From Candidatus Tumulicola sp. (GTDB lineage: Bacteria; Vulcanimicrobiota; Vulcanimicrobiia; Vulcanimicrobiales; Vulcanimicrobiaceae), in the NCBI GenBank assembly GCA_036490475.1, contig DASXDT010000005.1, positions 744,001-808,000 on the forward strand: a DNA stretch of 64,000 bases. Direction: 5' to 3'. Position numbers and translations under genes: made by a program. Shown here piece after piece: positions 1-64,000 of the stretch. The notes under the pieces are model-generated. The model ran no database searches. It saw nothing but the letters and a program-made list of their open reading frames with translations, and was not told where the DNA came from. The number at the start of each line of letters is the position of its first letter. Within the stretch, counting starts at the first letter, position 1.

Positions 1-2024
1 GGTACGACGAACACCGCTGTGGAACTCCACACCGCCGTCGTGGACAGATATTGCACCACCCGGCCTAGGGCGCGGTCGTCGGCCGCTGGAGATGCGTGAG
101 GCGCCCCAGTTAAACGCACGTAGGTGAAGGCCGGCACCTGACCGGCATCGACGTAGCGTTGCATGTCGCGAGCAAATTCATCGGCACGCTTTTCGGGATC
201 GGCGGCCGCCGAATACGTGAGGTCGGCGTTGGCGGCGAGTCCCACCGGCGCCGGAACGTCGAGATGATAGGCCGCGCCGTCGAAACCCGACTGCGCTAGC
301 CACGCCCCGTAATCGCGATACGTCAATCCCGCGCGCGACAACGCGTCGAACAGACCGCCGAAGCGAGCGTAACCCGCCGGATCGTCCGCTCCCGCTCCAG
401 GCGGGACGTGCGTCCATCCAATCGGAGCGGCGAGTTCGGTAGCTAACGTCGCGGCTGCTGAATACGAAAACGCGCGGGCGACACCGCGATCGCGGTCGGC
501 GGCATAAAAGTTGTCTGCCGATGCATACGCAGCGGCCAGGGCGCGCAAATTCGGTTCGGCGTTGGGGTTCGCACCGTCCCCAAACGCAGCGTCGAACGTC
601 TGCGGATCGATGCCGACATAGACGATATGTTGCACGACCTCGCTACGGTGTCCCGAACGCAACGGCGGAACGACCGGGTTGAAGCGCGCGATGCCGGCGA
701 CGCGCGTGTAGCGCAGCGTGTTCATGGTCGCCTTGATCAAGGACGTGTGCTTGAGGTCGATGCGAGAAAGCACGCCCCATCCGTCGACACCTTTGCCGGC
801 GACAACATACAGATAACGTCCGCTCGGCGAGACTGCCAGCGCCGTCGGAAACCAGCCCGTCGGCACGAGTCCGTAGCGATATCGCGCGGGGCTGCGCGCA
901 TCTAACACCGCCACCGAATCGAGGCCGGCTAATGCGACGAACAATCGTTTTCCGTCGCGGCTTAACGCCAAGGCACTCGGTAATGCGCCGTACGGAGCAT
1001 TTGGAAACAAACGCAAATCCAGTCCGCGCACCACGCGCGGTTGGCCGGTGAGGTTGAGCACGGCAACCCGGTCGACATTGGAGAGCGCGACGTATCCGGT
1101 GGAGCCGTCGCGCGATACCGCAACCGCACCCGGAGCGTCGCCTCCAACCACCTGGGAGCCGTCGGGCTCCTGATCCATTCGAACGCGATAAGGCACGTTG
1201 CCGGGCAGGCCGTCGGGCCCGGGTTCAAAGACCGAGGAAACCATCGAACGGTCTGCATCGAACGGCGGTGCACCGAACGGGGGCGCCGGCGCCGGGGACG
1301 CTACGGGACGGAATGCTCCGGCGCCGCCCGAGGTGACGATAACGCGTCCGCGGGCGGCCGCGATGTATGCGGGAGCGTAACCGGCGGGGCCCTTCGATGC
1401 GAAGGCGCGCCGGGCGATGTCGATGGCGAAGACGGCGTCGCCGCGCTGATCGGCTACGTAGGCCGTGCGACCGTCGGGCGAGAGCGCGATACCGGCAGGG
1501 AAGGCCGGCGGCGCGTCTCCCAATGCGATCGGCCGCCCTTCGGGCGTGAGCGTCCCGTCCGCCCCGAGATCGAATACCAGGATCGCTCCGTGCGGACCGT
1601 CGGAAGCGAGCACGATCGTTCGTCCCGGCTGGGCCGGATCGTTCAACGCCGCTACCCCACCCGAAAACGACATGCCTGGATCTTGATAGACGCTCGCTAG
1701 CCGCATCGAGGTGGTGTCGACCACCGCCAGAGACGCGCCGGCCACCAACGGAGCCGCTTGCGCCTGAGTACCACCGAAACGATCGTCGCTGTTGGTGATG
1801 ATCGCGAACCGCCCATTGGGCGTCAAAGCGATCGTCGCCGGGTCCGTCCCGACCGGAATGGACGTGCCGGCCGGAGCCACGATCCGTCCGTTCGGCAGAA
1901 TGCCTTGCGTGCGATGTAACGAGTCCGTACCGGCCGGACGATTGCCGGCCGGAGCGGAGTACTGAATAAGCGGGTGCGCCGGGGCGGCGCCCAGGAAAAC
2001 GGCGGCCAAAATCGCCGCCGCCAT
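1..2024 (-). CDS. Secreted YVTN-type beta-propeller protein with phosphoesterase-like second domain (3' end outside window)
   Basis: From the ATG at 2024 the minus strand stays open for 674 codons to the window edge, so the C-terminus is missing. A signal peptide (MAAAILAAVFLGAAPAHP) is followed by repeated propeller blades such as SPDGRTAYVAD and SPSGRYLYVVAG. From about residue 470, after the linker NPVVPPL, a second domain begins VYVGIDPQTFDAAFGDG. This layout is that of propeller proteins fused to a PF04185-like phosphoesterase, in which the second domain normally opens with a V-K-E-N-R-T-Y-D metal-site motif. Here the Glu-Asn pair reads Asp-Pro while the Thr and the final Gly-Asp are kept, so the active site may be altered. 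It is likely exported. It is divergent from the polyketide synthase across about 115 bp. The fold is fairly sure; the activity is uncertain. Confidence 0.75.
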   Translation of the reverse strand, partial: MAAAILAAVFLGAAPAHPLIQYSAPAGNRPAGTDSLHRTQGILPNGRIVAPAGTSIPVGTDPATIALTPNGRFAIITNSDDRFGGTQAQAAPLVAGASLAVVDTTSMRLASVYQDPGMSFSGGVAALNDPAQPGRTIVLASDGPHGAILVFDLGADGTLTPEGRPIALGDAPPAFPAGIALSPDGRTAYVADQRGDAVFAIDIARRAFASKGPAGYAPAYIAAARGRVIVTSGGAGAFRPVASPAPAPPFGAPPFDADRSMVSSVFEPGPDGLPGNVPYRVRMDQEPDGSQVVGGDAPGAVAVSRDGSTGYVALSNVDRVAVLNLTGQPRVVRGLDLRLFPNAPYGALPSALALSRDGKRLFVALAGLDSVAVLDARSPARYRYGLVPTGWFPTALAVSPSGRYLYVVAGKGVDGWGVLSRIDLKHTSLIKATMNTLRYTRVAGIARFNPVVPPLRSGHRSEVVQHIVYVGIDPQTFDAAFGDGANPNAEPNLRALAAAYASADNFYAADRDRGVARAFSYSAAATLATELAAPIGWTHVPPGAGADDPAGYARFGGLFDALSRAGLTYRDYGAWLAQSGFDGAAYHLDVPAPVGLAANADLTYSAAADPEKRADEFARDMQRYVDAGQVPAFTYVRLTGAPHASPAADDRALGRVVQYLSTTAVWSSTAVFVV

Positions 2025-2138
2025 CGATCGACCAATCACGGAACGGGAGGCTTACGGGCGGCGTTGCGGGACCCCCTGCCGACGCAGGCGGCGATTCAGA
2101 TTGGAAGGCAGTTTACCGTCGTAGCGAAAGGCGGGCGA

Positions 2139-3206
2139 GTGGCGACGGAAACCAGAGACACTTTAGGGCGAGCACGCCTGCTTTCCGTCGCGACGGCGAT
2201 TCCACCCTATGCCTTGAATCAGGACGACGTCGCAACCCGGATTCGTCTGGCGCTCGGTCATCGATCGCCCGAAATCGTCCGGATGCTGCCCATGTTTGCA
2301 AATACCGGAATCGAGCGCCGCTATTCGTGCGTGCCGATGTCGTGGTATGAAGAAGCTCACGGCTGGGAAGAGCGCAACGCGATCTATCTGCAAGCCTCGC
2401 TCGACCTTCTCGAAGCGGCCACGCGCGACGCACTCGAGCGCGCCGGTCGTAGCGCCGGCGAAATCGGCGCGATCGTCGTCGTGTCGACCACCGGCATCGC
2501 TACGCCGAGCCTGGATGCCCTGCTCATGGAGCGCATGCAGCTGGCGCGCGACGTCGTCCGCTTGCCGATTTTCGGCCTCGGTTGCGTCGGCGGTGCGCTC
2601 GGTTTAGCGCGCGCCGCTACGATCGCGGCCTCGATGCCCGGACGGTTAGTGCTCTTCTTGGTTGTCGAACTGTGCGCGTTGTCGTTTCGACGGGACGACT
2701 TCACCAAAAGCAACATCGTCGCTACTGCGTTGTTCGGCGACGGCGCGGCGGCCGCGCTACTGGAAACGTCGGGCGATGGCCCTGCCGTCGGCCGTTCCGG
2801 CGAATATACGTGGCCCGCTTCGCTCGACGTGATGGGTTGGGACGTTACCGGTGAAGGGTTGCGCGCTATTTTTTCTCGCGATATTCCGGCTTTGGTATCG
2901 ACCCAGTTGCACGATGTCGCCGTGTCGTTCTTAGAGCGCGACGGTCTGCATTTGCGCGACGTCGATCGGTTTCTGTGCCATCCGGGTGGGGCGAAAGTGC
3001 TGGATGCGCTCGAAACCGCGTTCGACTTGAAAAGCGGAGCACTGACCGAAGCGCGAACGGTGCTACGCGACTACGGAAACATGTCGGCCGCGACGGTGCT
3101 CTTCGTACTCGCGCGCGCTTTCGACGACCCATCCTGGCGACGCGCGCTCGTGAGCGCGCTCGGCCCCGGTTTTACCGCCGGATTCGTTTTATTGGAACGC
3201 CCGTGA
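2139..3206 (+). CDS. Type III polyketide synthase (chalcone/stilbene synthase family)
   Basis: A 355-residue protein starting at GTG 2139, chosen because AAAGG lies about 8 bases upstream; the frame is open further upstream but without family-like sequence. The thiolase fold is clear: nucleophile Cys149 in GLGCVGGALG, the catalytic His in FLCHPGGAKVLDAL and the Asn in DYGNMSAATV. Length matches the family (350-390). The enzyme would extend an acyl-CoA starter with malonyl-CoA to alkylpyrones or alkylresorcinols. The downstream ICMT-like methyltransferase overlaps its stop (GTGA), the usual pairing in bacterial alkylresorcinol/alkylpyrone operons. Product chain length cannot be read from the sequence. 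Confidence 0.9.
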   Translation: MATETRDTLGRARLLSVATAIPPYALNQDDVATRIRLALGHRSPEIVRMLPMFANTGIERRYSCVPMSWYEEAHGWEERNAIYLQASLDLLEAATRDALERAGRSAGEIGAIVVVSTTGIATPSLDALLMERMQLARDVVRLPIFGLGCVGGALGLARAATIAASMPGRLVLFLVVELCALSFRRDDFTKSNIVATALFGDGAAAALLETSGDGPAVGRSGEYTWPASLDVMGWDVTGEGLRAIFSRDIPALVSTQLHDVAVSFLERDGLHLRDVDRFLCHPGGAKVLDALETAFDLKSGALTEARTVLRDYGNMSAATVLFVLARAFDDPSWRRALVSALGPGFTAGFVLLERP

Positions 3207-3703
3207 GCGTCGTTCGAATCGTTCTTGCAATCGTGGTGTTGCAGCGTTGCATCGAACTCGTCTACGCGCGCCGCAACACGCTGGCGCTCCTGCGCCGGGG
3301 CGCGATCGAAGTCGGCGGCAATCACTACGCATTCTTCATCGCTCTGCATGCGGCGTGGCTGGCCGCGATGGCGTTGTGGATTCCGCCGTTTGCCGCGGTC
3401 GACTGGTGGCTTCTGGGCGTCTTCGCATTGCTGCAGGCGGCGCGCGTGTGGGTCGTCGCATCGTTGGGGCCGTACTGGACGACCCGCGTGCTCACGTTGC
3501 CGGGTGCGCCACTGGTACGGCGAGGTCCGTATCGCTTCGTGCGCCACCCGAACTACATCATCGTCGCCGGGGAGATTGCGACCCTTCCACTAGCGTTCGG
3601 CGCCGTCGCGATTGCGATCGTTTTCTCGGTGCTCAACGCACGTTTGTTATTCGTGCGAATTCGCATCGAAAATGCCGCGCTAGCGACGCGGACGCCGGCT
3701 TAA
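3203..3703 (+). CDS. Isoprenylcysteine carboxyl methyltransferase (ICMT)-family membrane protein
   Basis: A 166-residue protein whose GTG start overlaps the stop of the polyketide synthase. It has about four hydrophobic helices and the C-terminal SAM-binding signature RRGPYRFVRHPNY typical of ICMT/PEMT-like methyltransferases. In type III PKS operons such proteins O-methylate the alkylresorcinol or alkylpyrone product at the membrane, which is the likely role here by association. It converges on the response regulator; the two stop codons share the bases TTAA at 3700-3703. Confidence 0.85.
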   Translation: MSVVRIVLAIVVLQRCIELVYARRNTLALLRRGAIEVGGNHYAFFIALHAAWLAAMALWIPPFAAVDWWLLGVFALLQAARVWVVASLGPYWTTRVLTLPGAPLVRRGPYRFVRHPNYIIVAGEIATLPLAFGAVAIAIVFSVLNARLLFVRIRIENAALATRTPA

Positions 3704-4431
3704 TCCCGGCGGTCCAGCCGGTATCCGACGCCTCGCACGCTCGTAATTAGGAGCGGAGCGCCGATTTCGGCGAACTTCTTTCGCAAGGCGGCGACGTGAA
3801 CGTCGACCACGCGCGTTTGCACGCCCGACGTGTCGTTCCAGACCGACTCGAGGAGCTGTGCGCGTCCCAGCAATCGCCCTTCGGCCTCACCCAGGCACCA
3901 CATGAGACGGAATTCTAGCGCGGTCAAGGACGTGTCGTTTCCGTCGTGGGAGAGCGTGTGCAAATCGTGGTCGAGGCGCGTCGATCCAATCGCGAGACCG
4001 GGACCGGTGCGCCGCCCCGCAATCTTCAGGCGCCGGCGAAAAAACGACGAAACGCGAGCCAGCAACTCACAGTCCGCGAATGGTTCGACCACGTAGTCGT
4101 CGGCGCCGAGTTCCAATCCAAGCGTCACGTCGCTGTCGTGCGCCTCGCCGCCAACCATGACGATAAAAGCCTGGCTGCATTTCGACAGCGATTCGCATGC
4201 ATCGAAGCCCGAACGATTCGGCAAACCCGCATCCAGAACGACCACGTCCGGATCGAACGATCCGGCCAGATCGAGCGCCGCCGCCGCAGTCGACGCCGCA
4301 CGCACTTCATACCCGGCTGCGCGGAAGGCGTTCGTGCGCATATCCGCGACGCGCGTGTCGGCGGCCACTACTAAAATCCGCCCCGGAGCCAGATACTCGC
4401 GGGCGCCGTCGCTAGACGCGGACTGAAACAT
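3700..4431 (-). CDS. Atypical OmpR/PhoB-type response regulator
   Basis: The start is placed at ATG 4431, preceded by AGGG; the frame is open upstream but only inside the malic-enzyme gene. The product is 243 residues: a receiver domain (about 17-130) and a winged-helix Trans_reg_C domain (about 145-240, ending TSVRGVGYRLD). The phosphoacceptor Asp67 is present in VVVLDAGLP, but other receiver signatures are degenerate: the acidic pocket reads VVAADT with one acid, the Thr/Ser switch position is in VMVGG, and the invariant Lys of the KPF motif is Glu116 (DDYVVEPF). This suggests phosphorylation-independent or altered signalling. It overlaps the malic-enzyme gene by 20 bases, and no histidine kinase lies in the window. 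Confidence 0.85.
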   Translation of the reverse strand: MFQSASSDGAREYLAPGRILVVAADTRVADMRTNAFRAAGYEVRAASTAAAALDLAGSFDPDVVVLDAGLPNRSGFDACESLSKCSQAFIVMVGGEAHDSDVTLGLELGADDYVVEPFADCELLARVSSFFRRRLKIAGRRTGPGLAIGSTRLDHDLHTLSHDGNDTSLTALEFRLMWCLGEAEGRLLGRAQLLESVWNDTSGVQTRVVDVHVAALRKKFAEIGAPLLITSVRGVGYRLDRRD

Positions 4432-5851
4432 CCTCGCCCTCGTTCTTCGACGAACGGCGTGCCGCGCCGTCGTCGATGGCGGCATTTGCAACCGCCTTCG
4501 CCACCGCGTCGACAACGCGCGTATCGAATACGCTTGGAATGATGTATTCGGGATTGCGCTCTTCATCGGTGACGATTCCCGCGATCGCGAATGCCGCCGC
4601 GAGCTTCATGCGCTCGGTGATGCGGCGAGCTCGTACGTCGAGGGCACCGCGAAAGATTCCGGGAAACGCGAGCAGGTTGTTGACCTGATTTGGAAAGTCC
4701 GAACGTCCGGTTGCGACCACGGCCGCGACCGGCGCCGCTACGTCGGGCATAATTTCCGGCGTCGGGTTGGCCATCGCGAACACGATGGGATCGCGCGCCA
4801 TGCGCGCGATATGTTCGGGTGCTAAGATACCCGGCGCGGAAACGCCGATAAATACATCGACGCCGGCCAGCACTTCGGCCAAAGAACCGCGGCGATTTTC
4901 GCGGTTGCAATGTTCGGCTAGCCATCTCCAGTGTGGGTTCTCATACCGGTCATCGCGATTCAACGCGCCGCTGCGATCGACTGGAATGACATCGAGCACG
5001 CCCGCACCCAATAACATCTTAATAGTTGCCGTACCCGCCGCGCCGCTACCAGAAACGACGACGCGGAGATCCTCCAGCCGTTTACCCACCACGCGGGCGG
5101 CGTTGATGAGCGCGGCCAAGATGACGACGGCCGTGCCGTGCTGATCGTCGTGCATCACGGGAATATCGAGCGCTTCGATCAGGCGTTCTTCCACTTCGAA
5201 ACATCGCGGTGCGCTGATATCCTCGAGGTTGATGCCGCCGAACACCGGAGCGATTCGGATGACGGTCTCGACGATTTCGTCCGGATCTTTCGTATCCAAA
5301 CAAATCGGGAATGCATCGATACCGGCAAATTGCCGGAACAGCATCGCCTTGCCTTCCATCACCGGCAAGGCACCGAGCGGACCGATGTCTCCTAAACCCA
5401 GCACTGCGGTGCCATCGGTGACCACGGCAACCGAGTTTCGCTTAATCGTCAGCGAAAACGCTTTGCTTGGATCGGCCGCGATCGCCATCGAAACGCGCGC
5501 GACGCCCGGCGTGTACACCGTCGACAGATCTTGACGCGTCCTGACGGGGATCTTGGGTTCGATGCGGATCTTTCCGCCGAGGTGCGCCAAAAACGTCGAA
5601 TCGGAGGCGCTGACGATACGCGCTCCCTCGAGCATTTCGACCGCCGAGCGAACGTCGTCCGCCACAGCGTCCGAAGCAACGTTGATCGTGACGTCGCGTA
5701 CGGTGCGCGTTTTCGTAACGGTGTGCATGTCGACCGCCGAGATCGTGCCGCCCGCGTCGCCGATCGCATTGGTGAGCGATCCGAACGCGCCCGGCTCGTT
5801 TGGCATCTCGACGCGCACGATGAGCGTAAAGCTGATAGGGGGTAATGACAT
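4412..5851 (-). CDS. NAD(P)-dependent malic enzyme with N-terminal ACT domain
   Basis: A 479-residue protein. Residues about 8-85 form an ACT regulatory domain (FTLIVRVEMPNEPGAFGSL). The malic domain follows, with VYTPGVARV, SVAVVTDGTAVLGLGDIGP and the metal-site segment VMHDDQHGTAVV, and then the NAD-binding domain with GSGAAGTATIKML. It oxidatively decarboxylates malate to pyruvate; the ACT domain is expected to bind an amino acid or similar effector. It lies 17 bases downstream of the PmbA gene and overlaps the response regulator, so it is probably part of the long minus-strand transcription unit. Confidence 0.92.
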   Translation of the reverse strand: MSLPPISFTLIVRVEMPNEPGAFGSLTNAIGDAGGTISAVDMHTVTKTRTVRDVTINVASDAVADDVRSAVEMLEGARIVSASDSTFLAHLGGKIRIEPKIPVRTRQDLSTVYTPGVARVSMAIAADPSKAFSLTIKRNSVAVVTDGTAVLGLGDIGPLGALPVMEGKAMLFRQFAGIDAFPICLDTKDPDEIVETVIRIAPVFGGINLEDISAPRCFEVEERLIEALDIPVMHDDQHGTAVVILAALINAARVVGKRLEDLRVVVSGSGAAGTATIKMLLGAGVLDVIPVDRSGALNRDDRYENPHWRWLAEHCNRENRRGSLAEVLAGVDVFIGVSAPGILAPEHIARMARDPIVFAMANPTPEIMPDVAAPVAAVVATGRSDFPNQVNNLLAFPGIFRGALDVRARRITERMKLAAAFAIAGIVTDEERNPEYIIPSVFDTRVVDAVAKAVANAAIDDGAARRSSKNEGEDVSVRV

Positions 5852-5868
5852 GTCGTTACACCTCGTGC

Positions 5869-7197
5869 TCAGTTGCCGCTGATCGTCATCTCGGATACCC
5901 GGAACGACGGTGCGGTGACCGCACCGTCGAATCGCAGGTCGTTTCCGATAAGGTCGATCGCATTCAGCATTTCAAGATACCCGCCGGCTATTGTGAACTC
6001 GTCGATTGGATATGCCTTTTCTCCACGCTCGATGAAAAAGCCGCGTGCGCCCCGGCTGTAGGTTCCGCTAGCATGCTCGGTTGCAAAGCCAATCGTGTCG
6101 AGCACGAGCACGCCGCGCGGCGTCGCCGCGATTGCGTCGTCGAGCGAGGCAGTCCCCGCTTGCAGAAAACAATTGTTGGCACCCACACCGCTTCCGTTTG
6201 AGTTTCCGGTGCTCTGTAGGCCTAACCTGCGCGCGTAGTACGTATCGCACAAATAGGTCGTTAGCGTGCCGTTTTCGATCGCCGGCGTACGCCGCGTTTC
6301 CACTCCTTCGCCGTCGAATGGAGAACTCCCCAAGCGCCCGGTTAACCGCCCGTCGTCGACGATGGTTACGCTGTCCGCCGCGACGCGTTGTCCGATCCGG
6401 CCGATCAACCACGAGTTGCCTGCAGCGACGTTCGCGCCCGAAAGGGCGGCGAAGATATCGTCGACGATCGACGCTGCCACGTCGCGTTCGAAGATAACCG
6501 GCACACGCATTGTTAACGGCTTACGAGCGCCAAACATCTCGGTCGCGCGACGAACCGCGTTGCCGGCCACCAATTCGAGCGGTTCCAGCTCGTCGAGACG
6601 CCGCGCGGCAGTTCCGTAATGGCCGGTGCGCTTGAATCGCCCGTCGACCGCAACCGGACCACTCGAACGCGACGCTCGCGTCGAACGATACGAGCCCGAA
6701 AACTGCGCCGAGTTGGCAATCGCGATCTCCGACATCGCGTCGCTGTAGTGCGAACCGTTGGAGTTGACGATGCGTGCGTCCAACTTGCGAATCGCGCGCT
6801 CGAGCTCGAGCGCTTCTTCGACTTTGACGGATTCTTCGCGCTCGGAGATCGCGGGATCGTGCAGTCCTAAATCCGGAACCGCCTGCGCGAATCGCTCCGG
6901 TAAGCCGGCCAGTTCGTCGCGCGCGACGAAGGCCGCCGCTGCAATCGTTTGGCGCAGCATCTCGCTAAGCGTGCTGGCCGTAAAATCGGACGTAACGAGC
7001 GTCGCCTTGCGTCCGTCTACGAATGCGCGAACGTGCAACGCTTTGGCGGTCGAGCGTTCCAATCGCGAAACCACATCACCGCGCGCTTCGGCGTGAAACC
7101 GACGGTCGATCGACACCGTTGCCTCGACGGTATCGGCACCTTCGCGCAAAGCCAGTTCGACCGCGCGTTCGGCGACGTCATGCGCCGCGTCAGGCAC
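5869..7197 (-). CDS. pmbA: TldD/PmbA-family metalloprotease subunit, PmbA (TldE)-like
   Basis: A 442-residue protein of the TldD/PmbA fold, with the N-terminal domain to about 190 and a C-terminal domain containing SSPFDGEGVETRRTPAIENG and YARRLGLQSTGN. It lacks the HExxxH zinc motif, as expected for the PmbA/TldE partner. In E. coli TldD-TldE forms a heterodimeric protease that degrades unfolded peptides and matures microcin B17. Its start overlaps the tldD stop by 8 bases, which fits co-translation of the two subunits. Confidence 0.9.
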   Translation of the reverse strand: MPDAAHDVAERAVELALREGADTVEATVSIDRRFHAEARGDVVSRLERSTAKALHVRAFVDGRKATLVTSDFTASTLSEMLRQTIAAAAFVARDELAGLPERFAQAVPDLGLHDPAISEREESVKVEEALELERAIRKLDARIVNSNGSHYSDAMSEIAIANSAQFSGSYRSTRASRSSGPVAVDGRFKRTGHYGTAARRLDELEPLELVAGNAVRRATEMFGARKPLTMRVPVIFERDVAASIVDDIFAALSGANVAAGNSWLIGRIGQRVAADSVTIVDDGRLTGRLGSSPFDGEGVETRRTPAIENGTLTTYLCDTYYARRLGLQSTGNSNGSGVGANNCFLQAGTASLDDAIAATPRGVLVLDTIGFATEHASGTYSRGARGFFIERGEKAYPIDEFTIAGGYLEMLNAIDLIGNDLRFDGAVTAPSFRVSEMTISGN

Positions 7198-8584
7198 CCT
7201 GCGTTCCTCCGACGGTGATCGATGCGATTTTCACCGTCGGCATCCCGACTCCGACGGGAACGTACTGGCCGCTCTTGCCGCAGGTGTAATGTCTGCGAGC
7301 CAAACGGCAGTCGCCGGCCACCGCGACAACTTTCGTCATCACTTCGGGTCCGTTGCCGACGATGGTCGCATTTTTCACCGCCGCAGTGACTCGTCCGTTC
7401 TCGATTAAATATCCCTCGCCCACCATGAACACGAAATCGCCTTTGCCGATTTCCACCTGGCCGCCTGCGAACGATTTCGCATAGATGCCGCGCTTGGTCG
7501 ATGCAACGATTTCATCGACCGACGATTGTCCGGCCGGCATGTACGTGTTGCACATACGTGGTAGCGGCAAGTGCCGGAACGATTGCCGCCTGCCGCTCCC
7601 GGTCGAAGCCACGCCCATGAGACCCGCGTTCAACCGGTCTTGCATGTACGAGCGCAGAATGCCATTCTCGACTAACGCTTTGTGTTGGCCGGGCGTGCCC
7701 TCGTCGTCGACGTTCAGACTGCCGCGTTCTTCGGGCAGATTTGCATCGTCGTAAATCGTGACCAGCTCGCTCGCAACGCGTTCGCCGACGCGCCCGCTGT
7801 AGAGCGACGTTCCGCGCCGGTTGAAATCGCTCTCGAGCCCGTGGCCGACGGCTTCGTGCAGCAGTACGCCTCCGCCGCCATTGCCGACGACCATCTCCAT
7901 CTCGCCCGCCGGCGCCGAGATCGCCGTGAGATTGACCGTTGCGACGCGAGCGGCTTCGGACGCCAGCGCCTCGGGCGTGTGCTCGTCGAAATACGCCAGC
8001 GACGTGCGGCCACCGTCGCCCGCAAAGCCCGAGCCGCGCTCGCGCCCGTTACCCGCCACGGCTTGCACGCCCAGCGCGACCATCGGCCGACGATCGTGCA
8101 CCAAACGGCCGTCGCTAGCGGCAATCCACACTTCTTGTAGTTCTTCCGACACGTGCGCGTTCACGGACGCGACGCGCGAATCGAACGCACGAGCGGCGAT
8201 GTCGGCACGTTCGAGTAAATGTACGAAGCGCTCTTCGCCGCTAGGATGGGTCGCAACGCGATACCAGTCGGCGATCGCGGCGGTCTTCAAGGGTTCGATG
8301 CGGACGGTACCACCGCGGCTCGTGCGGGCGATCAACGAGGCCGCGTCGGCCGCGCGCAGAAGCGCCTCTTCTTCAAGTTCGTCGGAAAACGCATACCCCG
8401 ACGACTCTCCGACGATCACGCGAATGCCGACGCCGGCCGTAACGCCGATCGACGTTTCATGAATGCGGCCGTCTTGCAAGCGAAACGAACGCACGATCCG
8501 CCGCTCGCAGAACACGTCGGCGAATTCACCTCCGTGTCGCAACGAACGCTTCAGCAGTCGCGTCAGTGTCGTTTCGTCAAGCAT
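7190..8584 (-). CDS. tldD: TldD metalloprotease subunit
   Basis: The protein begins MLDETTLTRLLKRSL at ATG 8584; a TTG four codons upstream would sit directly against the ribosome site AGGAGGG, so the ATG is preferred. About 464 residues. The zinc motif HEAVGHGLE (HExxxH) is intact, and the C-terminal core carries SGRVGERVASELVTIYDD and MVGEGYLIENG. This is the catalytic partner of the PmbA protein encoded next. It follows the PBP4-like gene by about 20 bases. Confidence 0.93.
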   Translation of the reverse strand: MLDETTLTRLLKRSLRHGGEFADVFCERRIVRSFRLQDGRIHETSIGVTAGVGIRVIVGESSGYAFSDELEEEALLRAADAASLIARTSRGGTVRIEPLKTAAIADWYRVATHPSGEERFVHLLERADIAARAFDSRVASVNAHVSEELQEVWIAASDGRLVHDRRPMVALGVQAVAGNGRERGSGFAGDGGRTSLAYFDEHTPEALASEAARVATVNLTAISAPAGEMEMVVGNGGGGVLLHEAVGHGLESDFNRRGTSLYSGRVGERVASELVTIYDDANLPEERGSLNVDDEGTPGQHKALVENGILRSYMQDRLNAGLMGVASTGSGRRQSFRHLPLPRMCNTYMPAGQSSVDEIVASTKRGIYAKSFAGGQVEIGKGDFVFMVGEGYLIENGRVTAAVKNATIVGNGPEVMTKVVAVAGDCRLARRHYTCGKSGQYVPVGVGMPTVKIASITVGGTQGA

Positions 8585-8605
8585 CGGTAACAGCAACCCT
8601 CCTGG

Positions 8606-10018
8606 TTACAGCGTCGCCAAACGATCGACCGCGCGAACGATCGCAGCGTCTGGATCCCCGGGCGAGCCATTGATCATGAACGCGAACGCTATGCGTCCGT
8701 GATGCAGCGTATTGACGTATCCCGCCAAAGAGGCGACGCCGTCGATATGCCCGCTCTTCGCTCGAACGCGCCCCAGCGCGGTCGTAAAGTAATATCGACG
8801 CAACGTACCTTCGCGACCGCCGGCCGGCAGCAGCATATACATCGACGACGCTCCGCCGCGCGACTGCGCGTCGGCCAAGAGTCGCGCCAGCGTAATGGCC
8901 GCGATCCGATTGCTGTCGGCCAGACCGCTTCCATCGGCCAACTGCAATCCCGGCCGCGGAATTCCACGCTCGCTCAAGAATTGCGCTTCGGCCTTGAGCC
9001 CGGCCGCATCGTCGCCCGGTCCGCGTTCTGCGCCGAGCGAACGCAACAACTGCTCGGCATAGTGATTGTCCGAAACGAATAGCATGTGCGTTTCGAGTCC
9101 GCGAAGAGAGTCCGAGCGGTGATCCCACAGCACGATGGTATCGAGCGGTGCCGGGGCGACGACGGGTCGGGTCGCTACCGCGATGCGGCGATCGCGCAGC
9201 AAACGATCGACGACCGCTCCCGCCCAGCGATTGACGCCGTGCACGGCGGTCCAAAAATGTTCTTGCACGCCGCCGACCGTTTGCGTCGATTCGACGGTGT
9301 CTTCATCGATCGAGACGGCATTGGTCGGCGCGGCATAATCTTCGTCGGCATCGTCCTGACTCCAATGCGGATTCTGCTCGGGGCCTTTCATCGCGCTCGC
9401 GTCGACTGCGACCGCGCCGCGAACGCGCCGCAAGCCCGAACGCGCCAACATTCCAACGCCCGACTGCAAGTTTTCGCGGGTTAGCGACGGGTCGCCCGAT
9501 CCGACGAGCCAGAGATTCCCATTCAACGTCCCGTCGACGCCGGCAGGTTGTTGCGCTGCGAGCACCGTGTGGTAACGGAACGTCGGGCCGAGCACATCGA
9601 GCGCCGTCGCTGCGACCACCAGCTTTTGCACGCTGGCGGGCGTCACGGCGTCGGAGGCGCGGTCGTCGAACAACATGTTTCCGGCGGCGTCCACCACGGC
9701 CAAGCTCCAGCGGTGCGCACCCGCGGTCGCAGGACGAAACGCATCCGCCATTCCGTCGCGAAGCCGCCGAGTATCGGCAGAACTCCAGGACGGCGGCGCA
9801 GACGGTTCGAGTAACGCGGGTAAGTCGCGAAAGAGATCGGATGGCGTTCGCACTTGGGGCAGACGGGCCGCCGCGTGCGCCGTGCGATCGCGGCTCCATA
9901 AGGAGGCCGCTAACGTAACGCACGCAATCAAAACGACGACGGCAATGAGTCTGCGCCTAAGTCCGCGCGAGCGCCTCGATCTTCTCCTGTAGTTTCCGCT
10001 GCTCTTCACGTAGCCCAT
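8606..10018 (-). CDS. dacB: D-alanyl-D-alanine carboxypeptidase/endopeptidase, PBP4 type (peptidase S13)
   Basis: A 470-residue protein with a very basic N-terminus (residues 11-23) and one hydrophobic signal or anchor segment (24-42). The penicillin-binding triad is complete: SVQK at 129-132, SDN in the segment SDNHYAEQLLRSLG, and KSG in AKSGHIDGVASL. It would trim peptidoglycan side chains in the periplasm. The start is uncertain: ATG 10018 lies inside the end of the aminopeptidase gene and has no clear ribosome site. The overlap with that gene is 62 bases. Confidence 0.9.
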   Translation of the reverse strand: MGYVKSSGNYRRRSRRSRGLRRRLIAVVVLIACVTLAASLWSRDRTAHAAARLPQVRTPSDLFRDLPALLEPSAPPSWSSADTRRLRDGMADAFRPATAGAHRWSLAVVDAAGNMLFDDRASDAVTPASVQKLVVAATALDVLGPTFRYHTVLAAQQPAGVDGTLNGNLWLVGSGDPSLTRENLQSGVGMLARSGLRRVRGAVAVDASAMKGPEQNPHWSQDDADEDYAAPTNAVSIDEDTVESTQTVGGVQEHFWTAVHGVNRWAGAVVDRLLRDRRIAVATRPVVAPAPLDTIVLWDHRSDSLRGLETHMLFVSDNHYAEQLLRSLGAERGPGDDAAGLKAEAQFLSERGIPRPGLQLADGSGLADSNRIAAITLARLLADAQSRGGASSMYMLLPAGGREGTLRRYYFTTALGRVRAKSGHIDGVASLAGYVNTLHHGRIAFAFMINGSPGDPDAAIVRAVDRLATL

Positions 10019-12515
10019 CGATGTCGCTTCGCATTGCCGTTACTTGCGACGGCACCTTCGCGTTTTCGCGAATGCGGACGATTGCCTCCACCGCGTCTCG
10101 ACGCGTGCGAGCGTCGCTGGCCGACGACGACAGGCGGTCGAGCGACGAAAGGAGACGCGAGTCTCCGAGCGATTCGGCAGCCGAAACCACCGCTAACTGC
10201 ACCAAATATGCGGGATCGTCGATCAAGCGTTCGAGCGCTTCGACGACCGCGGTCCGCGCCGGTTCGACCAACTGGCCCAAACGCGACAGCGCACCGGGAG
10301 CCGCGCGCCGGACGCCTTCATCGCGTTCGCCGGCGGTCGTGTCGAGGATCGGTTCGAGCGCGCGCGCGTCCGCCAACTCCGACAGCCCCCGAACCGCCCC
10401 GGCTTCCACCGTTCCGTTCCAGGTTCGTTCGTGCGACGCGGCGACCAGAACGTCGAACGCGCGAGCGTCCCGCGTCTTGCCCAAACTCTCCAGCGCGGCC
10501 GCGCGCACGAAATAGGATGCATCCGAACGCGCAACGTCCAGCAACGCTCCGGCCACATCGGCGTCGCGATAATTTCCTAGCGCGGTCGCGACGGCGCGAC
10601 GAACCTTAGGCTGTTCGTGGGTCAGCGCTCCCAAAAGTATGTCGCGCGCCCAGGGTGCTCGCGTTCCGCCGATTGCAGAAGCCGACTGCGCGAGCACACC
10701 CCAAAAGGGTTCGCTCGAAAACGACGCGCGTAACGCGTCGACCGCGGTCGACGAACCATCTCGCGCTAGTTCGCGCGCGGCGCGAATCCGCGCAACTACG
10801 TCGGGATCTCCCGCGAGCACGGCTGCAGATCGCTGCGCGCCGAACGCATAGGTAACGTCGGCCAGAACGAACGCGCCCGGATCGAAACGGATGAGTTTGG
10901 GCTCGGCGTCCAGCGGTATCGCGATGGTTTCGTGCGCGCGCTCCACGCGTACGTGCAGACGCCTCTCGCCCGCCACGGGACACGGGCCTTCTCCACTCGT
11001 CAGAGCCGGAAGAGTCGGCACGAATCCGAGATCCACGTCGAAAAGATAGGCTGGATTCTCGTCGTCGACCTTCTGCGTTTGATCGATCGTCACGGTAGCC
11101 ACGCGCCGCTCGTCGTCCCACTCGACGGTTACCTTCAGCTCGGGATGGCCACCGCGAAAAACCCATTGGTCGAAGAACGCGCGGACGTTTCGCCCGGTCG
11201 CTTCCTCGATCGCGCGAATGAGATCGATCGTTTCGACGTTGCGTTCGGCATTGCGCTCCACGTAGCGGTGGATCGATCGCCAGAAACGTGCGTCGCCGAG
11301 GTATCCGCGCAGCATGTGGAGCACCGCGCCGCCCTTCTGATACAAGTGGCGGTCGAACAGCTCGATCGGATCGCGGAAACGATTATACACGATCGGACGG
11401 CGATATCGATTGGCGTCTTCGTCGAGATAGGCCGAAACGAACTCGAAGACATCGTATTCGTATTCGTCGAATCCCAAATTCTCTTCACGCCAAACGGCTT
11501 CGAAGAAGGTGGCGAAACCCTCGTTCAGCCACGCGTGCGCCCAGTCGCGGCACGTCAGCAGATCGCCGAACCATTGATGCGCCAATTCGTGCGATACCAA
11601 CGGGTCGCTCGAAAAGTCGAGATGCGCCGTCGCGTCGTGGAGTGTGCGGTCCGTCTGGGTGGTCGCCGCCGTGTTTTCCATGCCGCCAAAAATAAAATCG
11701 GCGACCGCAATCTGCGAATACCGGGCGTACGGGTACGCGCGGCCGGTGCGCTTTTCGAACGTCTCGATCATCCGCGGCGTGTTGGAGAAGGCGCGCTCGC
11801 CGTCGGCTTCTCGCCCCGGCAAGACGTAGTACCGTACCGGCGTTTTTCCAGCGCCGGCCGTTCCTTGGCCGACTTCGACGAACGGTCCCGCGACGATCGT
11901 CATCAGGTAGGTGCTGTGCGGAACGTCCTGGCGATAGCGATAGATCGTCCGGCCGTCCCGATCGATTTTCTCGACCAACTCGCCGTTCGCGAGCGCGAAG
12001 GTACCGGCGGGCACATCGACGCGCGTCTCGGTCGGCTGTTTCTCGCTGGGACGATCGATGCACGGAAACCAGAACCGCGCGTTTTCGTCCTGGCTCTGCG
12101 TCCACAGATGCACGCGTTTTTGCGGCTGCGCTTGCGTCGGCTTGATGAAGAACAATCCGTGGCGCGGGTGCGACACGCGATATTGTACCGCGAACGTCGT
12201 CGTCTCGCCCGCACCAAGCGGCGGAGAGAAATAGACGTCGAGTTTTCCGTCGCGCCGTTCGAACTGCTGGGGTTGTCCGTCGCGTTCGACCGATGCGATT
12301 TCGAGATCGACCGCATCGAGCTGCAGCCGTTCGACGGGCTCGTCGAGCGCTCGCACCGTCGTCGTGCAGACGCCGTCCAGCGTTTCCGCGTCGAAGTCGG
12401 GTCGAAGATCTAACGCAATTCGTTCGACTTCGACGATGCGATCGGGTCCGTAGTTGGCCCGGGAGCCGGGCAATGCAAAAGCTCGATGGTCGTTCGTACC
12501 GTCACCGTTGATCAT
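9957..12515 (-). CDS. M1-family zinc aminopeptidase with C-terminal HEAT repeats
   Basis: An 852-residue protein. The M1 N-terminal beta domain is followed by the substrate motif GGMEN (about 278-282) and the zinc site HELAH (309-313) with Glu332 in WLNEG. After the catalytic part (to about 570), residues 580-810 are alpha-helical HEAT-like repeats (for example RRAVATALGNYRDADVAGAL), and the protein ends in a short coiled coil (about 828-850). No signal peptide is seen, so it is probably cytoplasmic. The start ATG overlaps the SDR stop (ATGA). Confidence 0.9.
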   Translation of the reverse strand: MINGDGTNDHRAFALPGSRANYGPDRIVEVERIALDLRPDFDAETLDGVCTTTVRALDEPVERLQLDAVDLEIASVERDGQPQQFERRDGKLDVYFSPPLGAGETTTFAVQYRVSHPRHGLFFIKPTQAQPQKRVHLWTQSQDENARFWFPCIDRPSEKQPTETRVDVPAGTFALANGELVEKIDRDGRTIYRYRQDVPHSTYLMTIVAGPFVEVGQGTAGAGKTPVRYYVLPGREADGERAFSNTPRMIETFEKRTGRAYPYARYSQIAVADFIFGGMENTAATTQTDRTLHDATAHLDFSSDPLVSHELAHQWFGDLLTCRDWAHAWLNEGFATFFEAVWREENLGFDEYEYDVFEFVSAYLDEDANRYRRPIVYNRFRDPIELFDRHLYQKGGAVLHMLRGYLGDARFWRSIHRYVERNAERNVETIDLIRAIEEATGRNVRAFFDQWVFRGGHPELKVTVEWDDERRVATVTIDQTQKVDDENPAYLFDVDLGFVPTLPALTSGEGPCPVAGERRLHVRVERAHETIAIPLDAEPKLIRFDPGAFVLADVTYAFGAQRSAAVLAGDPDVVARIRAARELARDGSSTAVDALRASFSSEPFWGVLAQSASAIGGTRAPWARDILLGALTHEQPKVRRAVATALGNYRDADVAGALLDVARSDASYFVRAAALESLGKTRDARAFDVLVAASHERTWNGTVEAGAVRGLSELADARALEPILDTTAGERDEGVRRAAPGALSRLGQLVEPARTAVVEALERLIDDPAYLVQLAVVSAAESLGDSRLLSSLDRLSSSASDARTRRDAVEAIVRIRENAKVPSQVTAMRSDIDGLREEQRKLQEKIEALART

Positions 12516-13270
12516 GGGTGCGGCTCGTTTCGCTCGTCGAGTTGCGTCGCCCCCCCGGTGACGTCGAGGACGCTTCCGGTCACGAAATCTTGGTCGCGAG
12601 CGACCAGGAATCGGACGGCATCTGCAATGTCCTGTGCGCTTCCGGCGCGGCCGACGGGATTCGGCGCCGTCCGCGAGCGCGCGACTTCGCGGTCGATCGT
12701 CTTGTCGCCGACATAGCCTGGAACGACGACGTTGACGGTGATTCCGTCACGCGCTTCCTCCAGTGCGAGAACGCGCGCGAAGGTCGTAAGCGCGCTTTTT
12801 GCCGCTTGATAGAATGCAGAGCCGGCAAACGGCTGCGTCGTGGCGGCGCCGAGCGATCCGAACACCACGATCCTCCCGAATCGCGCCGCACGCATGCCGG
12901 GAAGGACGGCTCGCACCGCCTGCACCGCGCTGCGCACGTTGCCATCGAACGCCTCGGCGTAATCCTCCAGCGTCAAACGCTCGAAGCGCTTGACCGTTAG
13001 CGGCCCCGCTCCGTGTACCAAGGTATCGAACGGTCCTCGCAGCTCGACGAGTTCGCGCAACCGCAGCTCGACGTCGTTCGCCGGAGCCGAGAAGTCGATG
13101 CGATCGGCGCTCCCGAAGGCGTTTGCGGCTGCAATCGCGGCCAGCGTCGAATCCGGCGACGTCCGGCGATACGTTATCGCTACGTGCTCGAAGCCGTCGG
13201 CTGCCAGCGAGACGGCGGCCCGCGCCGCCAATCCGGTCGCGGCTGCCGTCACCAACGCCCGTCGGGGCAT
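12512..13270 (-). CDS. Short-chain dehydrogenase/reductase (SDR)
   Basis: A 252-residue Rossmann-fold SDR from ATG 13270; a longer frame upstream is not SDR-like. The nucleotide-binding loop is degenerate (TAAATGLAARAAV instead of TGxxxGxG). The catalytic Ser (VFGSLGA) and Tyr-Lys (FYQAAKSAL) are present, as is the NNAG-like segment VHGAGPL. The C-terminus resembles 3-oxoacyl-ACP reductases (GYVGDKTI, FVTGSVLDVTGG). The substrate cannot be assigned. It overlaps the aminopeptidase start by 4 bases and follows the stalk protein by 13. Confidence 0.85.
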   Translation of the reverse strand: MPRRALVTAAATGLAARAAVSLAADGFEHVAITYRRTSPDSTLAAIAAANAFGSADRIDFSAPANDVELRLRELVELRGPFDTLVHGAGPLTVKRFERLTLEDYAEAFDGNVRSAVQAVRAVLPGMRAARFGRIVVFGSLGAATTQPFAGSAFYQAAKSALTTFARVLALEEARDGITVNVVVPGYVGDKTIDREVARSRTAPNPVGRAGSAQDIADAVRFLVARDQDFVTGSVLDVTGGATQLDERNEPHP

Positions 13271-13283
13271 GCCTTCGTTGCGC

Positions 13284-14066
13284 TTAATAGGCGGCTTGGT
13301 AGAAGGTCCAGCGCACATCGAACGCGTCGCCTCGCTGCGTCCGGCCGCGAACGCGGACCGTGTGGTTGCCCATCGGGAGCGATCGCGGCGCCGCGAAGTA
13401 GTACCATTTCGCGCTGCGCGAGATCGTAACGTCCACAGGCTTGCCGTCGATCGAGGTTTGGAACGAGCCCGGACGGACCTGGCGATCCAATTCGAATCGC
13501 AACTGGGGCTGATGGTTGTAAATCGTCCCGGTCGGCCAATGATAGACCAGCGCCGCTGTCGGCGTGGGCGGCGGCGGCATGGGCGGATGTGGAGGCGGAT
13601 AGACCGGAGGCGGACCGCCGCCACCCGGTTGCCGTTTGCCTCCGGTGATCGAGACCGTGCTGGTCGAGTCGTTCCAATTGACACTCGCACCCAGCGCCGA
13701 GGCGACAAAGCGCAGCGGCACGAGGGTGCGTTCGCCGACCAAGAACGGCGCCACGTCGAGCGTCTCTTGGCGCCCACCGACGGTCGCTTGCAGCGAACCG
13801 ATCGTGAGCGAAACGCTGGTCCCGTGGGCGGTCGCGTTAATCTGTCCGTTGGAGTACACCACGCTTGCGCCAAGACGCTCGAAAACGCCGCGCAAGGGTA
13901 CGAAGACGCGCCCGGCTTGCACTACCGGCGGTTGATCGAACTGGACCGGCTGGCCGTTAACCACCACGGTGACGGATTGGGCCGCGGTCTCCAGCGGCAC
14001 CGCGACAGCGAACACCGCCAACAGCGCCGCGCAGCGAGCTACGCGGCCTGTCGAGAAAACCTTCAT
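13284..14066 (-). CDS. Secreted copper-amine-oxidase-N (stalk-domain) protein
   Basis: The start is placed at ATG 14066, giving MKVFSTGRVARCAALLAVF and a signal peptide ending at TAAQS; a start 11 codons earlier is less signal-like. The roughly 260-residue protein has two stalk-domain repeats (VFVPLRGVFERLGASVVYSN and TLVPLRFVASALGASVNWND), then a Pro/Gly-rich linker (about residues 145-170), then a small beta-rich C-terminal domain. Such domains usually bind cell-wall or surface structures. It lies about 50 bases downstream of the RND gene. Confidence 0.85.
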   Translation of the reverse strand: MKVFSTGRVARCAALLAVFAVAVPLETAAQSVTVVVNGQPVQFDQPPVVQAGRVFVPLRGVFERLGASVVYSNGQINATAHGTSVSLTIGSLQATVGGRQETLDVAPFLVGERTLVPLRFVASALGASVNWNDSTSTVSITGGKRQPGGGGPPPVYPPPHPPMPPPPTPTAALVYHWPTGTIYNHQPQLRFELDRQVRPGSFQTSIDGKPVDVTISRSAKWYYFAAPRSLPMGNHTVRVRGRTQRGDAFDVRWTFYQAAY

Positions 14067-14117
14067 ACCGCTTCGATACCCGGGCCGGGCAGGCGGCAAA
14101 CGAGCGAGCGCCCGATA

Positions 14118-17100
14118 TTATCCGACGGGCGCCGGGGTCTGCGCCATCTCGGCGGCCACAGCGTTTCGGTCGGCCTGTCGCTCGTACCACCCGATCCACG
14201 AGTTGTAGATCATCGGCACGAGAAACAGTGTGAGAATCAGCGAGCTGGCGAGACCGCCGATGATCACGGTGCCCATCGCTTGGCGCCACTCGCCGCCTTC
14301 GGCGAAGCCCAGCGCCAGCGGAAGCATTCCGAAAATCATCGCTAACGTCGTCATCAGAATCGGCCGGAATCTCGTGGTGGCGGCCTGCAACACGGCCTCG
14401 CGAACGCGCATTCCGCGCTTGCAGAGCGTGTTCGAATAATCCACCAATAATATCCCGTTCTTTGAAACGAGACCGAAGAGCATGACGATGCCGATCATCG
14501 AAATGATATTCAGCGATTGACCCGCGTTCGGCTCGATGCGATGCATCACCGACAATCCCGTTAACGCACCGATGATTGCCAGCGGCACCGAGAACATAAC
14601 GATCAGCGGCTCCAAGAACGAACCATACAAAATCACCATCAGCATGTACACGAGCATGAACGACGTCAGCAGTGCGATGCCCATGTTTTGCAGGGTCTCG
14701 ATCATGTACTGGGTGTCACCTTGCGCCGTTAAACCCACGCCTTCGGGTAAAAATCCGGGCGTCTTGAGTGCGGTTTCGAGCGGGCCGGTCACGGTGCCCA
14801 GCGAGTAGCCCGGGAGTACGCCGCCGTAGACGTTCACGACGCGCTGCCGGTTCAAGCGCTGAATCTGGACCGGTGCTGAGGTCCACACGAAGTCGGCGAT
14901 ATCGGCAAGCGGGACGATCGTTCCGTCTTGCGCGCGCACTCGCACTGCTTTAAGATCTTCTGCCGTCGAGCGATATCCGACCGGAAACTGCACGCGCACG
15001 TCGACCAAACCATTTTCGGTGCGCACCTTGGTCGCGACCGCCCCGTCGACCGCAAAGCGTGCGACCGCTGCCGCGTCGGCCGGAGCGACGCCCAGTACCT
15101 CCGCACGCTGTGCGTTGATGTTTACGTTCAAACGGGGAGCGGCCAACTCGTTGCTGGTGTCGACGTTGACGCTGCCCTTTTGTTGACGCAGGAAATTCGC
15201 GACCTTTTCGGCCGCCGGTCCGATCGCATCTTCAGGACCCGAGAGTGAGTAGAATATCGAACTGCCCGAGCCGCCGCCGCTATCGCCCGCGACCTCGAAC
15301 GAACCACCCGGTACTAAGTACCCGAGCGGGCGAATTTTATCGATGATCGAGTACGTCTCTTTGCGCCGGTCGGGAAGCGTTTGCGCGTTGAGACGCGCGT
15401 AGTTGTCGCCGATCGCGCTACCCCAGCCCTCGGGCTTGCGCCCGACGGTCGAGCTTACCGACTGGATACCGTCGATTTTGAGAATCGCAGCCTCGAGATG
15501 GCTCACGTACTTTTCGGTGACGCCGATCGGCGTTCCGGGCGGATATGTCACGGTCATCGAGATCGAACCGTTTTGCACCGCCGGCACGAAATCGAAACTG
15601 ATCGGTCCGAGAATCGGGAGCGCGATCGCCAGCGCGACGGGCAACGCGAACGTCACGGCCGTAAGCCAAAATCCGCGGCCGGTAGCGGCGAACCACTGCC
15701 CGAGCATTCGAACGGCGTTAACGGCGCCATCCATAGCGACCGTGCCGGCCCGTCGCATGGCCGGCATCCGGCGAGTCCGGCGCCAGCGCATGTCGAGTTT
15801 CTTCGAAGAGAACGCGCGGCGGACGAGCAACCCCACGAGATGCCAGACGAGCGCCAAAGCCAGGAAGATGACGTTCACGCCGATGGTCGTGTTGCCGGCC
15901 CCGGCAGCCAACGTCAACGCGTTGACGACCAGAACGACGCACACGTACACCACGAACAATCCGTGTTCGAGTGCGAACGAGAGCGCGCGCGTGCGGTACC
16001 AGTTGAGGATGCGGTCGTAGTTCTGAACGAACGCGCCTAGAAAGAGCACTGCAAAAATCATGACCGGAATGACGAGGTTCAATTCTTTCGGCAGTCCCAG
16101 CATGCCGAACGGGATGAAATAGACCACGGCGGCCGCAGCCACCATTGACAGCGCGACCTTCCACGAGCCCAGCGCGTCCATCCAACGAGGCTTGGCGGTC
16201 GAACGCTCCTTGACGCTCCAGCGAGCCGCCAACAGCGGTGTCAACGTGAACGATACGAGTAGCGAAAAGAGCGTCGCGATGACGATGACCGAACCGAACT
16301 CGCGCAAATACTGACCGACGATACCCGGCAAGAACGCGATCGGCAAAAATACGACCACGTCGACCATCGTGATCGCGATGGCGGCCCCGCCGATTTCGCT
16401 GCGGCCGTTAATCGCGGCGTCGATTGGATCTTCACCCAAATCTCGATGCCTCGTTATATTTTCTAACACGACGATCGAGTCGTCCACCAGGATGCCGATG
16501 ATAAGCGACAGGCCCATCAACGACATTGAGTCGAGATGGAATCCGAACGCGTTCATCAAGATGAACGTCGAGAGGATCGACGTCGGAATCGCGACCATGA
16601 CGACGACGGCGTTGCGCCACAGATGCAGGAACAGCATCATCACGATCATCGTGAGGATGACGCCTTCGAACAATGACTGCCATACGCCGTTGAGCGACTT
16701 CTGCGTGTAGTCGGCCGGCGCGTCGATTTCGTTAAAGGTGAGCTCGGGGAACTCGGCTTCGATCTGCTTGACTTTTTCGCGTGCGATCTTGGTCGACGTG
16801 ATTTCGTCGGCGTTGATGTTGCGGCTCATGCTGACGTACAAGCGGGGCAGGCCGTTATAGTGCGAGATCGACGTCGGCTCGACGTGTCCGTCGTCGGCGG
16901 TCGCGACGTCACCGATACGCATGCCGCGCATCGACGTGCCGCTGACCGGCAACGGAATGTTCAGCAAGTCCTGAAACGTATTGACTTCGGCGTGGACCGA
17001 AACGCTGGTTTCGCGCGTCGGCTCGCGCAAGATGCCGCCAGGCAGGTTCGAATTGTTGGCCGCGACGGCGTTGAAGACGTCGCGCAACGTCGCACCGCTT

Positions 17101-17684
17101 CCAAGCAGTTTGGCCGGGATCGGTTGGACGTGAAATTCTCGGGCGGCCGCGCCGTACACGTCGACGCTCTGCACGTTGGGAATCGCTTTGAGCAGCGGCT
17201 GGATGCGATTGGTCACGAGGTCGGCCAGCGCCGTCGGCGACAACGCCTTCGAGCTGACGGCGATGTCCAGCAGTGGTTCGGATGCGCCGTTTTTGTCGAC
17301 CGAAGGCGGATCGAGGTCGGTGGGAAGATAGACGCGGGCCGTATCGACCGCGCTCTGCACGTTGATCGCCGCTACGTCGAGGTTGGTGCCGAGCTTGAAC
17401 TGCACGACGACGACGGCGCTGCCTTCTTGCGCGCTTGCCGTCATTTGGTCGAGGTTGTCGATTCCGTCGAGCTGATCTTCGATCGGCTTGACGACGAGCC
17501 GCTCCATATCTTGCGGCGACGCACCCGGGTACCCGGCCGATACCACGACGATTGGGAAGGACGTTCCGGGCGGGTCGTTGCTACGACCGATTTTGGAGTA
17601 GGCGAAAAGTCCGAACACTGCCAAGGCGATGAATGCCATGGCGGTGATGACGGGTTTGTTAATGGAGAATCGCGTCAGCCACAC
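14118..17684 (-). CDS. RND-family efflux transporter (AcrB/HAE1 superfamily) with extra central membrane segments
   Basis: A 1188-residue protein, against about 1030-1050 for usual members; start GTG 17684. Canonical parts are MWLTRFSINKPVITAMAFI, the TM4 acid motif GILVDDSIVVLENITRH, and the C-terminal half with LFGLVSKNGILLVDY. Between TM6 (TLTPLLAARW) and the normal TM7 (FWLTAVTFALPVALAIA) lie about 140 additional residues with roughly four extra hydrophobic helices, including a second copy of the pre-TM7 pattern (YDRILNWYRTRALSFALEHG). No membrane-fusion protein or outer-membrane channel gene is adjacent. It heads the long minus-strand gene run. Confidence 0.92.
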   Translation of the reverse strand: MWLTRFSINKPVITAMAFIALAVFGLFAYSKIGRSNDPPGTSFPIVVVSAGYPGASPQDMERLVVKPIEDQLDGIDNLDQMTASAQEGSAVVVVQFKLGTNLDVAAINVQSAVDTARVYLPTDLDPPSVDKNGASEPLLDIAVSSKALSPTALADLVTNRIQPLLKAIPNVQSVDVYGAAAREFHVQPIPAKLLGSGATLRDVFNAVAANNSNLPGGILREPTRETSVSVHAEVNTFQDLLNIPLPVSGTSMRGMRIGDVATADDGHVEPTSISHYNGLPRLYVSMSRNINADEITSTKIAREKVKQIEAEFPELTFNEIDAPADYTQKSLNGVWQSLFEGVILTMIVMMLFLHLWRNAVVVMVAIPTSILSTFILMNAFGFHLDSMSLMGLSLIIGILVDDSIVVLENITRHRDLGEDPIDAAINGRSEIGGAAIAITMVDVVVFLPIAFLPGIVGQYLREFGSVIVIATLFSLLVSFTLTPLLAARWSVKERSTAKPRWMDALGSWKVALSMVAAAAVVYFIPFGMLGLPKELNLVIPVMIFAVLFLGAFVQNYDRILNWYRTRALSFALEHGLFVVYVCVVLVVNALTLAAGAGNTTIGVNVIFLALALVWHLVGLLVRRAFSSKKLDMRWRRTRRMPAMRRAGTVAMDGAVNAVRMLGQWFAATGRGFWLTAVTFALPVALAIALPILGPISFDFVPAVQNGSISMTVTYPPGTPIGVTEKYVSHLEAAILKIDGIQSVSSTVGRKPEGWGSAIGDNYARLNAQTLPDRRKETYSIIDKIRPLGYLVPGGSFEVAGDSGGGSGSSIFYSLSGPEDAIGPAAEKVANFLRQQKGSVNVDTSNELAAPRLNVNINAQRAEVLGVAPADAAAVARFAVDGAVATKVRTENGLVDVRVQFPVGYRSTAEDLKAVRVRAQDGTIVPLADIADFVWTSAPVQIQRLNRQRVVNVYGGVLPGYSLGTVTGPLETALKTPGFLPEGVGLTAQGDTQYMIETLQNMGIALLTSFMLVYMLMVILYGSFLEPLIVMFSVPLAIIGALTGLSVMHRIEPNAGQSLNIISMIGIVMLFGLVSKNGILLVDYSNTLCKRGMRVREAVLQAATTRFRPILMTTLAMIFGMLPLALGFAEGGEWRQAMGTVIIGGLASSLILTLFLVPMIYNSWIGWYERQADRNAVAAEMAQTPAPVG

Positions 17685-17860
17685 GTGGGAACAACCTCTC
17701 GTCGGGCGGGCACCATGCTGATAGCTCTACGCACCGGCTGGGGCAACTGTTTCAGAGGGTAGCACGAGCATCGCTAGCGGCGGGTCAAAAAGAGATAAAA
17801 AGCGCGCCACCGACGAGGGCGTCACGCTCGGTACCCACTCGTAGTAAGTGCTCCTAGAAA

Positions 17861-17894
17861 ATGCGCAAGACAGGACTTGAACCTGCACGAGATT
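17861..17894 (-). repeat. 34-bp partial copy of tRNA-Leu 3' end
   Basis: These 34 bases repeat exactly at 17998-18031, which is the T-arm and 3' acceptor strand of the adjacent tRNA-Leu. The copy sits 137 bases away in the same orientation. It lacks the D-arm, anticodon and 5' acceptor, so it is not a gene. Such 3'-end duplications are typical relics of integrase attachment, but no integrase is nearby. Confidence 0.85.
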
Positions 17895-17899
17895 TCGCT

Positions 17900-17924
17900 C
17901 CCCAACCGCCTGCGGCGGCCGGGG
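17900..17924. repeat. GC-rich stem-loop in the tRNA-Leu flank
   Basis: CCCC-AA-CCGCC / TGC / GGCGG-CC-GGGG folds as a hairpin with two internal mismatches. It lies inside the 103-base segment between the tRNA-fragment copies. It could be a terminator for the tRNA transcript or part of a small repeat element. The rest of 17685-17998 holds no convincing gene. Confidence 0.5.
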
Positions 17925-17965
17925 ACCCCTACAGTTTGAAAACGCTTCGCACTTCGTGCTCCGCT

Positions 17966-18041
17966 TAGCGAGAGCAATCTCGTGCTCGCCGTGACTCATG
18001 CGCAAGACAGGACTTGAACCTGCACGAGATTGCTCTCGCTA
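17966..18041. repeat. 20-bp perfect inverted repeat, one arm inside tRNA-Leu
   Basis: Bases 17966-17985 are the exact reverse complement of 18022-18041, which encode the variable arm and start of the T-stem of tRNA-Leu. A 36-base spacer separates the arms. With the direct 34-bp copy at 17861 this makes two tRNA-derived pieces in opposite orientations. Confidence 0.8.
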
Positions 18042-18082
18042 GCACCTCAAGCTAGTGCGTCTACCAATTCCGCCACTCGCGC
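17999..18082 (-). tRNA. tRNA-Leu (anticodon GAG)
   Basis: Read on the minus strand this is a class II tRNA: acceptor GCGCGAG pairs with CTTGCGC (one G-U), the D-arm contains GGAATTGGTAGACGC, the anticodon stem CTAGC/GCTAG closes the loop TTGAGGT (anticodon GAG), the variable arm is long, and the T-arm is GCAGGTTCAAGTCCTGT. CCA is not encoded. It reads CUC/CUU codons. Confidence 0.95.
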
Positions 18083-18122
18083 GCATTGAGGTCCGGGGTT
18101 TCCGGCTTCGGTAGTCTAGCCG

Positions 18123-19061
18123 CTACCGCATGTTCGGGTCAAGCGCGTCGCGCAGACCATCGCCGATATAGTTGATGGCGAGCACCGTCACCAAAATCGC
18201 CAAGCCGGGGAACACTGCCGCCCACCACGCCGTTTCGAGCGTGGCCTGCGCGTTCGAGAGCATGTTGCCCCACGAAGCCGTCGGCGGCTGGATACCCAGG
18301 CCCAAGAACGAGAGGGTCGATTCGAGGATGATGACGCCTGCGATGTCGAGCGTCGCCTGGACGACGATCGGAGCGATCGCATTGGGCAACAGATGCCGGA
18401 AGATGATCCGTCCGTCGCGGTTGCCGATGGCACGCGCCGCTTCGGCGAACTCACGCTCGCGTAGACTGAGGAAGGACGCGCGCACCAGACGAGCGACGCT
18501 CATCCACGCCAACGCACCGATAATTAGGACGATCACGCCAAAACTCAGTGCCGCCTTTGACGAGCTGGCGGCAACGATGGCCGTCAGCACCAGCAGTAGC
18601 GGTAGCAACGGAATCGACAGAAACACGTCGGTGATGCGCATGATCAGCCAATCGACCCAGCCGCCGTAATAGCCGGAAATGGCGCCCAGCGTCGTGCCGA
18701 TCAGCACTTCCATGAACACGGCAAAGAAGCCGACCATCAGCGAGATGCGCGCACCGTACAGCAAGCGCGACAGTAGGTCGCGTCCGACTTCGTCGGTGCC
18801 GAGAAGATGGCCGCCGCACAACGCATGATCCACAAAGCACGGCGGAAGGGGCGGTCCTTGCCAATGCACTTCGTCGATTGCGTTGGGATCGAACGGCGAA
18901 AGCTGATGCGCGAAAATCGCAGCCAAAACGATCAAGCCCAGAACGACGATTCCGGCCATGGCCAGCTTGTGACGGCGTAACCGCGTCCAGAACGTTACTT
19001 TCGAGACGTTCTGATCGTCCTCGACGACGGCATTGGGTTGAAGCGGAATTGATGCAGCCAT
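18123..19061 (-). CDS. dppC: ABC transporter permease, dipeptide/oligopeptide type (DppC/OppC family)
   Basis: A 312-residue membrane protein with an N-terminal OppC_N helix (LAMAGIVVLGLIVLAAIFAH) and the BPD_transp_1 core with five further helices. The coupling motif EAARAIGNRDGRIIFRHLLPN is clear. It would form the inner-membrane channel with the DppB-like protein encoded 4 bases upstream. The ATPases and the substrate-binding protein are not in the window. Placement behind kamB-kamC-kce suggests import of peptides or amino-acid derivatives for fermentation. Confidence 0.92.
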   Translation of the reverse strand: MAASIPLQPNAVVEDDQNVSKVTFWTRLRRHKLAMAGIVVLGLIVLAAIFAHQLSPFDPNAIDEVHWQGPPLPPCFVDHALCGGHLLGTDEVGRDLLSRLLYGARISLMVGFFAVFMEVLIGTTLGAISGYYGGWVDWLIMRITDVFLSIPLLPLLLVLTAIVAASSSKAALSFGVIVLIIGALAWMSVARLVRASFLSLREREFAEAARAIGNRDGRIIFRHLLPNAIAPIVVQATLDIAGVIILESTLSFLGLGIQPPTASWGNMLSNAQATLETAWWAAVFPGLAILVTVLAINYIGDGLRDALDPNMR

Positions 19062-19065
19062 GTTA

Positions 19066-20040
19066 TCAGTCGTATTTCACGCGCGGGTCGAGCCAGGCGT
19101 ACACGACGTCCGCCAGGAGATTCGAGAACACGACCGCGACGGCGAGGATGATTAAGATGCCCATCAACAGCGAGATGTCGCCCTGCGTGAGGCCGTTGTA
19201 GAACAAGCGTCCCGTCCCGGGCCACGCGAAGATGTCTTCGGTAATGATCGCACCGCCCAACACGCCCGGAAGCGAAAGAGCGACGACCGTCACGACCGGT
19301 ATCAGTGCGTTCTTCAGGCCGTGCTTGAAGAGAACCGCGCGAAAACCCAAGCCCTTGGCGGCCGCGGTCCGCATGTAATCGGTGCCCAGCACTTCCAACA
19401 GCGACGATCGCATGAAGCGGCTGAACAATGCGAGGGATAGCAGCGATAGCACCAACGTCGGCAAGATTAAATGCGACAGCCGGTCGCTCAACTCGAACGT
19501 GTCGCTACTGGAGATGCCGGCCGACGGCAACTGAATTTGATAGCCGAACGGCAGCGGTATGCCGTGCACGGCGAATGCCAGCTGCATCATCAATGCGAAC
19601 CAAAATACCGGCATCGATTGTCCGAAGAACGCTAGCGTCGTGATGAAATAGTCGACCACGGTATAGCGGTAAACTGCCGAGACGATGCCGGCCGCAACGC
19701 CGACCGCGAGCGAAAACACGAACGAGGTCAGCATCAATTCGAGCGTCGCGGGCAACCGCTCCAGAATCGCCTGCAGCACCGGCTCCGAGTTGCTGGTCGA
19801 GTACCCGAAATCGCCGGTTAGAACGTGCATCAACCACTTAAAATACTGAACCGGAACCGGCTGATCCATCCCCAAGTTGTGCTTGAGGCGCGCGATATCG
19901 GCCGGGGTGATGTGCGGATTGGCCAGATACGGCGCCAATGGTCCACCCGGCATGTTATAGAGGATGGCGTAGAGGATGACCGAGATAAGCAGCAGCAGCG
20001 GAATCGATTGCAGCGTGCGGCGTACGACGTAGGTAAACAG
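19066..20040 (-). CDS. dppB: ABC transporter permease, dipeptide/oligopeptide type (DppB/OppB family), probable CTG start
   Basis: The family normally starts with a membrane helix about 30 residues before the PGGP motif. In frame upstream of the first ATG (19953, MPGGPLAPY) the sequence reads FTYVVRRTLQSIPLLLLIS, exactly that helix. The frame is closed by the kce stop at 20062, and between them the only plausible initiator is CTG at 20040, with GGAGG 9 bases upstream. This gives 324 residues. The loop motif RTAAAKGLGFRAVLFKHGLKN is present. It follows kce by about 20 bases and precedes dppC by 4. Confidence 0.88.
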   Translation of the reverse strand: MFTYVVRRTLQSIPLLLLISVILYAILYNMPGGPLAPYLANPHITPADIARLKHNLGMDQPVPVQYFKWLMHVLTGDFGYSTSNSEPVLQAILERLPATLELMLTSFVFSLAVGVAAGIVSAVYRYTVVDYFITTLAFFGQSMPVFWFALMMQLAFAVHGIPLPFGYQIQLPSAGISSSDTFELSDRLSHLILPTLVLSLLSLALFSRFMRSSLLEVLGTDYMRTAAAKGLGFRAVLFKHGLKNALIPVVTVVALSLPGVLGGAIITEDIFAWPGTGRLFYNGLTQGDISLLMGILIILAVAVVFSNLLADVVYAWLDPRVKYD

Positions 20041-20061
20041 CGAACGTATCCTCCGGCGGCG

Positions 20062-20919
20062 CTAATTAGCAGCCGGGGCTGAAATGCCTTCCGGCCTCGC
20101 ATCCTCGCGGCGGCCTAAGCCAAGGATCTCACGTGCTTCGTCGGGTGTTGCAACGGGCCGCCCCGCTTCCTCGGCGATACGAGCAATGCGCGCTACCAAC
20201 TCTTCGTTACTCGCCAGACGCCCTTTCGAGTAATACAGGTTGTCCTCTAGCCCGACGCGCACGTGACCGCCCATGGCGATCGCAGCGAGGGCCATCGGCA
20301 GCTGCTGGCGGCCGACACCGGCGACCGACCAGGTACACCCGTGCGGCAAGTCGTCCACCAAATCGCACAAGTTCGCAACCGTAGCATCCAGACCGCCCGG
20401 TACTCCGAGCACGAAGTCGACGTGTTGCGGCATCGCCAAGATGCCTTCGCGATGCAAGCGCCGCGCGTTGCTAAGGTGGCCTTTGTCGAAGATCTCTAGT
20501 TCGGGTCGCACGCCATATTCGGTCATCGATGTCGCAAGCGCGCGCATGATCGGAAAACTGTTCTCGAAGATCTCGTCGCCGAAGTTCACCGAGCCGCATG
20601 TGAGGGTCGCCATCTCGGGGCGCAACTGCAGCACGCCGGCGCGTTCCTGGGGCGACATTCCGATCGCGCCGCCGGTGGAAAACTGAACGATCAGGTCGCT
20701 CGCGGCACGAATCTCGTTGTAGGCTTCCGCGAAGCGCCCCACATCGTGCGTGTTGTTTCCATCGTCATCGCGGCAGTGTACGTGAATCATCGAGGCTCCC
20801 GCCTCGCGAATGCGGCGCGCCGTTTCGCCCAGCCGCTCGGGCGTATGCGGAAGGTGCGGCGTTTGGTCGAGCGTTACTTCGGCCCCGACCGGAGCGCAGG
20901 TGATGATGAGCGGCTGCAT
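20062..20919 (-). CDS. kce: 3-keto-5-aminohexanoate cleavage enzyme (BKACE family)
   Basis: A 285-residue TIM-barrel protein. The zinc ligands His46 and His48 (MIHVHCRDDDG) and the later Glu in VGLEDNLYYSKG match the BKACE family (former DUF849). Kce condenses 3-oxo-5-aminohexanoate with acetyl-CoA to give acetoacetate and 3-aminobutyryl-CoA in lysine fermentation. BKACE enzymes vary in substrate, but the directly upstream kamB-kamC genes make the lysine-pathway assignment likely. It lies 29 bases after kamC. Confidence 0.82.
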   Translation of the reverse strand: MQPLIITCAPVGAEVTLDQTPHLPHTPERLGETARRIREAGASMIHVHCRDDDGNNTHDVGRFAEAYNEIRAASDLIVQFSTGGAIGMSPQERAGVLQLRPEMATLTCGSVNFGDEIFENSFPIMRALATSMTEYGVRPELEIFDKGHLSNARRLHREGILAMPQHVDFVLGVPGGLDATVANLCDLVDDLPHGCTWSVAGVGRQQLPMALAAIAMGGHVRVGLEDNLYYSKGRLASNEELVARIARIAEEAGRPVATPDEAREILGLGRREDARPEGISAPAAN

Positions 20920-20948
20920 CCGGCGATGTTCGTCCGCGCCGGCGGCGG

Positions 20949-22556
20949 CTACTCCAGCCTCCGGCGAGCCCCCTCGATAATGGTAGCGTCGAGGCCGAGC
21001 AGTTCGGCCAGATCGACCGCGTCGCCGGCCGGCATTTCACCGTCGCCGGCCTTGCGCACCGAATAATCCATCGCACGCTCCAACAACGCTAGCGCGTCGC
21101 GCAGATTGCCCACCGTTCCGCGCGGCAGGGCTCGCAATCCGCCAACGGTGAGATGCTCGACGCCGGCCGCGGCCGCGACGCCGTCCAGATGCGTCGTCGC
21201 GAGCGTTCGTATTCCGCGCTCCCGGAAGAACGCCAGTAGCGACGCGAGCAGCGCTGAGCCTTCGCGCGGCCCGGTGGTTCGTGCAAACTCGTCGAGCAAC
21301 ATCAAGGCGCCGTTCGCGCGAGCTGCGACATCGCGCACGCGGTCAACCTCGTGCGCAAACGACGAAAGCAACGACGGCCCGACTTCGTCGCCGGCATGCA
21401 GCCATACGATTCGATCGAACAACTCGAGCCGTGCGCGTCGCGCCGGAACCGGCAATCCGAAACTCGCCAACGCCGCGATCGCTCCGCACGTGCGTAGCAC
21501 GACGGTTTTTCCGCCCATGTTCGGGCCGGTGATCGCCGCAACCGAACGAACTTCGACGTCGAAGGGCGTGAATCGCAAGTCGCGTTGCTGCAAGGCTTCC
21601 TCGAGGGGAAGAAATCGCGCGCCTTCGAGCGCGACACCAACATCTGCAGCAAGCTCGGGCGCGGTGCAGGCGTAGCTGCGCGCGAACCGGATGGCCGCGT
21701 GCAATGCATCGAATGCGCCGATCGCATCGGACGCCGGCTGCAATTCCGGCACCGCCCGCGCGATCGCGTCCGAAAGTTCGCTACGAATCGAACGCTCGGC
21801 GTCTGCGACGGCGCCTGCGGCGTGGTCGCGAGCGATGCGCGATCGTTGCAGCGCATCGCCGGCGACTAACGTGCACAAAAAATACGTCGGCGCCTCGCGA
21901 ATAACCGCGATGCTCTCCGGCCACTCGGTGGGAGCCCCCTCTCGCATGACGATGAACTCGTCGGTTTCGACCGCCGGCCGATGCAGAGCAGCGGCCACAC
22001 GCGAACGCAACTCCGACTCCAACGCATCGACCGCTCGTTGCGTTCTCTGCAGTTCGCCGCGCGCTACACGCAACGCCGGATCGAACCCATCGCTCAAATA
22101 GAATCCGCCCCCGCTCGTGCGGCCGCGCGCCAACGACGCCGATAAGGCACGAATAAGCGGCGTGGCAATCGTTTTGGCGTCGGCCGCCTCGCTCAACGCG
22201 GAAGCGCTCAGCCGATCGGCGAGCCCGACCGCGCCGTCGCAGAAACGCGCGACTTGCAGCAACACGTCGTCCGGCAACGCTTCGCCGAGCGCGGCCCGGG
22301 CCGCCGGTGACGTGATGTCGGGTACAACGCGCAGCGATTCGGCGAAGACCCGCAGTTCGTCATCGGCGGTGCGCGTTGCTACGCCGTGTACCATCCGTGC
22401 TCGCGCGGAGGCGGCGGCTTCGTTTCCGCGTGCGAACGGCTCCCAACGCGCCAACGCACGTATGCCGCACTCGCTACTCGGTCGCAGAGCCGCGTCGAGC
22501 CATACGAGATCGAGCGCACGTGCCGTCGATTCGTCGGCAATGGCGTTCCAATTCAA
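20949..22556 (-). CDS. kamC: Lysine 5,6-aminomutase reactivase ATPase KamC-like (MutS-family ATPase)
   Basis: About 535 residues. The C-terminal half is a MutS-type ATPase: Walker A GPNMGGKT (about residue 345), Walker B LMLLDEFARTTGPREGSAL and the His-switch segment LATTHLDGVA. The N-terminal half lacks the mismatch-recognition domain. TTG 22556 is chosen because it overlaps the kamB stop as TTGA; another TTG at 22568 is possible. Partnering with a KamB-like protein and Kce identifies it as the B12-aminomutase reactivating ATPase rather than a DNA-repair MutS. Confidence 0.78.
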   Translation of the reverse strand: MNWNAIADESTARALDLVWLDAALRPSSECGIRALARWEPFARGNEAAASARARMVHGVATRTADDELRVFAESLRVVPDITSPAARAALGEALPDDVLLQVARFCDGAVGLADRLSASALSEAADAKTIATPLIRALSASLARGRTSGGGFYLSDGFDPALRVARGELQRTQRAVDALESELRSRVAAALHRPAVETDEFIVMREGAPTEWPESIAVIREAPTYFLCTLVAGDALQRSRIARDHAAGAVADAERSIRSELSDAIARAVPELQPASDAIGAFDALHAAIRFARSYACTAPELAADVGVALEGARFLPLEEALQQRDLRFTPFDVEVRSVAAITGPNMGGKTVVLRTCGAIAALASFGLPVPARRARLELFDRIVWLHAGDEVGPSLLSSFAHEVDRVRDVAARANGALMLLDEFARTTGPREGSALLASLLAFFRERGIRTLATTHLDGVAAAAGVEHLTVGGLRALPRGTVGNLRDALALLERAMDYSVRKAGDGEMPAGDAVDLAELLGLDATIIEGARRRLE

Positions 22557-23455
22557 GCGACACCCCAACCCGCATACACATCGTACGCCGGAAGACCGGT
22601 GGCTTCGGCCACGGCTCGAGCAAACGATAGAGGTTCGAACGCGTGCCCCCGGCCGATCGATGCGATCGTCGTGGCGATCGGATGCAGCGGGCGCTCACAG
22701 CGAACGTCGAGCCGTTCGAACGCTGCGTCGGCGGCGCGGCCGGCCAATGCAAACTGCGTCGGATCGCCGATGACGACTTGGCGCGTTTCTCGCGCGGCGA
22801 TCAGCGGCGCGGCTTTCGATGCCGTCAGCGCTCCCTCGACCCTTAGCGCCGGCGCCCCGGCATCGAGTGCGGCGATTCCCAAGCGCTTAGCTAGTATGCG
22901 CGCGGCGTCCGTGGCGTCATCGGGCGTCGCGGCGGCAGCCGCACCCGTCGCGATCACGACCGCCGCTCCGCTGCCCGCCAATGCTGCAACGCGATCGATC
23001 GCACCGTCGACGATCACGACGTCGGCGAGTGTATCCAGACGCTCGAGCGTTCGAGCGACGCCGCTGGCAGTCGGAGGACCGATCAACTCTAGGTGTGCGG
23101 CTTCGCGGATGCGCACAATCGTGACGGGCCCGGCTGCGGTTTCAAGCGGCAATACCTCGAGCACTTCGGTCGCGAATCCCGCACTCAACGCGTCGGCCGC
23201 TGTAGCGACCACCGTGCCCGGGCGCACGAAAAGCCGGGGTTTTGCGACGCCGTCGACCGCGTCGAAGCTCTCTCCGTCGCGACCCGTCGACAACAGGGCG
23301 ACGCGCAGGCCGGTCGCGATGGCGGCGGCATAGATAGCGCGAGCGGCGACCGTTTTGCCAACGTTTTTCGCGGTACCCACAACGAATATGCGGCGGCTAC
23401 CCCGAGTTCGCGCTAAATGGAGCAGCGCGTACCCGGCACCGCGACTATCCAACAT
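22553..23455 (-). CDS. kamB: Lysine 5,6-aminomutase reactivase subunit KamB-like
   Basis: A 300-residue P-loop protein. The Walker A VGTAKNVGKT is at about residues 26-35 and a Walker-B-like strand VVIVDGAID lies near the middle. The C-terminus is PAYDVYAGWGVA. ATG 23455 overlaps the mntP stop by 11 bases. KamB acts with KamC to exchange inactivated cobalamin on lysine 5,6-aminomutase. The call rests mainly on the P-loop, size and synteny (kamB-kamC-kce). The aminomutase genes kamD and kamE are not in the window. Confidence 0.72.
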   Translation of the reverse strand: MLDSRGAGYALLHLARTRGSRRIFVVGTAKNVGKTVAARAIYAAAIATGLRVALLSTGRDGESFDAVDGVAKPRLFVRPGTVVATAADALSAGFATEVLEVLPLETAAGPVTIVRIREAAHLELIGPPTASGVARTLERLDTLADVVIVDGAIDRVAALAGSGAAVVIATGAAAAATPDDATDAARILAKRLGIAALDAGAPALRVEGALTASKAAPLIAARETRQVVIGDPTQFALAGRAADAAFERLDVRCERPLHPIATTIASIGRGHAFEPLSFARAVAEATGLPAYDVYAGWGVA

Positions 23456-24005
23456 GCAAGATCTTCAGAACCGCAAACGTGAGGCCGGTAAGGGTCAAGA
23501 GCAAACCGCCCAAGAACGCGGCGTAGCGTTCGGCAAAGCCCCCGAGCCGCGCGCCGAGCGTCAGGCCGGCAGCGGTGGCGCACAGCGAAACGAAGCCGAT
23601 GATGACCAGCGCGATCACCGGCGGGACGCCGATGTAGAGAATCGAGAAGCCGATGCCGAGCGAATCCAAGCTGATGGCCAGCGAAGCGACGAATAATCCC
23701 CACCCCTTGGAAAGGTCGAGTTTCGCCGCGGCACTCTTCGAACGGCTTTCGGACATCATGAAGATTCCCAGCACGACCAACGCGCCGAAGCCGACGAAGC
23801 CGGCGACTTCTCCGAACAACCGTCCTGCCGCGACGCCGATCCCGGCGCCAATTACGTTCATCGCGACCTCGGCAGTCGCGAACGCCAGACCAATTCGCAA
23901 TTTGAGCGCACGCTCGACGCCCCGCACGCCGACACCGATACTCACCGCGAAGACGTCCAGCGAAAGGCTGAGCGCGACGAACGCGATCTTTAGCGCTGCC
24001 GTCAC
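23445..24005 (-). CDS. mntP: MntP-family manganese efflux pump
   Basis: A 186-residue protein with six hydrophobic helices in two repeats. Each repeat has the acidic signature of the family: LSLDVFAVSIGVG (about 14-26) and SLDSLGIGF (about 112-120). MntP exports Mn2+. Related YtaF-like proteins share the fold, so the ion is not certain. Its GTG start directly abuts the GTG of the divergent modB-like gene, and its end overlaps kamB, making it the first gene of the kam operon. Confidence 0.82.
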   Translation of the reverse strand: MTAALKIAFVALSLSLDVFAVSIGVGVRGVERALKLRIGLAFATAEVAMNVIGAGIGVAAGRLFGEVAGFVGFGALVVLGIFMMSESRSKSAAAKLDLSKGWGLFVASLAISLDSLGIGFSILYIGVPPVIALVIIGFVSLCATAAGLTLGARLGGFAERYAAFLGGLLLTLTGLTFAVLKILHVG

Positions 24006-24767
24006 GTGATGCGCTGGGTCTTTCCAGCTGCCGCCTTGTTGCTGGTCGTGGGGATCGTAGCTCCTGTCATCGCCGTACTCGCGTCCATGTCACCCGGCGA
24101 GGCCGCGGCATCGTTTAACGCCGACGCGCGCGCCGCGCTGAACGTGTCGTTGACCGCATCGTTGGCTGCGACGGCGGTCGCCACACTGCTCGGCGTTCCG
24201 GCCGGGTACTGGTTGGGTCATGCGGGCCGGGGTGTTCGGGCCACCGCACTCTTTTTACTCGCACTGCCGCTGGCATTTCCGCCGGTAGCGTCCGGCTTGA
24301 TGCTGATCGTCACCCTGGGCACGCGAGCGCCGGTCGGTGCCTGGTTGGCCGCACATGGCCTGCGCGTTCCCGACACGCTCCTCGGCGTCGGAGTCGCAGA
24401 ATTCTTCGTGTCCGGTTCGTTCGTGGCCATCGCCGCCACGGCCGCGTTCGCGGCGGTGGATCCGGTGTACGCCGATGCGGCGCGCACGCTCGGTGCTGGA
24501 GAATGGCGGATTTTCGGACGAATCGCGTTGCCCGCTGCCGCCGGAAGCGTCTTGGCAGGCGTGACGTTCGCGTGGCTGCGCGCCATCGGCGAATACGGTG
24601 CAACGTCGGTGCTGGCGTATCACCCGACGTCTTTGCCGGTCGCGTTGTACGTCGCGTTGTCTGCGCAAGGGGTTCGTCAAGCGATGGCTTTGTGCTACGG
24701 ATTCGTCGTGCTCGCGGTCGTTGCGCTATTGGTCGCGTGGATTCTGCGCCGCCGCGTCGTACCTTGA
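24006..24767 (+). CDS. modB: Molybdate/tungstate-type ABC transporter permease (ModB/WtpB-like)
   Basis: A 253-residue membrane protein of the BPD_transp_1 family, start GTG 24006 or ATG 24009. The coupling loop DAARTLGAGEWRIFGRIALP and the family-specific stretch GEYGATSVLAYHP point to molybdate, tungstate or sulfate permeases. No ATPase or binding-protein gene is adjacent, so it depends on parts encoded elsewhere. It is followed after 5 bases by proline dehydrogenase. Confidence 0.82.
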   Translation: MMRWVFPAAALLLVVGIVAPVIAVLASMSPGEAAASFNADARAALNVSLTASLAATAVATLLGVPAGYWLGHAGRGVRATALFLLALPLAFPPVASGLMLIVTLGTRAPVGAWLAAHGLRVPDTLLGVGVAEFFVSGSFVAIAATAAFAAVDPVYADAARTLGAGEWRIFGRIALPAAAGSVLAGVTFAWLRAIGEYGATSVLAYHPTSLPVALYVALSAQGVRQAMALCYGFVVLAVVALLVAWILRRRVVP

Positions 24768-24772
24768 GGGGC

Positions 24773-25666
24773 ATGGCGTTTCTCGACGGACTCTTCGCTC
24801 CCAACTCGGCCTTCCAAAAAAACTTTTTCTTTCTCGCTAAACGTTTCGTCCCGGGCGAATCGATCGAGTCGGCCGTTTCGACGGTCCGCGAGCTCAACGC
24901 GGCTGGGATGACGGCCTCATTGGATTACTTGGGTGAAGACGTGACGGAGCGCGAGGCCGCACTGCACACGGTCGACGCCTACCTGCGAATCCTGGATGCG
25001 CTGCAGGCGGCCGGGGTCGATTCGAACGTTTCGATCAAGCTCACGGCGCTTGGACTGTTGATCGACGAGGATTTCGCGCTGGACAACGTTAGCCGGATCG
25101 CCCAACGGGCCGCTCAGAACTCCGATCCATTCGTGCGCATCGATATGGAAGGCTCTGCCGTCACCGATGCCACCCTGCGCGTGTTCGAGCGCTGTTTTGC
25201 GGCCAACAAGAACGTCGGCATCGTGTTGCAGGCGTACCTGAAGCGCACCGCAGCCGACGTCGAGCGCGCGATCGCATTGGGAGCGCGCGTGCGCCTCTGC
25301 AAAGGCGCCTATCGCGAACCGCCCGAGATTGCGTATCAGCAAATGCCCGAGATCCGCGAAAACTATCTGCGCCTGGCCGAGCGGTTACTCTCGGCAGGCA
25401 CGTATCCGGGAATCGCGACGCACGATCGCCGTTTGATCGGCGCCGTAAGAGATTTTTGTTCGCGCAACGCCATACCGCCGTCGCGCTTTGAGTTTCAGAT
25501 GCTGCACGGGTGCCGTCCGGCGGAGCAACACGAACTGGTCGCGCAAGGCTACAACATGCGAGTGTACGTGCCGTTCGGAACCCACTGGGCTGGATATTTC
25601 TACCGTCGCGTGCTGGAGCGTCGCGAAAACGCCTGGTTCGCGTTGTCCTCGATCTTCTCGCGTTAA
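24773..25666 (+). CDS. Proline dehydrogenase (monofunctional, FAD-dependent)
   Basis: A 297-residue protein from ATG 24773, starting MAFLDGLFAPNSAF. Barrel motifs of the PutA/ProDH family are present: FVRIDMEGSAVTD, RVRLCKGAYREP, EFQMLHGCRP, and the C-terminal substrate helix YFYRRVLERRENAW. It oxidises proline to pyrroline-5-carboxylate with electrons to the quinone pool. The length fits the short bacterial form. It lies between the modB-like gene and dtd with 5-6 base gaps. Confidence 0.93.
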   Translation: MAFLDGLFAPNSAFQKNFFFLAKRFVPGESIESAVSTVRELNAAGMTASLDYLGEDVTEREAALHTVDAYLRILDALQAAGVDSNVSIKLTALGLLIDEDFALDNVSRIAQRAAQNSDPFVRIDMEGSAVTDATLRVFERCFAANKNVGIVLQAYLKRTAADVERAIALGARVRLCKGAYREPPEIAYQQMPEIRENYLRLAERLLSAGTYPGIATHDRRLIGAVRDFCSRNAIPPSRFEFQMLHGCRPAEQHELVAQGYNMRVYVPFGTHWAGYFYRRVLERRENAWFALSSIFSR

Positions 25667-25672
25667 CGCCGC

Positions 25673-26122
25673 GTGCGTGCCGTGGTGCAGCGCGTTTCGA
25701 ACGCGCGCGTGTCGGTCGACCGATCCGAAACCGGCGCGATCGATGCCGGCCTCGTGGCCTATGTCGGCGTCGGCCGGAACGATACGGAACGCGACGCACT
25801 GTGGATAGCAGAGAAAATCGCCGAGCTGCGCGTCTTCGAGGACGACGCGGGCCGGATGAATCGCTCGGTCGAGCAATGCGGCGGCGGCGTCCTGCTGATC
25901 TCGCAGTTCACACTTCTCGGCGACGCGCGGCGCGGGCGGCGCCCCTCTTTCGCAGCAGCCGCTTCGGGCGAACCGGCGCGCGATCTCTACGAACGAGTCG
26001 GCAGCGCGCTCGAAACGCGCGGCCTGCGAGTCGCCTACGGCGTGTTCGGAGCCGACATGGAAGTGCAGCAAAGCAACCAAGGGCCTGTCACAATTCTTCT
26101 GGATTCCGAGCGAACGTTCTAG
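25673..26122 (+). CDS. dtd: D-aminoacyl-tRNA deacylase
   Basis: A 149-residue protein from GTG 25673, beginning MRAVVQRVSNARVSV as in the Dtd family. The catalytic motif LLISQFTLLGD and the C-terminal motif SNQGPVTILLD (usually NDGPVT) are present. It hydrolyses D-amino acids mischarged onto tRNA. It is the third gene of the modB-ProDH-dtd cluster. Confidence 0.93.
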   Translation: MRAVVQRVSNARVSVDRSETGAIDAGLVAYVGVGRNDTERDALWIAEKIAELRVFEDDAGRMNRSVEQCGGGVLLISQFTLLGDARRGRRPSFAAAASGEPARDLYERVGSALETRGLRVAYGVFGADMEVQQSNQGPVTILLDSERTF

Positions 26123-26168
26123 GAAGGCGCAGGCCGGTGTAAAACCTTTGTACGGCCCCCCAAACCTT

Positions 26169-26196
26169 TTGAGCGTAAGCTGCGTTCATTTAGTAT
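26169..26196 (+). promoter_or_regulatory. Candidate sigma-70-type promoter of the KGG stress gene
   Basis: TTGAGC (26169-26174) and TAGTAT (26191-26196) lie 16 bases apart, with four of six matches to each consensus hexamer. They sit 45 bases before the likely GTG start. Confidence 0.45.
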
Positions 26197-26197
26197 C

Positions 26198-26214
26198 CCG
26201 GCCATCGCGGCCGG
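26198..26214. promoter_or_regulatory. Perfect 6-bp stem-loop at the expected transcription start
   Basis: CCGGCC-ATCGC-GGCCGG begins two bases after the candidate -10 element. It could be an operator or a short 5' UTR hairpin. Confidence 0.4.
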
Positions 26215-26241
26215 CGAAGATGTAAACGATAGGACGTGCCA

Positions 26242-26568
26242 GTGACTGAACAACCCAAGCGACCGGCGGGAATGTCGGTCCGCGAAGCCGGCCAAAAAGG
26301 CGGCGAGACCGTTAAGAAAAAGTACGGTCCGGAATTCTACGAACAAATCGGCCGCAAGGGCGGCTTAGCGACCAAATTGGCGCACGGTCACGAGTTTTAC
26401 GAACAAATCGGGAAAAAGGGCGGTAAGAAGGGCGGCGAAGCGACCCGCGATCGTTATGGGCCCAACTTCTACGAACGTATCGGACAAAAAGGTGGCCAAA
26501 AGGTCAAACAACTCATCGAGGAAGGCAAGCGCGCAGCCGCGGCAGCGCGGGAGCAGCGCGCCAGCTAA
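26242..26568 (+). CDS. KGG-repeat general stress protein (GsiB/LEA-like)
   Basis: A small hydrophilic protein of 108 residues with repeats of the pattern YGPEFYEQIGRKGG and runs of Lys-Gly-Gly. This matches the stress-induced acidophilic-repeat (KGG) family, which includes B. subtilis GsiB. Such proteins are disordered and protect cells during desiccation or general stress; they have no known enzymatic activity. GTG 26242 is preferred over GTG 26236 because it is 7 bases from AGGA. It is monocistronic or leads the two secreted-protein genes downstream. Confidence 0.88.
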   Translation: MTEQPKRPAGMSVREAGQKGGETVKKKYGPEFYEQIGRKGGLATKLAHGHEFYEQIGKKGGKKGGEATRDRYGPNFYERIGQKGGQKVKQLIEEGKRAAAAAREQRAS

Positions 26569-26587
26569 GATTCGAACGGCGCTCTGG

Positions 26588-27406
26588 TTGAGCGCCGCTG
26601 TGGCGGCGACCCTTGTGGTCGCCGGCCGCATCCCCGCGCGCGCATATCCTCCTTCGCCGACAGCGCCTCCGAAGGCGCCGGCGCCAGTGACCCCTCATCC
26701 GGCCGGGAACGTTCTGCCCTTCGACTCGGACCTGGTGTTCGTGACCGACGATTCGATATCGTCGAAATCGTCCAAGACGGGTCAGCTCATCGGAACGCGA
26801 TTGAAAGATCCGCTGATTGTCGGCGGTCGAGTCGTTGCACCCGCCGGAACGCCCGCCATGTTGCGCATCGTCGACGTGTCGGCCGCCGACATCGGCGATG
26901 TCTATGGATTCGTCGATATTTTCTTCGAGCCGTTGCAACTGGCCGACGGAAGAACGATTCCCCTTCGAGCGCCCATCGCGCGATTGCAGCCGCGCGACAG
27001 CGCCGGCCACGAGTCGACCGTCGAGCTCGAAGACACCGTTGCCGACGAAGTGATCCCGTACCACTTCCTGTATCACATCTTCCGCAAGGGGAAGAACTTT
27101 GTGCTTGGCCCGGGCTCGGAGATTCCCGCACGAACCGAAGCGACGCTCACGGCCCTCCCGAACGGGACGGTCGCGATTCAGACACCCGAACCGATGAGCG
27201 TCGAGTTGCGAATGCCGAAGTCGTCGTTCCCAGCTCAGCCCTTTGCCACGCCGTTCGCAAGCGGCGCATCGTCGCAATCGCATCGAGCACCGCGGCCGCA
27301 GGCGAGTCCGACCGGAACTCCCTGGCCTACTCCCGAACCGCCGACGGCAACCCCGTCTTCTTCGCCGGCGGCTTTGCCCTCGGCAGCACCATCGGCTTCG
27401 CCGTAA
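26588..27406 (+). CDS. Secreted protein of unknown function with Pro/Ser/Thr-rich tail
   Basis: The mature part starts after a hydrophobic segment ending IPARAYPPSP, so it is exported. The start is unresolved: TTG 26588 avoids overlap with the upstream gene but gives a weak signal peptide; ATG 26456 would add 44 basic residues inside that gene. The core (about residues 40-200) is a beta-rich domain with GGRVVAPAGTPAMLRIVDVS and EIPARTEATL, resembling proteins that set extracytoplasmic surface properties. The last 60 residues are a low-complexity P/T/S/A tail. No family was recognised. Confidence 0.7.
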   Translation: MSAAVAATLVVAGRIPARAYPPSPTAPPKAPAPVTPHPAGNVLPFDSDLVFVTDDSISSKSSKTGQLIGTRLKDPLIVGGRVVAPAGTPAMLRIVDVSAADIGDVYGFVDIFFEPLQLADGRTIPLRAPIARLQPRDSAGHESTVELEDTVADEVIPYHFLYHIFRKGKNFVLGPGSEIPARTEATLTALPNGTVAIQTPEPMSVELRMPKSSFPAQPFATPFASGASSQSHRAPRPQASPTGTPWPTPEPPTATPSSSPAALPSAAPSASP

Positions 27407-27424
27407 AGAAGGTTTGTAGCGTTT

Positions 27425-28105
27425 ATGCACCTGCGTTCATCGTTTGCGAGTTTAGCGTTCGCCGGGATCGCGGCGATCGCAATGATTGCCGCCACGCCCG
27501 CTCCGACGGCGACCATGTCGCCCTATCCGCAAGGCACCGAGGCCGCCTTCGTCAAGTCGATCTCGGCCGATCTACAGCGCCGTTTTCCGAACCCGCAAGC
27601 CGCACAAGCCGCCGGATACTTTCGCTACACCAACGTCGATGAGGACGGCGCGATTAGCTACGCAAATTTGCATTGGCAAAGCGGCAACCCGCATCAACCC
27701 AGCCAACTGTGGTACGACGCGCAGGGCAATCTTCTCGGGGCCGATTTCTCAGCACTGCAGCGCACGTCGCCCGCACCCCCGCAAGTGTGGGGCGTCGACT
27801 ATCACCGCTGGACGTCATTTCGCGAGCACATCCATTACGTCTTAAACGAGCCGGATGGGACGCAGAAATACGGCGGCGTTGGCCCGGCAAAATTCGCTGC
27901 CGCCGGCGGCAGCGTCGACGATCCAAAGCCCGAAACGCTGGTCAAGATGGGTCTCGCGACGTCGGCCGATCAGGTCGCGCACGTCTTTTTATTTCCGTCG
28001 ATTTGGGACTTGATCGTGTGGGTCAAACCGAATCCGGCCGGCGCGTTTGCCGACAGCAATCCGACGGTTGCGACGCCGTCGCCGGGTCCCGCTTCAAAAA
28101 TGTAG
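27425..28105 (+). CDS. Secreted hypothetical protein
   Basis: A 226-residue protein with a signal peptide (MHLRSSFASLAFAGIAAIAM). The mature region is rich in aromatic residues (GYFRYTNVDEDGAISYAN, VWGVDYHRWTSFREHIHYV) and ends in a P/T/S tail. It lies 18 bases after the previous secreted protein and is probably co-transcribed. The family was not recognised. Confidence 0.75.
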   Translation: MHLRSSFASLAFAGIAAIAMIAATPAPTATMSPYPQGTEAAFVKSISADLQRRFPNPQAAQAAGYFRYTNVDEDGAISYANLHWQSGNPHQPSQLWYDAQGNLLGADFSALQRTSPAPPQVWGVDYHRWTSFREHIHYVLNEPDGTQKYGGVGPAKFAAAGGSVDDPKPETLVKMGLATSADQVAHVFLFPSIWDLIVWVKPNPAGAFADSNPTVATPSPGPASKM

Positions 28106-28119
28106 CGTAGTCCGCTGCG

Positions 28120-28794
28120 CTACTTGGTGCAGCGGGTCGATGCGATCTCGTAGGCGATGTCCGTGGCGCTATCCTCGGCCGTCGAAATTGCGTCGCGCTG
28201 TTTGTTGTAGTGAACGACGATCTTGACGTCTTTCGAATCTTCGGGCATCGCCTGAAGCTGCGGCGTCCATCCCGAAAGCGGATGCCCACCGCGCTCGATA
28301 TTGTATTGCATCATGAACTGCGCCAGCGACGTAACGTCGGTCGCGAGCTGAAATTGATGTTGATATGCCTCGTTGAGCTTCTGCGCGGCATCGCGCATCT
28401 GCGCGGCAGCCGCCGGATCGGTGGTGAGCGACGCCGATTTGTTGAGTTGCTCGACCTCCGCGCCGATCGGACGGAGCGACGCTATGAGTACGTCCGATTC
28501 TTTGGTCAGTTTCACGCGCAGACCCAAGAAGCGGTTCACGTAATCCGGATGATCGAACATATCGTTCATCGCATCCATCTGTACGCCGACCGCATCGAAC
28601 ACGCGGTCGTTGGCGAGCATCGGGCGTAGCGCGGCGTTAAAATGCTCGGCCAGCGCGTTACAGTACGGAGAAGAAACGACGGTGACGATCGACTTGAGCT
28701 CGCGAGGCGCTGCGGTCGGCGATGCAGACGGAACCGGCGACGGCGCAACGCCCAGTAAGACGAACGCCAACGCCGCGCACATCGTACGGATCAC
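28120..28794 (-). CDS. Secreted helical protein of unknown function, coupled to rpoD
   Basis: A 224-residue protein with a signal peptide and a short P/S/A linker, then mostly long amphipathic helices (for example [19 protein letters not shown]). Two cysteines (SSPYCNAL and the C-terminal STRCTK) could form a disulfide. Its GTG start overlaps the rpoD stop (GTGA), so it is translated from the dnaG-rpoD message. The function is unknown. Confidence 0.75.
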
Positions 28795-29960
28795 TCGTTG
28801 CTCCAGTAATCCTTGAGCGCTTTGCCGCGCGACGGATGGCGCAGCTTACGCAGCGCCTTGGCTTCGATTTGGCGGATCCGCTCGCGCGTCACGCCGAACT
28901 CCTGGCCAACCTCTTCCAACGTACGTTGATGGCCGTCTTCTAATCCGAACCGCAGTACGAGAACTTTGCGTTCGCGATCCGTGAGGTTTTGCAGCACGTC
29001 CTGCATCTTCTCTTTGAGCAGCATCACCGATGCCGCTTCGGCCGGCGCCACGGCTTCCTGATCTTCGATGAAGTCGCCGAGATGTGAATCTTCTTCTTCG
29101 CCGATTGGCGTTTCGAGCGAAATCGGCTCTTGCGAGATCTTCATGACTTCGCGGACTTTTTCGGGGGTCAAACCCATTTGCTCGGCGATCTCTTCGACCG
29201 TCGGCTCCCGACCCAACTCTTGCAAAAGCTGGCGCGATACTTTGATCAGCCGGTTGATGGTTTCGACCATATGCACGGGAATACGGATGGTCCGCGCTTG
29301 ATCGGCGAGCGCACGCGTGATCGCTTGCCGGATCCACCACGTGGCGTAGGTCGAGAACTTATAGCCCTTGGTATAGTCGAACTTTTCGACCGCGCGAATT
29401 AAACCGAGGTTGCCCTCCTGGATCAAATCTAGGAACAGCATTCCGCGCCCGACGTATTTCTTTGCGATCGATACCACGAGCCGAAGGTTCGCCTCGGTGA
29501 GCTGACGCTTGGCCTCTTCGCCCGAGTCCATAATCGCGCGAACGGCCGCGCCGTTTTTTGCCGATTCCAACTCGCCGGCTTCGATCCGCATTGCCAACGA
29601 CTTCTCTTGTTCCATCGAGAGCAGCGGCACGCGACCGATCTCTTTGAGGTACATGCGGACCGGATCGTCCAGCGATAAGCTGTCGGAAATAGCGTCGGCT
29701 GCGGTACGCTCCTCGGCGTCGGCCTCGGCTTTTTCTTCCTTTTGATCCTCGCCTAAATCGATGCCGGAAGCGGAAATTTCCTCAAAGAACTCATCGAGCT
29801 GCTCGGGCGTGACTTCCTCGAGCACTTCGAAGGTGGCGCTGATTTCTTCATACGTCAGCGAGCCGCGACTTTTGCCGCGCGCCAGTAGTTTCTTTTTGAG
29901 TTCTTCGAGCGTAGGCGGCGGCGTTTCCGTGCCGCTAGCACTAGCTTTTTTGCGAGGCAT
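28791..29960 (-). CDS. rpoD: Primary RNA polymerase sigma factor
   Basis: A 389-residue sigma-70 from ATG 29960 ([10 protein letters not shown]). It has a short region 1.1, an acidic spacer ([15 protein letters not shown]), region 1.2 ([17 protein letters not shown]), regions 2.1-2.4 ([18 protein letters not shown]), region 3 ([17 protein letters not shown]) and region 4 with the helix-turn-helix ([20 protein letters not shown]). A TTG 20 codons earlier is possible. It lies 87 bases downstream of dnaG, the classic macromolecular-synthesis arrangement, without rpsU. Confidence 0.96.
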
Positions 29961-30047
29961 CGAGCGTCTCACCCCCTTCGTTTCGATTTTCGTCATTTCG
30001 GTTGGCACCTGGGTCTCCAATTTCTTGCCGGTTCTCCAAATTCTCTC

Positions 30048-31838
30048 TTATCGTTTCAACCTCGCCGTCAGCGATTTGAATTCGGCCCACATATCGTCGG
30101 GAATCGATTCGCCGGCGGCCACACGTCGATCGATGGTCTCGTTTAACGCACGGTAACGGCCGCGTTCGTCGTCGAGCACCAAGCGTTCGACGATACGCTC
30201 CAAATGCGCGCGGCGATCCTCGGAACCAGCGTAAATCGTTGCCGAGCTCCGATCGCGCACCCCGAGGCCCGCGAGTAGCTCGGCGCTTTCGGCATCCTCG
30301 GAAAAGAGCTCGAACACGTCGGCGGTTTCCAGCAGTGCAAACGGCGCCGCAACGATGCGTTCGTAAATCCGGCGGTACGCTTCGTTGCGAAAACGCTCCG
30401 GCGCTATTCGCTTGCAAAAGTCGGCTACGAGTGCGGGTTCCTCGAGGAAGATGCTAACGGCTTCCCGTTCGAACGAAAGCGGCTGAGCCGTTGCGGGCAC
30501 GTGCCGGCTACCCGTTACCGATCCGCCCGAACGCGGCGTAAAGTTCGCTGCGTCGGCGAGGAATCGGCTATTCCGAAGGTCGTCAACGCTCACCTGCAGC
30601 CGTCCTGCAACGTAGACGCGCCAGCGGTCCCACTCCGAACGATCGGTCATTTCGCGTATCAACGCTTCGGCTTTTGGTACGATGCGCGACGGCGCGTCGA
30701 AGCCCCGCTTGAGACGATCGATTTCCGCATCGATCCGAAACTCGATCGCAGGTTTGGCCCCATCGAGCAACGCCTGAAAGGCCGCGTTTCCGCGGCGCCT
30801 GACGTACGTATCGGGATCTTCATCGGGTGGAAGCAGCACGACGCGGACCGACGATCCGGCATGCTCGATGATCTTAGACGCAATATCGACGGCTTTGGTT
30901 GCGGCGGCGTTACCCGGAGCGTCACCGTCGAAGCACAGGTATACGTACTCGGCGTATTTTCGCAATTCTGACGCTTGCTCGGCCGTAAACGACGTGCCCA
31001 ACGACGCCACGGCATTTTCGAAGCCCGCTTGATGCAACGCGATGCAATCGAGATACCCCTCCACCACGATCAGCGTCCGATCGAGTTGCGTCGCACGGCG
31101 CGCCAAATTCAGCGCGTACAGATGACTCCCCTTAACGTATGCCGGGGTAGAAGCGGTATTGAGATATTTCGGTTCCCCGTCTCCCAACGAACGGCCGCCG
31201 AATGCGATCGCTTCGCCGGTCGTCGAGTACGTCGGAATCATCAATCGGTCGCGGTAGAAATCGTAATATCCACGCTGGCCCATTTTGATGAGCGCCGCGT
31301 TGGCGGCGACCGCCGGATCGACACCTTCGTTGCGCAACTCCGTAACGAGCCCGTCCCAGCCGTCCGGCGCGTACCCCAATCCAAATCGCTCGATGGTGGC
31401 CGGCTCGATGCCTCGCGAAGCGCAGTACTCGCGCGCCCGGTCGCCACTCGGACTTGCGAGCACGCGTGCGAAGTATCCGGCCGCGATGCGATTGGCTTCG
31501 TAGATGGCTTCTCGCTCGGTGCGCGCACGCGCGGCCCCGGGATTTTCGGGTTCTAGCTCGATGCCGGCTTTGCTCGCCAGCATGCGAATCGCGTCGCCGA
31601 ACGGCACGTTCTCCACCTTTTGCACGAAGGTCAGGACGTCGCCGCCGACCCCGCATCCAAAACATTTGAAGAAACCGCGATCGGGGTGCACGTGCAGCGA
31701 CGGCGTTTTCTCGCCATGGAACGGACAAAGACCGACCAGATCGTTACCGCGTTTCTTGAGCGAAACGTAGCTTCCGATCACGGCGGCGATATCGACCCGG
31801 GAATGAATCTCCCGGATTACGCTCCGATCGAGCCTCAC
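30048..31838 (-). CDS. dnaG: DNA primase
   Basis: A 596-residue protein from GTG 31838. The zinc-ribbon is CPFH..(17 residues)..CFGCG (about 38-63). The catalytic core and TOPRIM domain carry AFGGRSLGDGEPKYLN, VVEGYLDCIALHQAGFE and CFDGDAPGNAA. The C-terminal third is a DnaB-interaction-type helical domain. It makes RNA primers at the replication fork and is co-directional with rpoD. Confidence 0.96.
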   Translation of the reverse strand: MRLDRSVIREIHSRVDIAAVIGSYVSLKKRGNDLVGLCPFHGEKTPSLHVHPDRGFFKCFGCGVGGDVLTFVQKVENVPFGDAIRMLASKAGIELEPENPGAARARTEREAIYEANRIAAGYFARVLASPSGDRAREYCASRGIEPATIERFGLGYAPDGWDGLVTELRNEGVDPAVAANAALIKMGQRGYYDFYRDRLMIPTYSTTGEAIAFGGRSLGDGEPKYLNTASTPAYVKGSHLYALNLARRATQLDRTLIVVEGYLDCIALHQAGFENAVASLGTSFTAEQASELRKYAEYVYLCFDGDAPGNAAATKAVDIASKIIEHAGSSVRVVLLPPDEDPDTYVRRRGNAAFQALLDGAKPAIEFRIDAEIDRLKRGFDAPSRIVPKAEALIREMTDRSEWDRWRVYVAGRLQVSVDDLRNSRFLADAANFTPRSGGSVTGSRHVPATAQPLSFEREAVSIFLEEPALVADFCKRIAPERFRNEAYRRIYERIVAAPFALLETADVFELFSEDAESAELLAGLGVRDRSSATIYAGSEDRRAHLERIVERLVLDDERGRYRALNETIDRRVAAGESIPDDMWAEFKSLTARLKR

Positions 31839-31920
31839 CGTGCTATCTTCTCCACCACCGCAGCCGACCTATGCCGCCCGGCGGAACGCTCGCACGCGGG
31901 CGCGAAGCGTCGCACGAGCG

Positions 31921-33138
31921 ATGAAACGAATTTTCGATCCAATCCACCATTTCATCGAACTCTCGCCGGCCGAAGCGCACGTGCTCGACCTGCCCGCCAT
32001 GCAACGGCTCCGGCGCTTGCGGCAGCTCGGTTTAGCGTATCTCGCGTTCCCGTCGGCCGAGCATTCGCGCTTCACGCATGTGTTGGGCGCGATGGCGGTT
32101 GGCTCGCAAGCGTTCGACGAGCTGGTACGCCATGGCCCGGATTTTTTTTCGGATGCCGCGGACGTTGCATATCAACGGCGGTTAGTGCGTGCCGCGTTAT
32201 TGCTGCACGACGTCGGGCACGGACCGTTCAGCCATGCGTGTGAAGCGGTGTTGGGCGTGCGCCACGAAGCGCGGACCAAAGACGTGCTCGGCTTGGAGGA
32301 ATGGCAACGTGCCCTCGGCGCGCTCGAGGTCGACCGACGCGATGTGCTGGCCCTCATCGCCGGCGAATCGACCTCGCGGTTCGCGCCGCTCAAGGAGTTG
32401 GTCAGCGGGCCGAATCTCGACGCCGACCGCATGGATTATCTGCAACGCGATGCGTACTTTACCGGCGTGCCGAGCGGCCGTTACGACGCACAACAACTGC
32501 TCGGATCGCTGCGGTTGATCCGGCGCGGCGATTCGACCGTCCTCGGCATCGACGTCCGCGGTGTTGTAGCGCTCGAGTCGTTCGTCCTCGCGCGCTACAT
32601 GATGTTTGCGGCCGTCTACTTTCATCATACGACGCGTTGGTTCGAGCGCGTGCTGCAAGCGGTGCTACGCGAACTCTGGCCCGATCCACGAGCGCTCGAT
32701 CCGATAGAAGAGTTTCTGCGGTGGGACGACTTCCGCGTGCTCAACGCACTCGACGGCGACGCGGGTGCGGCGGCCCGCGAGCTGCGAGAACGCATCGTTT
32801 CCTTCGGCGTCGTGGCCGAGTACAACGCCGAAAACGATTTGGGAACGTACGAAGCCTGTCGCGACGCGTTGATCGATCGCTTCGGCGAAGACAACGTTTG
32901 GGCCGACGAGCAAACGCAACCGCTGCACCGCTTGCCGTTCGGATTCGGACAGGCTTCGACCGTCTGGGTCGCAACGGCCGGTGCGGTGGTGGACGCCCGT
33001 GAAGTGTCGGACGTCATCGCGAAACTTAGCGGCAAGGCGTATTGGCGAAAGTTGTTCGTACGCCGCCGCGGCGACGCGGTAGCGCAAGCGCGCGAGCTAT
33101 GCGTGCGCATCGCCCGCGCGCGCCGCGGAACGGCCTAG
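31921..33138 (+). CDS. HD-domain phosphohydrolase (dNTPase-like)
   Basis: A 405-residue protein from ATG 31921, starting MKRIFDPIHHFIELSP. The metal site is intact: RFTHVLGAM (His), LLHDVGHGPFSHACE (HD) and NLDADRMDYLQRDAYF (Asp). This pattern matches the SAMHD1/YdhJ-like group acting on nucleotides. It is divergent from dnaG (82 bp) and its stop shares CTAG (33135-33138) with the converging ppdK gene. Confidence 0.88.
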   Translation: MKRIFDPIHHFIELSPAEAHVLDLPAMQRLRRLRQLGLAYLAFPSAEHSRFTHVLGAMAVGSQAFDELVRHGPDFFSDAADVAYQRRLVRAALLLHDVGHGPFSHACEAVLGVRHEARTKDVLGLEEWQRALGALEVDRRDVLALIAGESTSRFAPLKELVSGPNLDADRMDYLQRDAYFTGVPSGRYDAQQLLGSLRLIRRGDSTVLGIDVRGVVALESFVLARYMMFAAVYFHHTTRWFERVLQAVLRELWPDPRALDPIEEFLRWDDFRVLNALDGDAGAAARELRERIVSFGVVAEYNAENDLGTYEACRDALIDRFGEDNVWADEQTQPLHRLPFGFGQASTVWVATAGAVVDAREVSDVIAKLSGKAYWRKLFVRRRGDAVAQARELCVRIARARRGTA

Positions 33139-35798
33139 TCGATCGATCCGATGGCGGCTTGTGCCGCGGCCAGCCTGGCGATCGGGACTCGGAACGGCGA
33201 GCACGAAATATAGTCGAGTCCGATACGTTCGCAAAATGCGATACTGCTCGGTTCGCCGCCGTGCTCTCCACAAATGCCGATCTTGAGACCTGGACGCTGC
33301 GCCCGCCCGCTTTCGACCGCGCGCTCCATCAACGCGCCGACGCCGATCCTGTCTAATACTTGAAAGGGGTCGTCTTTGAGGATGCGCTGCTCCAGGTAGA
33401 CCGGGATGAACGACGCCTCGGCGTCGTCGCGGCTGTAGCCGAACGTCGTCTGCGTGAGATCGTTGGTGCCGAACGAAAAAAACTCCGCGTATTCGGCTAA
33501 ACTTGCTGCGACGATACAGGCGCGCGGCAACTCGATCATCGTCCCAATCCGGTAGGCCAACGTCGCGCCGCGTTCGCTGAAAACGCTCGCAGCCACGGCT
33601 TGCGCAGCCTGGCGCGTCGTCTGCATCTCGGCCTGCGTTCCGACGCCCGGAATCATGATGTCGGGACGAACGTCGACACCTCGCTCGAGTAGGTCACACG
33701 CCGCTTCGAAGATGGCACGAACTTGCATCGCGTAGATTTCGGGATACACGATACCCAAGCGGCAGACGCGCAAGCCCATCATCGGATTTTGTTCGTGCAG
33801 TTGCAACACGCGATGCAGGATGGCATCGCGAATCTTGAACTCCGGGTCGTCGCTTCCGCGCTGTACGCGCAGTTCGGTCACTTCGACCAACAAGTTTTCC
33901 AACGACGGCAGAAACTCGTGAAGCGGCGGATCCAGCAGCCGGATCGTCACCGTGCGGCCCGCCATCGCTTCGAGAATCCCGGCGAAGTCGGCGCGTTGCA
34001 CCGGGAGCAGCTTGGCCAACGCTTCGTCGCGTCCGGCGCGATCGCCGGCCAAAATCATTCGCTGGACGATCGGCAAGCGATCGCGCTCCATAAACATGTG
34101 CTCGGTGCGGCATAAGCCGATACCCTCGGCTCCCATCTCACGCGCGCGCCGTGCGTCGGCCGGCGTATCGGCGTTGGCCCACACCTGCATACGCCGTAGC
34201 TCGTCGGCCCACGCTAAAAAGCGCTCGAGCCACGACGGCAACTCGGTCGGCGCGTCGACCAACTGCAGACGCCCAGCCGCTACCGCGCCGGTGGACCCGT
34301 CGATCGTGATCCAGTCGCCCTGCGCGAACGTGTGGCCTCCGAGCTTTGCGGAGCGGGCTTCGCGGTCGATCGTCAACGCGTCGCAGCCGGCTACGCACGG
34401 CTTTCCCATTCCACGCGCAACGACGGCCGCGTGCGACGTCGCCCCGCCTTTGGCCGTTAACACGCCCTCTGCGGCGATCATACCGTGTACGTCGTCCGGA
34501 GTCGTCTCAGTGCGAACCAGCACGACCGGTTTGCCCTCGCGATGCCACGCGACGGCGTCGTCCGCCGTGAATACGATTTGACCGGTGGCCGCGCCAGGAG
34601 ACGCGTTGAGGCCTTTCCCGACCGCTTCGTAGTGCTGCGACGCATCGATGCGAGCATGAAAGAGTTGATCCAGCGATGACGCATCGACGCTTGCGACCGC
34701 CTTGCGCCGATCGATCACGCCTTCGTCGACCAAATCCAACGCGATCTTGACGGCCGCTTCGGCGCTGCGTTTGGCGCTGCGGGTCTGCAGCATGAACAGC
34801 TTGCCGCGCTCGACCGTAAATTCGAGATCTTGCATGTCGCCGTAGTGGCTTTCGAGCCGTTCGGCGATCTCGCGGAACTGTGCGAAGACACCGGGTTGGG
34901 AATCGGCTAAGTCGACGATGCGTTCGGGCGTGCGAATTCCGGCGACCACGTCTTCGCCCTGCGCGTTGCGCAGGTACTCGCCGAACAACACTTTTTCACC
35001 CGTGTTCGGATCGCGCGTGAATGCCACGCCGGTTCCCGAATCGTCGCCCATGTTGCCGAACACCATCTCCATCACGGTGACGGCGGTTCCAAGGTCGTCG
35101 GGAATTTTATGATAGCGGCGATAATCGATCGCGCGACGCGAGTCCCACGAATCGAACACCGCCGCGACCGCCAAGCGCAGCTGTTCGCGTGCGTCCTGCG
35201 GGAACTCGCGGCCGGCCACTTCACGAATTATGGCTTTAAATTGTCCGACCAGACGTTTCCACGTTTCGGCATCGACATCTGGATCGCGCTCGATGCCCAA
35301 CGTCCGTTTCTCCGCATCCAGTGCATCGGAAAACCGCTCGCGGTCGACGCCTAGTACGATATCGCCGAACATCGCGACGAAACGCCGGTATGCATCCCAC
35401 GCGAAACGTTCGTTGTCCGTGAGCCGCGCGAGCGCTTCGACCGTCTCGTCGTTCAGCCCCAAATTCAGTACGGTGTCCATCATGCCGGGCATCGAGATTG
35501 CCGCGCCGCTGCGCACCGAGACCAACAGGGGCCGTTCTACCGAACCCAGTTCCTTGCCGGTGCGCCGTTGCAATTCGGCCACCGCCATCGCGATCTGCTC
35601 GTCTAACCCGGGCGGAAACGAACGATCCAATTCGCCGTAGCGGAGACACGCCTGCGTCGTAATCGTGAAGCCCGAGGGCACCGGCAAGCCGGCGCCGGTC
35701 ATCTCCGCTAAGCCCGATCCCTTCCCGCCCAGCAACGCCGACATGCCGCCGTCGCCCTCGTCGAAAAAGTAAACGTATTTCGGAGCGCCGGCGATCAC
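33135..35798 (-). CDS. ppdK: Pyruvate, phosphate dikinase
   Basis: An 887-residue enzyme interconverting pyruvate + ATP + Pi with PEP + AMP + PPi. The N-terminal ATP-grasp part starts KYVYFFDEGDGGMSALLGGK; the swivelling phosphohistidine domain has GGATSHAAVVARGMGKP; the C-terminal PEP domain has GIGLCRTEHMF and the catalytic Cys in CGEHGGEPSS. The length is normal. Its ATG overlaps the glyQS stop (ATGA), so expression is tied to the tRNA synthetase. Confidence 0.96.
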   Translation of the reverse strand: MIAGAPKYVYFFDEGDGGMSALLGGKGSGLAEMTGAGLPVPSGFTITTQACLRYGELDRSFPPGLDEQIAMAVAELQRRTGKELGSVERPLLVSVRSGAAISMPGMMDTVLNLGLNDETVEALARLTDNERFAWDAYRRFVAMFGDIVLGVDRERFSDALDAEKRTLGIERDPDVDAETWKRLVGQFKAIIREVAGREFPQDAREQLRLAVAAVFDSWDSRRAIDYRRYHKIPDDLGTAVTVMEMVFGNMGDDSGTGVAFTRDPNTGEKVLFGEYLRNAQGEDVVAGIRTPERIVDLADSQPGVFAQFREIAERLESHYGDMQDLEFTVERGKLFMLQTRSAKRSAEAAVKIALDLVDEGVIDRRKAVASVDASSLDQLFHARIDASQHYEAVGKGLNASPGAATGQIVFTADDAVAWHREGKPVVLVRTETTPDDVHGMIAAEGVLTAKGGATSHAAVVARGMGKPCVAGCDALTIDREARSAKLGGHTFAQGDWITIDGSTGAVAAGRLQLVDAPTELPSWLERFLAWADELRRMQVWANADTPADARRAREMGAEGIGLCRTEHMFMERDRLPIVQRMILAGDRAGRDEALAKLLPVQRADFAGILEAMAGRTVTIRLLDPPLHEFLPSLENLLVEVTELRVQRGSDDPEFKIRDAILHRVLQLHEQNPMMGLRVCRLGIVYPEIYAMQVRAIFEAACDLLERGVDVRPDIMIPGVGTQAEMQTTRQAAQAVAASVFSERGATLAYRIGTMIELPRACIVAASLAEYAEFFSFGTNDLTQTTFGYSRDDAEASFIPVYLEQRILKDDPFQVLDRIGVGALMERAVESGRAQRPGLKIGICGEHGGEPSSIAFCERIGLDYISCSPFRVPIARLAAAQAAIGSID

Positions 35799-37147
35799 GC
35801 CGGAGACTCCAACCGATCCCGTAACAACGCGTTCAAGGCGTCGCCGGCGACGCGTTCTTGCGCCATCGAATCGCGAGACCGCACGGTGACGCTGCCGTCA
35901 TCGAGCGTCTCGTAATCGATCGTTACGCAAAACGGCGTTCCGATTTCGTCTTGCCGCCGATAGAGTTGGCCGATGTTGCCTTCATCGTACTGGGTACGAT
36001 GCCGGCGGCGCAGATCGCTCTCGATCGAACGTGCCCGTTCGACGAGTTCGGGTTTGTTGCGCGCCAGCGAAAAGACCGCGATTTGCACCGGCGCGATCGC
36101 CGGATGAAAGCGCAAGACGGTCCGTTCGGTTTCTTTTCCGTTCGGATCGACTGCCTTCTCCCGTTCGAACGCGTCGATCAAGAACGTGAGTGCGGTGCGA
36201 TCCATGCCTGCAGAACATTCGATCAACGACGGCGTGTAGTGCGATTTAGAGGCCTCGTCGAAGAACTGGAGATCTTTGCCCGACAGCCGCATGTGCGCGT
36301 CGAGATCGTACGTTCCGCGATGCGCGATCGACTCGAGCTCGCCCCAGCCCCATGGGAACAAATACTCGACATCGACGCCGGCCTTGGCATAGTGCGGTCG
36401 TTCCGCTTCGGTGAGTTCGTAGAAGCGCAACCGATCGGGATCGATTCCATAACTCGCATACCACGATTTGCGGCGGTCGATCCAAGACTGAAACGCCTCC
36501 ATGTCGTGGCCGTCGTCGGGGACGAAATATTCGAGCTCGGCTTGTTCGAACTCGCGCACGCGAAAGGTAAAGTTGGCGGGCGTGATTTCGTTGCGAAACG
36601 ATTTGCCGATCTGCGCGATGCCGAACGGCGGCCGCCGCCGCGCGGCCTGATAAACGTTCTTGAAATTGACGAAAATGCCCTGAGCCGTTTCGGGTCGCAG
36701 ATAGGCGGTCGACGCGCTATCCTCCATCGGCCCCACGAACGTGCGCATCATCAAGTTGAACGCGCGTGGCTCGGTGAACGAGTCTTTGCTTCCGCAATCC
36801 GGGCACGAGGTACGGTCGCCGAGATGATCTGCGCGAAAGCGGTGCTTGCACACCTTGCAATCGACGAACACATCGTGAAACGCGTCGACGTGGCCGGACG
36901 CCTTCCACACCAGCGGATGCATGACGATTGACGAGTCGAACGCAACGACGTCGTCGCGCAGCTCGACCGTGTCGCGCCACCACGCGTCTTTGACGTTGCG
37001 TTTTAAGACGGCGCCGAGCGGCCCGTAGTCCCAAAATCCGTTAATGCCGCCATAGATCTCGCTCGACTGAAAGATAAAGCCACGCCGTTTCGCGAGCGCC
37101 GTGATCTCTTCCATCGTCGGGCGGCGCCTCTGGGTCGCCGTTTCCAT
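35795..37147 (-). CDS. glyQS: Glycine--tRNA ligase, homodimeric class II type
   Basis: About 450 residues from ATG 37147 (METATQRRRPTMEEI); the frame is open 19 codons further upstream. Class II motifs: motif 1 region GFWDYGPLGAVLKRNVKDAWW, motif 2 FRNEITPANFTFRVREFEQAE and motif 3 GMDRTALTFL. A zinc-knuckle-like insert CKVCKHRFRADHLG..SCPDC is present. It charges tRNA-Gly. It lies 90 bases downstream of rlmN. Confidence 0.94.
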   Translation of the reverse strand: METATQRRRPTMEEITALAKRRGFIFQSSEIYGGINGFWDYGPLGAVLKRNVKDAWWRDTVELRDDVVAFDSSIVMHPLVWKASGHVDAFHDVFVDCKVCKHRFRADHLGDRTSCPDCGSKDSFTEPRAFNLMMRTFVGPMEDSASTAYLRPETAQGIFVNFKNVYQAARRRPPFGIAQIGKSFRNEITPANFTFRVREFEQAELEYFVPDDGHDMEAFQSWIDRRKSWYASYGIDPDRLRFYELTEAERPHYAKAGVDVEYLFPWGWGELESIAHRGTYDLDAHMRLSGKDLQFFDEASKSHYTPSLIECSAGMDRTALTFLIDAFEREKAVDPNGKETERTVLRFHPAIAPVQIAVFSLARNKPELVERARSIESDLRRRHRTQYDEGNIGQLYRRQDEIGTPFCVTIDYETLDDGSVTVRSRDSMAQERVAGDALNALLRDRLESPA

Positions 37148-37237
37148 TGGCCCCGAGTTCTCAGCGGGCAGGCGTAATTCCGTTTTTCGTCGTGCGTGCC
37201 TCACGCTGCATGCAGCGTAATCGGCGGCACCGGACGT

Positions 37238-38350
37238 TCACGATGCTGCGGCGGAAGTTGCGCTACGCGGCTGGGTTCGCGCGCGAAGTTGCCCGCACGC
37301 CGCCGCGATATCGCGCCCCATGTTATAACGCACGGTCACCGGAACGCCGGCTTTTTGCAAAATCGCCGCAAATTCCCAAATGCGTGCGTCGGGAGTCCCC
37401 GCGAAGGGCGCATCGGGCGTAGAATTGTACGGTATTAAATTGACGTGATAGAGGTGGCCGCGCATCAGGCGCGCCAACGCGCGTGCGGTTTCGTCGCTGT
37501 CGTTGTAGCCTTCCAGCATCACGTACTCGAAAAACATCTTGCGTTTGGTTCTAGCCGCGTATCGTTCGCAGGCCGCCATCAGTTCTGTCAGAGGAAACCG
37601 GCGATTGACCGGCATGATCGCCGTGCGCAACTCGTCCGTCGGTGCGTGCAGCGAAATCGCCAGATTTACTTGGCTGCCTTCTTCGGCGAAACGATCGATC
37701 TTGTCGACGACGCCGACGGTCGACACCGTAATGTGGCGGTGGCCGAGTCCGACACCGTTCGGATCGTTGAGGATCGCAATTGCGTCCATCACCGAGTCGT
37801 AGTTATGGAACGGTTCGCCCATGCCCATGAATACGACGTTGGTGACGCGCTTGTCGCGCGTTCGCAGTTCGCGCGCGAAAAACAGCACCTGGTCGATAAT
37901 TTCTACCGGCGTCAAATGACGGCTGAAGCCGGCTTGTCCGGTCGAACAAAACGCGCACGCAAACGCGCAACCGGCTTGCGACGAAATACATACCGTCGTC
38001 CGGCCGCCGATATGCTCCATCAGCACGGCCTCGACTTCTTTTCCGTCGCGTAACGCTAGAACGACCTTCGTCGTCTGCTTGTCGGCCGAACGTTGTTCGG
38101 TTACCAACCGTACCGACGAGAACGTCACCCCGCGGTCGGCTAGCCCGCTCCGCAACGCCTTCGGCAGCGTCGTTACGTCGGATGGATCCTCAACGAGCTC
38201 TTTGACCCCCGCACGGTACAGTTGTTCGAGGCGATAGCGCTTTAAGTCGAATGCCGTGGCGAACGCATCGATGCCGGAAAAGTCGGCACGCGAAGCGAGA
38301 TCTTCCATCCAAATTTCGAGGGGTTTGCGGAGCACGCCCCATTGTAGCAT
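37238..38350 (-). CDS. rlmN: Dual-specificity 23S rRNA/tRNA adenine C2-methyltransferase
   Basis: A 370-residue radical SAM protein. The cluster motif is CAFACAFC (CxxxCxxC) and the second catalytic Cys is in RDIAAACGQL. Family segments TNVVFMGMGEPFHNYDSV and ISLHAPTDELR are clear. It methylates A2503 of 23S rRNA and A37 of some tRNAs. ATG 38350 is the best start, although the ribosome site is weak and a GTG five codons on (GVLRKPLEIW) is possible. Confidence 0.94.
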   Translation of the reverse strand: MLQWGVLRKPLEIWMEDLASRADFSGIDAFATAFDLKRYRLEQLYRAGVKELVEDPSDVTTLPKALRSGLADRGVTFSSVRLVTEQRSADKQTTKVVLALRDGKEVEAVLMEHIGGRTTVCISSQAGCAFACAFCSTGQAGFSRHLTPVEIIDQVLFFARELRTRDKRVTNVVFMGMGEPFHNYDSVMDAIAILNDPNGVGLGHRHITVSTVGVVDKIDRFAEEGSQVNLAISLHAPTDELRTAIMPVNRRFPLTELMAACERYAARTKRKMFFEYVMLEGYNDSDETARALARLMRGHLYHVNLIPYNSTPDAPFAGTPDARIWEFAAILQKAGVPVTVRYNMGRDIAAACGQLRARTQPRSATSAAAS

Positions 38351-38390
38351 AGGGCGCGCCGTGCGTTCGGGCGACCGGGCACTCGGCGAT

Positions 38391-39053
38391 TTAGTCGCCG
38401 AACAGCGGCGTTTGCCGCTCGCCGTTCGCGGCCGTCTCCGGCTCGTCCAACTTGGCACGAACGGCCTTCAAATCGTCCCATACGAGCCGTTTCACGGCAT
38501 CGATCTGACCGCCGGTTTGGCGCAGTACGTAAGCCGGATGAAACGATACCATCAAGGCCGATCCTGCGGGCCCCGGATACCATCGCCCGCGCATCTTGGT
38601 AATCTGAAAGTCGTTGCCGAGAAACGACTTTGCGGCCGGCGCGCCGAGCGCGAGGATGACGGTGGGCGCGACGATCGCAATTTGTTCGTCTAAGAACGGC
38701 CGGCAGTTGACCATCTCTTGCGGCTCCGGAGCGCGATTCTTTGGCCCCCGCGGGCCAGGCAGCGTCGGCCGGCACTTAACGGTGTTGCAAATGTACACGC
38801 TCTCTCGCGGTAGATCGATCGCAGCCAGCATGCGGTCGAGTAACTTTCCGGCCGCACCTACGAACGGACGTCCGAGCGCGTCTTCGGTTTCGCCCGGACC
38901 CTCTCCGACGACCATCAAGCGCGCCGCCGGATCGCCCTCGCCATAGACGTTGTGGGTGCGCTCGTAGCCGATCGTGCAGCGCCGGCAGGCCGCTGCGACG
39001 GCGCTTTGCACGGCCAGCGCCGCACGCTTGCGTTCGCGCTCGACTTCGCTCAC
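38391..39053 (-). CDS. Uracil-DNA glycosylase, family 4 (iron-sulfur)
   Basis: A 220-residue protein from GTG 39053, which overlaps the stop of the preceding gene (GTGA). Motif A is GEGPGETEDALGRPFVGAAG and motif B VSFHPAYVLR. Four cysteines for the 4Fe-4S cluster are in CRRCTIG, VKCRP and VNCRPF. It removes uracil from DNA in base-excision repair. A longer N-terminal frame exists but lies within the neighbouring gene. Confidence 0.92.
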   Translation of the reverse strand: MSEVERERKRAALAVQSAVAAACRRCTIGYERTHNVYGEGDPAARLMVVGEGPGETEDALGRPFVGAAGKLLDRMLAAIDLPRESVYICNTVKCRPTLPGPRGPKNRAPEPQEMVNCRPFLDEQIAIVAPTVILALGAPAAKSFLGNDFQITKMRGRWYPGPAGSALMVSFHPAYVLRQTGGQIDAVKRLVWDDLKAVRAKLDEPETAANGERQTPLFGD

Positions 39054-39409
39054 GCCGGGCGCGCCTGTGGTTCCGATGCTGCCTCGTCCAAACGTACGGC
39101 ATCGCCGCTGACCGCGACTAAACACGACCCATCGCTTCCTTCGGAAACATCGAATTCTACTCGCAACACGGCGTTCGCACCAAGCCCGGAGGCTTCTTTT
39201 CGCAACGCTTCGAGCGCTTCTGCACGCAGGTGTTCGGCGTCGCTAAGAAATTCGCCGGCGGCTAAGCCGATCAGCATACCGAGGCTGCGAAACGTCGAAC
39301 GCAAACGGTTGCGCGGTCGAGACGCCTGCGCACGCACCCGTCCCAACACGCGCACCGACTCGAAGCCGTCGACGTCGCACAACGTCACGACGTCCTCTCG
39401 GGCGATCAC
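39050..39409 (-). CDS. YbjQ/UPF0145-like heavy-metal-binding-domain protein
   Basis: A 119-residue protein beginning MIAREDVVTLCDVDGFESVRVLGRV. The pattern of a short beta strand, a long helical segment (SDAEHLRAEALEALRKEASG) and then GANAVLRVEFDV matches the YbjQ (PF01906) family, although the usual N-terminal TT.D motif is diverged. The function is unknown. It is coupled to the uracil-DNA glycosylase gene and divergent from the glycosyltransferase (45 bp). Confidence 0.75.
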   Translation of the reverse strand: MIAREDVVTLCDVDGFESVRVLGRVRAQASRPRNRLRSTFRSLGMLIGLAAGEFLSDAEHLRAEALEALRKEASGLGANAVLRVEFDVSEGSDGSCLVAVSGDAVRLDEAASEPQARPA

Positions 39410-39454
39410 CTCGAGAAGCAGGCCGTGCGCGTACGGCGGTCGGAGTCTGGCAGC

Positions 39455-40435
39455 ATGCCGGAGACTTCACCCTCGGTGCTGGTCATCCGCCTCGACGGAA
39501 TCGGTGACGCGCTCGCGCTCTCGCCGCTACTGGCGGCGCTGGCTGCGTCGGGCGTTCCGGCCGACATCGTGCTCCGGCCCGAGAACGCAGAAATCTTTTC
39601 GCGGACTGCCGTGCGCCGCGTTGATGTCGCCTCGTGGCAATTGCGCTCGTCGCAGCCTGAGGACGACTCGGCGATGCACGTGCTGGCCGCCGAACTCGCC
39701 TCGCGTGGTTACACGCACGCGCTCGTCGCTACCGAGGATCCGAGCGGATATCGCTTAGCACGTGCGGCTCGCATTTCGCAACGGATCGGTTTCGAAAACG
39801 GCTGGGGCAAACCGTTCAAAACGTTGTGGGTGCGCGGCGCCATGACGCAAACGATCTATCGTCCGGCGGGTACCGACTCGCGCGCTTTGCACGAATGCCA
39901 AGTGTTATTCGAACTCGGTCGCGGATTGATGGCGGAAACCTCGCCAACGACGAGTATCGAACGGCTTCGCCCGCTCGTTCTCGACGAAAACGAGCCGCCC
40001 GATCCACGCGTGGCGTTTCAGGTGACCGACAAGTGGGAGCGATTGGGCATGCCGCTCGATGCCGTCGTCGCAGCGTTCCGCGAAGCCGGCCGCACGGAAT
40101 CGATCCTGGCGATTGCGTCGGCGCGCGAGCACGATTACGTCGAGCGTTTCGAACAACTCAGCGGTGCGCATGTCGTGCGCTTCGAGCGTACGGCGCCGTG
40201 GAAGGCGGCGATCGGCCGGGCGCGAGCGGTAATCGCGCCGGATTCGGGCGCGTTGCACGTCGCCGGGACGGCCGGCACGCCGGTTGTCGCGATTTTTCCG
40301 GATGACCGGCAGTTCGAGCTGCAGACGGCGCGATGGCGGCCGTGGGCATCCCCGTACCGCATCGTACGTGCCGGCGCGGGCTGGCCGGAAGCCGCCACGC
40401 GATCGTTAGGCGAGCTCCTCACCGGCAAGCGCTGA
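39455..40435 (+). CDS. Glycosyltransferase family 9 (heptosyltransferase-like)
   Basis: A 326-residue protein from ATG 39455 with GGAG 9 bases upstream. The GT9 start SVLVIRLDGIGDALALSPLLAAL and the nucleotide-sugar-binding end APDSGALHVAGTAGTPVVAIF are typical. The family transfers heptose or related sugars to lipopolysaccharide cores, which fits a diderm envelope. Its 3' end overlaps the converging DUF2079 gene by 17 bases. Confidence 0.9.
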   Translation: MPETSPSVLVIRLDGIGDALALSPLLAALAASGVPADIVLRPENAEIFSRTAVRRVDVASWQLRSSQPEDDSAMHVLAAELASRGYTHALVATEDPSGYRLARAARISQRIGFENGWGKPFKTLWVRGAMTQTIYRPAGTDSRALHECQVLFELGRGLMAETSPTTSIERLRPLVLDENEPPDPRVAFQVTDKWERLGMPLDAVVAAFREAGRTESILAIASAREHDYVERFEQLSGAHVVRFERTAPWKAAIGRARAVIAPDSGALHVAGTAGTPVVAIFPDDRQFELQTARWRPWASPYRIVRAGAGWPEAATRSLGELLTGKR

Positions 40436-41759
40436 CGCGTCGATACAGTTCGATCCCTGCGTCGAACGAGATCGGTACGTAGGTGCCGGCGCGCACGAGC
40501 GACGCTAATGTATCGCCATATTCTTGCAGACGAGCGGAATCGGGAAAATTGCGATCGACCAACACGAAGCATGCCTGGGCATCGATATCGCTGCGTTCCG
40601 GAAGTAAGCGCGCCAGCGGATCGTCGAGCGCGAGGTGCGTATATGCCTCTTCCTGCGTGGCGACGCTTGCGTAGCGCGGAAGATTTGCGAGTGCGGCGTC
40701 CAGCGCGACGTCGCGCGCCTGGCGCGCGCGAAGGTTGATACCGGGATGCATCGGATTGGCCGCGACGAGTTCGACCGCCGCGAGCGCGACAGCCCACCAC
40801 AACGCACGACGGGCGGTTGCATCGCGCATTGTGCCCAACGCCGCAGCGAAACCTACCAATAGATATCCCGCCCAGGCGCCGGTGTAGTGCGTCCCGAGCG
40901 TAAACGTCGTGTTCATTCGCGACAAAAGCACTTCTGCCAACGGTGCCGCGGCCAGCCACGTAACGCGCGAACGAAGTGGCACGAACGCGAGCGGCGCGAG
41001 GATCGCGATCGCAAACCACAGACGCGCCAAGCCGTCGAGGCCAAAGAGCCGGGTTGCGTCGCCCCACGTCCAGGCGTAAAACCGATTGGGCTGCCATGCG
41101 TGCACGGCCGCAGCATGCGGTTGGATGAGCCAGAAAAACGCGATAAGAACGAGCGCACAGAGAATCGCAGTCGCGATCGCCAGCGTGCGTCTTTTCGGAT
41201 CGTGACGATACGCAAACGCACTTCCGGCGGCCGCGATACCGAGAAAAATCGCTTGATCTTCTTTGACCATCAACACGATCGCCGCACAAACGGCCGCGAG
41301 CGCGAGATATCCGGCGTCGAAGGCGTAGGCAGTCCACAACACCGCGGCCGGCGCAAAGCCGTTTTCGTGAAAGTCTCCGAACGTCAGACCCGCCAGTGGC
41401 GGATACAACCATACGACGACCGCTGCAAAGCGCGCGATCCGGCGGTCGGTGCGCCGCAGGACGATCGCATAGACGGGCGCGGCGCAGAGCGCTCCGGCGA
41501 TCGCCTGCAACGCGACGAGGAGCATCGGCGATCGAAAAAACAGCAGCCCCAACGCTGGAAAATACAGGATCGGCGAAAAATGGAACGCCCAATGACTCCC
41601 TTCGATCGGGTTGCAAAAGCATCCGAACGCAGAGGCGACCGTTTGCGAGAAGAGTCCGAAGTCGACGAGGTTTCGATGGGCGCCGTACTTGATCGCGCCG
41701 AGCAACGTAAACAGCGCGGCGTACGTCGCGGTGCCGATCCAGACGAAGCGATCGCGCAC
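40419..41759 (-). CDS. DUF2079 polytopic membrane protein
   Basis: 446 residues from GTG 41759, with AAGGGG 4 bases upstream right after the prfB stop; a longer frame would run into prfB. About 11-12 hydrophobic helices. The segments HRNLVDFGLFSQTVASAF, FHFSPILYFPALGL and FGDFHENGFAPA are hallmarks of DUF2079, a family distantly like glycosyltransferase-C/PMT enzymes. The substrate is unknown. Probably co-transcribed with prfB. Confidence 0.88.
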   Translation of the reverse strand: MRDRFVWIGTATYAALFTLLGAIKYGAHRNLVDFGLFSQTVASAFGCFCNPIEGSHWAFHFSPILYFPALGLLFFRSPMLLVALQAIAGALCAAPVYAIVLRRTDRRIARFAAVVVWLYPPLAGLTFGDFHENGFAPAAVLWTAYAFDAGYLALAAVCAAIVLMVKEDQAIFLGIAAAGSAFAYRHDPKRRTLAIATAILCALVLIAFFWLIQPHAAAVHAWQPNRFYAWTWGDATRLFGLDGLARLWFAIAILAPLAFVPLRSRVTWLAAAPLAEVLLSRMNTTFTLGTHYTGAWAGYLLVGFAAALGTMRDATARRALWWAVALAAVELVAANPMHPGINLRARQARDVALDAALANLPRYASVATQEEAYTHLALDDPLARLLPERSDIDAQACFVLVDRNFPDSARLQEYGDTLASLVRAGTYVPISFDAGIELYRRVSACR

Positions 41760-41767
41760 GAAACCCC

Positions 41768-42878
41768 TTACGCCGGTGCGCGCGAGCGGCGCCGTTGCAA
41801 ATACGGCCACACGAACGGGTCGATATCGCCATCGAGCACGCGTTGCGCGTCGCCAACCGACGCGTCCGTCCGGTGGTCTTTCACCAACTGATACGGCTGT
41901 AACACGTACGAGCGAATCTGCGAACCCCACTCGTTGGCTTGCCGCTCTCCGCGGATGTCGTCGAGACGGCGGTCGCGCTCTTCGGCCGCTCGCACCGCCA
42001 GCTTGGCGCGTAGCAAGCCCATAGCTACCTCGCGATTTTGTGCTTGCGAGCGCTCTTGTTGCGACCCGACGATGAAGCCGCTCGGTTCGTGAATGATGCG
42101 CACCGCGGATTCGGTCTTGTTGACGTACTGGCCGCCGGCCCCGCCCGACTTAAAGGTCTCCACACGAATGTCGTCAGGCTTGATTTCGACCGCAGCCGCT
42201 TCGCCGGCTTCGATCTCCGGCAACACGTCGACTGCGGCGAACGACGTATGGCGGCGATGCGCTGCGTCGAACGGCGACAGCCGAACCAAACGATGAACGC
42301 CGCGTTCGCCTTCGAGCATTCCGTAGGCATGCGGACCGCGAACGAAAAACGTGATCGATTTCAATCCGGCTTCCTCACCCTCGGATTGCTCGACGATCTG
42401 CGTTTCCATGTCGTGCGATTCGGCCCATCGCAGATACATCCGAGTAAGCATTTGCGTCCAGTCGGCCGCATCGACACCGCCCGCGCCCGCGAAAATGCTG
42501 AGGATCGCATTATGCGTGTCGAACTCGCCGGTAAAATTGGCGGTCATCTCGAGTCGCTCGATCGACGCTCGCGCCGTTTGTGCGGCAGCTTCTGCTTCTG
42601 CCAGCCCCTGCGGATCGCCGGCGAACAGCTCGAGCATTTCGCGCGCGTCGTGCAAAGCGGTGTCCGCGCGCTCGACCACGGTGGTTACTTGGCGAAGCTC
42701 GGCCAGCGCTTTCATCGTTCGTTGCGCCGCTTCGGGATCGTCCCAAAAGCGATCGCCCTGCGATCGCGCCTCGCCTTCTAAAAGCGCACGCCGCTTGGAT
42801 GCGTGGTCAAAGACGCTCCTTGAGCGCTTCGAGTCGCGCGGCGAGGTCGGAAATCCCGGAGATGGTTGCGTCGCTCAT
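41768..42878 (-). CDS. prfB: Peptide chain release factor 2 with programmed +1 frameshift
   Basis: The first frame (ATG 42878, MSDATISGISDLAARLEALK) reads 23 codons to an in-frame TGA at 42809-42807. Skipping the T at 42809 joins it to the main frame (DHASKRRALLEGEARSQGD...) for a total of 369 residues. The catalytic GGQ loop is in SGGAGGQYVNKTESAV and the RF2 anticodon-like region is SPFDAAHRRHTSFA. RF2 reads UGA and UAA, and the frameshift gives feedback control. A gene model starting at the internal Met (42715) would lose about 55 residues. Confidence 0.95.
42806..42821 (-). promoter_or_regulatory. RF2 autoregulatory frameshift site
   Basis: AAGGAG (42821-42816), a 3-base spacer, then CTT-TGA-C (42812-42806). 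This is the classic arrangement in which an internal Shine-Dalgarno pushes the ribosome +1 when RF2 is scarce. Confidence 0.93.
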
Positions 42879-42970
42879 GACGGCTTGCGCTTTGACGCAT
42901 GGCACCCGCACCCTTGTCGACCCAGCGCCGCGTCGTGAATGCCGCACGACTAGTAGACGGAGGTTTTTGG

Positions 42971-43939
42971 ATGACCATACAATCGCTCGAAGCCGGGTTA
43001 GCGCAGACTGCATTGCCGCCGTACGGGGCAGGCCAAGACGGGGCGATGGCGCTCGAGCAAGGGGCCGGGACGGCCGCGCCAAGCGACGCCATTTCGTTGT
43101 CGCCACAGCAGCCGGCGGCCAATTCGAGCCTCGATCAAGCATCGATGCTCAGCCCATTGTCCGGGATGCTCGCCCAACTCATGCAGATGCTGCAGCAGAT
43201 GATGGGGGGAAGCTCGTCAGCGCTGCCCGGCACGGGACAATGTGCTCCCTACGGCGGGAATCCGTCCGGATCGAACTGTCCTCCCAACGGCGACGAACAA
43301 TACTTCGCGTCCGCGCAAGGCAGCGACGACGGCGACCCGCACCTGTCGTTTAACGGCTCGAAATGGAACAGCATGCAGTCGCATCCCAATCTGCTGCAAT
43401 CGAACTCCATTCCGGGTGGTTATCGCCTTTCGACGCAGGTAACAAACACGAATGCACGTGGCGTCTCGCGCAATCAATCGGCGCAAATTACGCTCGACGG
43501 CGGACGCACGACGATCGGCCTGAACGGCGACGGCAAAGCGTCAATCGTTAGAAACGGCGAAAATGTTCCGATCGCGCCCGGTCAAACGCTGCAGCTTGGC
43601 TCGGGCACGACCGTCACATGTAAGCCCAACGGCGCACTAAGCGTCAACTCGCGCAACGCGATGGGAGGTCAGATTTCGACGACGCTTTCCACCAAGAACG
43701 GCGGCGTCGATGTCAACGTCAGCGCACAAAACGTCGATCTCGGCGGCGCATTGGTACGCGGACAGAGCGTCTCGCCGGGACCGTCGCCCGTGCCGTCGCC
43801 GACTCCGGGTGGACCGCCCGGACAGTTCGTGCAGTCGCCAATTATGCAAGTCCCACCCTACGAAATGACACCGCCATCGACCTATCAAGAGCAGCCGGCG
43901 ACGTATCAGGAACAGCCGACGCAGTACGACAACCTATAG
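42971..43939 (+). CDS. Hypothetical GDPH-motif protein with Pro-rich C-terminal tail
   Basis: A 322-residue protein from ATG 42971 with GGAGG upstream and no signal peptide. Residues 60-82 are Met/Gln/Leu-rich (GMLAQLMQMLQQMMGG). A Cys pair (CAPYGG, NCPP) precedes GDPHLSFNG (GDPH at 121-124), as at the start of von Willebrand D-like domains. A beta-rich domain (about 125-265) follows, then a Pro-rich tail with a doubled TYQEQPA motif. Asp-Pro bonds in GDPH motifs can self-cleave in some families. It is divergent from prfB. The function is unknown. Confidence 0.75.
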   Translation: MTIQSLEAGLAQTALPPYGAGQDGAMALEQGAGTAAPSDAISLSPQQPAANSSLDQASMLSPLSGMLAQLMQMLQQMMGGSSSALPGTGQCAPYGGNPSGSNCPPNGDEQYFASAQGSDDGDPHLSFNGSKWNSMQSHPNLLQSNSIPGGYRLSTQVTNTNARGVSRNQSAQITLDGGRTTIGLNGDGKASIVRNGENVPIAPGQTLQLGSGTTVTCKPNGALSVNSRNAMGGQISTTLSTKNGGVDVNVSAQNVDLGGALVRGQSVSPGPSPVPSPTPGGPPGQFVQSPIMQVPPYEMTPPSTYQEQPATYQEQPTQYDNL

Positions 43940-43946
43940 ACGAAAC

Positions 43947-43972
43947 GAGCGCGCGGTGAAAGCCGCGCGCTC
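43947..43972 (+). terminator. 10-bp perfect GC stem-loop after the GDPH gene
   Basis: GAGCGCGCGG-TGAAAG-CCGCGCGCTC starts 8 bases after the stop codon. No U-run follows, so it may be a hairpin terminator or a 3'-end stabiliser. Confidence 0.6.
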
Positions 43973-44104
43973 GATGGCGTTAAAGGGTTGCCCTCCAGGT
44001 CAGGTTGGTAAGGCAAGCGTGGTAAAACAAGCAAGCGAGAGGTTTGGTGCGGCTCTACCCAAAGTCAGAGTAAGCCACTTACATCGAGTGTTGCCGAGGA
44101 GTTC

Positions 44105-44263
44105 ATGGTACCTGTCCAACGCCGCTTAGCCGCGTCGTGCGTCATCGTTTTATCGGGCGCCATCTCGGCATGTTCGGGCGCACCGAACGTTGCCACCACC
44201 ATACCCGTTGTAGGCGAAGCCCTGCGGCCTGCACTCCGCCCGCTCAGTAGGATATTTACGTAA
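44105..44263 (+). CDS. Small lipoprotein (52 residues) coupled to acyltransferase
   Basis: ATG 44105 is preceded by GAGGAG at 5 bases. The peptide has a basic N-terminus (QRR), a hydrophobic stretch and a lipobox ending ISAC at residue 23, leaving a mature part of 30 residues (SGAPNVATTIPVVGEALRP...). Its stop overlaps the acyltransferase start as TAATG. The ribosome site, the lipobox and the overlap support a real gene despite the short length. Confidence 0.75.
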   Translation: MVPVQRRLAASCVIVLSGAISACSGAPNVATTIPVVGEALRPALRPLSRIFT

Positions 44264-45447
44264 TGGAAGCCGTCACGCGTCCACCCAAGGGCTCGGCCGC
44301 TCGCACCTATTATCCGCACGTCGAAGGTCTGCGCGGCGTGGCCGCCATGTACGTTTTTCTGTATCACGCTTGGCAATACGGCATTTTGCACGCCGGCGCA
44401 ACGCTGCCGGGCTTGCTGCCGTTCACGCTGCCGTGGCTGCAATTCGGTCACTTCGCGGTGTCGGTGTTCATCGTTATCTCGGGCTACGTTCTCGGTCTCC
44501 CCGTCGCGCAACGTCTGCAGTCGCCATTCAGCCCCGGTCGATTCGCCAAGCGGCGTATCCGCCGGCTCATGCCGGCCTATGTGCTCGCCTTGTTTTTATC
44601 GATCATTCCGTTCTGCTTAATGGCGATATTGCTCGGCAGGCATCCGAATGCTAAGCATATCGCCGTTGCAGTTATCGCACATCTCGCGCTGATTCATAAC
44701 TGGATTTTGCCGCTTGCCGAATATCTGAACGGCCCGATGTGGAGCATCGCGCTGGAGTGTCAGATTTATGTGTTTTTTGCGCTATTGCTGATTCCGGTAT
44801 GGAAACGCTTCGGTCCGTGGGCACAGCTCGCCGTCGCGCTCGTCATCGGCTTGTTACCGCATTTCCTCTTCCACGGACGATTCGATTACACGATATGGTG
44901 GCTGATGGGACTGTTCGGTATGGGCGTCGTCGCCGCGCACATCACGGCGAACAAACCCGCGAGAGCACCCTTTTGGCGATTGTTGGCGCTGCTGGCTGCA
45001 GCCCTCGCCCTGGTCGCGATCACGCGTTCGGGCGAGGGAACGCCCGACAGCAATCTCTGGCCGGCCGATCTGATCGTCGGTGCGGCGATTTCGCTCATGT
45101 TCGTCACCTCCGATGGAGAAAAGCTCACGTGGACGGCGCGTTTCTTATCGCTGCGACCGATCGTAATACTCGGCACATTTTCGTACAGTCTATACCTCGT
45201 TCACGGGCCGCTCGTCGCGCTCGTAGGGGCCGCCCTACAACACATCAACGCCGGCGTCACCATCAGCGCAATCGCGTGGGGCGCGACGATCGTTCTGGTC
45301 CCGGCCCTGGCGTATTGCTTCTACCTCATCGCCGAGCGGCCGTTTCTCTCGGCGGGTTTCCGAGAGGCGATCGAAAAATCGCCCGACCACGAACGCTTAT
45401 ACGTTCCCGACGACGGGGCGGTCAGTACTTCCCAAAGTACGACGTAA
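44263..45447 (+). CDS. Acyltransferase family 3 membrane protein (OafA/NodX-like)
   Basis: A 394-residue protein with about ten hydrophobic helices. The catalytic-region signature YYPHVEGLRGVAAMYVFLYH and the later SVFIVISGYVL and FAKRRIRRLMPAY segments define acyltransferase-3. Such enzymes O-acetylate or acylate envelope sugars. It is translationally coupled to the small lipoprotein gene just upstream. Confidence 0.92.
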   Translation: MEAVTRPPKGSAARTYYPHVEGLRGVAAMYVFLYHAWQYGILHAGATLPGLLPFTLPWLQFGHFAVSVFIVISGYVLGLPVAQRLQSPFSPGRFAKRRIRRLMPAYVLALFLSIIPFCLMAILLGRHPNAKHIAVAVIAHLALIHNWILPLAEYLNGPMWSIALECQIYVFFALLLIPVWKRFGPWAQLAVALVIGLLPHFLFHGRFDYTIWWLMGLFGMGVVAAHITANKPARAPFWRLLALLAAALALVAITRSGEGTPDSNLWPADLIVGAAISLMFVTSDGEKLTWTARFLSLRPIVILGTFSYSLYLVHGPLVALVGAALQHINAGVTISAIAWGATIVLVPALAYCFYLIAERPFLSAGFREAIEKSPDHERLYVPDDGAVSTSQSTT

Positions 45448-45590
45448 TATCGAAGTAAGAATCTCGCTCGGCGTTTGTCGCTGGGCAGACCACGTGTAAA
45501 CGGTCGATTCGCCGCTCTGCATGTCGAGGATAGCATTCGCGAACGAGTCTCCTGCAGGGTCGGCGCGGCGACGCGATCGTTAACGATCCG

Positions 45591-45873
45591 CTAGCGCACC
45601 CAAACGCCGCCGGGCAGATCGCCGGCCAATACCGACGCCCCGGTGCTATCCTCCGCCACCTTGCAATTGGGATGCTTTGTCTCCGCGGATTTTAGCGAGT
45701 CGCCGACCGGCACATGCGAGGGGTCGCACGATTGCGATTTCAGCGATCACGACGCATCCTTTCGTTCGCGAAAAGTACTGCCCGCGGCCAGCGCCGTTGA
45801 AACGGCCAGACTGCGCTTACGCTTGCTACTTGGCTCGAAACCTGTCGCTTTCGTGATGATATTCGTTAGCCAT
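45591..45873 (-). pseudogene. Degenerate small ORF downstream of the amidohydrolase
   Basis: A very strong ribosome site (GGAGGTG, 45884-45878) precedes ATG 45873, but that frame stops after 15 codons. The next frame reads LTNIITKATGFEPSSKRKRS and on to RERKDAS, a TGA at 45749, then 51 more codons ending LPGGVWVR at a TAG (45593-45591). Dropping one G after the ATG would join start and frame. So either a small gene with a frameshift and a nonsense change, or two tiny ORFs. The family was not recognised. Nothing is seen in 45448-45590. Confidence 0.4.
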
Positions 45874-45911
45874 GATACACCTCCGGGATCGATCGGGCGA
45901 TTGTCGCGCGA

Positions 45912-47822
45912 CTACCCGGTGGGCGAATGCAAAACGTCTTTTGCGACCGTCGTTCCGCCGGCATGCAACGCTGCGGCGGCACCCGGCTCGGAACTTGAAG
46001 AATCGAATGCAACGCGACGGCCGGCAAAGATCGTTCCGACGACGCGCAGGTTGCGGAGTTCGCGAGGATCGACGCCGAGCGGATCGTCGCTCAACACCGT
46101 GAGATCGGCGATTTTTCCGGCCTTGATGCTGCCGACGTCATTCTCTCGTTCGATCGAATACGCGGCGTCGATTGTGACGGCGCGTAATGCCTGCTCGGCA
46201 GTGATGCGCTGATCCGGATCGGCCGTGCGTCCGGACGGCGTGATGCGATTGACCGCGCACCACATTAAAAAGAGCGGGTCGGCGGGCGCCATCGGCATAT
46301 CCGAATGCAGCGAGATGCTCACGTTTTCGCGCACGGCCGTGCCAAGGCGTGCCATGCTATTAGCGCGTTCGGGGCCAAGACCCATTTGCGAATACTTGTC
46401 GGCCAACGCGCACGGATAATACGGGTTGGCGCTGACGATCGCTCCAAGCTCTCTCAGCCGGCGCACTTGTTCGTCCTGCGAGACGGCGAAATGCACCACC
46501 GTAAATCGGTGATCTTCCCGAGGATTAGCCTGCTGCGCCGCAGCCAGCGTGTCGATAACGACCTGCAGGCCGGCATCGCCGTTCACATGCGTATGGATGT
46601 GATAGCCCGCATTCCAATACGCCGTAAAGGCGGCCGCGTAATCGACCGGTGCGAGGATCCACTCGCCTTCGTGCCCATCGAGGTAGGGCTGCTTCACTTG
46701 CATGAGCAGCGAGAATATCGCTCCATCGCAAAACAATTTGATTTGTTTCGGCAGCCACGAAACGTTGCCGCTTCCCCAGGCGAGGTGCGATTCGGTTGCG
46801 GGAATGAGCCCTCCGAGATCGGACTTGTGCTGTTCGTACAATCCGCGACCGTCTGGAATGAGATACGTTCGGAAACCGACATCGCCGCCCAGACTCTTCT
46901 CCCAAAATGCTTGGATCGGTCGCGTTAATTGCGTGCCCGGCTCGCAAATAGTCGTGATTCCCTTCGAGCGAACGTATTGCGTGAAGCGCCGCACCCCGGC
47001 CTCGATACGAGCCGGCGACAACAGATCTTTACCCACCGGCGCGAGTACGAGCTTCAAACCGTTTTCGTAGAAATGTCCTTGCACCAGGTCTGCCTGTTCG
47101 CTCGCTAAGCCCTTACCCGATAACGCATCGCCGGTGATGCCGTATTTGGCAATGGCAGCGCTGTTGAGAATGAGCTCGTGGCAGGATCGGTGCCAAACGA
47201 CAACCGGCCGCTCTGGGCTGAGCGCATCCAAGTGCGCACGTCGTACTTGGCCGTGAAAATATTGGTGGTAGCCCCACGTAAAGAGCGTCTCGTCGGGCGG
47301 CATCGCCGCCATTTCATCGATCGCTTCGGAGAGACGAGCGACGTATTCGGCGTTATCGTTGGCGGCCGCAGAGAAGCGTTCGGGGACGTCCCAATCCTCG
47401 ATCGCGATAATCGTGCAGGCAAACGATAGCGCACCCAACAGCGGATGTACGTGCTGCTCGATTAGTCCCGGAACGATCACGTCGCCTTGGTAGCGCCGGT
47501 CGACGACGAACGTTCCTATTTCAAGGTCTTGCGTAACCGATTCGAGCGTGCCGACGGCCGCGATACGCGAGTCGCGAACCGCAACCGCGGTTGCCGCATC
47601 GCCCGGCTCCATCGTGACGATTTTGCGCGCGACGTAGACAGTCGTATCGGCGCCGTCGAGCTCTGCGAGCACGTCGATGGACGGTTGCCGTTCCGGCTTT
47701 GAAAGAACGGTGGCCGGCGCGTTGGCCGCTAATAGTGGAAGGATGGTCGCGCATCCGGAACACTGCGCGTCGTGATCGTGGTGCAGCACGCACGCGTCGT
47801 TGGCAGCACCGAGTGGGCGCAC
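45912..47822 (-). CDS. Amidohydrolase family 3 (YtcJ-like)
   Basis: A 636-residue metal-dependent hydrolase. After an N-terminal stretch with a Cys/His cluster (CVLHHDHDAQCSGC) the family core starts TTVYVARKIVTMEPGD. It includes the metal motif IVPGLIEQHVHPLLG, FCDGAIFS, HTHVNGDAG and SLHSDMPMAPADP, and ends with the regeneration of the beta-sandwich (GSIKAGKIADLTVLSDDPL). The substrate is unknown; members cleave amides or formamides. GTG 47822 is the longest start and an internal one is possible. Both flanking genes are broken. Confidence 0.88.
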   Translation of the reverse strand: MRPLGAANDACVLHHDHDAQCSGCATILPLLAANAPATVLSKPERQPSIDVLAELDGADTTVYVARKIVTMEPGDAATAVAVRDSRIAAVGTLESVTQDLEIGTFVVDRRYQGDVIVPGLIEQHVHPLLGALSFACTIIAIEDWDVPERFSAAANDNAEYVARLSEAIDEMAAMPPDETLFTWGYHQYFHGQVRRAHLDALSPERPVVVWHRSCHELILNSAAIAKYGITGDALSGKGLASEQADLVQGHFYENGLKLVLAPVGKDLLSPARIEAGVRRFTQYVRSKGITTICEPGTQLTRPIQAFWEKSLGGDVGFRTYLIPDGRGLYEQHKSDLGGLIPATESHLAWGSGNVSWLPKQIKLFCDGAIFSLLMQVKQPYLDGHEGEWILAPVDYAAAFTAYWNAGYHIHTHVNGDAGLQVVIDTLAAAQQANPREDHRFTVVHFAVSQDEQVRRLRELGAIVSANPYYPCALADKYSQMGLGPERANSMARLGTAVRENVSISLHSDMPMAPADPLFLMWCAVNRITPSGRTADPDQRITAEQALRAVTIDAAYSIERENDVGSIKAGKIADLTVLSDDPLGVDPRELRNLRVVGTIFAGRRVAFDSSSSEPGAAAALHAGGTTVAKDVLHSPTG

Positions 47823-47843
47823 CTGTCGGCGCGCCCCGTTCGT

Positions 47844-48761
47844 TTAGCCGATCATCGAGGTGGTCGCCTCGGGTTTGAAGTAGCCGCCGCGATTGAGGTC
47901 GTCTAACAACGTCGCCTGCGACGGCACCCAGCCGAGCGTCGCGCGCGTTTGTTCGCTGCGAGCCGGAACATCTATTGCGGCAAAATGCGCGAACCACCCG
48001 AAATGCTCGGCGGCCTCGTCGGGAGATTTCGAAACGGCCGGCACATCGAGGCCGCGCGCGATGCCTTCGGCGATACTCCTGAACGCAACACCTTCTTCTG
48101 CTACCGCGTGATAGCGCACGCGGCCGGTGCCTTTTTCAAACGCCAAACGATACAGATGCGCCGCATCGAGGCGATGCACAGCCGGCCACCGATTGGATCC
48201 ATCACTAATGTATGCCGAAAACCCACTTTGGCGCGCTCGCTGGATCAGAAGTGGAACGAAAGCACGATCGCCTTCGCCGTGAACGCTCGGCGGCAAACGC
48301 ACGATCGCAACGCGGACGCCGGCCGCGGTCGCCGCGTCGGCGGCGAGTTCGGAAGCGATGCGAGGATTGGCCGAAGCCTCAGCAGGCAGGTTATCTTCGA
48401 TTGCGACACGTCCCGACTCGAGCAGCGCCGTTCCGGATGTCACGAGCAACAGTCGATCGGATCCAACCAACGCATCGGCCAGCGCTGCAATGGCGAGGCG
48501 GTCCTTTTCACAGTTTTCTGCAAACCTAGAAAAATCGTGGATGAATGCGGTGTGAATCACGCCGTCGCTCGATGCTGCCGCGGCGCGAAGGCCGTCCAGA
48601 TCGTCCAGCGAGCCGCGATGCACGTCAGCGCCGGCTGCGCGCAGAGCAGCGGCTGACGAATCCGAAACGGGCCAAGCCAAGAACGGTGTGTCCGGCATCT
48701 AACAGTTCTCGAACGACGGCCGAGCCGATGAACCCGGTCGCGCCGGTGACGAAACTGGCAC
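47844..48761 (-). pseudogene. NAD-dependent epimerase/dehydratase-like gene with two frame changes near the 5' end
   Basis: The main frame (ATG 48698, [20 protein letters not shown]) gives a 284-residue protein lacking the nucleotide-binding start. The missing part, [20 protein letters not shown], is present just upstream in another frame after GTG 48761. Adding one T in the run at 48754-48752 and removing one T from 48667-48665 would restore an intact extended-SDR protein beginning [13 protein letters not shown]. As written, the GTG frame hits a TAG before the ATG. This is a recent pseudogene or two sequencing errors in T-runs. Confidence 0.75.
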
Positions 48762-48869
48762 TGTGACCTTAAACGACACGGTGCGAGATGTAGCTTCTCT
48801 CGTGGGATCGCCTACAGTGCTTCGACCCCGTCGCTCGCCGAATCGCCTTCGTTTAGGTATGCTAGCTGC

Positions 48870-49814
48870 ATGATCGCTATTCGAGTACACCGGTTCGGAG
48901 GACCAGAAGAACTACACGTCGAGCAGACACCGGTTCCAGAGCCACAGCCCGGCGAGGCACTCGTTCGCGTGCACGCTGCGGGCGTCGGGCCGTGGGATGC
49001 CCTGGTTCGATCCGGCAACAGCGGGTTGTCTCAGGCGTTACCGCTCACTCCCGGTTCCGACATCGCGGGCATCGTCGAGCGCGTCCGCGGTGACGACGCG
49101 ACGAGCATCGCGGTCGGCGACGAGGTATTTGGAGTCACCAACGCGGCGTTCACCGGCGGCTACGCGCAGTATGCCGTAGCCGAACTCCGGTCGCTCGCAC
49201 GCAAACCGAAGTCGCTCGGATTCGCCGAGGCGGCTTCCGTTCCGGTCGTCGCAGTCACCGCTTGGAAGATGCTCTTCGAGCATGCACATCTCACCGCCGG
49301 ACAATCGGTACTCGTGATCGGCGGCGCGGGCAATGTTGGGGCGTACGCGGTGCAACTGGCCGCCTGGGCCGGCGCGCGCGTGACGGCGGTCGGCTCGGGC
49401 CAAGACGCGCCGTATATGAAAAGCCGCGGTGCCGCCGCTACGATCGACTTTCAAACCCAACGATTCGAAGAATCCGTGGCCGATGTCGACGTCGTCATCG
49501 ATACCACCGGCGGCGACACGCAAACGCGCGCCTTCGGCGTTCTCAAGGCCGGAGGCATTCTGGTCTCGAGCGTCTCGCAACCGTCGGAAGCCGAGGCGCG
49601 CAAGCACGACGTGCGCGTCGCTTTTTTTATCGTCGATGTTCCGCGCGCAGAGCTGGAGCGAGTCGCAGGCCTCATCGACGACGGCATCCTTAAAACCGAT
49701 CTGGGCGTGGTGTTACCGCTTTCATCCGCACGAAGGGCGCACGAGATGCTCGCCGGTACCGTCGATCATCCGCGCGGCAAGATCGTCCTCGACACGATGC
49801 TTCAAGGAGAATAG
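48870..49814 (+). CDS. Zinc-independent quinone oxidoreductase-like NADP-dependent dehydrogenase
   Basis: A 314-residue medium-chain dehydrogenase/reductase. The GroES-like N-terminal domain (GEALVRVHAAGVGPWDALVR) lacks zinc-binding cysteines. The Rossmann domain has VLVIGGAGNVGAYAVQLA and the C-terminus ends HPRGKIVLDTM, as in QOR-type enzymes. It is divergent from the broken epimerase and 3 bases upstream of an alpha/beta hydrolase, suggesting an operon acting on small carbonyl or epoxide compounds. Confidence 0.9.
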   Translation: MIAIRVHRFGGPEELHVEQTPVPEPQPGEALVRVHAAGVGPWDALVRSGNSGLSQALPLTPGSDIAGIVERVRGDDATSIAVGDEVFGVTNAAFTGGYAQYAVAELRSLARKPKSLGFAEAASVPVVAVTAWKMLFEHAHLTAGQSVLVIGGAGNVGAYAVQLAAWAGARVTAVGSGQDAPYMKSRGAAATIDFQTQRFEESVADVDVVIDTTGGDTQTRAFGVLKAGGILVSSVSQPSEAEARKHDVRVAFFIVDVPRAELERVAGLIDDGILKTDLGVVLPLSSARRAHEMLAGTVDHPRGKIVLDTMLQGE

Positions 49815-49817
49815 TTC

Positions 49818-50735
49818 ATGCTCGTTCGTATTCCGCTGCTTCTAGCACTGCTCGCCGCGACCACCGCGACAAGCTTGGCCTATCCGGTTAATTTCGGTCC
49901 GCAATTTCACACCACATCGGTATCGGTCGATGGTTGTACGATCAGCGCAACCGTTGGGGGCCACGGGCCGGCCGTCGTTCTTCTTCACGGATACGCGGAA
50001 GACTCGCGTATGTGGAAACCGCTCGCCCAACGCTTAGCCGCGCACTACACGGTTATCGCTCCGGATCTTCCCGGCATTGGGAATTCGTCTATTCCGGCTT
50101 CCGGGCTCGACATGACGACGTCGGCGGTCCGCGTGCGCGACGCCGTGCACGCGCTCGGGTTCAGTAGCGTCGCGGTCGTCGGGCATGACATCGGCCTGAT
50201 GGTCGCGTACGCATACGCCGCTAAGTATCCAAGCGAAGTGCGGCGGCTCGCGCTGATGGACGCGTTTTTGCCGGGCGTTCCTGGTTGGGAGCCGATCTAC
50301 AACGACCCAGCGTCCTGGCATTTCCGCTTTTACGGTCCGACACCGGTCGCGCTGGTGCACGGTCGCGAGCGCATCTACTTCGAGCACTTCTGGAACGACT
50401 TCGCGGCTAATCCGAACCATTCAATTTCGCAGGCCGATCGCGCGGCCTATACGGCCGCCTACGCCCGCCCAGGGCGCATGGCTGCCGGCTTCGCGTATTT
50501 CGCATCGTTTCAGAACACCGCTGTCGATTTTACCAAACTCGCACAAACGCAATTGCAGATGCCCGTGCTTTCGATCGGCGGAGAGAAGTCGCTCGGCACC
50601 GCACTAGGACGTCAAGTAACGCTCGTAGCGACCAATGCCAAAGTCATCGTCGTTCCCAACGCCGGCCATTGGCTCATGGAAGAACAGCCCGCCGTTACCA
50701 TGGATGCACTGACCGCTTTCCTGGGAGGAAGTTAA
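49818..50735 (+). CDS. Exported alpha/beta hydrolase (epoxide hydrolase/dehalogenase-like)
   Basis: A 305-residue protein with a signal peptide (LLLALLAATTATSLAYP). The oxyanion motif is VVLLHGYAEDSRMW and the nucleophile elbow VVGHDIGLM has Asp in place of Ser, as in epoxide hydrolases and haloalkane dehalogenases. The catalytic His is in VPNAGHWLMEEQP. ATG 49818 lies just downstream of GGAG and 3 bases after the oxidoreductase stop. Confidence 0.9.
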   Translation: MLVRIPLLLALLAATTATSLAYPVNFGPQFHTTSVSVDGCTISATVGGHGPAVVLLHGYAEDSRMWKPLAQRLAAHYTVIAPDLPGIGNSSIPASGLDMTTSAVRVRDAVHALGFSSVAVVGHDIGLMVAYAYAAKYPSEVRRLALMDAFLPGVPGWEPIYNDPASWHFRFYGPTPVALVHGRERIYFEHFWNDFAANPNHSISQADRAAYTAAYARPGRMAAGFAYFASFQNTAVDFTKLAQTQLQMPVLSIGGEKSLGTALGRQVTLVATNAKVIVVPNAGHWLMEEQPAVTMDALTAFLGGS

Positions 50736-50829
50736 CACCTTGAACGAACTCGATCAAACCACAGCCTAGCCTCGGCTGGTCAAGCTGGTCAAGAGGAAAT
50801 GGCGCGCTCTGCCGCTTACGAACGCCGGA

Positions 50830-51558
50830 GTGCGCCGATTCGTGTTACGCCTGCTTCTTATCGTCTCGATCAGCGCTTGTCTTTCTGCGTTGGCACCTTT
50901 GCGTGCCCAAGCCGGCGCCCCAGCTGTCCCGGCGATCAAGACGTGTACGCTCGAGGAAGGCGTCGGGCGCGTTCGCTTTACCGTAGATCAACCGGACGAT
51001 GCTGAATACGTCCATCTACGACTGCGCTTCTTCGATAAGCAAAAGCAGTGGCTGGCCGACGAACTCATAGAAGCGTGGGGCTTCGACGCTCCCATTCTTC
51101 CGATCGCTGGGCTTTTCGATTCGAGCTATATAGCCTCGGTCGAATGCGCAATCGATGGCTACGATAAAAAGACCGACATGGCGGGTGTCCAACCGTTTGT
51201 TGCGATCGCGAGGCCGAACGCTCCCGGCCGGAAACCGTGCCCCCAGCCACTAGGACTAATCGTCGATGGCGGGGACGATGCTGACTTTGAGGCTGCCCTC
51301 GTTGGGCCTAACTGGATTATGTTTCGCATGCGCGCGACGATCGAGCGACTCCTTAGCGACCGCCCGACGTTCTTCGCCGGCGATGTTTTTTCAGCCACCC
51401 TCGACCGCGCTTCGGAGCAGCGCGCGGTCATCGAAGGAGCGGATGGCCAATCGATAGCGTTACTTTTCGTCAACGTTCGCCCCGGCTTTCATCAGATCGA
51501 CTTTGGGCCGTGGCCAGTCGAAGGGAGCCATCCGTTTTGCTTGCGCACCGGCTTGTAG
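50830..51558 (+). CDS. Secreted hypothetical protein with conserved cysteines
   Basis: A 242-residue protein from GTG 50830 with a signal peptide (FVLRLLLIVSISACLSALAP). The mature part has two beta-rich halves, each beginning near a Cys (KTCTLEEGVGRVRFTVDQP; GRKPCPQPLGLIVDGGDD), which looks like an internal duplication, and a further Cys in SHPFCLRTGL. The family was not recognised. It overlaps the next gene by 22 bases. Confidence 0.7.
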   Translation: MRRFVLRLLLIVSISACLSALAPLRAQAGAPAVPAIKTCTLEEGVGRVRFTVDQPDDAEYVHLRLRFFDKQKQWLADELIEAWGFDAPILPIAGLFDSSYIASVECAIDGYDKKTDMAGVQPFVAIARPNAPGRKPCPQPLGLIVDGGDDADFEAALVGPNWIMFRMRATIERLLSDRPTFFAGDVFSATLDRASEQRAVIEGADGQSIALLFVNVRPGFHQIDFGPWPVEGSHPFCLRTGL

Positions 51559-53363
51559 TCACACTCGCGTTAGCGCTCTTTTATGTGCTGACCGGATGTT
51601 CGGTAACCTGTAATGACCCTGGATTGACGGTTGACGGTTCTGGCAAGATCGTCGTCCGTACCGAAACCGGCTTTATGAGCCCGAATTCAAACATCGTTCG
51701 CTCCATTTCGCAGCTGCCGAATATGCTAAGTGGCGAAGAACATCGTTCATCTTCCCAAGACTACATTCTTTCGAGCGACGGACGTTGGTTGTTTCTTTTG
51801 GAGAACACAGCCGGACATCCCAATCTCGTCTATCGCATCGATCTTGCCACAGGCATTGCGACAGTCATCGGACCCCATGCCGCCCTCGGTGTCTCGAGTT
51901 CTGCCCAAACAACGTCGAATGAAACTTGGATTACGTCCAACGGCACATACATCTATTCTGTAGATCAGAAACGCCCGATCGTCAGCCGTGCGACGCTTTC
52001 TGCGCCTGCAAAGCTTACTCCGTATATCACCGGTTCAAAAACGGGCTTGAGTGGCCCGATTGGAAGCGCTGTCGGTTCGAGCGGAATGTTGTGCATAGTT
52101 CAGGACGCGGCATCGGTGCGTTGCTACGCCGCGGGAGCCCATGGGAACGTAGCGCCCACGAGAACGATCGTCGGCAGCGATTACGGCTTCAGGCAGTTCG
52201 ATGACATCACATTTGGTTCACGCAACGAATTGATTATCGCGGCATCGGATGGGACGGGCCGAATTGGAACTTCGACCCTTGCCTTTTTCGATCTCAGCGA
52301 ACCCCAGCCGCACCTCGTCCGACGCCTTCAAGGGCCGCAAACGGCTCTCCGATTCGTCAATTCGCTAACCGTCAACCGCGCCGGAAACATTTTAGTACTG
52401 CAAAAGGACTCGAATCTATGGGACGCCGCAAGCGAATTGCTCGTCTTCGGCCCGCACCAGCGCGACGACGCTGCGCCGCTGGTCGTACGCGATCCGATTA
52501 CGTCGCTTTCAAATGCCCATCGCATGGCTGCCGCAGAAGGCGGTGACGTCGCCATTCTCGGTTCGGACGGCGTAGCTATATTCCGACACGCCGCAGACCG
52601 CCCGTTGCAAGCGTGGCCCACCGCGCAGGATCTCCCGGCCAGGGGTTGGGATGTCGCGTTCGGAGGCGGCCGCCTAATCATCGCCAATGAGTTCGGCGTC
52701 CCTGTCTCATATAAGATCGCTAATATTGGTAAAACGATCACTTCAAACGGTTCCGGAACTATGGACCTTCACGACCCGGACTTTATATCGTCGGATCGAT
52801 CCGGCCGCATCTATACGGCGTCGACCGCTGGGGTGGTTACGCTCTTACCGCTCGATGTACATGCGGCGACCGGATTCGAAAACGTCCATTTTCGGACGCC
52901 GTTCGGACGGAATTTAAGCGCATTTGCTACCGACGGGGCCGGCCACTCTTATTTTACATCGACGTTTAACGACGCCGTTCTCATCGTGGATCGTTCCGGA
53001 AGAGAGTCGATATTGCGAGGCCCTCGTACACAGCTAAATCACCCGACCGGTTTAGCGGTGGGACGAGACGGAACGCTATACGTTGCGAATTCTGAATCGA
53101 GCAATGTGTTAGCATTCGCGCACGGCACCGCGGGTAACGTCGCGCCGACGGCAAGGATCGAGGGGCCGGCGACCGAGCTCGTGGCACCGCAGTCGCTCGC
53201 TATCGACATCGCTGGGCGGCTCTACGTGTTTGACGGTCCTCAAGGTGGCACCGGATCGGACACCCCTCATTACGTTCGCGTCTTCGGCCCAAATAGCCAA
53301 GGTGACGTGGCTCCCCTAGCCTCGTATCGCGTTCCGGCGAAGTGCTGGACTGATTCTCTTTAG
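51537..53363 (+). CDS. Lipoprotein with NHL-like beta-propeller
   Basis: TTG 51537 is preferred (AAGGGAG 9 bases upstream); GTG 51510 is possible. The N-terminus LALALFYVLTGCSVTC is a lipoprotein signal with Cys in the lipobox. The roughly 608-residue protein carries propeller-type repeats such as SSDGRWLFLLE, LNHPTGLAVGRDGTLYVANS and APQSLAIDIAGRLYVFDG. The last third resembles NHL repeats, implying a surface-bound binding protein. Base composition is less GC-rich than in the neighbours. Confidence 0.8.
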   Translation: MLAHRLVVTLALALFYVLTGCSVTCNDPGLTVDGSGKIVVRTETGFMSPNSNIVRSISQLPNMLSGEEHRSSSQDYILSSDGRWLFLLENTAGHPNLVYRIDLATGIATVIGPHAALGVSSSAQTTSNETWITSNGTYIYSVDQKRPIVSRATLSAPAKLTPYITGSKTGLSGPIGSAVGSSGMLCIVQDAASVRCYAAGAHGNVAPTRTIVGSDYGFRQFDDITFGSRNELIIAASDGTGRIGTSTLAFFDLSEPQPHLVRRLQGPQTALRFVNSLTVNRAGNILVLQKDSNLWDAASELLVFGPHQRDDAAPLVVRDPITSLSNAHRMAAAEGGDVAILGSDGVAIFRHAADRPLQAWPTAQDLPARGWDVAFGGGRLIIANEFGVPVSYKIANIGKTITSNGSGTMDLHDPDFISSDRSGRIYTASTAGVVTLLPLDVHAATGFENVHFRTPFGRNLSAFATDGAGHSYFTSTFNDAVLIVDRSGRESILRGPRTQLNHPTGLAVGRDGTLYVANSESSNVLAFAHGTAGNVAPTARIEGPATELVAPQSLAIDIAGRLYVFDGPQGGTGSDTPHYVRVFGPNSQGDVAPLASYRVPAKCWTDSL

Positions 53364-53381
53364 ATGCGTCGTTGCTCCGGT

Positions 53382-53420
53382 GAAGTGCCAGATCAAAGTC
53401 CCTTGATGATCCAGCACTTC
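53382..53420. terminator. Bidirectional hairpin between convergent genes
   Basis: GAAGTGC-CA-GATCA ... TGATC-CA-GCACTTC folds as two stacked stems. The right arm (53410-53420) is also an exact 11-base complement of the end of the preceding CDS (53339-53349), so two alternative hairpins are possible. Confidence 0.6.
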
Positions 53421-53435
53421 CCCAGATCTTGAACG

Positions 53436-54410
53436 CTAGCGGCTAACGACCGCTGCGAACGGATCGGCAAACGATCCGCTCAGCGTTTGGGTGGCGGTTC
53501 CGCCGGCGGGATAGGCATAGACCAGCACGTTCTTTTTCGAGGCGTCCGGACACGCGACCAGTTTGCCGTCGATTACGTATTGGCCACAGGCGCCGCTGTT
53601 GAGCAGCGTAGTTCCGGTGATCTTACCCGACGCGCTCATCTGATAGATCGCTGGTGTTCCGCCCTCGGTTAGTTGGTCGCCAACCGTCAACGAATTTTTT
53701 GCGAGCTGGACGCCGCCGGCAACATTGATCGTTGCACCGGAAACCGCGACCGTTTTAAACTTGCCCTTCTTAAACGACTGCAGCGAGAAATAGCCGCCGT
53801 TACTGCCATCAACGTATAGCGTATTCTGTTTATAGCCGACAAAGCTGACATAGACGCCGGCATCCGGATAGTTGATGCCGCTGCCGGTGCCGCCCGCGTA
53901 CACTGTGACGCTGCCGGCATCGCCGGTCGTCGATTCGATGTTACCGACGGCGAGATCTCCAGCGTTATCGACGGCGCAACTGTATGGATACTGGCCGGCA
54001 TCGTTCAGCGTCGCGATCGGGGTCGTTCCGCCGTGAGCGTATTCGATCAGGTTCGAATCGTAGGTGTTAACGATCCAGACGTTTCCTTTTTTATCCGAGC
54101 ACTCTCCGGACGGACCGTTGAAGCCGGTCAACGTGCCGGCGGCTTTGAGTTTCGGCCATGAGTACACGTACACGTCGTACGTCTCGGCGTCGGAAACATA
54201 GAGAAGCGCTCCACCGGCGACGTCAGGCTTCATCCAAGAGCGGCTTCGATCTGGTTGCGCGACCGCCCCCGGCTTAAGGCTGAAGCCGTGACCGCTCGTG
54301 AGCGCCGCGGATGGGGAAAAGCCCTGTGAGCCGGCACCGCTGCTGCAAGCGGCCAGCACCGCGCTGCCCGCGACAACGACCGCAAAAGTCTTGAAAAATC
54401 TAGGTTGCAC
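53436..54410 (-). CDS. Lipoprotein with beta-propeller-like repeats
   Basis: 324 residues from GTG 54410, preceded by GAGGAG; a longer ATG start is less likely. The signal FAVVVAGSAVLAACSSGAG has a clear lipobox. The mature part contains blades such as LLYVSDAETYDVYVYSWPKL and GPSGECSDKKGNVWIVNTYD, with Gly/Ser/Thr-rich loops. It resembles the other secreted propeller proteins of this window. No catalytic residues are evident; the role is probably surface binding or structural. Confidence 0.8.
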   Translation of the reverse strand: MQPRFFKTFAVVVAGSAVLAACSSGAGSQGFSPSAALTSGHGFSLKPGAVAQPDRSRSWMKPDVAGGALLYVSDAETYDVYVYSWPKLKAAGTLTGFNGPSGECSDKKGNVWIVNTYDSNLIEYAHGGTTPIATLNDAGQYPYSCAVDNAGDLAVGNIESTTGDAGSVTVYAGGTGSGINYPDAGVYVSFVGYKQNTLYVDGSNGGYFSLQSFKKGKFKTVAVSGATINVAGGVQLAKNSLTVGDQLTEGGTPAIYQMSASGKITGTTLLNSGACGQYVIDGKLVACPDASKKNVLVYAYPAGGTATQTLSGSFADPFAAVVSR

Positions 54411-54497
54411 GTGAATTCGCTCCTCTAACGTCTCTGGTAGTCGAGGCAATAGTAAAGGAGCCGCCGGAACGGCGTCATGCGTAAATTACCCAGCCGC

Positions 54498-55793
54498 TTA
54501 CCTGCCCTCGCCCAATTCCAGTGCGTCGCCGACCTGCCAGCGGGAACGGATCCCCAGCTTTGAAAATATCGATTCGCAGTGCCGGTGCACGGTTCGCTCG
54601 CTCAGCTGCAACGCGTCGGCCACCTCTTTATTTGTCCGGCCGGCCGCAACGAGCCGCGCCACCTCTGATTCCCGGGTCGTCAATGCGACACCCAAGTTTT
54701 GCTTGACTGGCTCTCCAAACCATCGGGGGCGCGCGGCATCCGTGCGCACCCCGAGGTGCCGGCGAATTTCGCTGGCTCGGTCTGGGTCGCCGGCGGCTTC
54801 TTCCGCCAGCGCTTGTAACAACGGCCGTTCGCTTTCCTCAAACGAGCTCGCAGCGCGAGCAGCAAGTTCGCGCGCGAGCTTCGACGCTTGGCGCCGTGAC
54901 GAAGCATAGCTTTCAAATAAGTCGTAGTGTCCGCGCATAACGTTCGAGTTGGCAGTACACTGGCGCGCAACCAGGGCCGCGAAGCGAGGCAGTAGTTCGG
55001 GCGAGGCAACGCGCGCAATACGCGCGGCGAACGACAAGCTGTGGTCTAGCGATCGTAGCGTTGTAGCCGCTCTTGTCAGCAGGCGATCGTGCGCCTCTCG
55101 ATCGCCCTCGAATTCGTACAACGTGCAGAAGGCCTCCACGAGTGGCCCGAGCAGTCTCGCCGCATTTCGGCTAAACGCAAGATCGATCAGCGTCGTCGCT
55201 CGGTTTGCGCGTATCAATGTCGTATCCGACAATAAGAGACCGACCTGGACGCCGATCGTTGCAACGGAAATTATCTCGTCCTGATGCACGGCCTGTTCGG
55301 TCGACGAATCCGATTGTTGAATCGCGTGAAACTCGTGCAGAGTAGCTGCAGCTTCTCGTAATTTTCCGGCCGTATACAAGGCCTCGGCGAGGGTTACCAA
55401 GCCAAACGGAACCGACGATTCAGCCAATCGAAAGCGCTCTAACGCTGCTTTCGCATATAGAATCGCCTTGTCGGAAGAGCCATCCTGAATTGCCGCCGCG
55501 CTGTAATTGTTCAGAATCTTTGCCAACATCAGCGATTCGCCGTGTCGCCGAGCGGCCTCGACAGCCAAGTCGAAGGCCGCAAAGCCTTCGCTCACCGAAC
55601 GAGCCTTGATATTTGCAATGGCGCTAGCCTGATAATAACGAGCGGCAATTTCATCGTCGGTAAGATCGCCGGGCACGTCCACCGCGGCGAGCGCGCGAAG
55701 CGCTTGAGCGGGCCGATTGCCGATACCGAGACTGAGCGCCGTTCCGATTCGCGCCTTAACAAGGTTTCGCCGGCGATTACCCTCCGTAATCAT
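54498..55793 (-). CDS. LuxR-family transcriptional regulator with TPR-like sensor region
   Basis: A 431-residue protein. Residues 1-350 are alpha-helical repeats with TPR/MalT-like character (for example [37 protein letters not shown]). The C-terminal GerE helix-turn-helix is clear: [20 protein letters not shown] followed by [15 protein letters not shown]. It is divergent from the 55925/56419 gene pair across 131 bp and may control it. No ligand domain can be named. Confidence 0.88.
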
Positions 55794-55924
55794 CGCCTTT
55801 GCAGCTTTTCACGCCGCTTTTGAAGTGCCTCCGGGGTCTACCGCCCGGCACCCCCTCAAGGGTGCGGCTGCTACCGCGTCCAACGCGCGCACCTAGCATC
55901 CAAAACGCGAGAAGGGCAAACCCG

Positions 55925-56419
55925 ATGAAACGGCTTTACAACCTGGCTATTTTGTTTACGATCGCCGTCATTTGCAGCCTTGGGTCATCGACCGCCGCGT
56001 ACGCGGAAGACGTAGACGGCGTTCAAATAACCGAGGCCGATGTCAAGCAGCTTTTGACCGCACTGCACACCGCACTAAAACCGAACGATAGTACCATTCC
56101 GCTTCACGTCGCGATAAAGCCGGCGCCGCAGATGCCGAAATACGCTTCCGATTGGTTTTACGCGGGCATATCGACTTCGAGCTCGGGGTCGCGAACGATG
56201 ACGGTTTGGACGAACACCGACTTGAACGGTGACGCTCTCCGCAACGCCATCACTGCGAGCTTTCTCGTCGCTCTCTCGGACGGCGGCTACGGGGGAACCG
56301 CGTTCAAGCAGCTGTACGACGTTGAGGCCGCAAGAGATGCGCAACTGCCTTCGGATGCGCCCAATCCATACCTCAACCGGCAGAAGCTCGGGGCGGCGTT
56401 AAGCGACCTATTGAAGTAA
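55925..56419 (+). CDS. Secreted small-domain protein (paralogue of the C-terminal domain of the 62857 gene)
   Basis: 164 residues from ATG 55925, with AAGGG 8 bases upstream and a signal peptide ending AAYAED. The mature domain opens VQITEADVKQLLTAL and ends AQLPSDAPNPYLNRQKL. It aligns over its full length with the C-terminal 130 residues of the protein at the right window edge (ITFSAHDVATLI ... AALPADTPNPYKNRLAL). No known family was recognised. Its stop overlaps the next gene as TAATG. Confidence 0.78.
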   Translation: MKRLYNLAILFTIAVICSLGSSTAAYAEDVDGVQITEADVKQLLTALHTALKPNDSTIPLHVAIKPAPQMPKYASDWFYAGISTSSSGSRTMTVWTNTDLNGDALRNAITASFLVALSDGGYGGTAFKQLYDVEAARDAQLPSDAPNPYLNRQKLGAALSDLLK

Positions 56420-56892
56420 TGACTCTGTTATCGAAGATGGCACTCGTGGCGGCCTGCGTCATTATTCCTGGAGTTGCACTAGCGGCGCTTGTCGCCATCG
56501 CTCTCCTGAACGTTCCATCGAACGACGGAATTCTACAAACCAATACAGTCTTATCCGACGACGCGAATGATGCAATCGTGTTACGCGAATTGCGAAAGCG
56601 CGGATCCGATCTCAGTAAACCGACCGATATCGTATTTTATCTGTACATTCCGAGCCTTCAAGACGCTCGCTCTTCCGTGCAAGAATTAGATCGCGACGGA
56701 CTGTCGGCGCACTACGAACAGCCGCTCGGGCGCTTGTCGGACGGCTCATTCGAGAAGAGATACTCGGTGATCGCGCACGCTCGCGCGACGCCCACCATCG
56801 AACACCTTCGCTCCTATCGCACGATTTTTAGAAATCTCGCGAGACGGTTTAGGGGCGAATACGACGGGTGGGAAGCCGCCGTAGCCAAGTGA
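56419..56892 (+). CDS. Membrane-anchored RraB-like protein
   Basis: A 157-residue protein with an N-terminal membrane helix (about 6-32), then a domain with NDAIVLRELRKRGSDLSKPT and DIVFYLYIPSLQDARSSV, which matches the RraB/regulator-of-RNase-E fold. RraB in E. coli binds RNase E and changes its specificity. The membrane anchor and a likely periplasmic domain are unusual, so this may be a reuse of the fold. It is translationally coupled to the secreted domain protein. Confidence 0.72.
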   Translation: MTLLSKMALVAACVIIPGVALAALVAIALLNVPSNDGILQTNTVLSDDANDAIVLRELRKRGSDLSKPTDIVFYLYIPSLQDARSSVQELDRDGLSAHYEQPLGRLSDGSFEKRYSVIAHARATPTIEHLRSYRTIFRNLARRFRGEYDGWEAAVAK

Positions 56893-56950
56893 CCTACTAG
56901 AAACAGGGGCGCTTCGGGCCTGAATTATCGCGGCTGGCAATCCCTCGACC

Positions 56951-57298
56951 TTATTCCCTAGGCAGTTGACGTAGCCCGATTGCCGAGCCATCGGGACTCT
57001 TGACGATTGCAATCAGGAGCCCGTTGGCGACATCGGTGGGATCCTGCACTTTTTCGCCGCCTTTGGCGACGATGGCAGCCAGCGCGACATTGATATCTGC
57101 GACATCGACATACACGATCGGAGCGGTCGTACTTTGCTGCGGCATTGCCGGAGTGAGTCCGACCTCCATCTCCCCTGCCTTAAAGCCGGTATAATACGGG
57201 CTATCGGCGTACGGCTCGGTGCCAAGCAGCTCTGAGAAGAATACTTTTGACTTCGCTATATCCGAAGTAGGGAAAACCACGAGTTTTACGGCGTTCAT
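56951..57298 (-). CDS. VOC-superfamily (glyoxalase/bleomycin-resistance-like) protein
   Basis: A 115-residue single-domain protein with two beta-alpha-beta-beta-beta modules (VKLVVFPTSDIAKSKVFFSE; IVYVDVADINVALAAIVAKG). Typical metal-ligand positions are only partly kept, so the activity is unknown. It has GGAG 5 bases before the ATG. It lies downstream of the ECF sigma gene in the same orientation, separated by 76 bp that contain a candidate ECF promoter. Confidence 0.88.
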   Translation of the reverse strand: MNAVKLVVFPTSDIAKSKVFFSELLGTEPYADSPYYTGFKAGEMEVGLTPAMPQQSTTAPIVYVDVADINVALAAIVAKGGEKVQDPTDVANGLLIAIVKSPDGSAIGLRQLPRE

Positions 57299-57331
57299 TG
57301 ATACTCCATCGGTGAAGGGTTATATCCAGCA

Positions 57332-57358
57332 GACGGAACTCGGCCACCACACGTGACG
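57332..57358 (-). promoter_or_regulatory. Candidate ECF-sigma promoter of the VOC gene
   Basis: On the minus strand CGTCACG (57358-57352), 16 bases, CGTC (57335-57332). ECF41-type sigma factors recognise TGTCACA-N16-CGTC, so 5 of 7 bases in -35, the spacer and all of -10 agree. It lies 33 bases before the start codon. Confidence 0.5.
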
Positions 57359-57374
57359 AAATTTTGAAAAAATC

Positions 57375-58223
57375 TTACCTCGCCAAGATACGTCGCAAGC
57401 TTGCGGGCTGCGAAACGATGTACATCTCTCGTATCCGCCCTCGCTCGACGACAAATCCCGTGACTGACAACGGCTCGCCGCTCGGCAACCATGACAGGAT
57501 CCCGGGCGACCCATTGACGATCACGGGCTCCATCGTACTGACGATGCGTGAAAAGCCGGCTGCCTGCGAAGCGACCGTTGCGGCGCCACGGATACCGTGC
57601 AGCGCGGGCGCCCGATCGGCTCGCAAGAGCACTTCGGGATCGAGCACCGCCACGATGCCCGCGACGTCACCCTCACGCGCCGCGGCGGCAAATGCATCGA
57701 CCACCGCACGCCGCGCCGCGAAACTCGCGGCGGCCGGTGCCGTGCCTTGAACCCGACGCCTGGCACGGCTGGCGAGCTGGCGGGCAGCAAGTGGAGTGCG
57801 ATCGACGATCGGCGCGATCTCCTCGAACGGAACAGCAAACATGTCGTGTAAGACGAACGCTAGGCGTTCGGAAGGAGTTAACGCGTCGAGTACGATCGTA
57901 GCGGCGAGGCTAAACAGATCGGCTTGAATCGCCGTCGCCTCGGGGCCGACCTCACGGCTTACGATAAAATCGGGAATCGTGGGTTCGAGGGGTTCCTCGC
58001 GCTTCGAACGGCGCGTCCGGAGCATATCGATGCAGATTCGTGCAACAACTCGCGTGAGCCAGCCATCGATGCTGTCGACATTATCGACGCCCTGCCGGCT
58101 CAATCGAAGCCAAGTTTCCTGTACGGCGTCGTCGGCATCGTCGAGCGATCCAAGTATCCGATACGCGACGCTGCGCAGATGCGGCCGGTTCTGTTCGAAG
58201 CGACCCGCCAACGCGTCCATCAT
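57375..58223 (-). CDS. ECF sigma factor with C-terminal SnoaL-like domain (ECF41/ECF56-like)
   Basis: A 282-residue protein. Sigma region 2 (HLRSVAYRILGSLDDADDAV, WLRL) and region 4 (LTPSERLAFVLHDMFAVPFE) are clear. The C-terminal about 110 residues form a SnoaL-like fold with VNGSPG. The DGGGK and NPDKL motifs of canonical ECF41 members are replaced (RADRAPA, VSQPASL), so regulation by the tail may differ. No anti-sigma gene is adjacent, as usual for this type. It is divergent from the DUF1254 gene. Confidence 0.9.
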   Translation of the reverse strand: MMDALAGRFEQNRPHLRSVAYRILGSLDDADDAVQETWLRLSRQGVDNVDSIDGWLTRVVARICIDMLRTRRSKREEPLEPTIPDFIVSREVGPEATAIQADLFSLAATIVLDALTPSERLAFVLHDMFAVPFEEIAPIVDRTPLAARQLASRARRRVQGTAPAAASFAARRAVVDAFAAAAREGDVAGIVAVLDPEVLLRADRAPALHGIRGAATVASQAAGFSRIVSTMEPVIVNGSPGILSWLPSGEPLSVTGFVVERGRIREMYIVSQPASLRRILAR

Positions 58224-58341
58224 GTGCGGCGTTTTAGCGTTAGACTATGCGGTTGCCTCCGGCCGCGCTCGGGAGCACGCCGTCCCGTTAAGCTACGCTT
58301 AGGGTACGGCGTGGTATAGTCACACTCCGGAGGGTTACGAC

Positions 58342-59658
58342 ATGGAAGAAGCGCGGGCGATTGCTAAGGAAGCCACGATCTACGGCTTTCCTCTCGTCGA
58401 TAGCTACAGAATTCAGTACTCGTATTTCGTGGATCGGGATGGCTCGGAGTATAAAGCACCCTGGAACACTCTCGTGAACAACGCACGGGTGTACACGCCG
58501 GCCGACACCGCTATCCAGACGCCGAATTCCGACACGCCGTATTCGTATGTCGGCGCGGACTTACGCGCCGAGCCACTGGTTCTTACGGTTCCGGAAATCG
58601 AAGACAGCCGCTACTACTCGCTGCAGTTCATCGATATGTACACGTATAATTTCGCGTACGTCGGCAGTCGTGCGACCGGAAACGGGGCCGGAACATTCTT
58701 ACTGGCCGGTCCTGGCTGGCAAGGAGCGGCTCCCAAAGGCATCACTTCGGTGATCCGAAGTGAGACGGATTTCGCTTTTATCTTGTATCGCACGCAATTA
58801 TTCGATCCGACCGACATCGACGCCGTTAAGAAAGTTCAAGCAGGTTACCGCGTCGAGGCGCTATCGTCGTATCTGGGTACGCCCGCACCCGCCGCCCCCG
58901 CGCAGATCGATTTCGTCGAGCCGCTTTCGGCCGAAAACGAACGCACCTCGCTCGAATTCTTTCAAATCCTCAATTTCATCCTTCAGTTTTGTCCGACCGA
59001 CCCGACGGAAGTTCAGTTGATGGAACGCTTTGCGACGATCGGAGTGGGCGCGGGCAAATCGTTCTACGTCGATTCGTTATCCGGCGATATGCGTCGTGCG
59101 CTGTCGGATGGCATGGCCGATGCGTGGGAGACGTTCAAGAACTATAAGGCAAGTGAGATCGACACTGGAAGGTCCTCGAGCGCCGATGCGTTTGGAACGC
59201 GCGCGTTCCTGAACGGGCGATACATCGATCGCATGACCGGGGCGGCGCTCGGCATCTACGGCAACTCGAAAGAGGAAGCAATCTATCCGGCGTACTTCGT
59301 GGACGCGGCCGGCAAAATGCTCGACGGCGCGAAGCGGCACACGCTTCGCTTCGCACCAGGAGCGTTGCCGCCAGTGAACGCGTTCTGGTCGTTTACACTC
59401 TATAAGCTGCCGTCCAGTCTCTTGTTTGCGAATTCGCTCGAGCGGTACTTAATCAACTCCCCGATGCTACCCCAGCTGCAGCGCGACGCCGATGGCGGAA
59501 TTACGATCTATCTTCAAAACGAATCTCCCGGCGCGGAAAAAGAATCCAACTGGCTGCCGGCACCGGCAGGTCCGTTTTTCGCCGTCATGCGCCTTTATTG
59601 GCCGAAGGTTGCGGCGCTAGACTCCGAATGGAAGGCTCCCTCGCTACAAAGCAACTGA
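58342..59658 (+). CDS. DUF1254/DUF1214 protein
   Basis: A 438-residue protein from ATG 58342 with GGAGGG 7 bases upstream. The N-terminal DUF1254 part has ATIYGFPLVDSYRIQYSYF and QTPNSDTPYSYVGADLRAEP; the C-terminal DUF1214 part has VNAFWSFTLYKLPSSLLFAN and ESNWLPAPAGPFFAVMRLYW. The function is unknown. No signal peptide is seen. It lies 118 bp from the divergent ECF sigma gene and may belong to its regulon, although no promoter of the expected type was found here. Confidence 0.9.
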   Translation: MEEARAIAKEATIYGFPLVDSYRIQYSYFVDRDGSEYKAPWNTLVNNARVYTPADTAIQTPNSDTPYSYVGADLRAEPLVLTVPEIEDSRYYSLQFIDMYTYNFAYVGSRATGNGAGTFLLAGPGWQGAAPKGITSVIRSETDFAFILYRTQLFDPTDIDAVKKVQAGYRVEALSSYLGTPAPAAPAQIDFVEPLSAENERTSLEFFQILNFILQFCPTDPTEVQLMERFATIGVGAGKSFYVDSLSGDMRRALSDGMADAWETFKNYKASEIDTGRSSSADAFGTRAFLNGRYIDRMTGAALGIYGNSKEEAIYPAYFVDAAGKMLDGAKRHTLRFAPGALPPVNAFWSFTLYKLPSSLLFANSLERYLINSPMLPQLQRDADGGITIYLQNESPGAEKESNWLPAPAGPFFAVMRLYWPKVAALDSEWKAPSLQSN

Positions 59659-59677
59659 CGTCCTAGGAGAACGGCTC

Positions 59678-60634
59678 ATGACAACCGGTACCATCGCAGT
59701 CAACGTAGACAACTTCGTTCGCGCCGAAACCGACTTGTATTTTAAAAACCTAATCGGCCAAGGCGGCCTTGGTGCGATTTTTCATCATCGCGAGCCGGCC
59801 AGAATCGACGACCAGACCGTGATCCGTCTCAATCGCGATACGCTGTACTCATCGGCGATTTTCGACCTCAATGCCGGGCCGGTCACGATCGAGTTACCCG
59901 ATGCCGGATCCCGCTTCATGTCGATGCAGGTAATAAACCAAGATCATTACGTGCCGGAGGTCGTCTACGGTGCCGGCAGCTATCGTCTCACGAAGGACAC
60001 GGTTAGAACGCGATACGTCGCCGTAGCCATACGAACGTTGGTGGACCCGAGCGACCCTGCGGACATCGCGCAAGTTCATGCGCTCCAAGATGCCATCGTT
60101 GCCCGCCGGGATAGCGCGGGGACGTTTGAAGCACCGAATTGGGACGCTGCAAGCCAGAAGACCGTGCGCGACGCCTTGCTGGTGTTGGCATCAACGATGA
60201 GCGACTTCAAGAAAGCCTTTGGAACCGCTCGAGAAGTCGATCCGGTACGGCATTTGATCGCAACCGCGGCAGCCTGGGGCGGCAATCCCGATAAAGATGC
60301 GACCTATCTCAATATCACGCCGGACAACAACGATGGAACGACCGTCTACACGCTCGACGTCAAAGATGTGCCGGTCGACGGTTTCTGGTCGGTCAGCTTC
60401 TACAACGCTGATGGATATTTCCAGAAGAACGATCGGAACTCGTATTCGGTAAATAATCTGACCGCGAAGAAAGGCTCGGACGGTTCCGTCGCAATTCAGT
60501 TCGGCGGCTGCGATGATTCCAGCACGAATTGCTTACCGATCGTGCCGGGTTGGAACTACACCGTGCGTCTGTACCGTCCGCGAACCGAGATATTGAGCGG
60601 CCAGTGGGCCTTCCCTCAGCCGAAGCGCCGGTAA
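59678..60634 (+). CDS. Second DUF1254/DUF1214-family protein (shorter)
   Basis: A 318-residue protein from ATG 59678 with AGGAG 9 bases upstream. It has the same two-part pattern as its neighbour: VIRLNRDTLYSSAIFDLNAG (DUF1254 core) and PVDGFWSVSFYNADGYFQKN with VPGWNYTVRLYRPRTEIL (DUF1214). It lacks the N-terminal YGFPL helix. A tandem pair of unequal paralogues 19 bases apart suggests a heteromeric complex or successive steps. Confidence 0.88.
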   Translation: MTTGTIAVNVDNFVRAETDLYFKNLIGQGGLGAIFHHREPARIDDQTVIRLNRDTLYSSAIFDLNAGPVTIELPDAGSRFMSMQVINQDHYVPEVVYGAGSYRLTKDTVRTRYVAVAIRTLVDPSDPADIAQVHALQDAIVARRDSAGTFEAPNWDAASQKTVRDALLVLASTMSDFKKAFGTAREVDPVRHLIATAAAWGGNPDKDATYLNITPDNNDGTTVYTLDVKDVPVDGFWSVSFYNADGYFQKNDRNSYSVNNLTAKKGSDGSVAIQFGGCDDSSTNCLPIVPGWNYTVRLYRPRTEILSGQWAFPQPKRR

Positions 60635-60637
60635 AAA

Positions 60638-60817
60638 CTAGCGCCCCGAATAGATCGCGCAAGCCCTTTCGAATTGAAGTAAGCCTCGTTCGCCACCGGG
60701 TAGAACGCTCAGGAATTGGAACGTCCCTACGGTCACGAACAGCAGCACGAATGCGACCAGTACAGGCGTAAAATCGAAGCCGGCGGGTGAGCGTTTCCAT
60801 GAAGCCGATAGGCGCAT
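60638..60817 (-). CDS. Small single-pass membrane protein (59 residues)
   Basis: ATG 60817 opens MRLSASWKRSPAGFDF, then a hydrophobic span TPVLVAFVLLFVTVGTFQFL, then a short polar tail ending YSGR. The positive-inside N-terminus and a single strong helix support a real membrane peptide. The ribosome site is weak (GGGGCG). It converges with the DUF1254 gene, 3 bases apart. The function is unknown. Confidence 0.5.
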   Translation of the reverse strand: MRLSASWKRSPAGFDFTPVLVAFVLLFVTVGTFQFLSVLPGGERGLLQFERACAIYSGR

Positions 60818-60880
60818 ATTTATAGAACGCCCCGGAGACGAACCTGGATGAGTCGGGCGCTCCTAACGTTGCTCAAGGGA

Positions 60881-60908
60881 AGGGTGCGCGGCACTCGCCA
60901 CGCACCCT
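60881..60908 (-). terminator. 8-bp stem-loop downstream of the 60937 lipoprotein gene
   Basis: AGGGTGCG-(12 bases)-CGCACCCT. On the minus strand it follows the lipoprotein stop by about 28 bases and leads into TTCCCTTG. It is a plausible terminator. Confidence 0.55.
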
Positions 60909-60936
60909 CTGAGCAGCTTACGAAACGTTCGGTTTC

Positions 60937-62058
60937 TTACTGCTCGAGCACCTGAACGTTGTTGTCGTTGTCGTCATTGAAATAGATCTTGGTGTCGGAG
61001 TTCGTCGTGCCGGTCGCAACGATGCCGAAAATCGATCCGGCAGGCCCCTTATCGACGTTACGGACGTCCAGCACCTTGCCGGCGGCCGATAGTTCGATCA
61101 TGAGGTTATTCCCGTCCGAATCGAGCGTGTTTCCGACAATGAGGTTGCCGTTGGGAAGTAGCGCCGTGCTGATCGGACCGTTTAACGGGTTACCGGAGAA
61201 GACGATTCTCGCATCACCGGCCGACGGGCCGGTGAACTTCATGCCGTTGCTCTGGGCGGTGATTCCGCCGGCCGCGATCTTCGTGACGTTTTTGAACGCG
61301 ACGATCGAATTGTTTTGCCCGTCGGCGAAGTACAGCGTGTCGACGCTAGCATCGTATGCGAGCCCGGAGGGTGCCAATGCAGTTCCGGGCTTGCCATGAT
61401 TCACCGGAAAACCTTTAGCGATAACGTCGTACGTAAACTTTGAAGCCAGGTTGATGCGCACGATCGTGCCGGTACCGGCATTGGTGGCGTAAAACGCCGG
61501 TGCGCCGCTGGTCGGCGCGGCGTAAATCTGGCCCCATGGTTGGCTGAACGGCTTGCCTTTGATATTGACCAGAAGTTTGCCGGCCGCATCCAATACGGGA
61601 TTATCGTTTGCGACCATCGATGCCGCCCAGATGGTGTCGGCGCCGTCGAGGGCGAGTGCATCGCATCCCTTTAACGTTTTGTCGGAGGATATGTGTAGCG
61701 GAACAGAGTTTGCCACCGGATGCAGCGCGATGATCGATCGACCGGTTCCCTGTACGCCGGACTTCGCATTGAAATTGCAGACGACGAGATCTCCCTGTGT
61801 GAAACCTCCAATGGTCTGTGGCGCGATCGCCAAGCCATATGGATTTCCCGCACCGTTTACCGGATCCACCGTCGATCCGATCACGACTTGGTGCTTGAGT
61901 GTTTTCAACACCGACCCGCCGCCCTTAGCAGCAGATCGTACCGGCTGTTCCATCGCCGGTAGAGTGGTCGACGGCGAGCCGGCGTTGTTAGCGCCGCACG
62001 CGCTGGCTAGAATAACCGCTGCGAGAGCGGCAAACCGGCCCATTGTTATACGATTCAT
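60937..62058 (-). CDS. Lipoprotein with NHL-like propeller repeats
   Basis: A 373-residue protein with GAGGAG just before ATG 62058. The signal ALAAVILASACGANNAG has a lipobox Cys. Propeller blades include NPYGLAIAPQTIGGFTQGDL, PSGLAYDASVDTLYFADG and ISTALLPNGNLIVGNTLDSD. The C-terminus is Asp/Asn-rich (FNDDNDNNVQ), suggesting calcium binding. It resembles the 53436 lipoprotein in build. A perfect 28-bp palindrome lies 86 bases upstream. Confidence 0.82.
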   Translation of the reverse strand: MNRITMGRFAALAAVILASACGANNAGSPSTTLPAMEQPVRSAAKGGGSVLKTLKHQVVIGSTVDPVNGAGNPYGLAIAPQTIGGFTQGDLVVCNFNAKSGVQGTGRSIIALHPVANSVPLHISSDKTLKGCDALALDGADTIWAASMVANDNPVLDAAGKLLVNIKGKPFSQPWGQIYAAPTSGAPAFYATNAGTGTIVRINLASKFTYDVIAKGFPVNHGKPGTALAPSGLAYDASVDTLYFADGQNNSIVAFKNVTKIAAGGITAQSNGMKFTGPSAGDARIVFSGNPLNGPISTALLPNGNLIVGNTLDSDGNNLMIELSAAGKVLDVRNVDKGPAGSIFGIVATGTTNSDTKIYFNDDNDNNVQVLEQ

Positions 62059-62144
62059 TGAAGCTCCTCAACTACCAGATGTGTAGCGGAGCTATCGTGC
62101 GGCTTCGATGTGAAGAAAGTCTAAGGACGAAGGCTTTGTGCAAC

Positions 62145-62172
62145 GTGTGAATGATTCATGAATCATTCACAC
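62145..62172. promoter_or_regulatory. Perfect 28-bp palindrome between two lipoprotein genes
   Basis: GTGTGAATGATTCA followed by its exact reverse complement, with no loop. It starts one base after the stop codon of the 62173 gene and lies 86 bases before the 62058 start. It is AT-richer than the surroundings, has no U-run, and looks more like an operator than a terminator. Confidence 0.7.
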
Positions 62173-62829
62173 TCAGGGAGAATTCTGAAACTCGACGCTG
62201 ACGATGCGTGCACCGGGTGCGATGTCCGGCTGTCCTTGCGCCGCGATGGTCTCAACGAAACTGGTGTTTACCGCGAGCTGCGGTGACTTGAAGCAGCTCG
62301 CACAACGGCCCATCGTATCGACGATGTGACTCGCCGTCTGGCTAGAAGCATTGAAACGCCAGTTTACCGCCGGCTGCTGCGAACCGTCGCCGGCGATCGA
62401 GCGCTGAAACGTGACGGAAAACGTGCTGCTGCGGGCATCGAACTGCAGCTGCGAAGGTGTAACGGCTTCGGGAACCTGGGCCGGCGGCTGATGCGGATCG
62501 TTGGGGTCGCTAATATATTGAATGACCTCGACGCTGGGAGCGCCGGACCCGTTCATGGATCTGAACGTCGCCGAGAACGCTTTCCAATCGGCCTTCGTAC
62601 CGAACTCGGGCGTTAACGCGCTTCCAGTCGTGTTGAACGTGACACTGTATTGGTACTTTGAGAAATCGAGCTGACCGGCGACGCTGAACGTCAGTCGCAT
62701 GAAACCGGATTTCAGCTGCGGCTGTCCACCAACGGGAACGGTTGTCGCCGTATTGCTTGCGCAAGCCGATAGCACGATCGATACGATGCCAGCGAGGGCC
62801 AGGTGTTTCGTTGTTGTAGCGGGGCTCAT
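62173..62829 (-). CDS. Lipoprotein of unknown function
   Basis: 218 residues from ATG 62829 (MSPATTTKHLALAGIVSIVL); a TTG nine codons upstream is possible. The lipobox is LSAC. The mature domain is beta-rich (MRLTFSVAGQLDFSKYQYSV) and near the C-terminus holds a CASC pair that could form a redox or metal site (GRCASCFKSP). The family was not recognised. It follows the edge gene by 27 bases, probably in one transcription unit. Confidence 0.78.
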   Translation of the reverse strand: MSPATTTKHLALAGIVSIVLSACASNTATTVPVGGQPQLKSGFMRLTFSVAGQLDFSKYQYSVTFNTTGSALTPEFGTKADWKAFSATFRSMNGSGAPSVEVIQYISDPNDPHQPPAQVPEAVTPSQLQFDARSSTFSVTFQRSIAGDGSQQPAVNWRFNASSQTASHIVDTMGRCASCFKSPQLAVNTSFVETIAAQGQPDIAPGARIVSVEFQNSP

Positions 62830-62856
62830 TCTCGTGTACCTGCGATTCTCAAGCAA

Positions 62857-64000
62857 TTAGTGTTGCGGAAGATACGATTCGAAGATCTTGCGTACTTGCG
62901 CGGTCAGAGCCAGACGATTCTTGTACGGGTTCGGCGTATCTGCCGGGAGCGCGGCATCTTCTGCGGCGAGCCGGTCGTATATCGCCTTCCACTGCGGACC
63001 GGCAAACCCCGTAGCCATACATGCCAATTCCAGTGCGGAACGAAGCGCCCAGGCTCCATCGGCAGTTTTTGCCGGGTACGGTTGGACCATCCAAATCAGC
63101 GCTTCCTTCGACGCGGGATCGATTCCGGCGAAATGCGCGACGGGATCGTAGGCCAGCATTTCCGCCGGACCTCTTGCCCGTAACTGCAGCGTGATCTTCG
63201 GACTCTTCTCGGCATCTTCCGTCGCTCGTATGAGCGTTGCAACGTCGTGAGCGGAAAACGTGATCTGATTTGCATCGGGTGCTTGCGGAGCGGGCGAAGC
63301 CACCGGTGACGAGGCTTGACTGCCCTTTTGCACGGTTAGCGAGCTGTGCGTATCGAAAAAGAAATCACGTCGATCTTCGCCGGCACTGCATTGTGCGTGT
63401 ACGACCGTCATTGCCATTGGATCGTGCGTGGCCGAGTCGGGTAGAAACTCTTGCGTCGCAGACTTCCAATAGCCACCGCTTCCGCAATCAGCATGCGCGA
63501 GATACGTGTCGATCCACAGTGTATTCGACACTACCACCGAGGGTCGAATCCATATCGCCCGCTCGCGGGACGTTCCGTCGTTCGGCGTTGCCGGTGGCCC
63601 GGGCGTCAACAAGTTTAATGTACTTTGACCGGCGAGCAGCTGGATGAAATCGAGTTTGTTCGCGTGGAATTCGTAGACCCACCCGTATGGAAGCGAGCGG
63701 TATGTGAGATCGAGAGACCCATCGTCGCTATTGGTCGACTCGCGGACCGCAGGTCCAAGCTTGGTTCTCACCTCATCCGGCGTCAGTCCGAACGTTATGC
63801 CATTTGGATCGGTAAAATCTACACTGTTGAAGCGACCGAGAACCGTCACCGATTGCGCGACGTTGTTTTTTACGATCACGTCGGTAAACGTGCCGCCGCC
63901 GTGCGTCAAATAACGCCACACCACGGTGCCACCATAGGAACTCACGAAAATCGGATCTCCCAATGTGGGCCGTAGATCGCCCATGGGCTGACCGATGGAA
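62857..64000 (-). CDS. BamE/SmpA-like repeat protein with new C-terminal domain (5' end outside window)
   Basis: The frame is open through the right edge (SIGQP precedes the Met at 63984), so the N-terminus is missing. Two BamE/SmpA-like modules are visible: MGDLRPTLGDPIFVSSYGGT and FGLTPDEVRTKLGPAVREST. A middle region with cysteines (HADCGSGGYW, HAQCSAGED) and a Ser/Pro-rich linker (about SPVASPAPQAPD) lead to the C-terminal 130-residue domain shared with the 55925 gene (AALPADTPNPYKNRLAL). It is probably exported. The function is unknown. Confidence 0.75.
   Translation of the reverse strand, partial: SIGQPMGDLRPTLGDPIFVSSYGGTVVWRYLTHGGGTFTDVIVKNNVAQSVTVLGRFNSVDFTDPNGITFGLTPDEVRTKLGPAVRESTNSDDGSLDLTYRSLPYGWVYEFHANKLDFIQLLAGQSTLNLLTPGPPATPNDGTSRERAIWIRPSVVVSNTLWIDTYLAHADCGSGGYWKSATQEFLPDSATHDPMAMTVVHAQCSAGEDRRDFFFDTHSSLTVQKGSQASSPVASPAPQAPDANQITFSAHDVATLIRATEDAEKSPKITLQLRARGPAEMLAYDPVAHFAGIDPASKEALIWMVQPYPAKTADGAWALRSALELACMATGFAGPQWKAIYDRLAAEDAALPADTPNPYKNRLALTAQVRKIFESYLPQH

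Follow-up and report, generated by a model that had tools for sequence, protein, structure and literature searches.

Does the short exported protein encoded at positions 55925-56419 belong to a new domain family, and what might a domain used both alone and fused to other parts do outside the cytoplasm? The question is raised by a stretch of 64,000 nucleotides of a Candidatus Tumulicola genome (hereafter the window), in which the first-pass annotation had pointed to a candidate new domain family, occurring with a signal peptide and also fused behind BamE-like repeats. The reading favored here, and held with moderate confidence, is that the domain, about 137 residues long, defines an unnamed exported family of soil Eremiobacterota, and is a zincin-like, non-catalytic binding module, which probably shares an envelope target with the repeats.

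Copies of the domain in one genome

The stand-alone ORF (164 aa, plus strand) begins with an ATG at 55925 and ends with a TAA stop at 56419. A longer ORF, starting from a TTG at 55799, is possible; with the ATG at 55925 a classical signal peptide is obtained. This predicted N-terminal segment (MKRL...AYA, 55925-56005, plus strand), as read from the sequence, carries two basic residues followed by a hydrophobic maximum of 2.73 (12-residue Kyte-Doolittle). The remaining 137 residues and the stop codon (56006-56419, plus strand) make up the domain, as assigned by homology and by the structure prediction discussed below.

The second copy is the C-terminus of a protein of 429 aa, encoded on the minus strand by a gene which runs past the right edge of the window (positions 806857-808146 of contig C5, equivalent to 62857-64146 of the window), and for which a plausible signal peptide is predicted. 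With its stop codon, the fused copy spans 62857-63276 (minus strand). The end-to-end alignment claimed for the two proteins is borne out by BLASTP: the stand-alone protein and the ~139 C-terminal residues of the right-edge protein (62860-63276, minus strand) are identical at 47 of 147 columns (32%, E 7e-13), the shared stretch reading LPSDAPNPYLNR in the former and LPADTPNPYKNR in the latter. The stand-alone query recovered the right-edge copy in a whole-genome search as well (E 1.4e-10), and a third, diverged paralogue (L103) is found on another contig (C6:254771-255076, E 5.4e-12). These searches, and the further members of the family, rule out that the two window copies are alike by chance. 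A tentative additional copy, G000:C5:496502, has an E-value of 0.07 and an internal stop, and has been judged a chance match. Both architectures described at first pass, one with a (predicted) signal peptide and one fused, have thus been found.

Nothing above chance was found in Pfam, NCBIfam and PHROGs for 20 members of the family, and neither PDB sequences nor PADLOC provided a credible match. Hits to DUF348, AbiEii (0.01), the Ig-like 9ncf (0.0036) and FapA (3e-4) were set aside, being below cut-off or isolated. The last of them would make the stand-alone protein a chaperone of functional amyloid of the FapA type, a view resting on 21 bits in the NCBIfam model. The curated cut-off, however, is 100 bits, and the match takes in the signal peptide; once the signal peptide is removed, NCBIfam returns nothing for the domain at E<=1, the fused copy is not matched by FapA, and we regard this identification as extremely improbable.

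The stand-alone gene is followed by a gene encoding an RraB domain (56419-56892, plus strand; PF06877, 1.8e-15), the start of which overlaps the upstream stop by one base; the two genes are probably co-transcribed. E. coli RraB is an RNase E inhibitor. The RraB-domain protein of the window has a hydrophobic segment at the N-terminus, and hence may reside, unlike E. coli RraB, outside the cytoplasm. RraB is not paired with the domain gene in any of the other neighbourhoods examined (22 loci). A second, weaker RraB is found in the same genome (C5:100325-100564), and the sister genome has one too. Exported or lipoprotein-like proteins with the look of beta-propellers (NHL/SMP-30-like) are encoded nearby, at 51510-53363, 53436-54449 and 60937-62058; the two scanned gave weak or no Pfam matches.

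Distribution and constraint of the family

Used as query, the stand-alone domain found matches in 20 of the 99 genomes of the same taxonomic family at E<=0.01. A profile of 20 rows (A1), from which 4 of 24 matches were omitted (L020, a fragment, and L024, L025 and L028, weak and with stops), reached 26 of the order's 103 genomes and 31 of the phylum's 149 (E<=0.001). With a profile of 23 rows (A4), lacking the near-copies L014 and L026, members were found in 35 of the 149 phylum genomes at E<=0.01; 25 domains in 22 genomes, with E 1e-34 or less, are full-length, whereas the remaining matches are incomplete or weak. Strong members belong to two families (f1 and f3) of one class, and the named relatives are MAGs of Candidatus Eremiobacterota or Eremiobacteria. 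No named domain being matched by the profile and more members having been found, the proposal of a new domain family stands.

Among other phyla, in pattern-based contig scans which distant members would escape, the stand-alone query found no relative; a scan with a further profile (A2) found four, all of them Eremiobacterota. Members have been seen only in Eremiobacterota, the other phyla having been covered shallowly. Viral contigs, phages and plasmids, searched with queries suited to close relatives, contained none.

All 10 pairs formed by five closely related members have dN/dS values of 0.04-0.14 (dS being near saturation where it is larger); these are thus real, constrained proteins, under purifying selection. 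A hydrophobic N-terminal segment (12-residue Kyte-Doolittle value of at least 1.84, with starts picked by eye) is present in all 20 A1 members. Across 22 loci and the window stretch no gene neighbourhood is shared by the whole family, and repeated arrangements occur only between close relatives; maps are rough at 4 of the 22 loci (L066, L089, L092 and L098), where a longer overlapping frame displaced the domain gene. In two genomes the domain gene (L013 and L015, mapped as L091 and L092) lies within a conserved gene run (clusters c13-c17), which presumably includes, by sequence appearance, mfd-, foldase- and mazG-like genes.

A defined, foldable and, by prediction, exported domain family is thus provided by a phylum with very few cultures, and is missing from the libraries searched.

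Predicted fold and the zinc site

Modelling of the domain from A1 with AlphaFold2 gave a confident structure (pLDDT 95.3, pTM 0.89), in which a helix, three strands and three helices succeed one another (H-E-E-E-H-H-H). In a separate model of the whole right-edge protein (pLDDT 87.3), the fused copy (residues 270-394) has the same order of elements. Structural neighbours are mostly of the zincin type, as are, in our own classification, 42 of the 50 VIA-align rows listed (39 besides the three for M. tuberculosis PrpR). The best are IrrE (3dte, Z 6.2, rmsd 4.5, 106 residues aligned; 3dti, 5.9) and PprI (8sln, 5.8). Below Z 8, the tool warns that a match may reflect a mere common arrangement. According to this view, the domain would be an independent, new small alpha/beta family, unrelated in evolution to peptidases, which happens to pack one helix against a small sheet and to continue with helices. 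Foldseek fits in with it, as no PDB entry is matched at E<=0.001 and the best zincin row (3e11, E 0.18) is preceded by non-zincin ones, and so do profile-profile comparisons (hhalign), which give no signal against M78 (E 0.76) or Zincin_1 (E 0.15) sequences of the same phylum, with alignments of 4 and 10 rows, respectively. Yet, the VIA-align neighbours come from many zincin families, SprT and IrrE-like proteins recur in the viral list (many BFVD rows), and every one of the 23 members has a G-x-x-G following the motif-equivalent helix, where Asp-zincins carry HEXXHXXGXXD, according to PMC3890501. An independent origin of the arrangement is accordingly considered possible, albeit rather unlikely. 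Since zincins dominate among the neighbours, while Foldseek values are weak, Z is near 6 and profiles add no support, the predicted fold is graded as probably zincin-like. The family, unnamed as it is, would then probably have a fold of a type already known.

In zincin metallopeptidases (MEROPS clan MA), the HEXXH motif, with two His as zinc ligands and the catalytic Glu, is carried by the helix that follows the sheet. In the corresponding helix of the model (residues 75-93) no conserved His occurs at columns 78-93, and Glu is found at column 87 in 6 of 23 members; HExxH itself is present in none of the 20 A1 and none of the 23 A4 members. As stated in PMC3890501, zincins have a third ligand further on, and the Asp-zincin motif is HEXXHXXGXXD. 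When G94 (numbering of the 137-residue stand-alone domain) is set by hand on the Gly of this motif, the ligand positions are mostly occupied by Leu/Glu, Leu, Met and Gly; shifting the register by one residue, also by hand, places Met-Glu-x-x-Cys at these positions in a subgroup. In either of these hand-set registers, the aligned residues provide no usual zinc site, and the domain therefore probably binds something rather than cuts.

G94, G97, D111 and R125 are invariant in all 23 A4 rows, Y104 and Y122 are found in 21 of 23 members, K101 in 19, D105 and D120 in 17 each. The conservation of Asp111, Arg125, Tyr104, Tyr122, Lys101, Asp105 and Asp120 could mean that the zincin-like scaffold carries a new active site, making the domain an enzyme. 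The invariant residues may, however, merely hold the helices together, and diverged paralogues with an additional C-terminal part (see below) match only about the first 105 positions of the model, meaning that part of the residue set is dispensable there. A new active site looks improbable to us.

In the favored reading, the domain would be a minimal zincin-like fold, formed by a helix, three strands, the equivalent of the HExxH helix and two more helices. The usual catalytic zinc could not be held, and the domain may serve for binding outside the cytoplasm; its former active-site helix, with the invariant Gly, Gly, Asp and Arg and the near-invariant Tyr residues, would play a structural role or line a ligand pocket. 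Should the fold be as predicted, the family would be another protease scaffold without a metal site, reused for binding.

Architectures, partners and known systems

The tree was built from the 25 full-length domains; 11 of them occur alone and 14 in fusions. In the window copy the domain is C-terminal to a duplicated BLIP/BamE-type module and a middle part, in L012 and L017 it lies behind TPRs (L012: TPR_2, 1.9e-8), and in L008, L011 and L026 it follows an unnamed exported part of ~180 residues ('...TGLANADSxFA...'), without Pfam match in L011, the member scanned. In L060-L063, from another family of the class, the domain is N-terminal to an unnamed part of ~220 residues, again without Pfam match in the one scanned (L060). 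Two copies in tandem, one of them diverged, are found in L021, L022, L023 and L029; the last three also bear a C-terminal part which looks like BamE ('PGMxRxxVYxLLxxxGL ... FDxxxRVxxv'), as do the more diverged L046, L047, L048, L049, L052 and L057 and the third paralogue, L103. Compared by hhalign with the repeats, this part scored a probability of at most 4.9% in the nine diverged members and L103, and no Pfam match was found in five proteins scanned; its likeness to BamE is therefore a visual impression only.

Stand-alone and fused members are interleaved on the tree, with five changes of state. The fused copy of the window is nested in a clade of stand-alone members (starred support), while the stand-alone copy of the window lies elsewhere. 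The two thus look like old paralogues, rather than the outcome of a recent duplication of one another, and the nesting hints that the domain and the BLIP-type part work together.

In the right-edge protein, the BLIP/BamE-type doublet (63625-64000, minus strand, running off the window edge) is recognized by VIA-align and by the profile match of one repeat to the other (96.4%, E 1.4e-9), which marks a tandem duplication. It has the double-repeat fold of YjgB (DUF4309; 4ygt, Z 13.8, rmsd 2.6, 128 residues aligned), is close to the two modules preceding SCP/CAP domains (4ifa, Z 11.1; 4h0a, Z 10.6) and, more weakly, to BamE (5wam, Z 5.5). The label of BamE-like repeats given at first pass was hence right in kind. 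No Pfam family is matched at E<=1 by the part of the doublet within the window or by the separate homologues L069 and L076. A middle part with a helix and long strands (63352-63528, minus strand; model residues 178-236) separates the doublet from the domain; in related genomes, its homologues are the C-terminal part of secreted proteins encoded on their own. Doublet plus middle part have relatives in 21 of the 99 genomes of the family, the window's own included, mostly as separate secreted proteins. These form, with the right edge of the window, a separate unnamed secreted family of Eremiobacterota (L069-L087), in which the doublet is followed by a part of ~80 residues with two conserved Cys, often ending with '...FYFDITxYFGKL'.

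Two related genomes carry both halves of the fusion as individual genes, located on different contigs (G006, 58% and 53% identity; G076, 42% and 53%), which, by the logic of gene fusion, hints at joint action and makes the BLIP/BamE-type protein a candidate partner of the domain. Co-occurrence of domain and BLIP-type protein is borderline (9 genomes shared, 5.5 expected, P 0.051, in 99 genomes). The BLIP/BamE-type fold serves protein-protein contacts, and in the right-edge protein domain and double repeat would probably have an envelope target in common. A broader conjecture, which we consider doubtful, is that a metallopeptidase scaffold was retained without its zinc site and turned into a general exported recognition domain, placed behind TPRs, BLIP/BamE-type doublets and other parts; pseudo-peptidase and doublet could then form an envelope sensor or inhibitor capturing a peptide or a protease.

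In the literature on the phylum and on inactive zincins, subscription papers and preprints falling mostly outside the search, no paper on the domain family was found. The family is new to the libraries searched; neither the predicted fold type nor the notion of a dead zincin is new. The window repeats have the fold of YjgB, of the CAP-associated N-terminal modules, of BamE and of BLIP, but differ in lacking a Pfam match and in that a helix-strand segment and the zincin-like domain come after them. The best structural neighbour of the latter is the N-terminal domain of IrrE/PprI (Peptidase_M78, PF06114), with the same order of helix, sheet and helices. IrrE is cytoplasmic; the domain is instead predicted to be exported, and lacks HExxH, any similarity to IrrE in sequence or profile, and an HTH or GAF-like part. 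The mini-zincin Zincin_1 (PF06262, Acel_2062; 3e11, Z 4.0, 78 residues aligned) is likewise small, with three strands preceding the motif helix, but the domain lacks HEXXHXXGXXD and has two extra C-terminal helices. Acel_2062 is described, in PMC3890501, as a minimal three-stranded zincin without signal peptide. M. tuberculosis PrpR offers a precedent for the reading favored here: according to PMC6765138, it resembles IrrE, does not conserve the HExxH residues and binds CoA, with its IrrE-like DIII domain participating in ligand binding. The entry 6d2s, which we take to be that of PrpR, aligns with Z 4.5. PrpR differs in being a transcription factor that contains an iron-sulphur cluster and a CoA cavity, and no sequence similarity to the domain was found.
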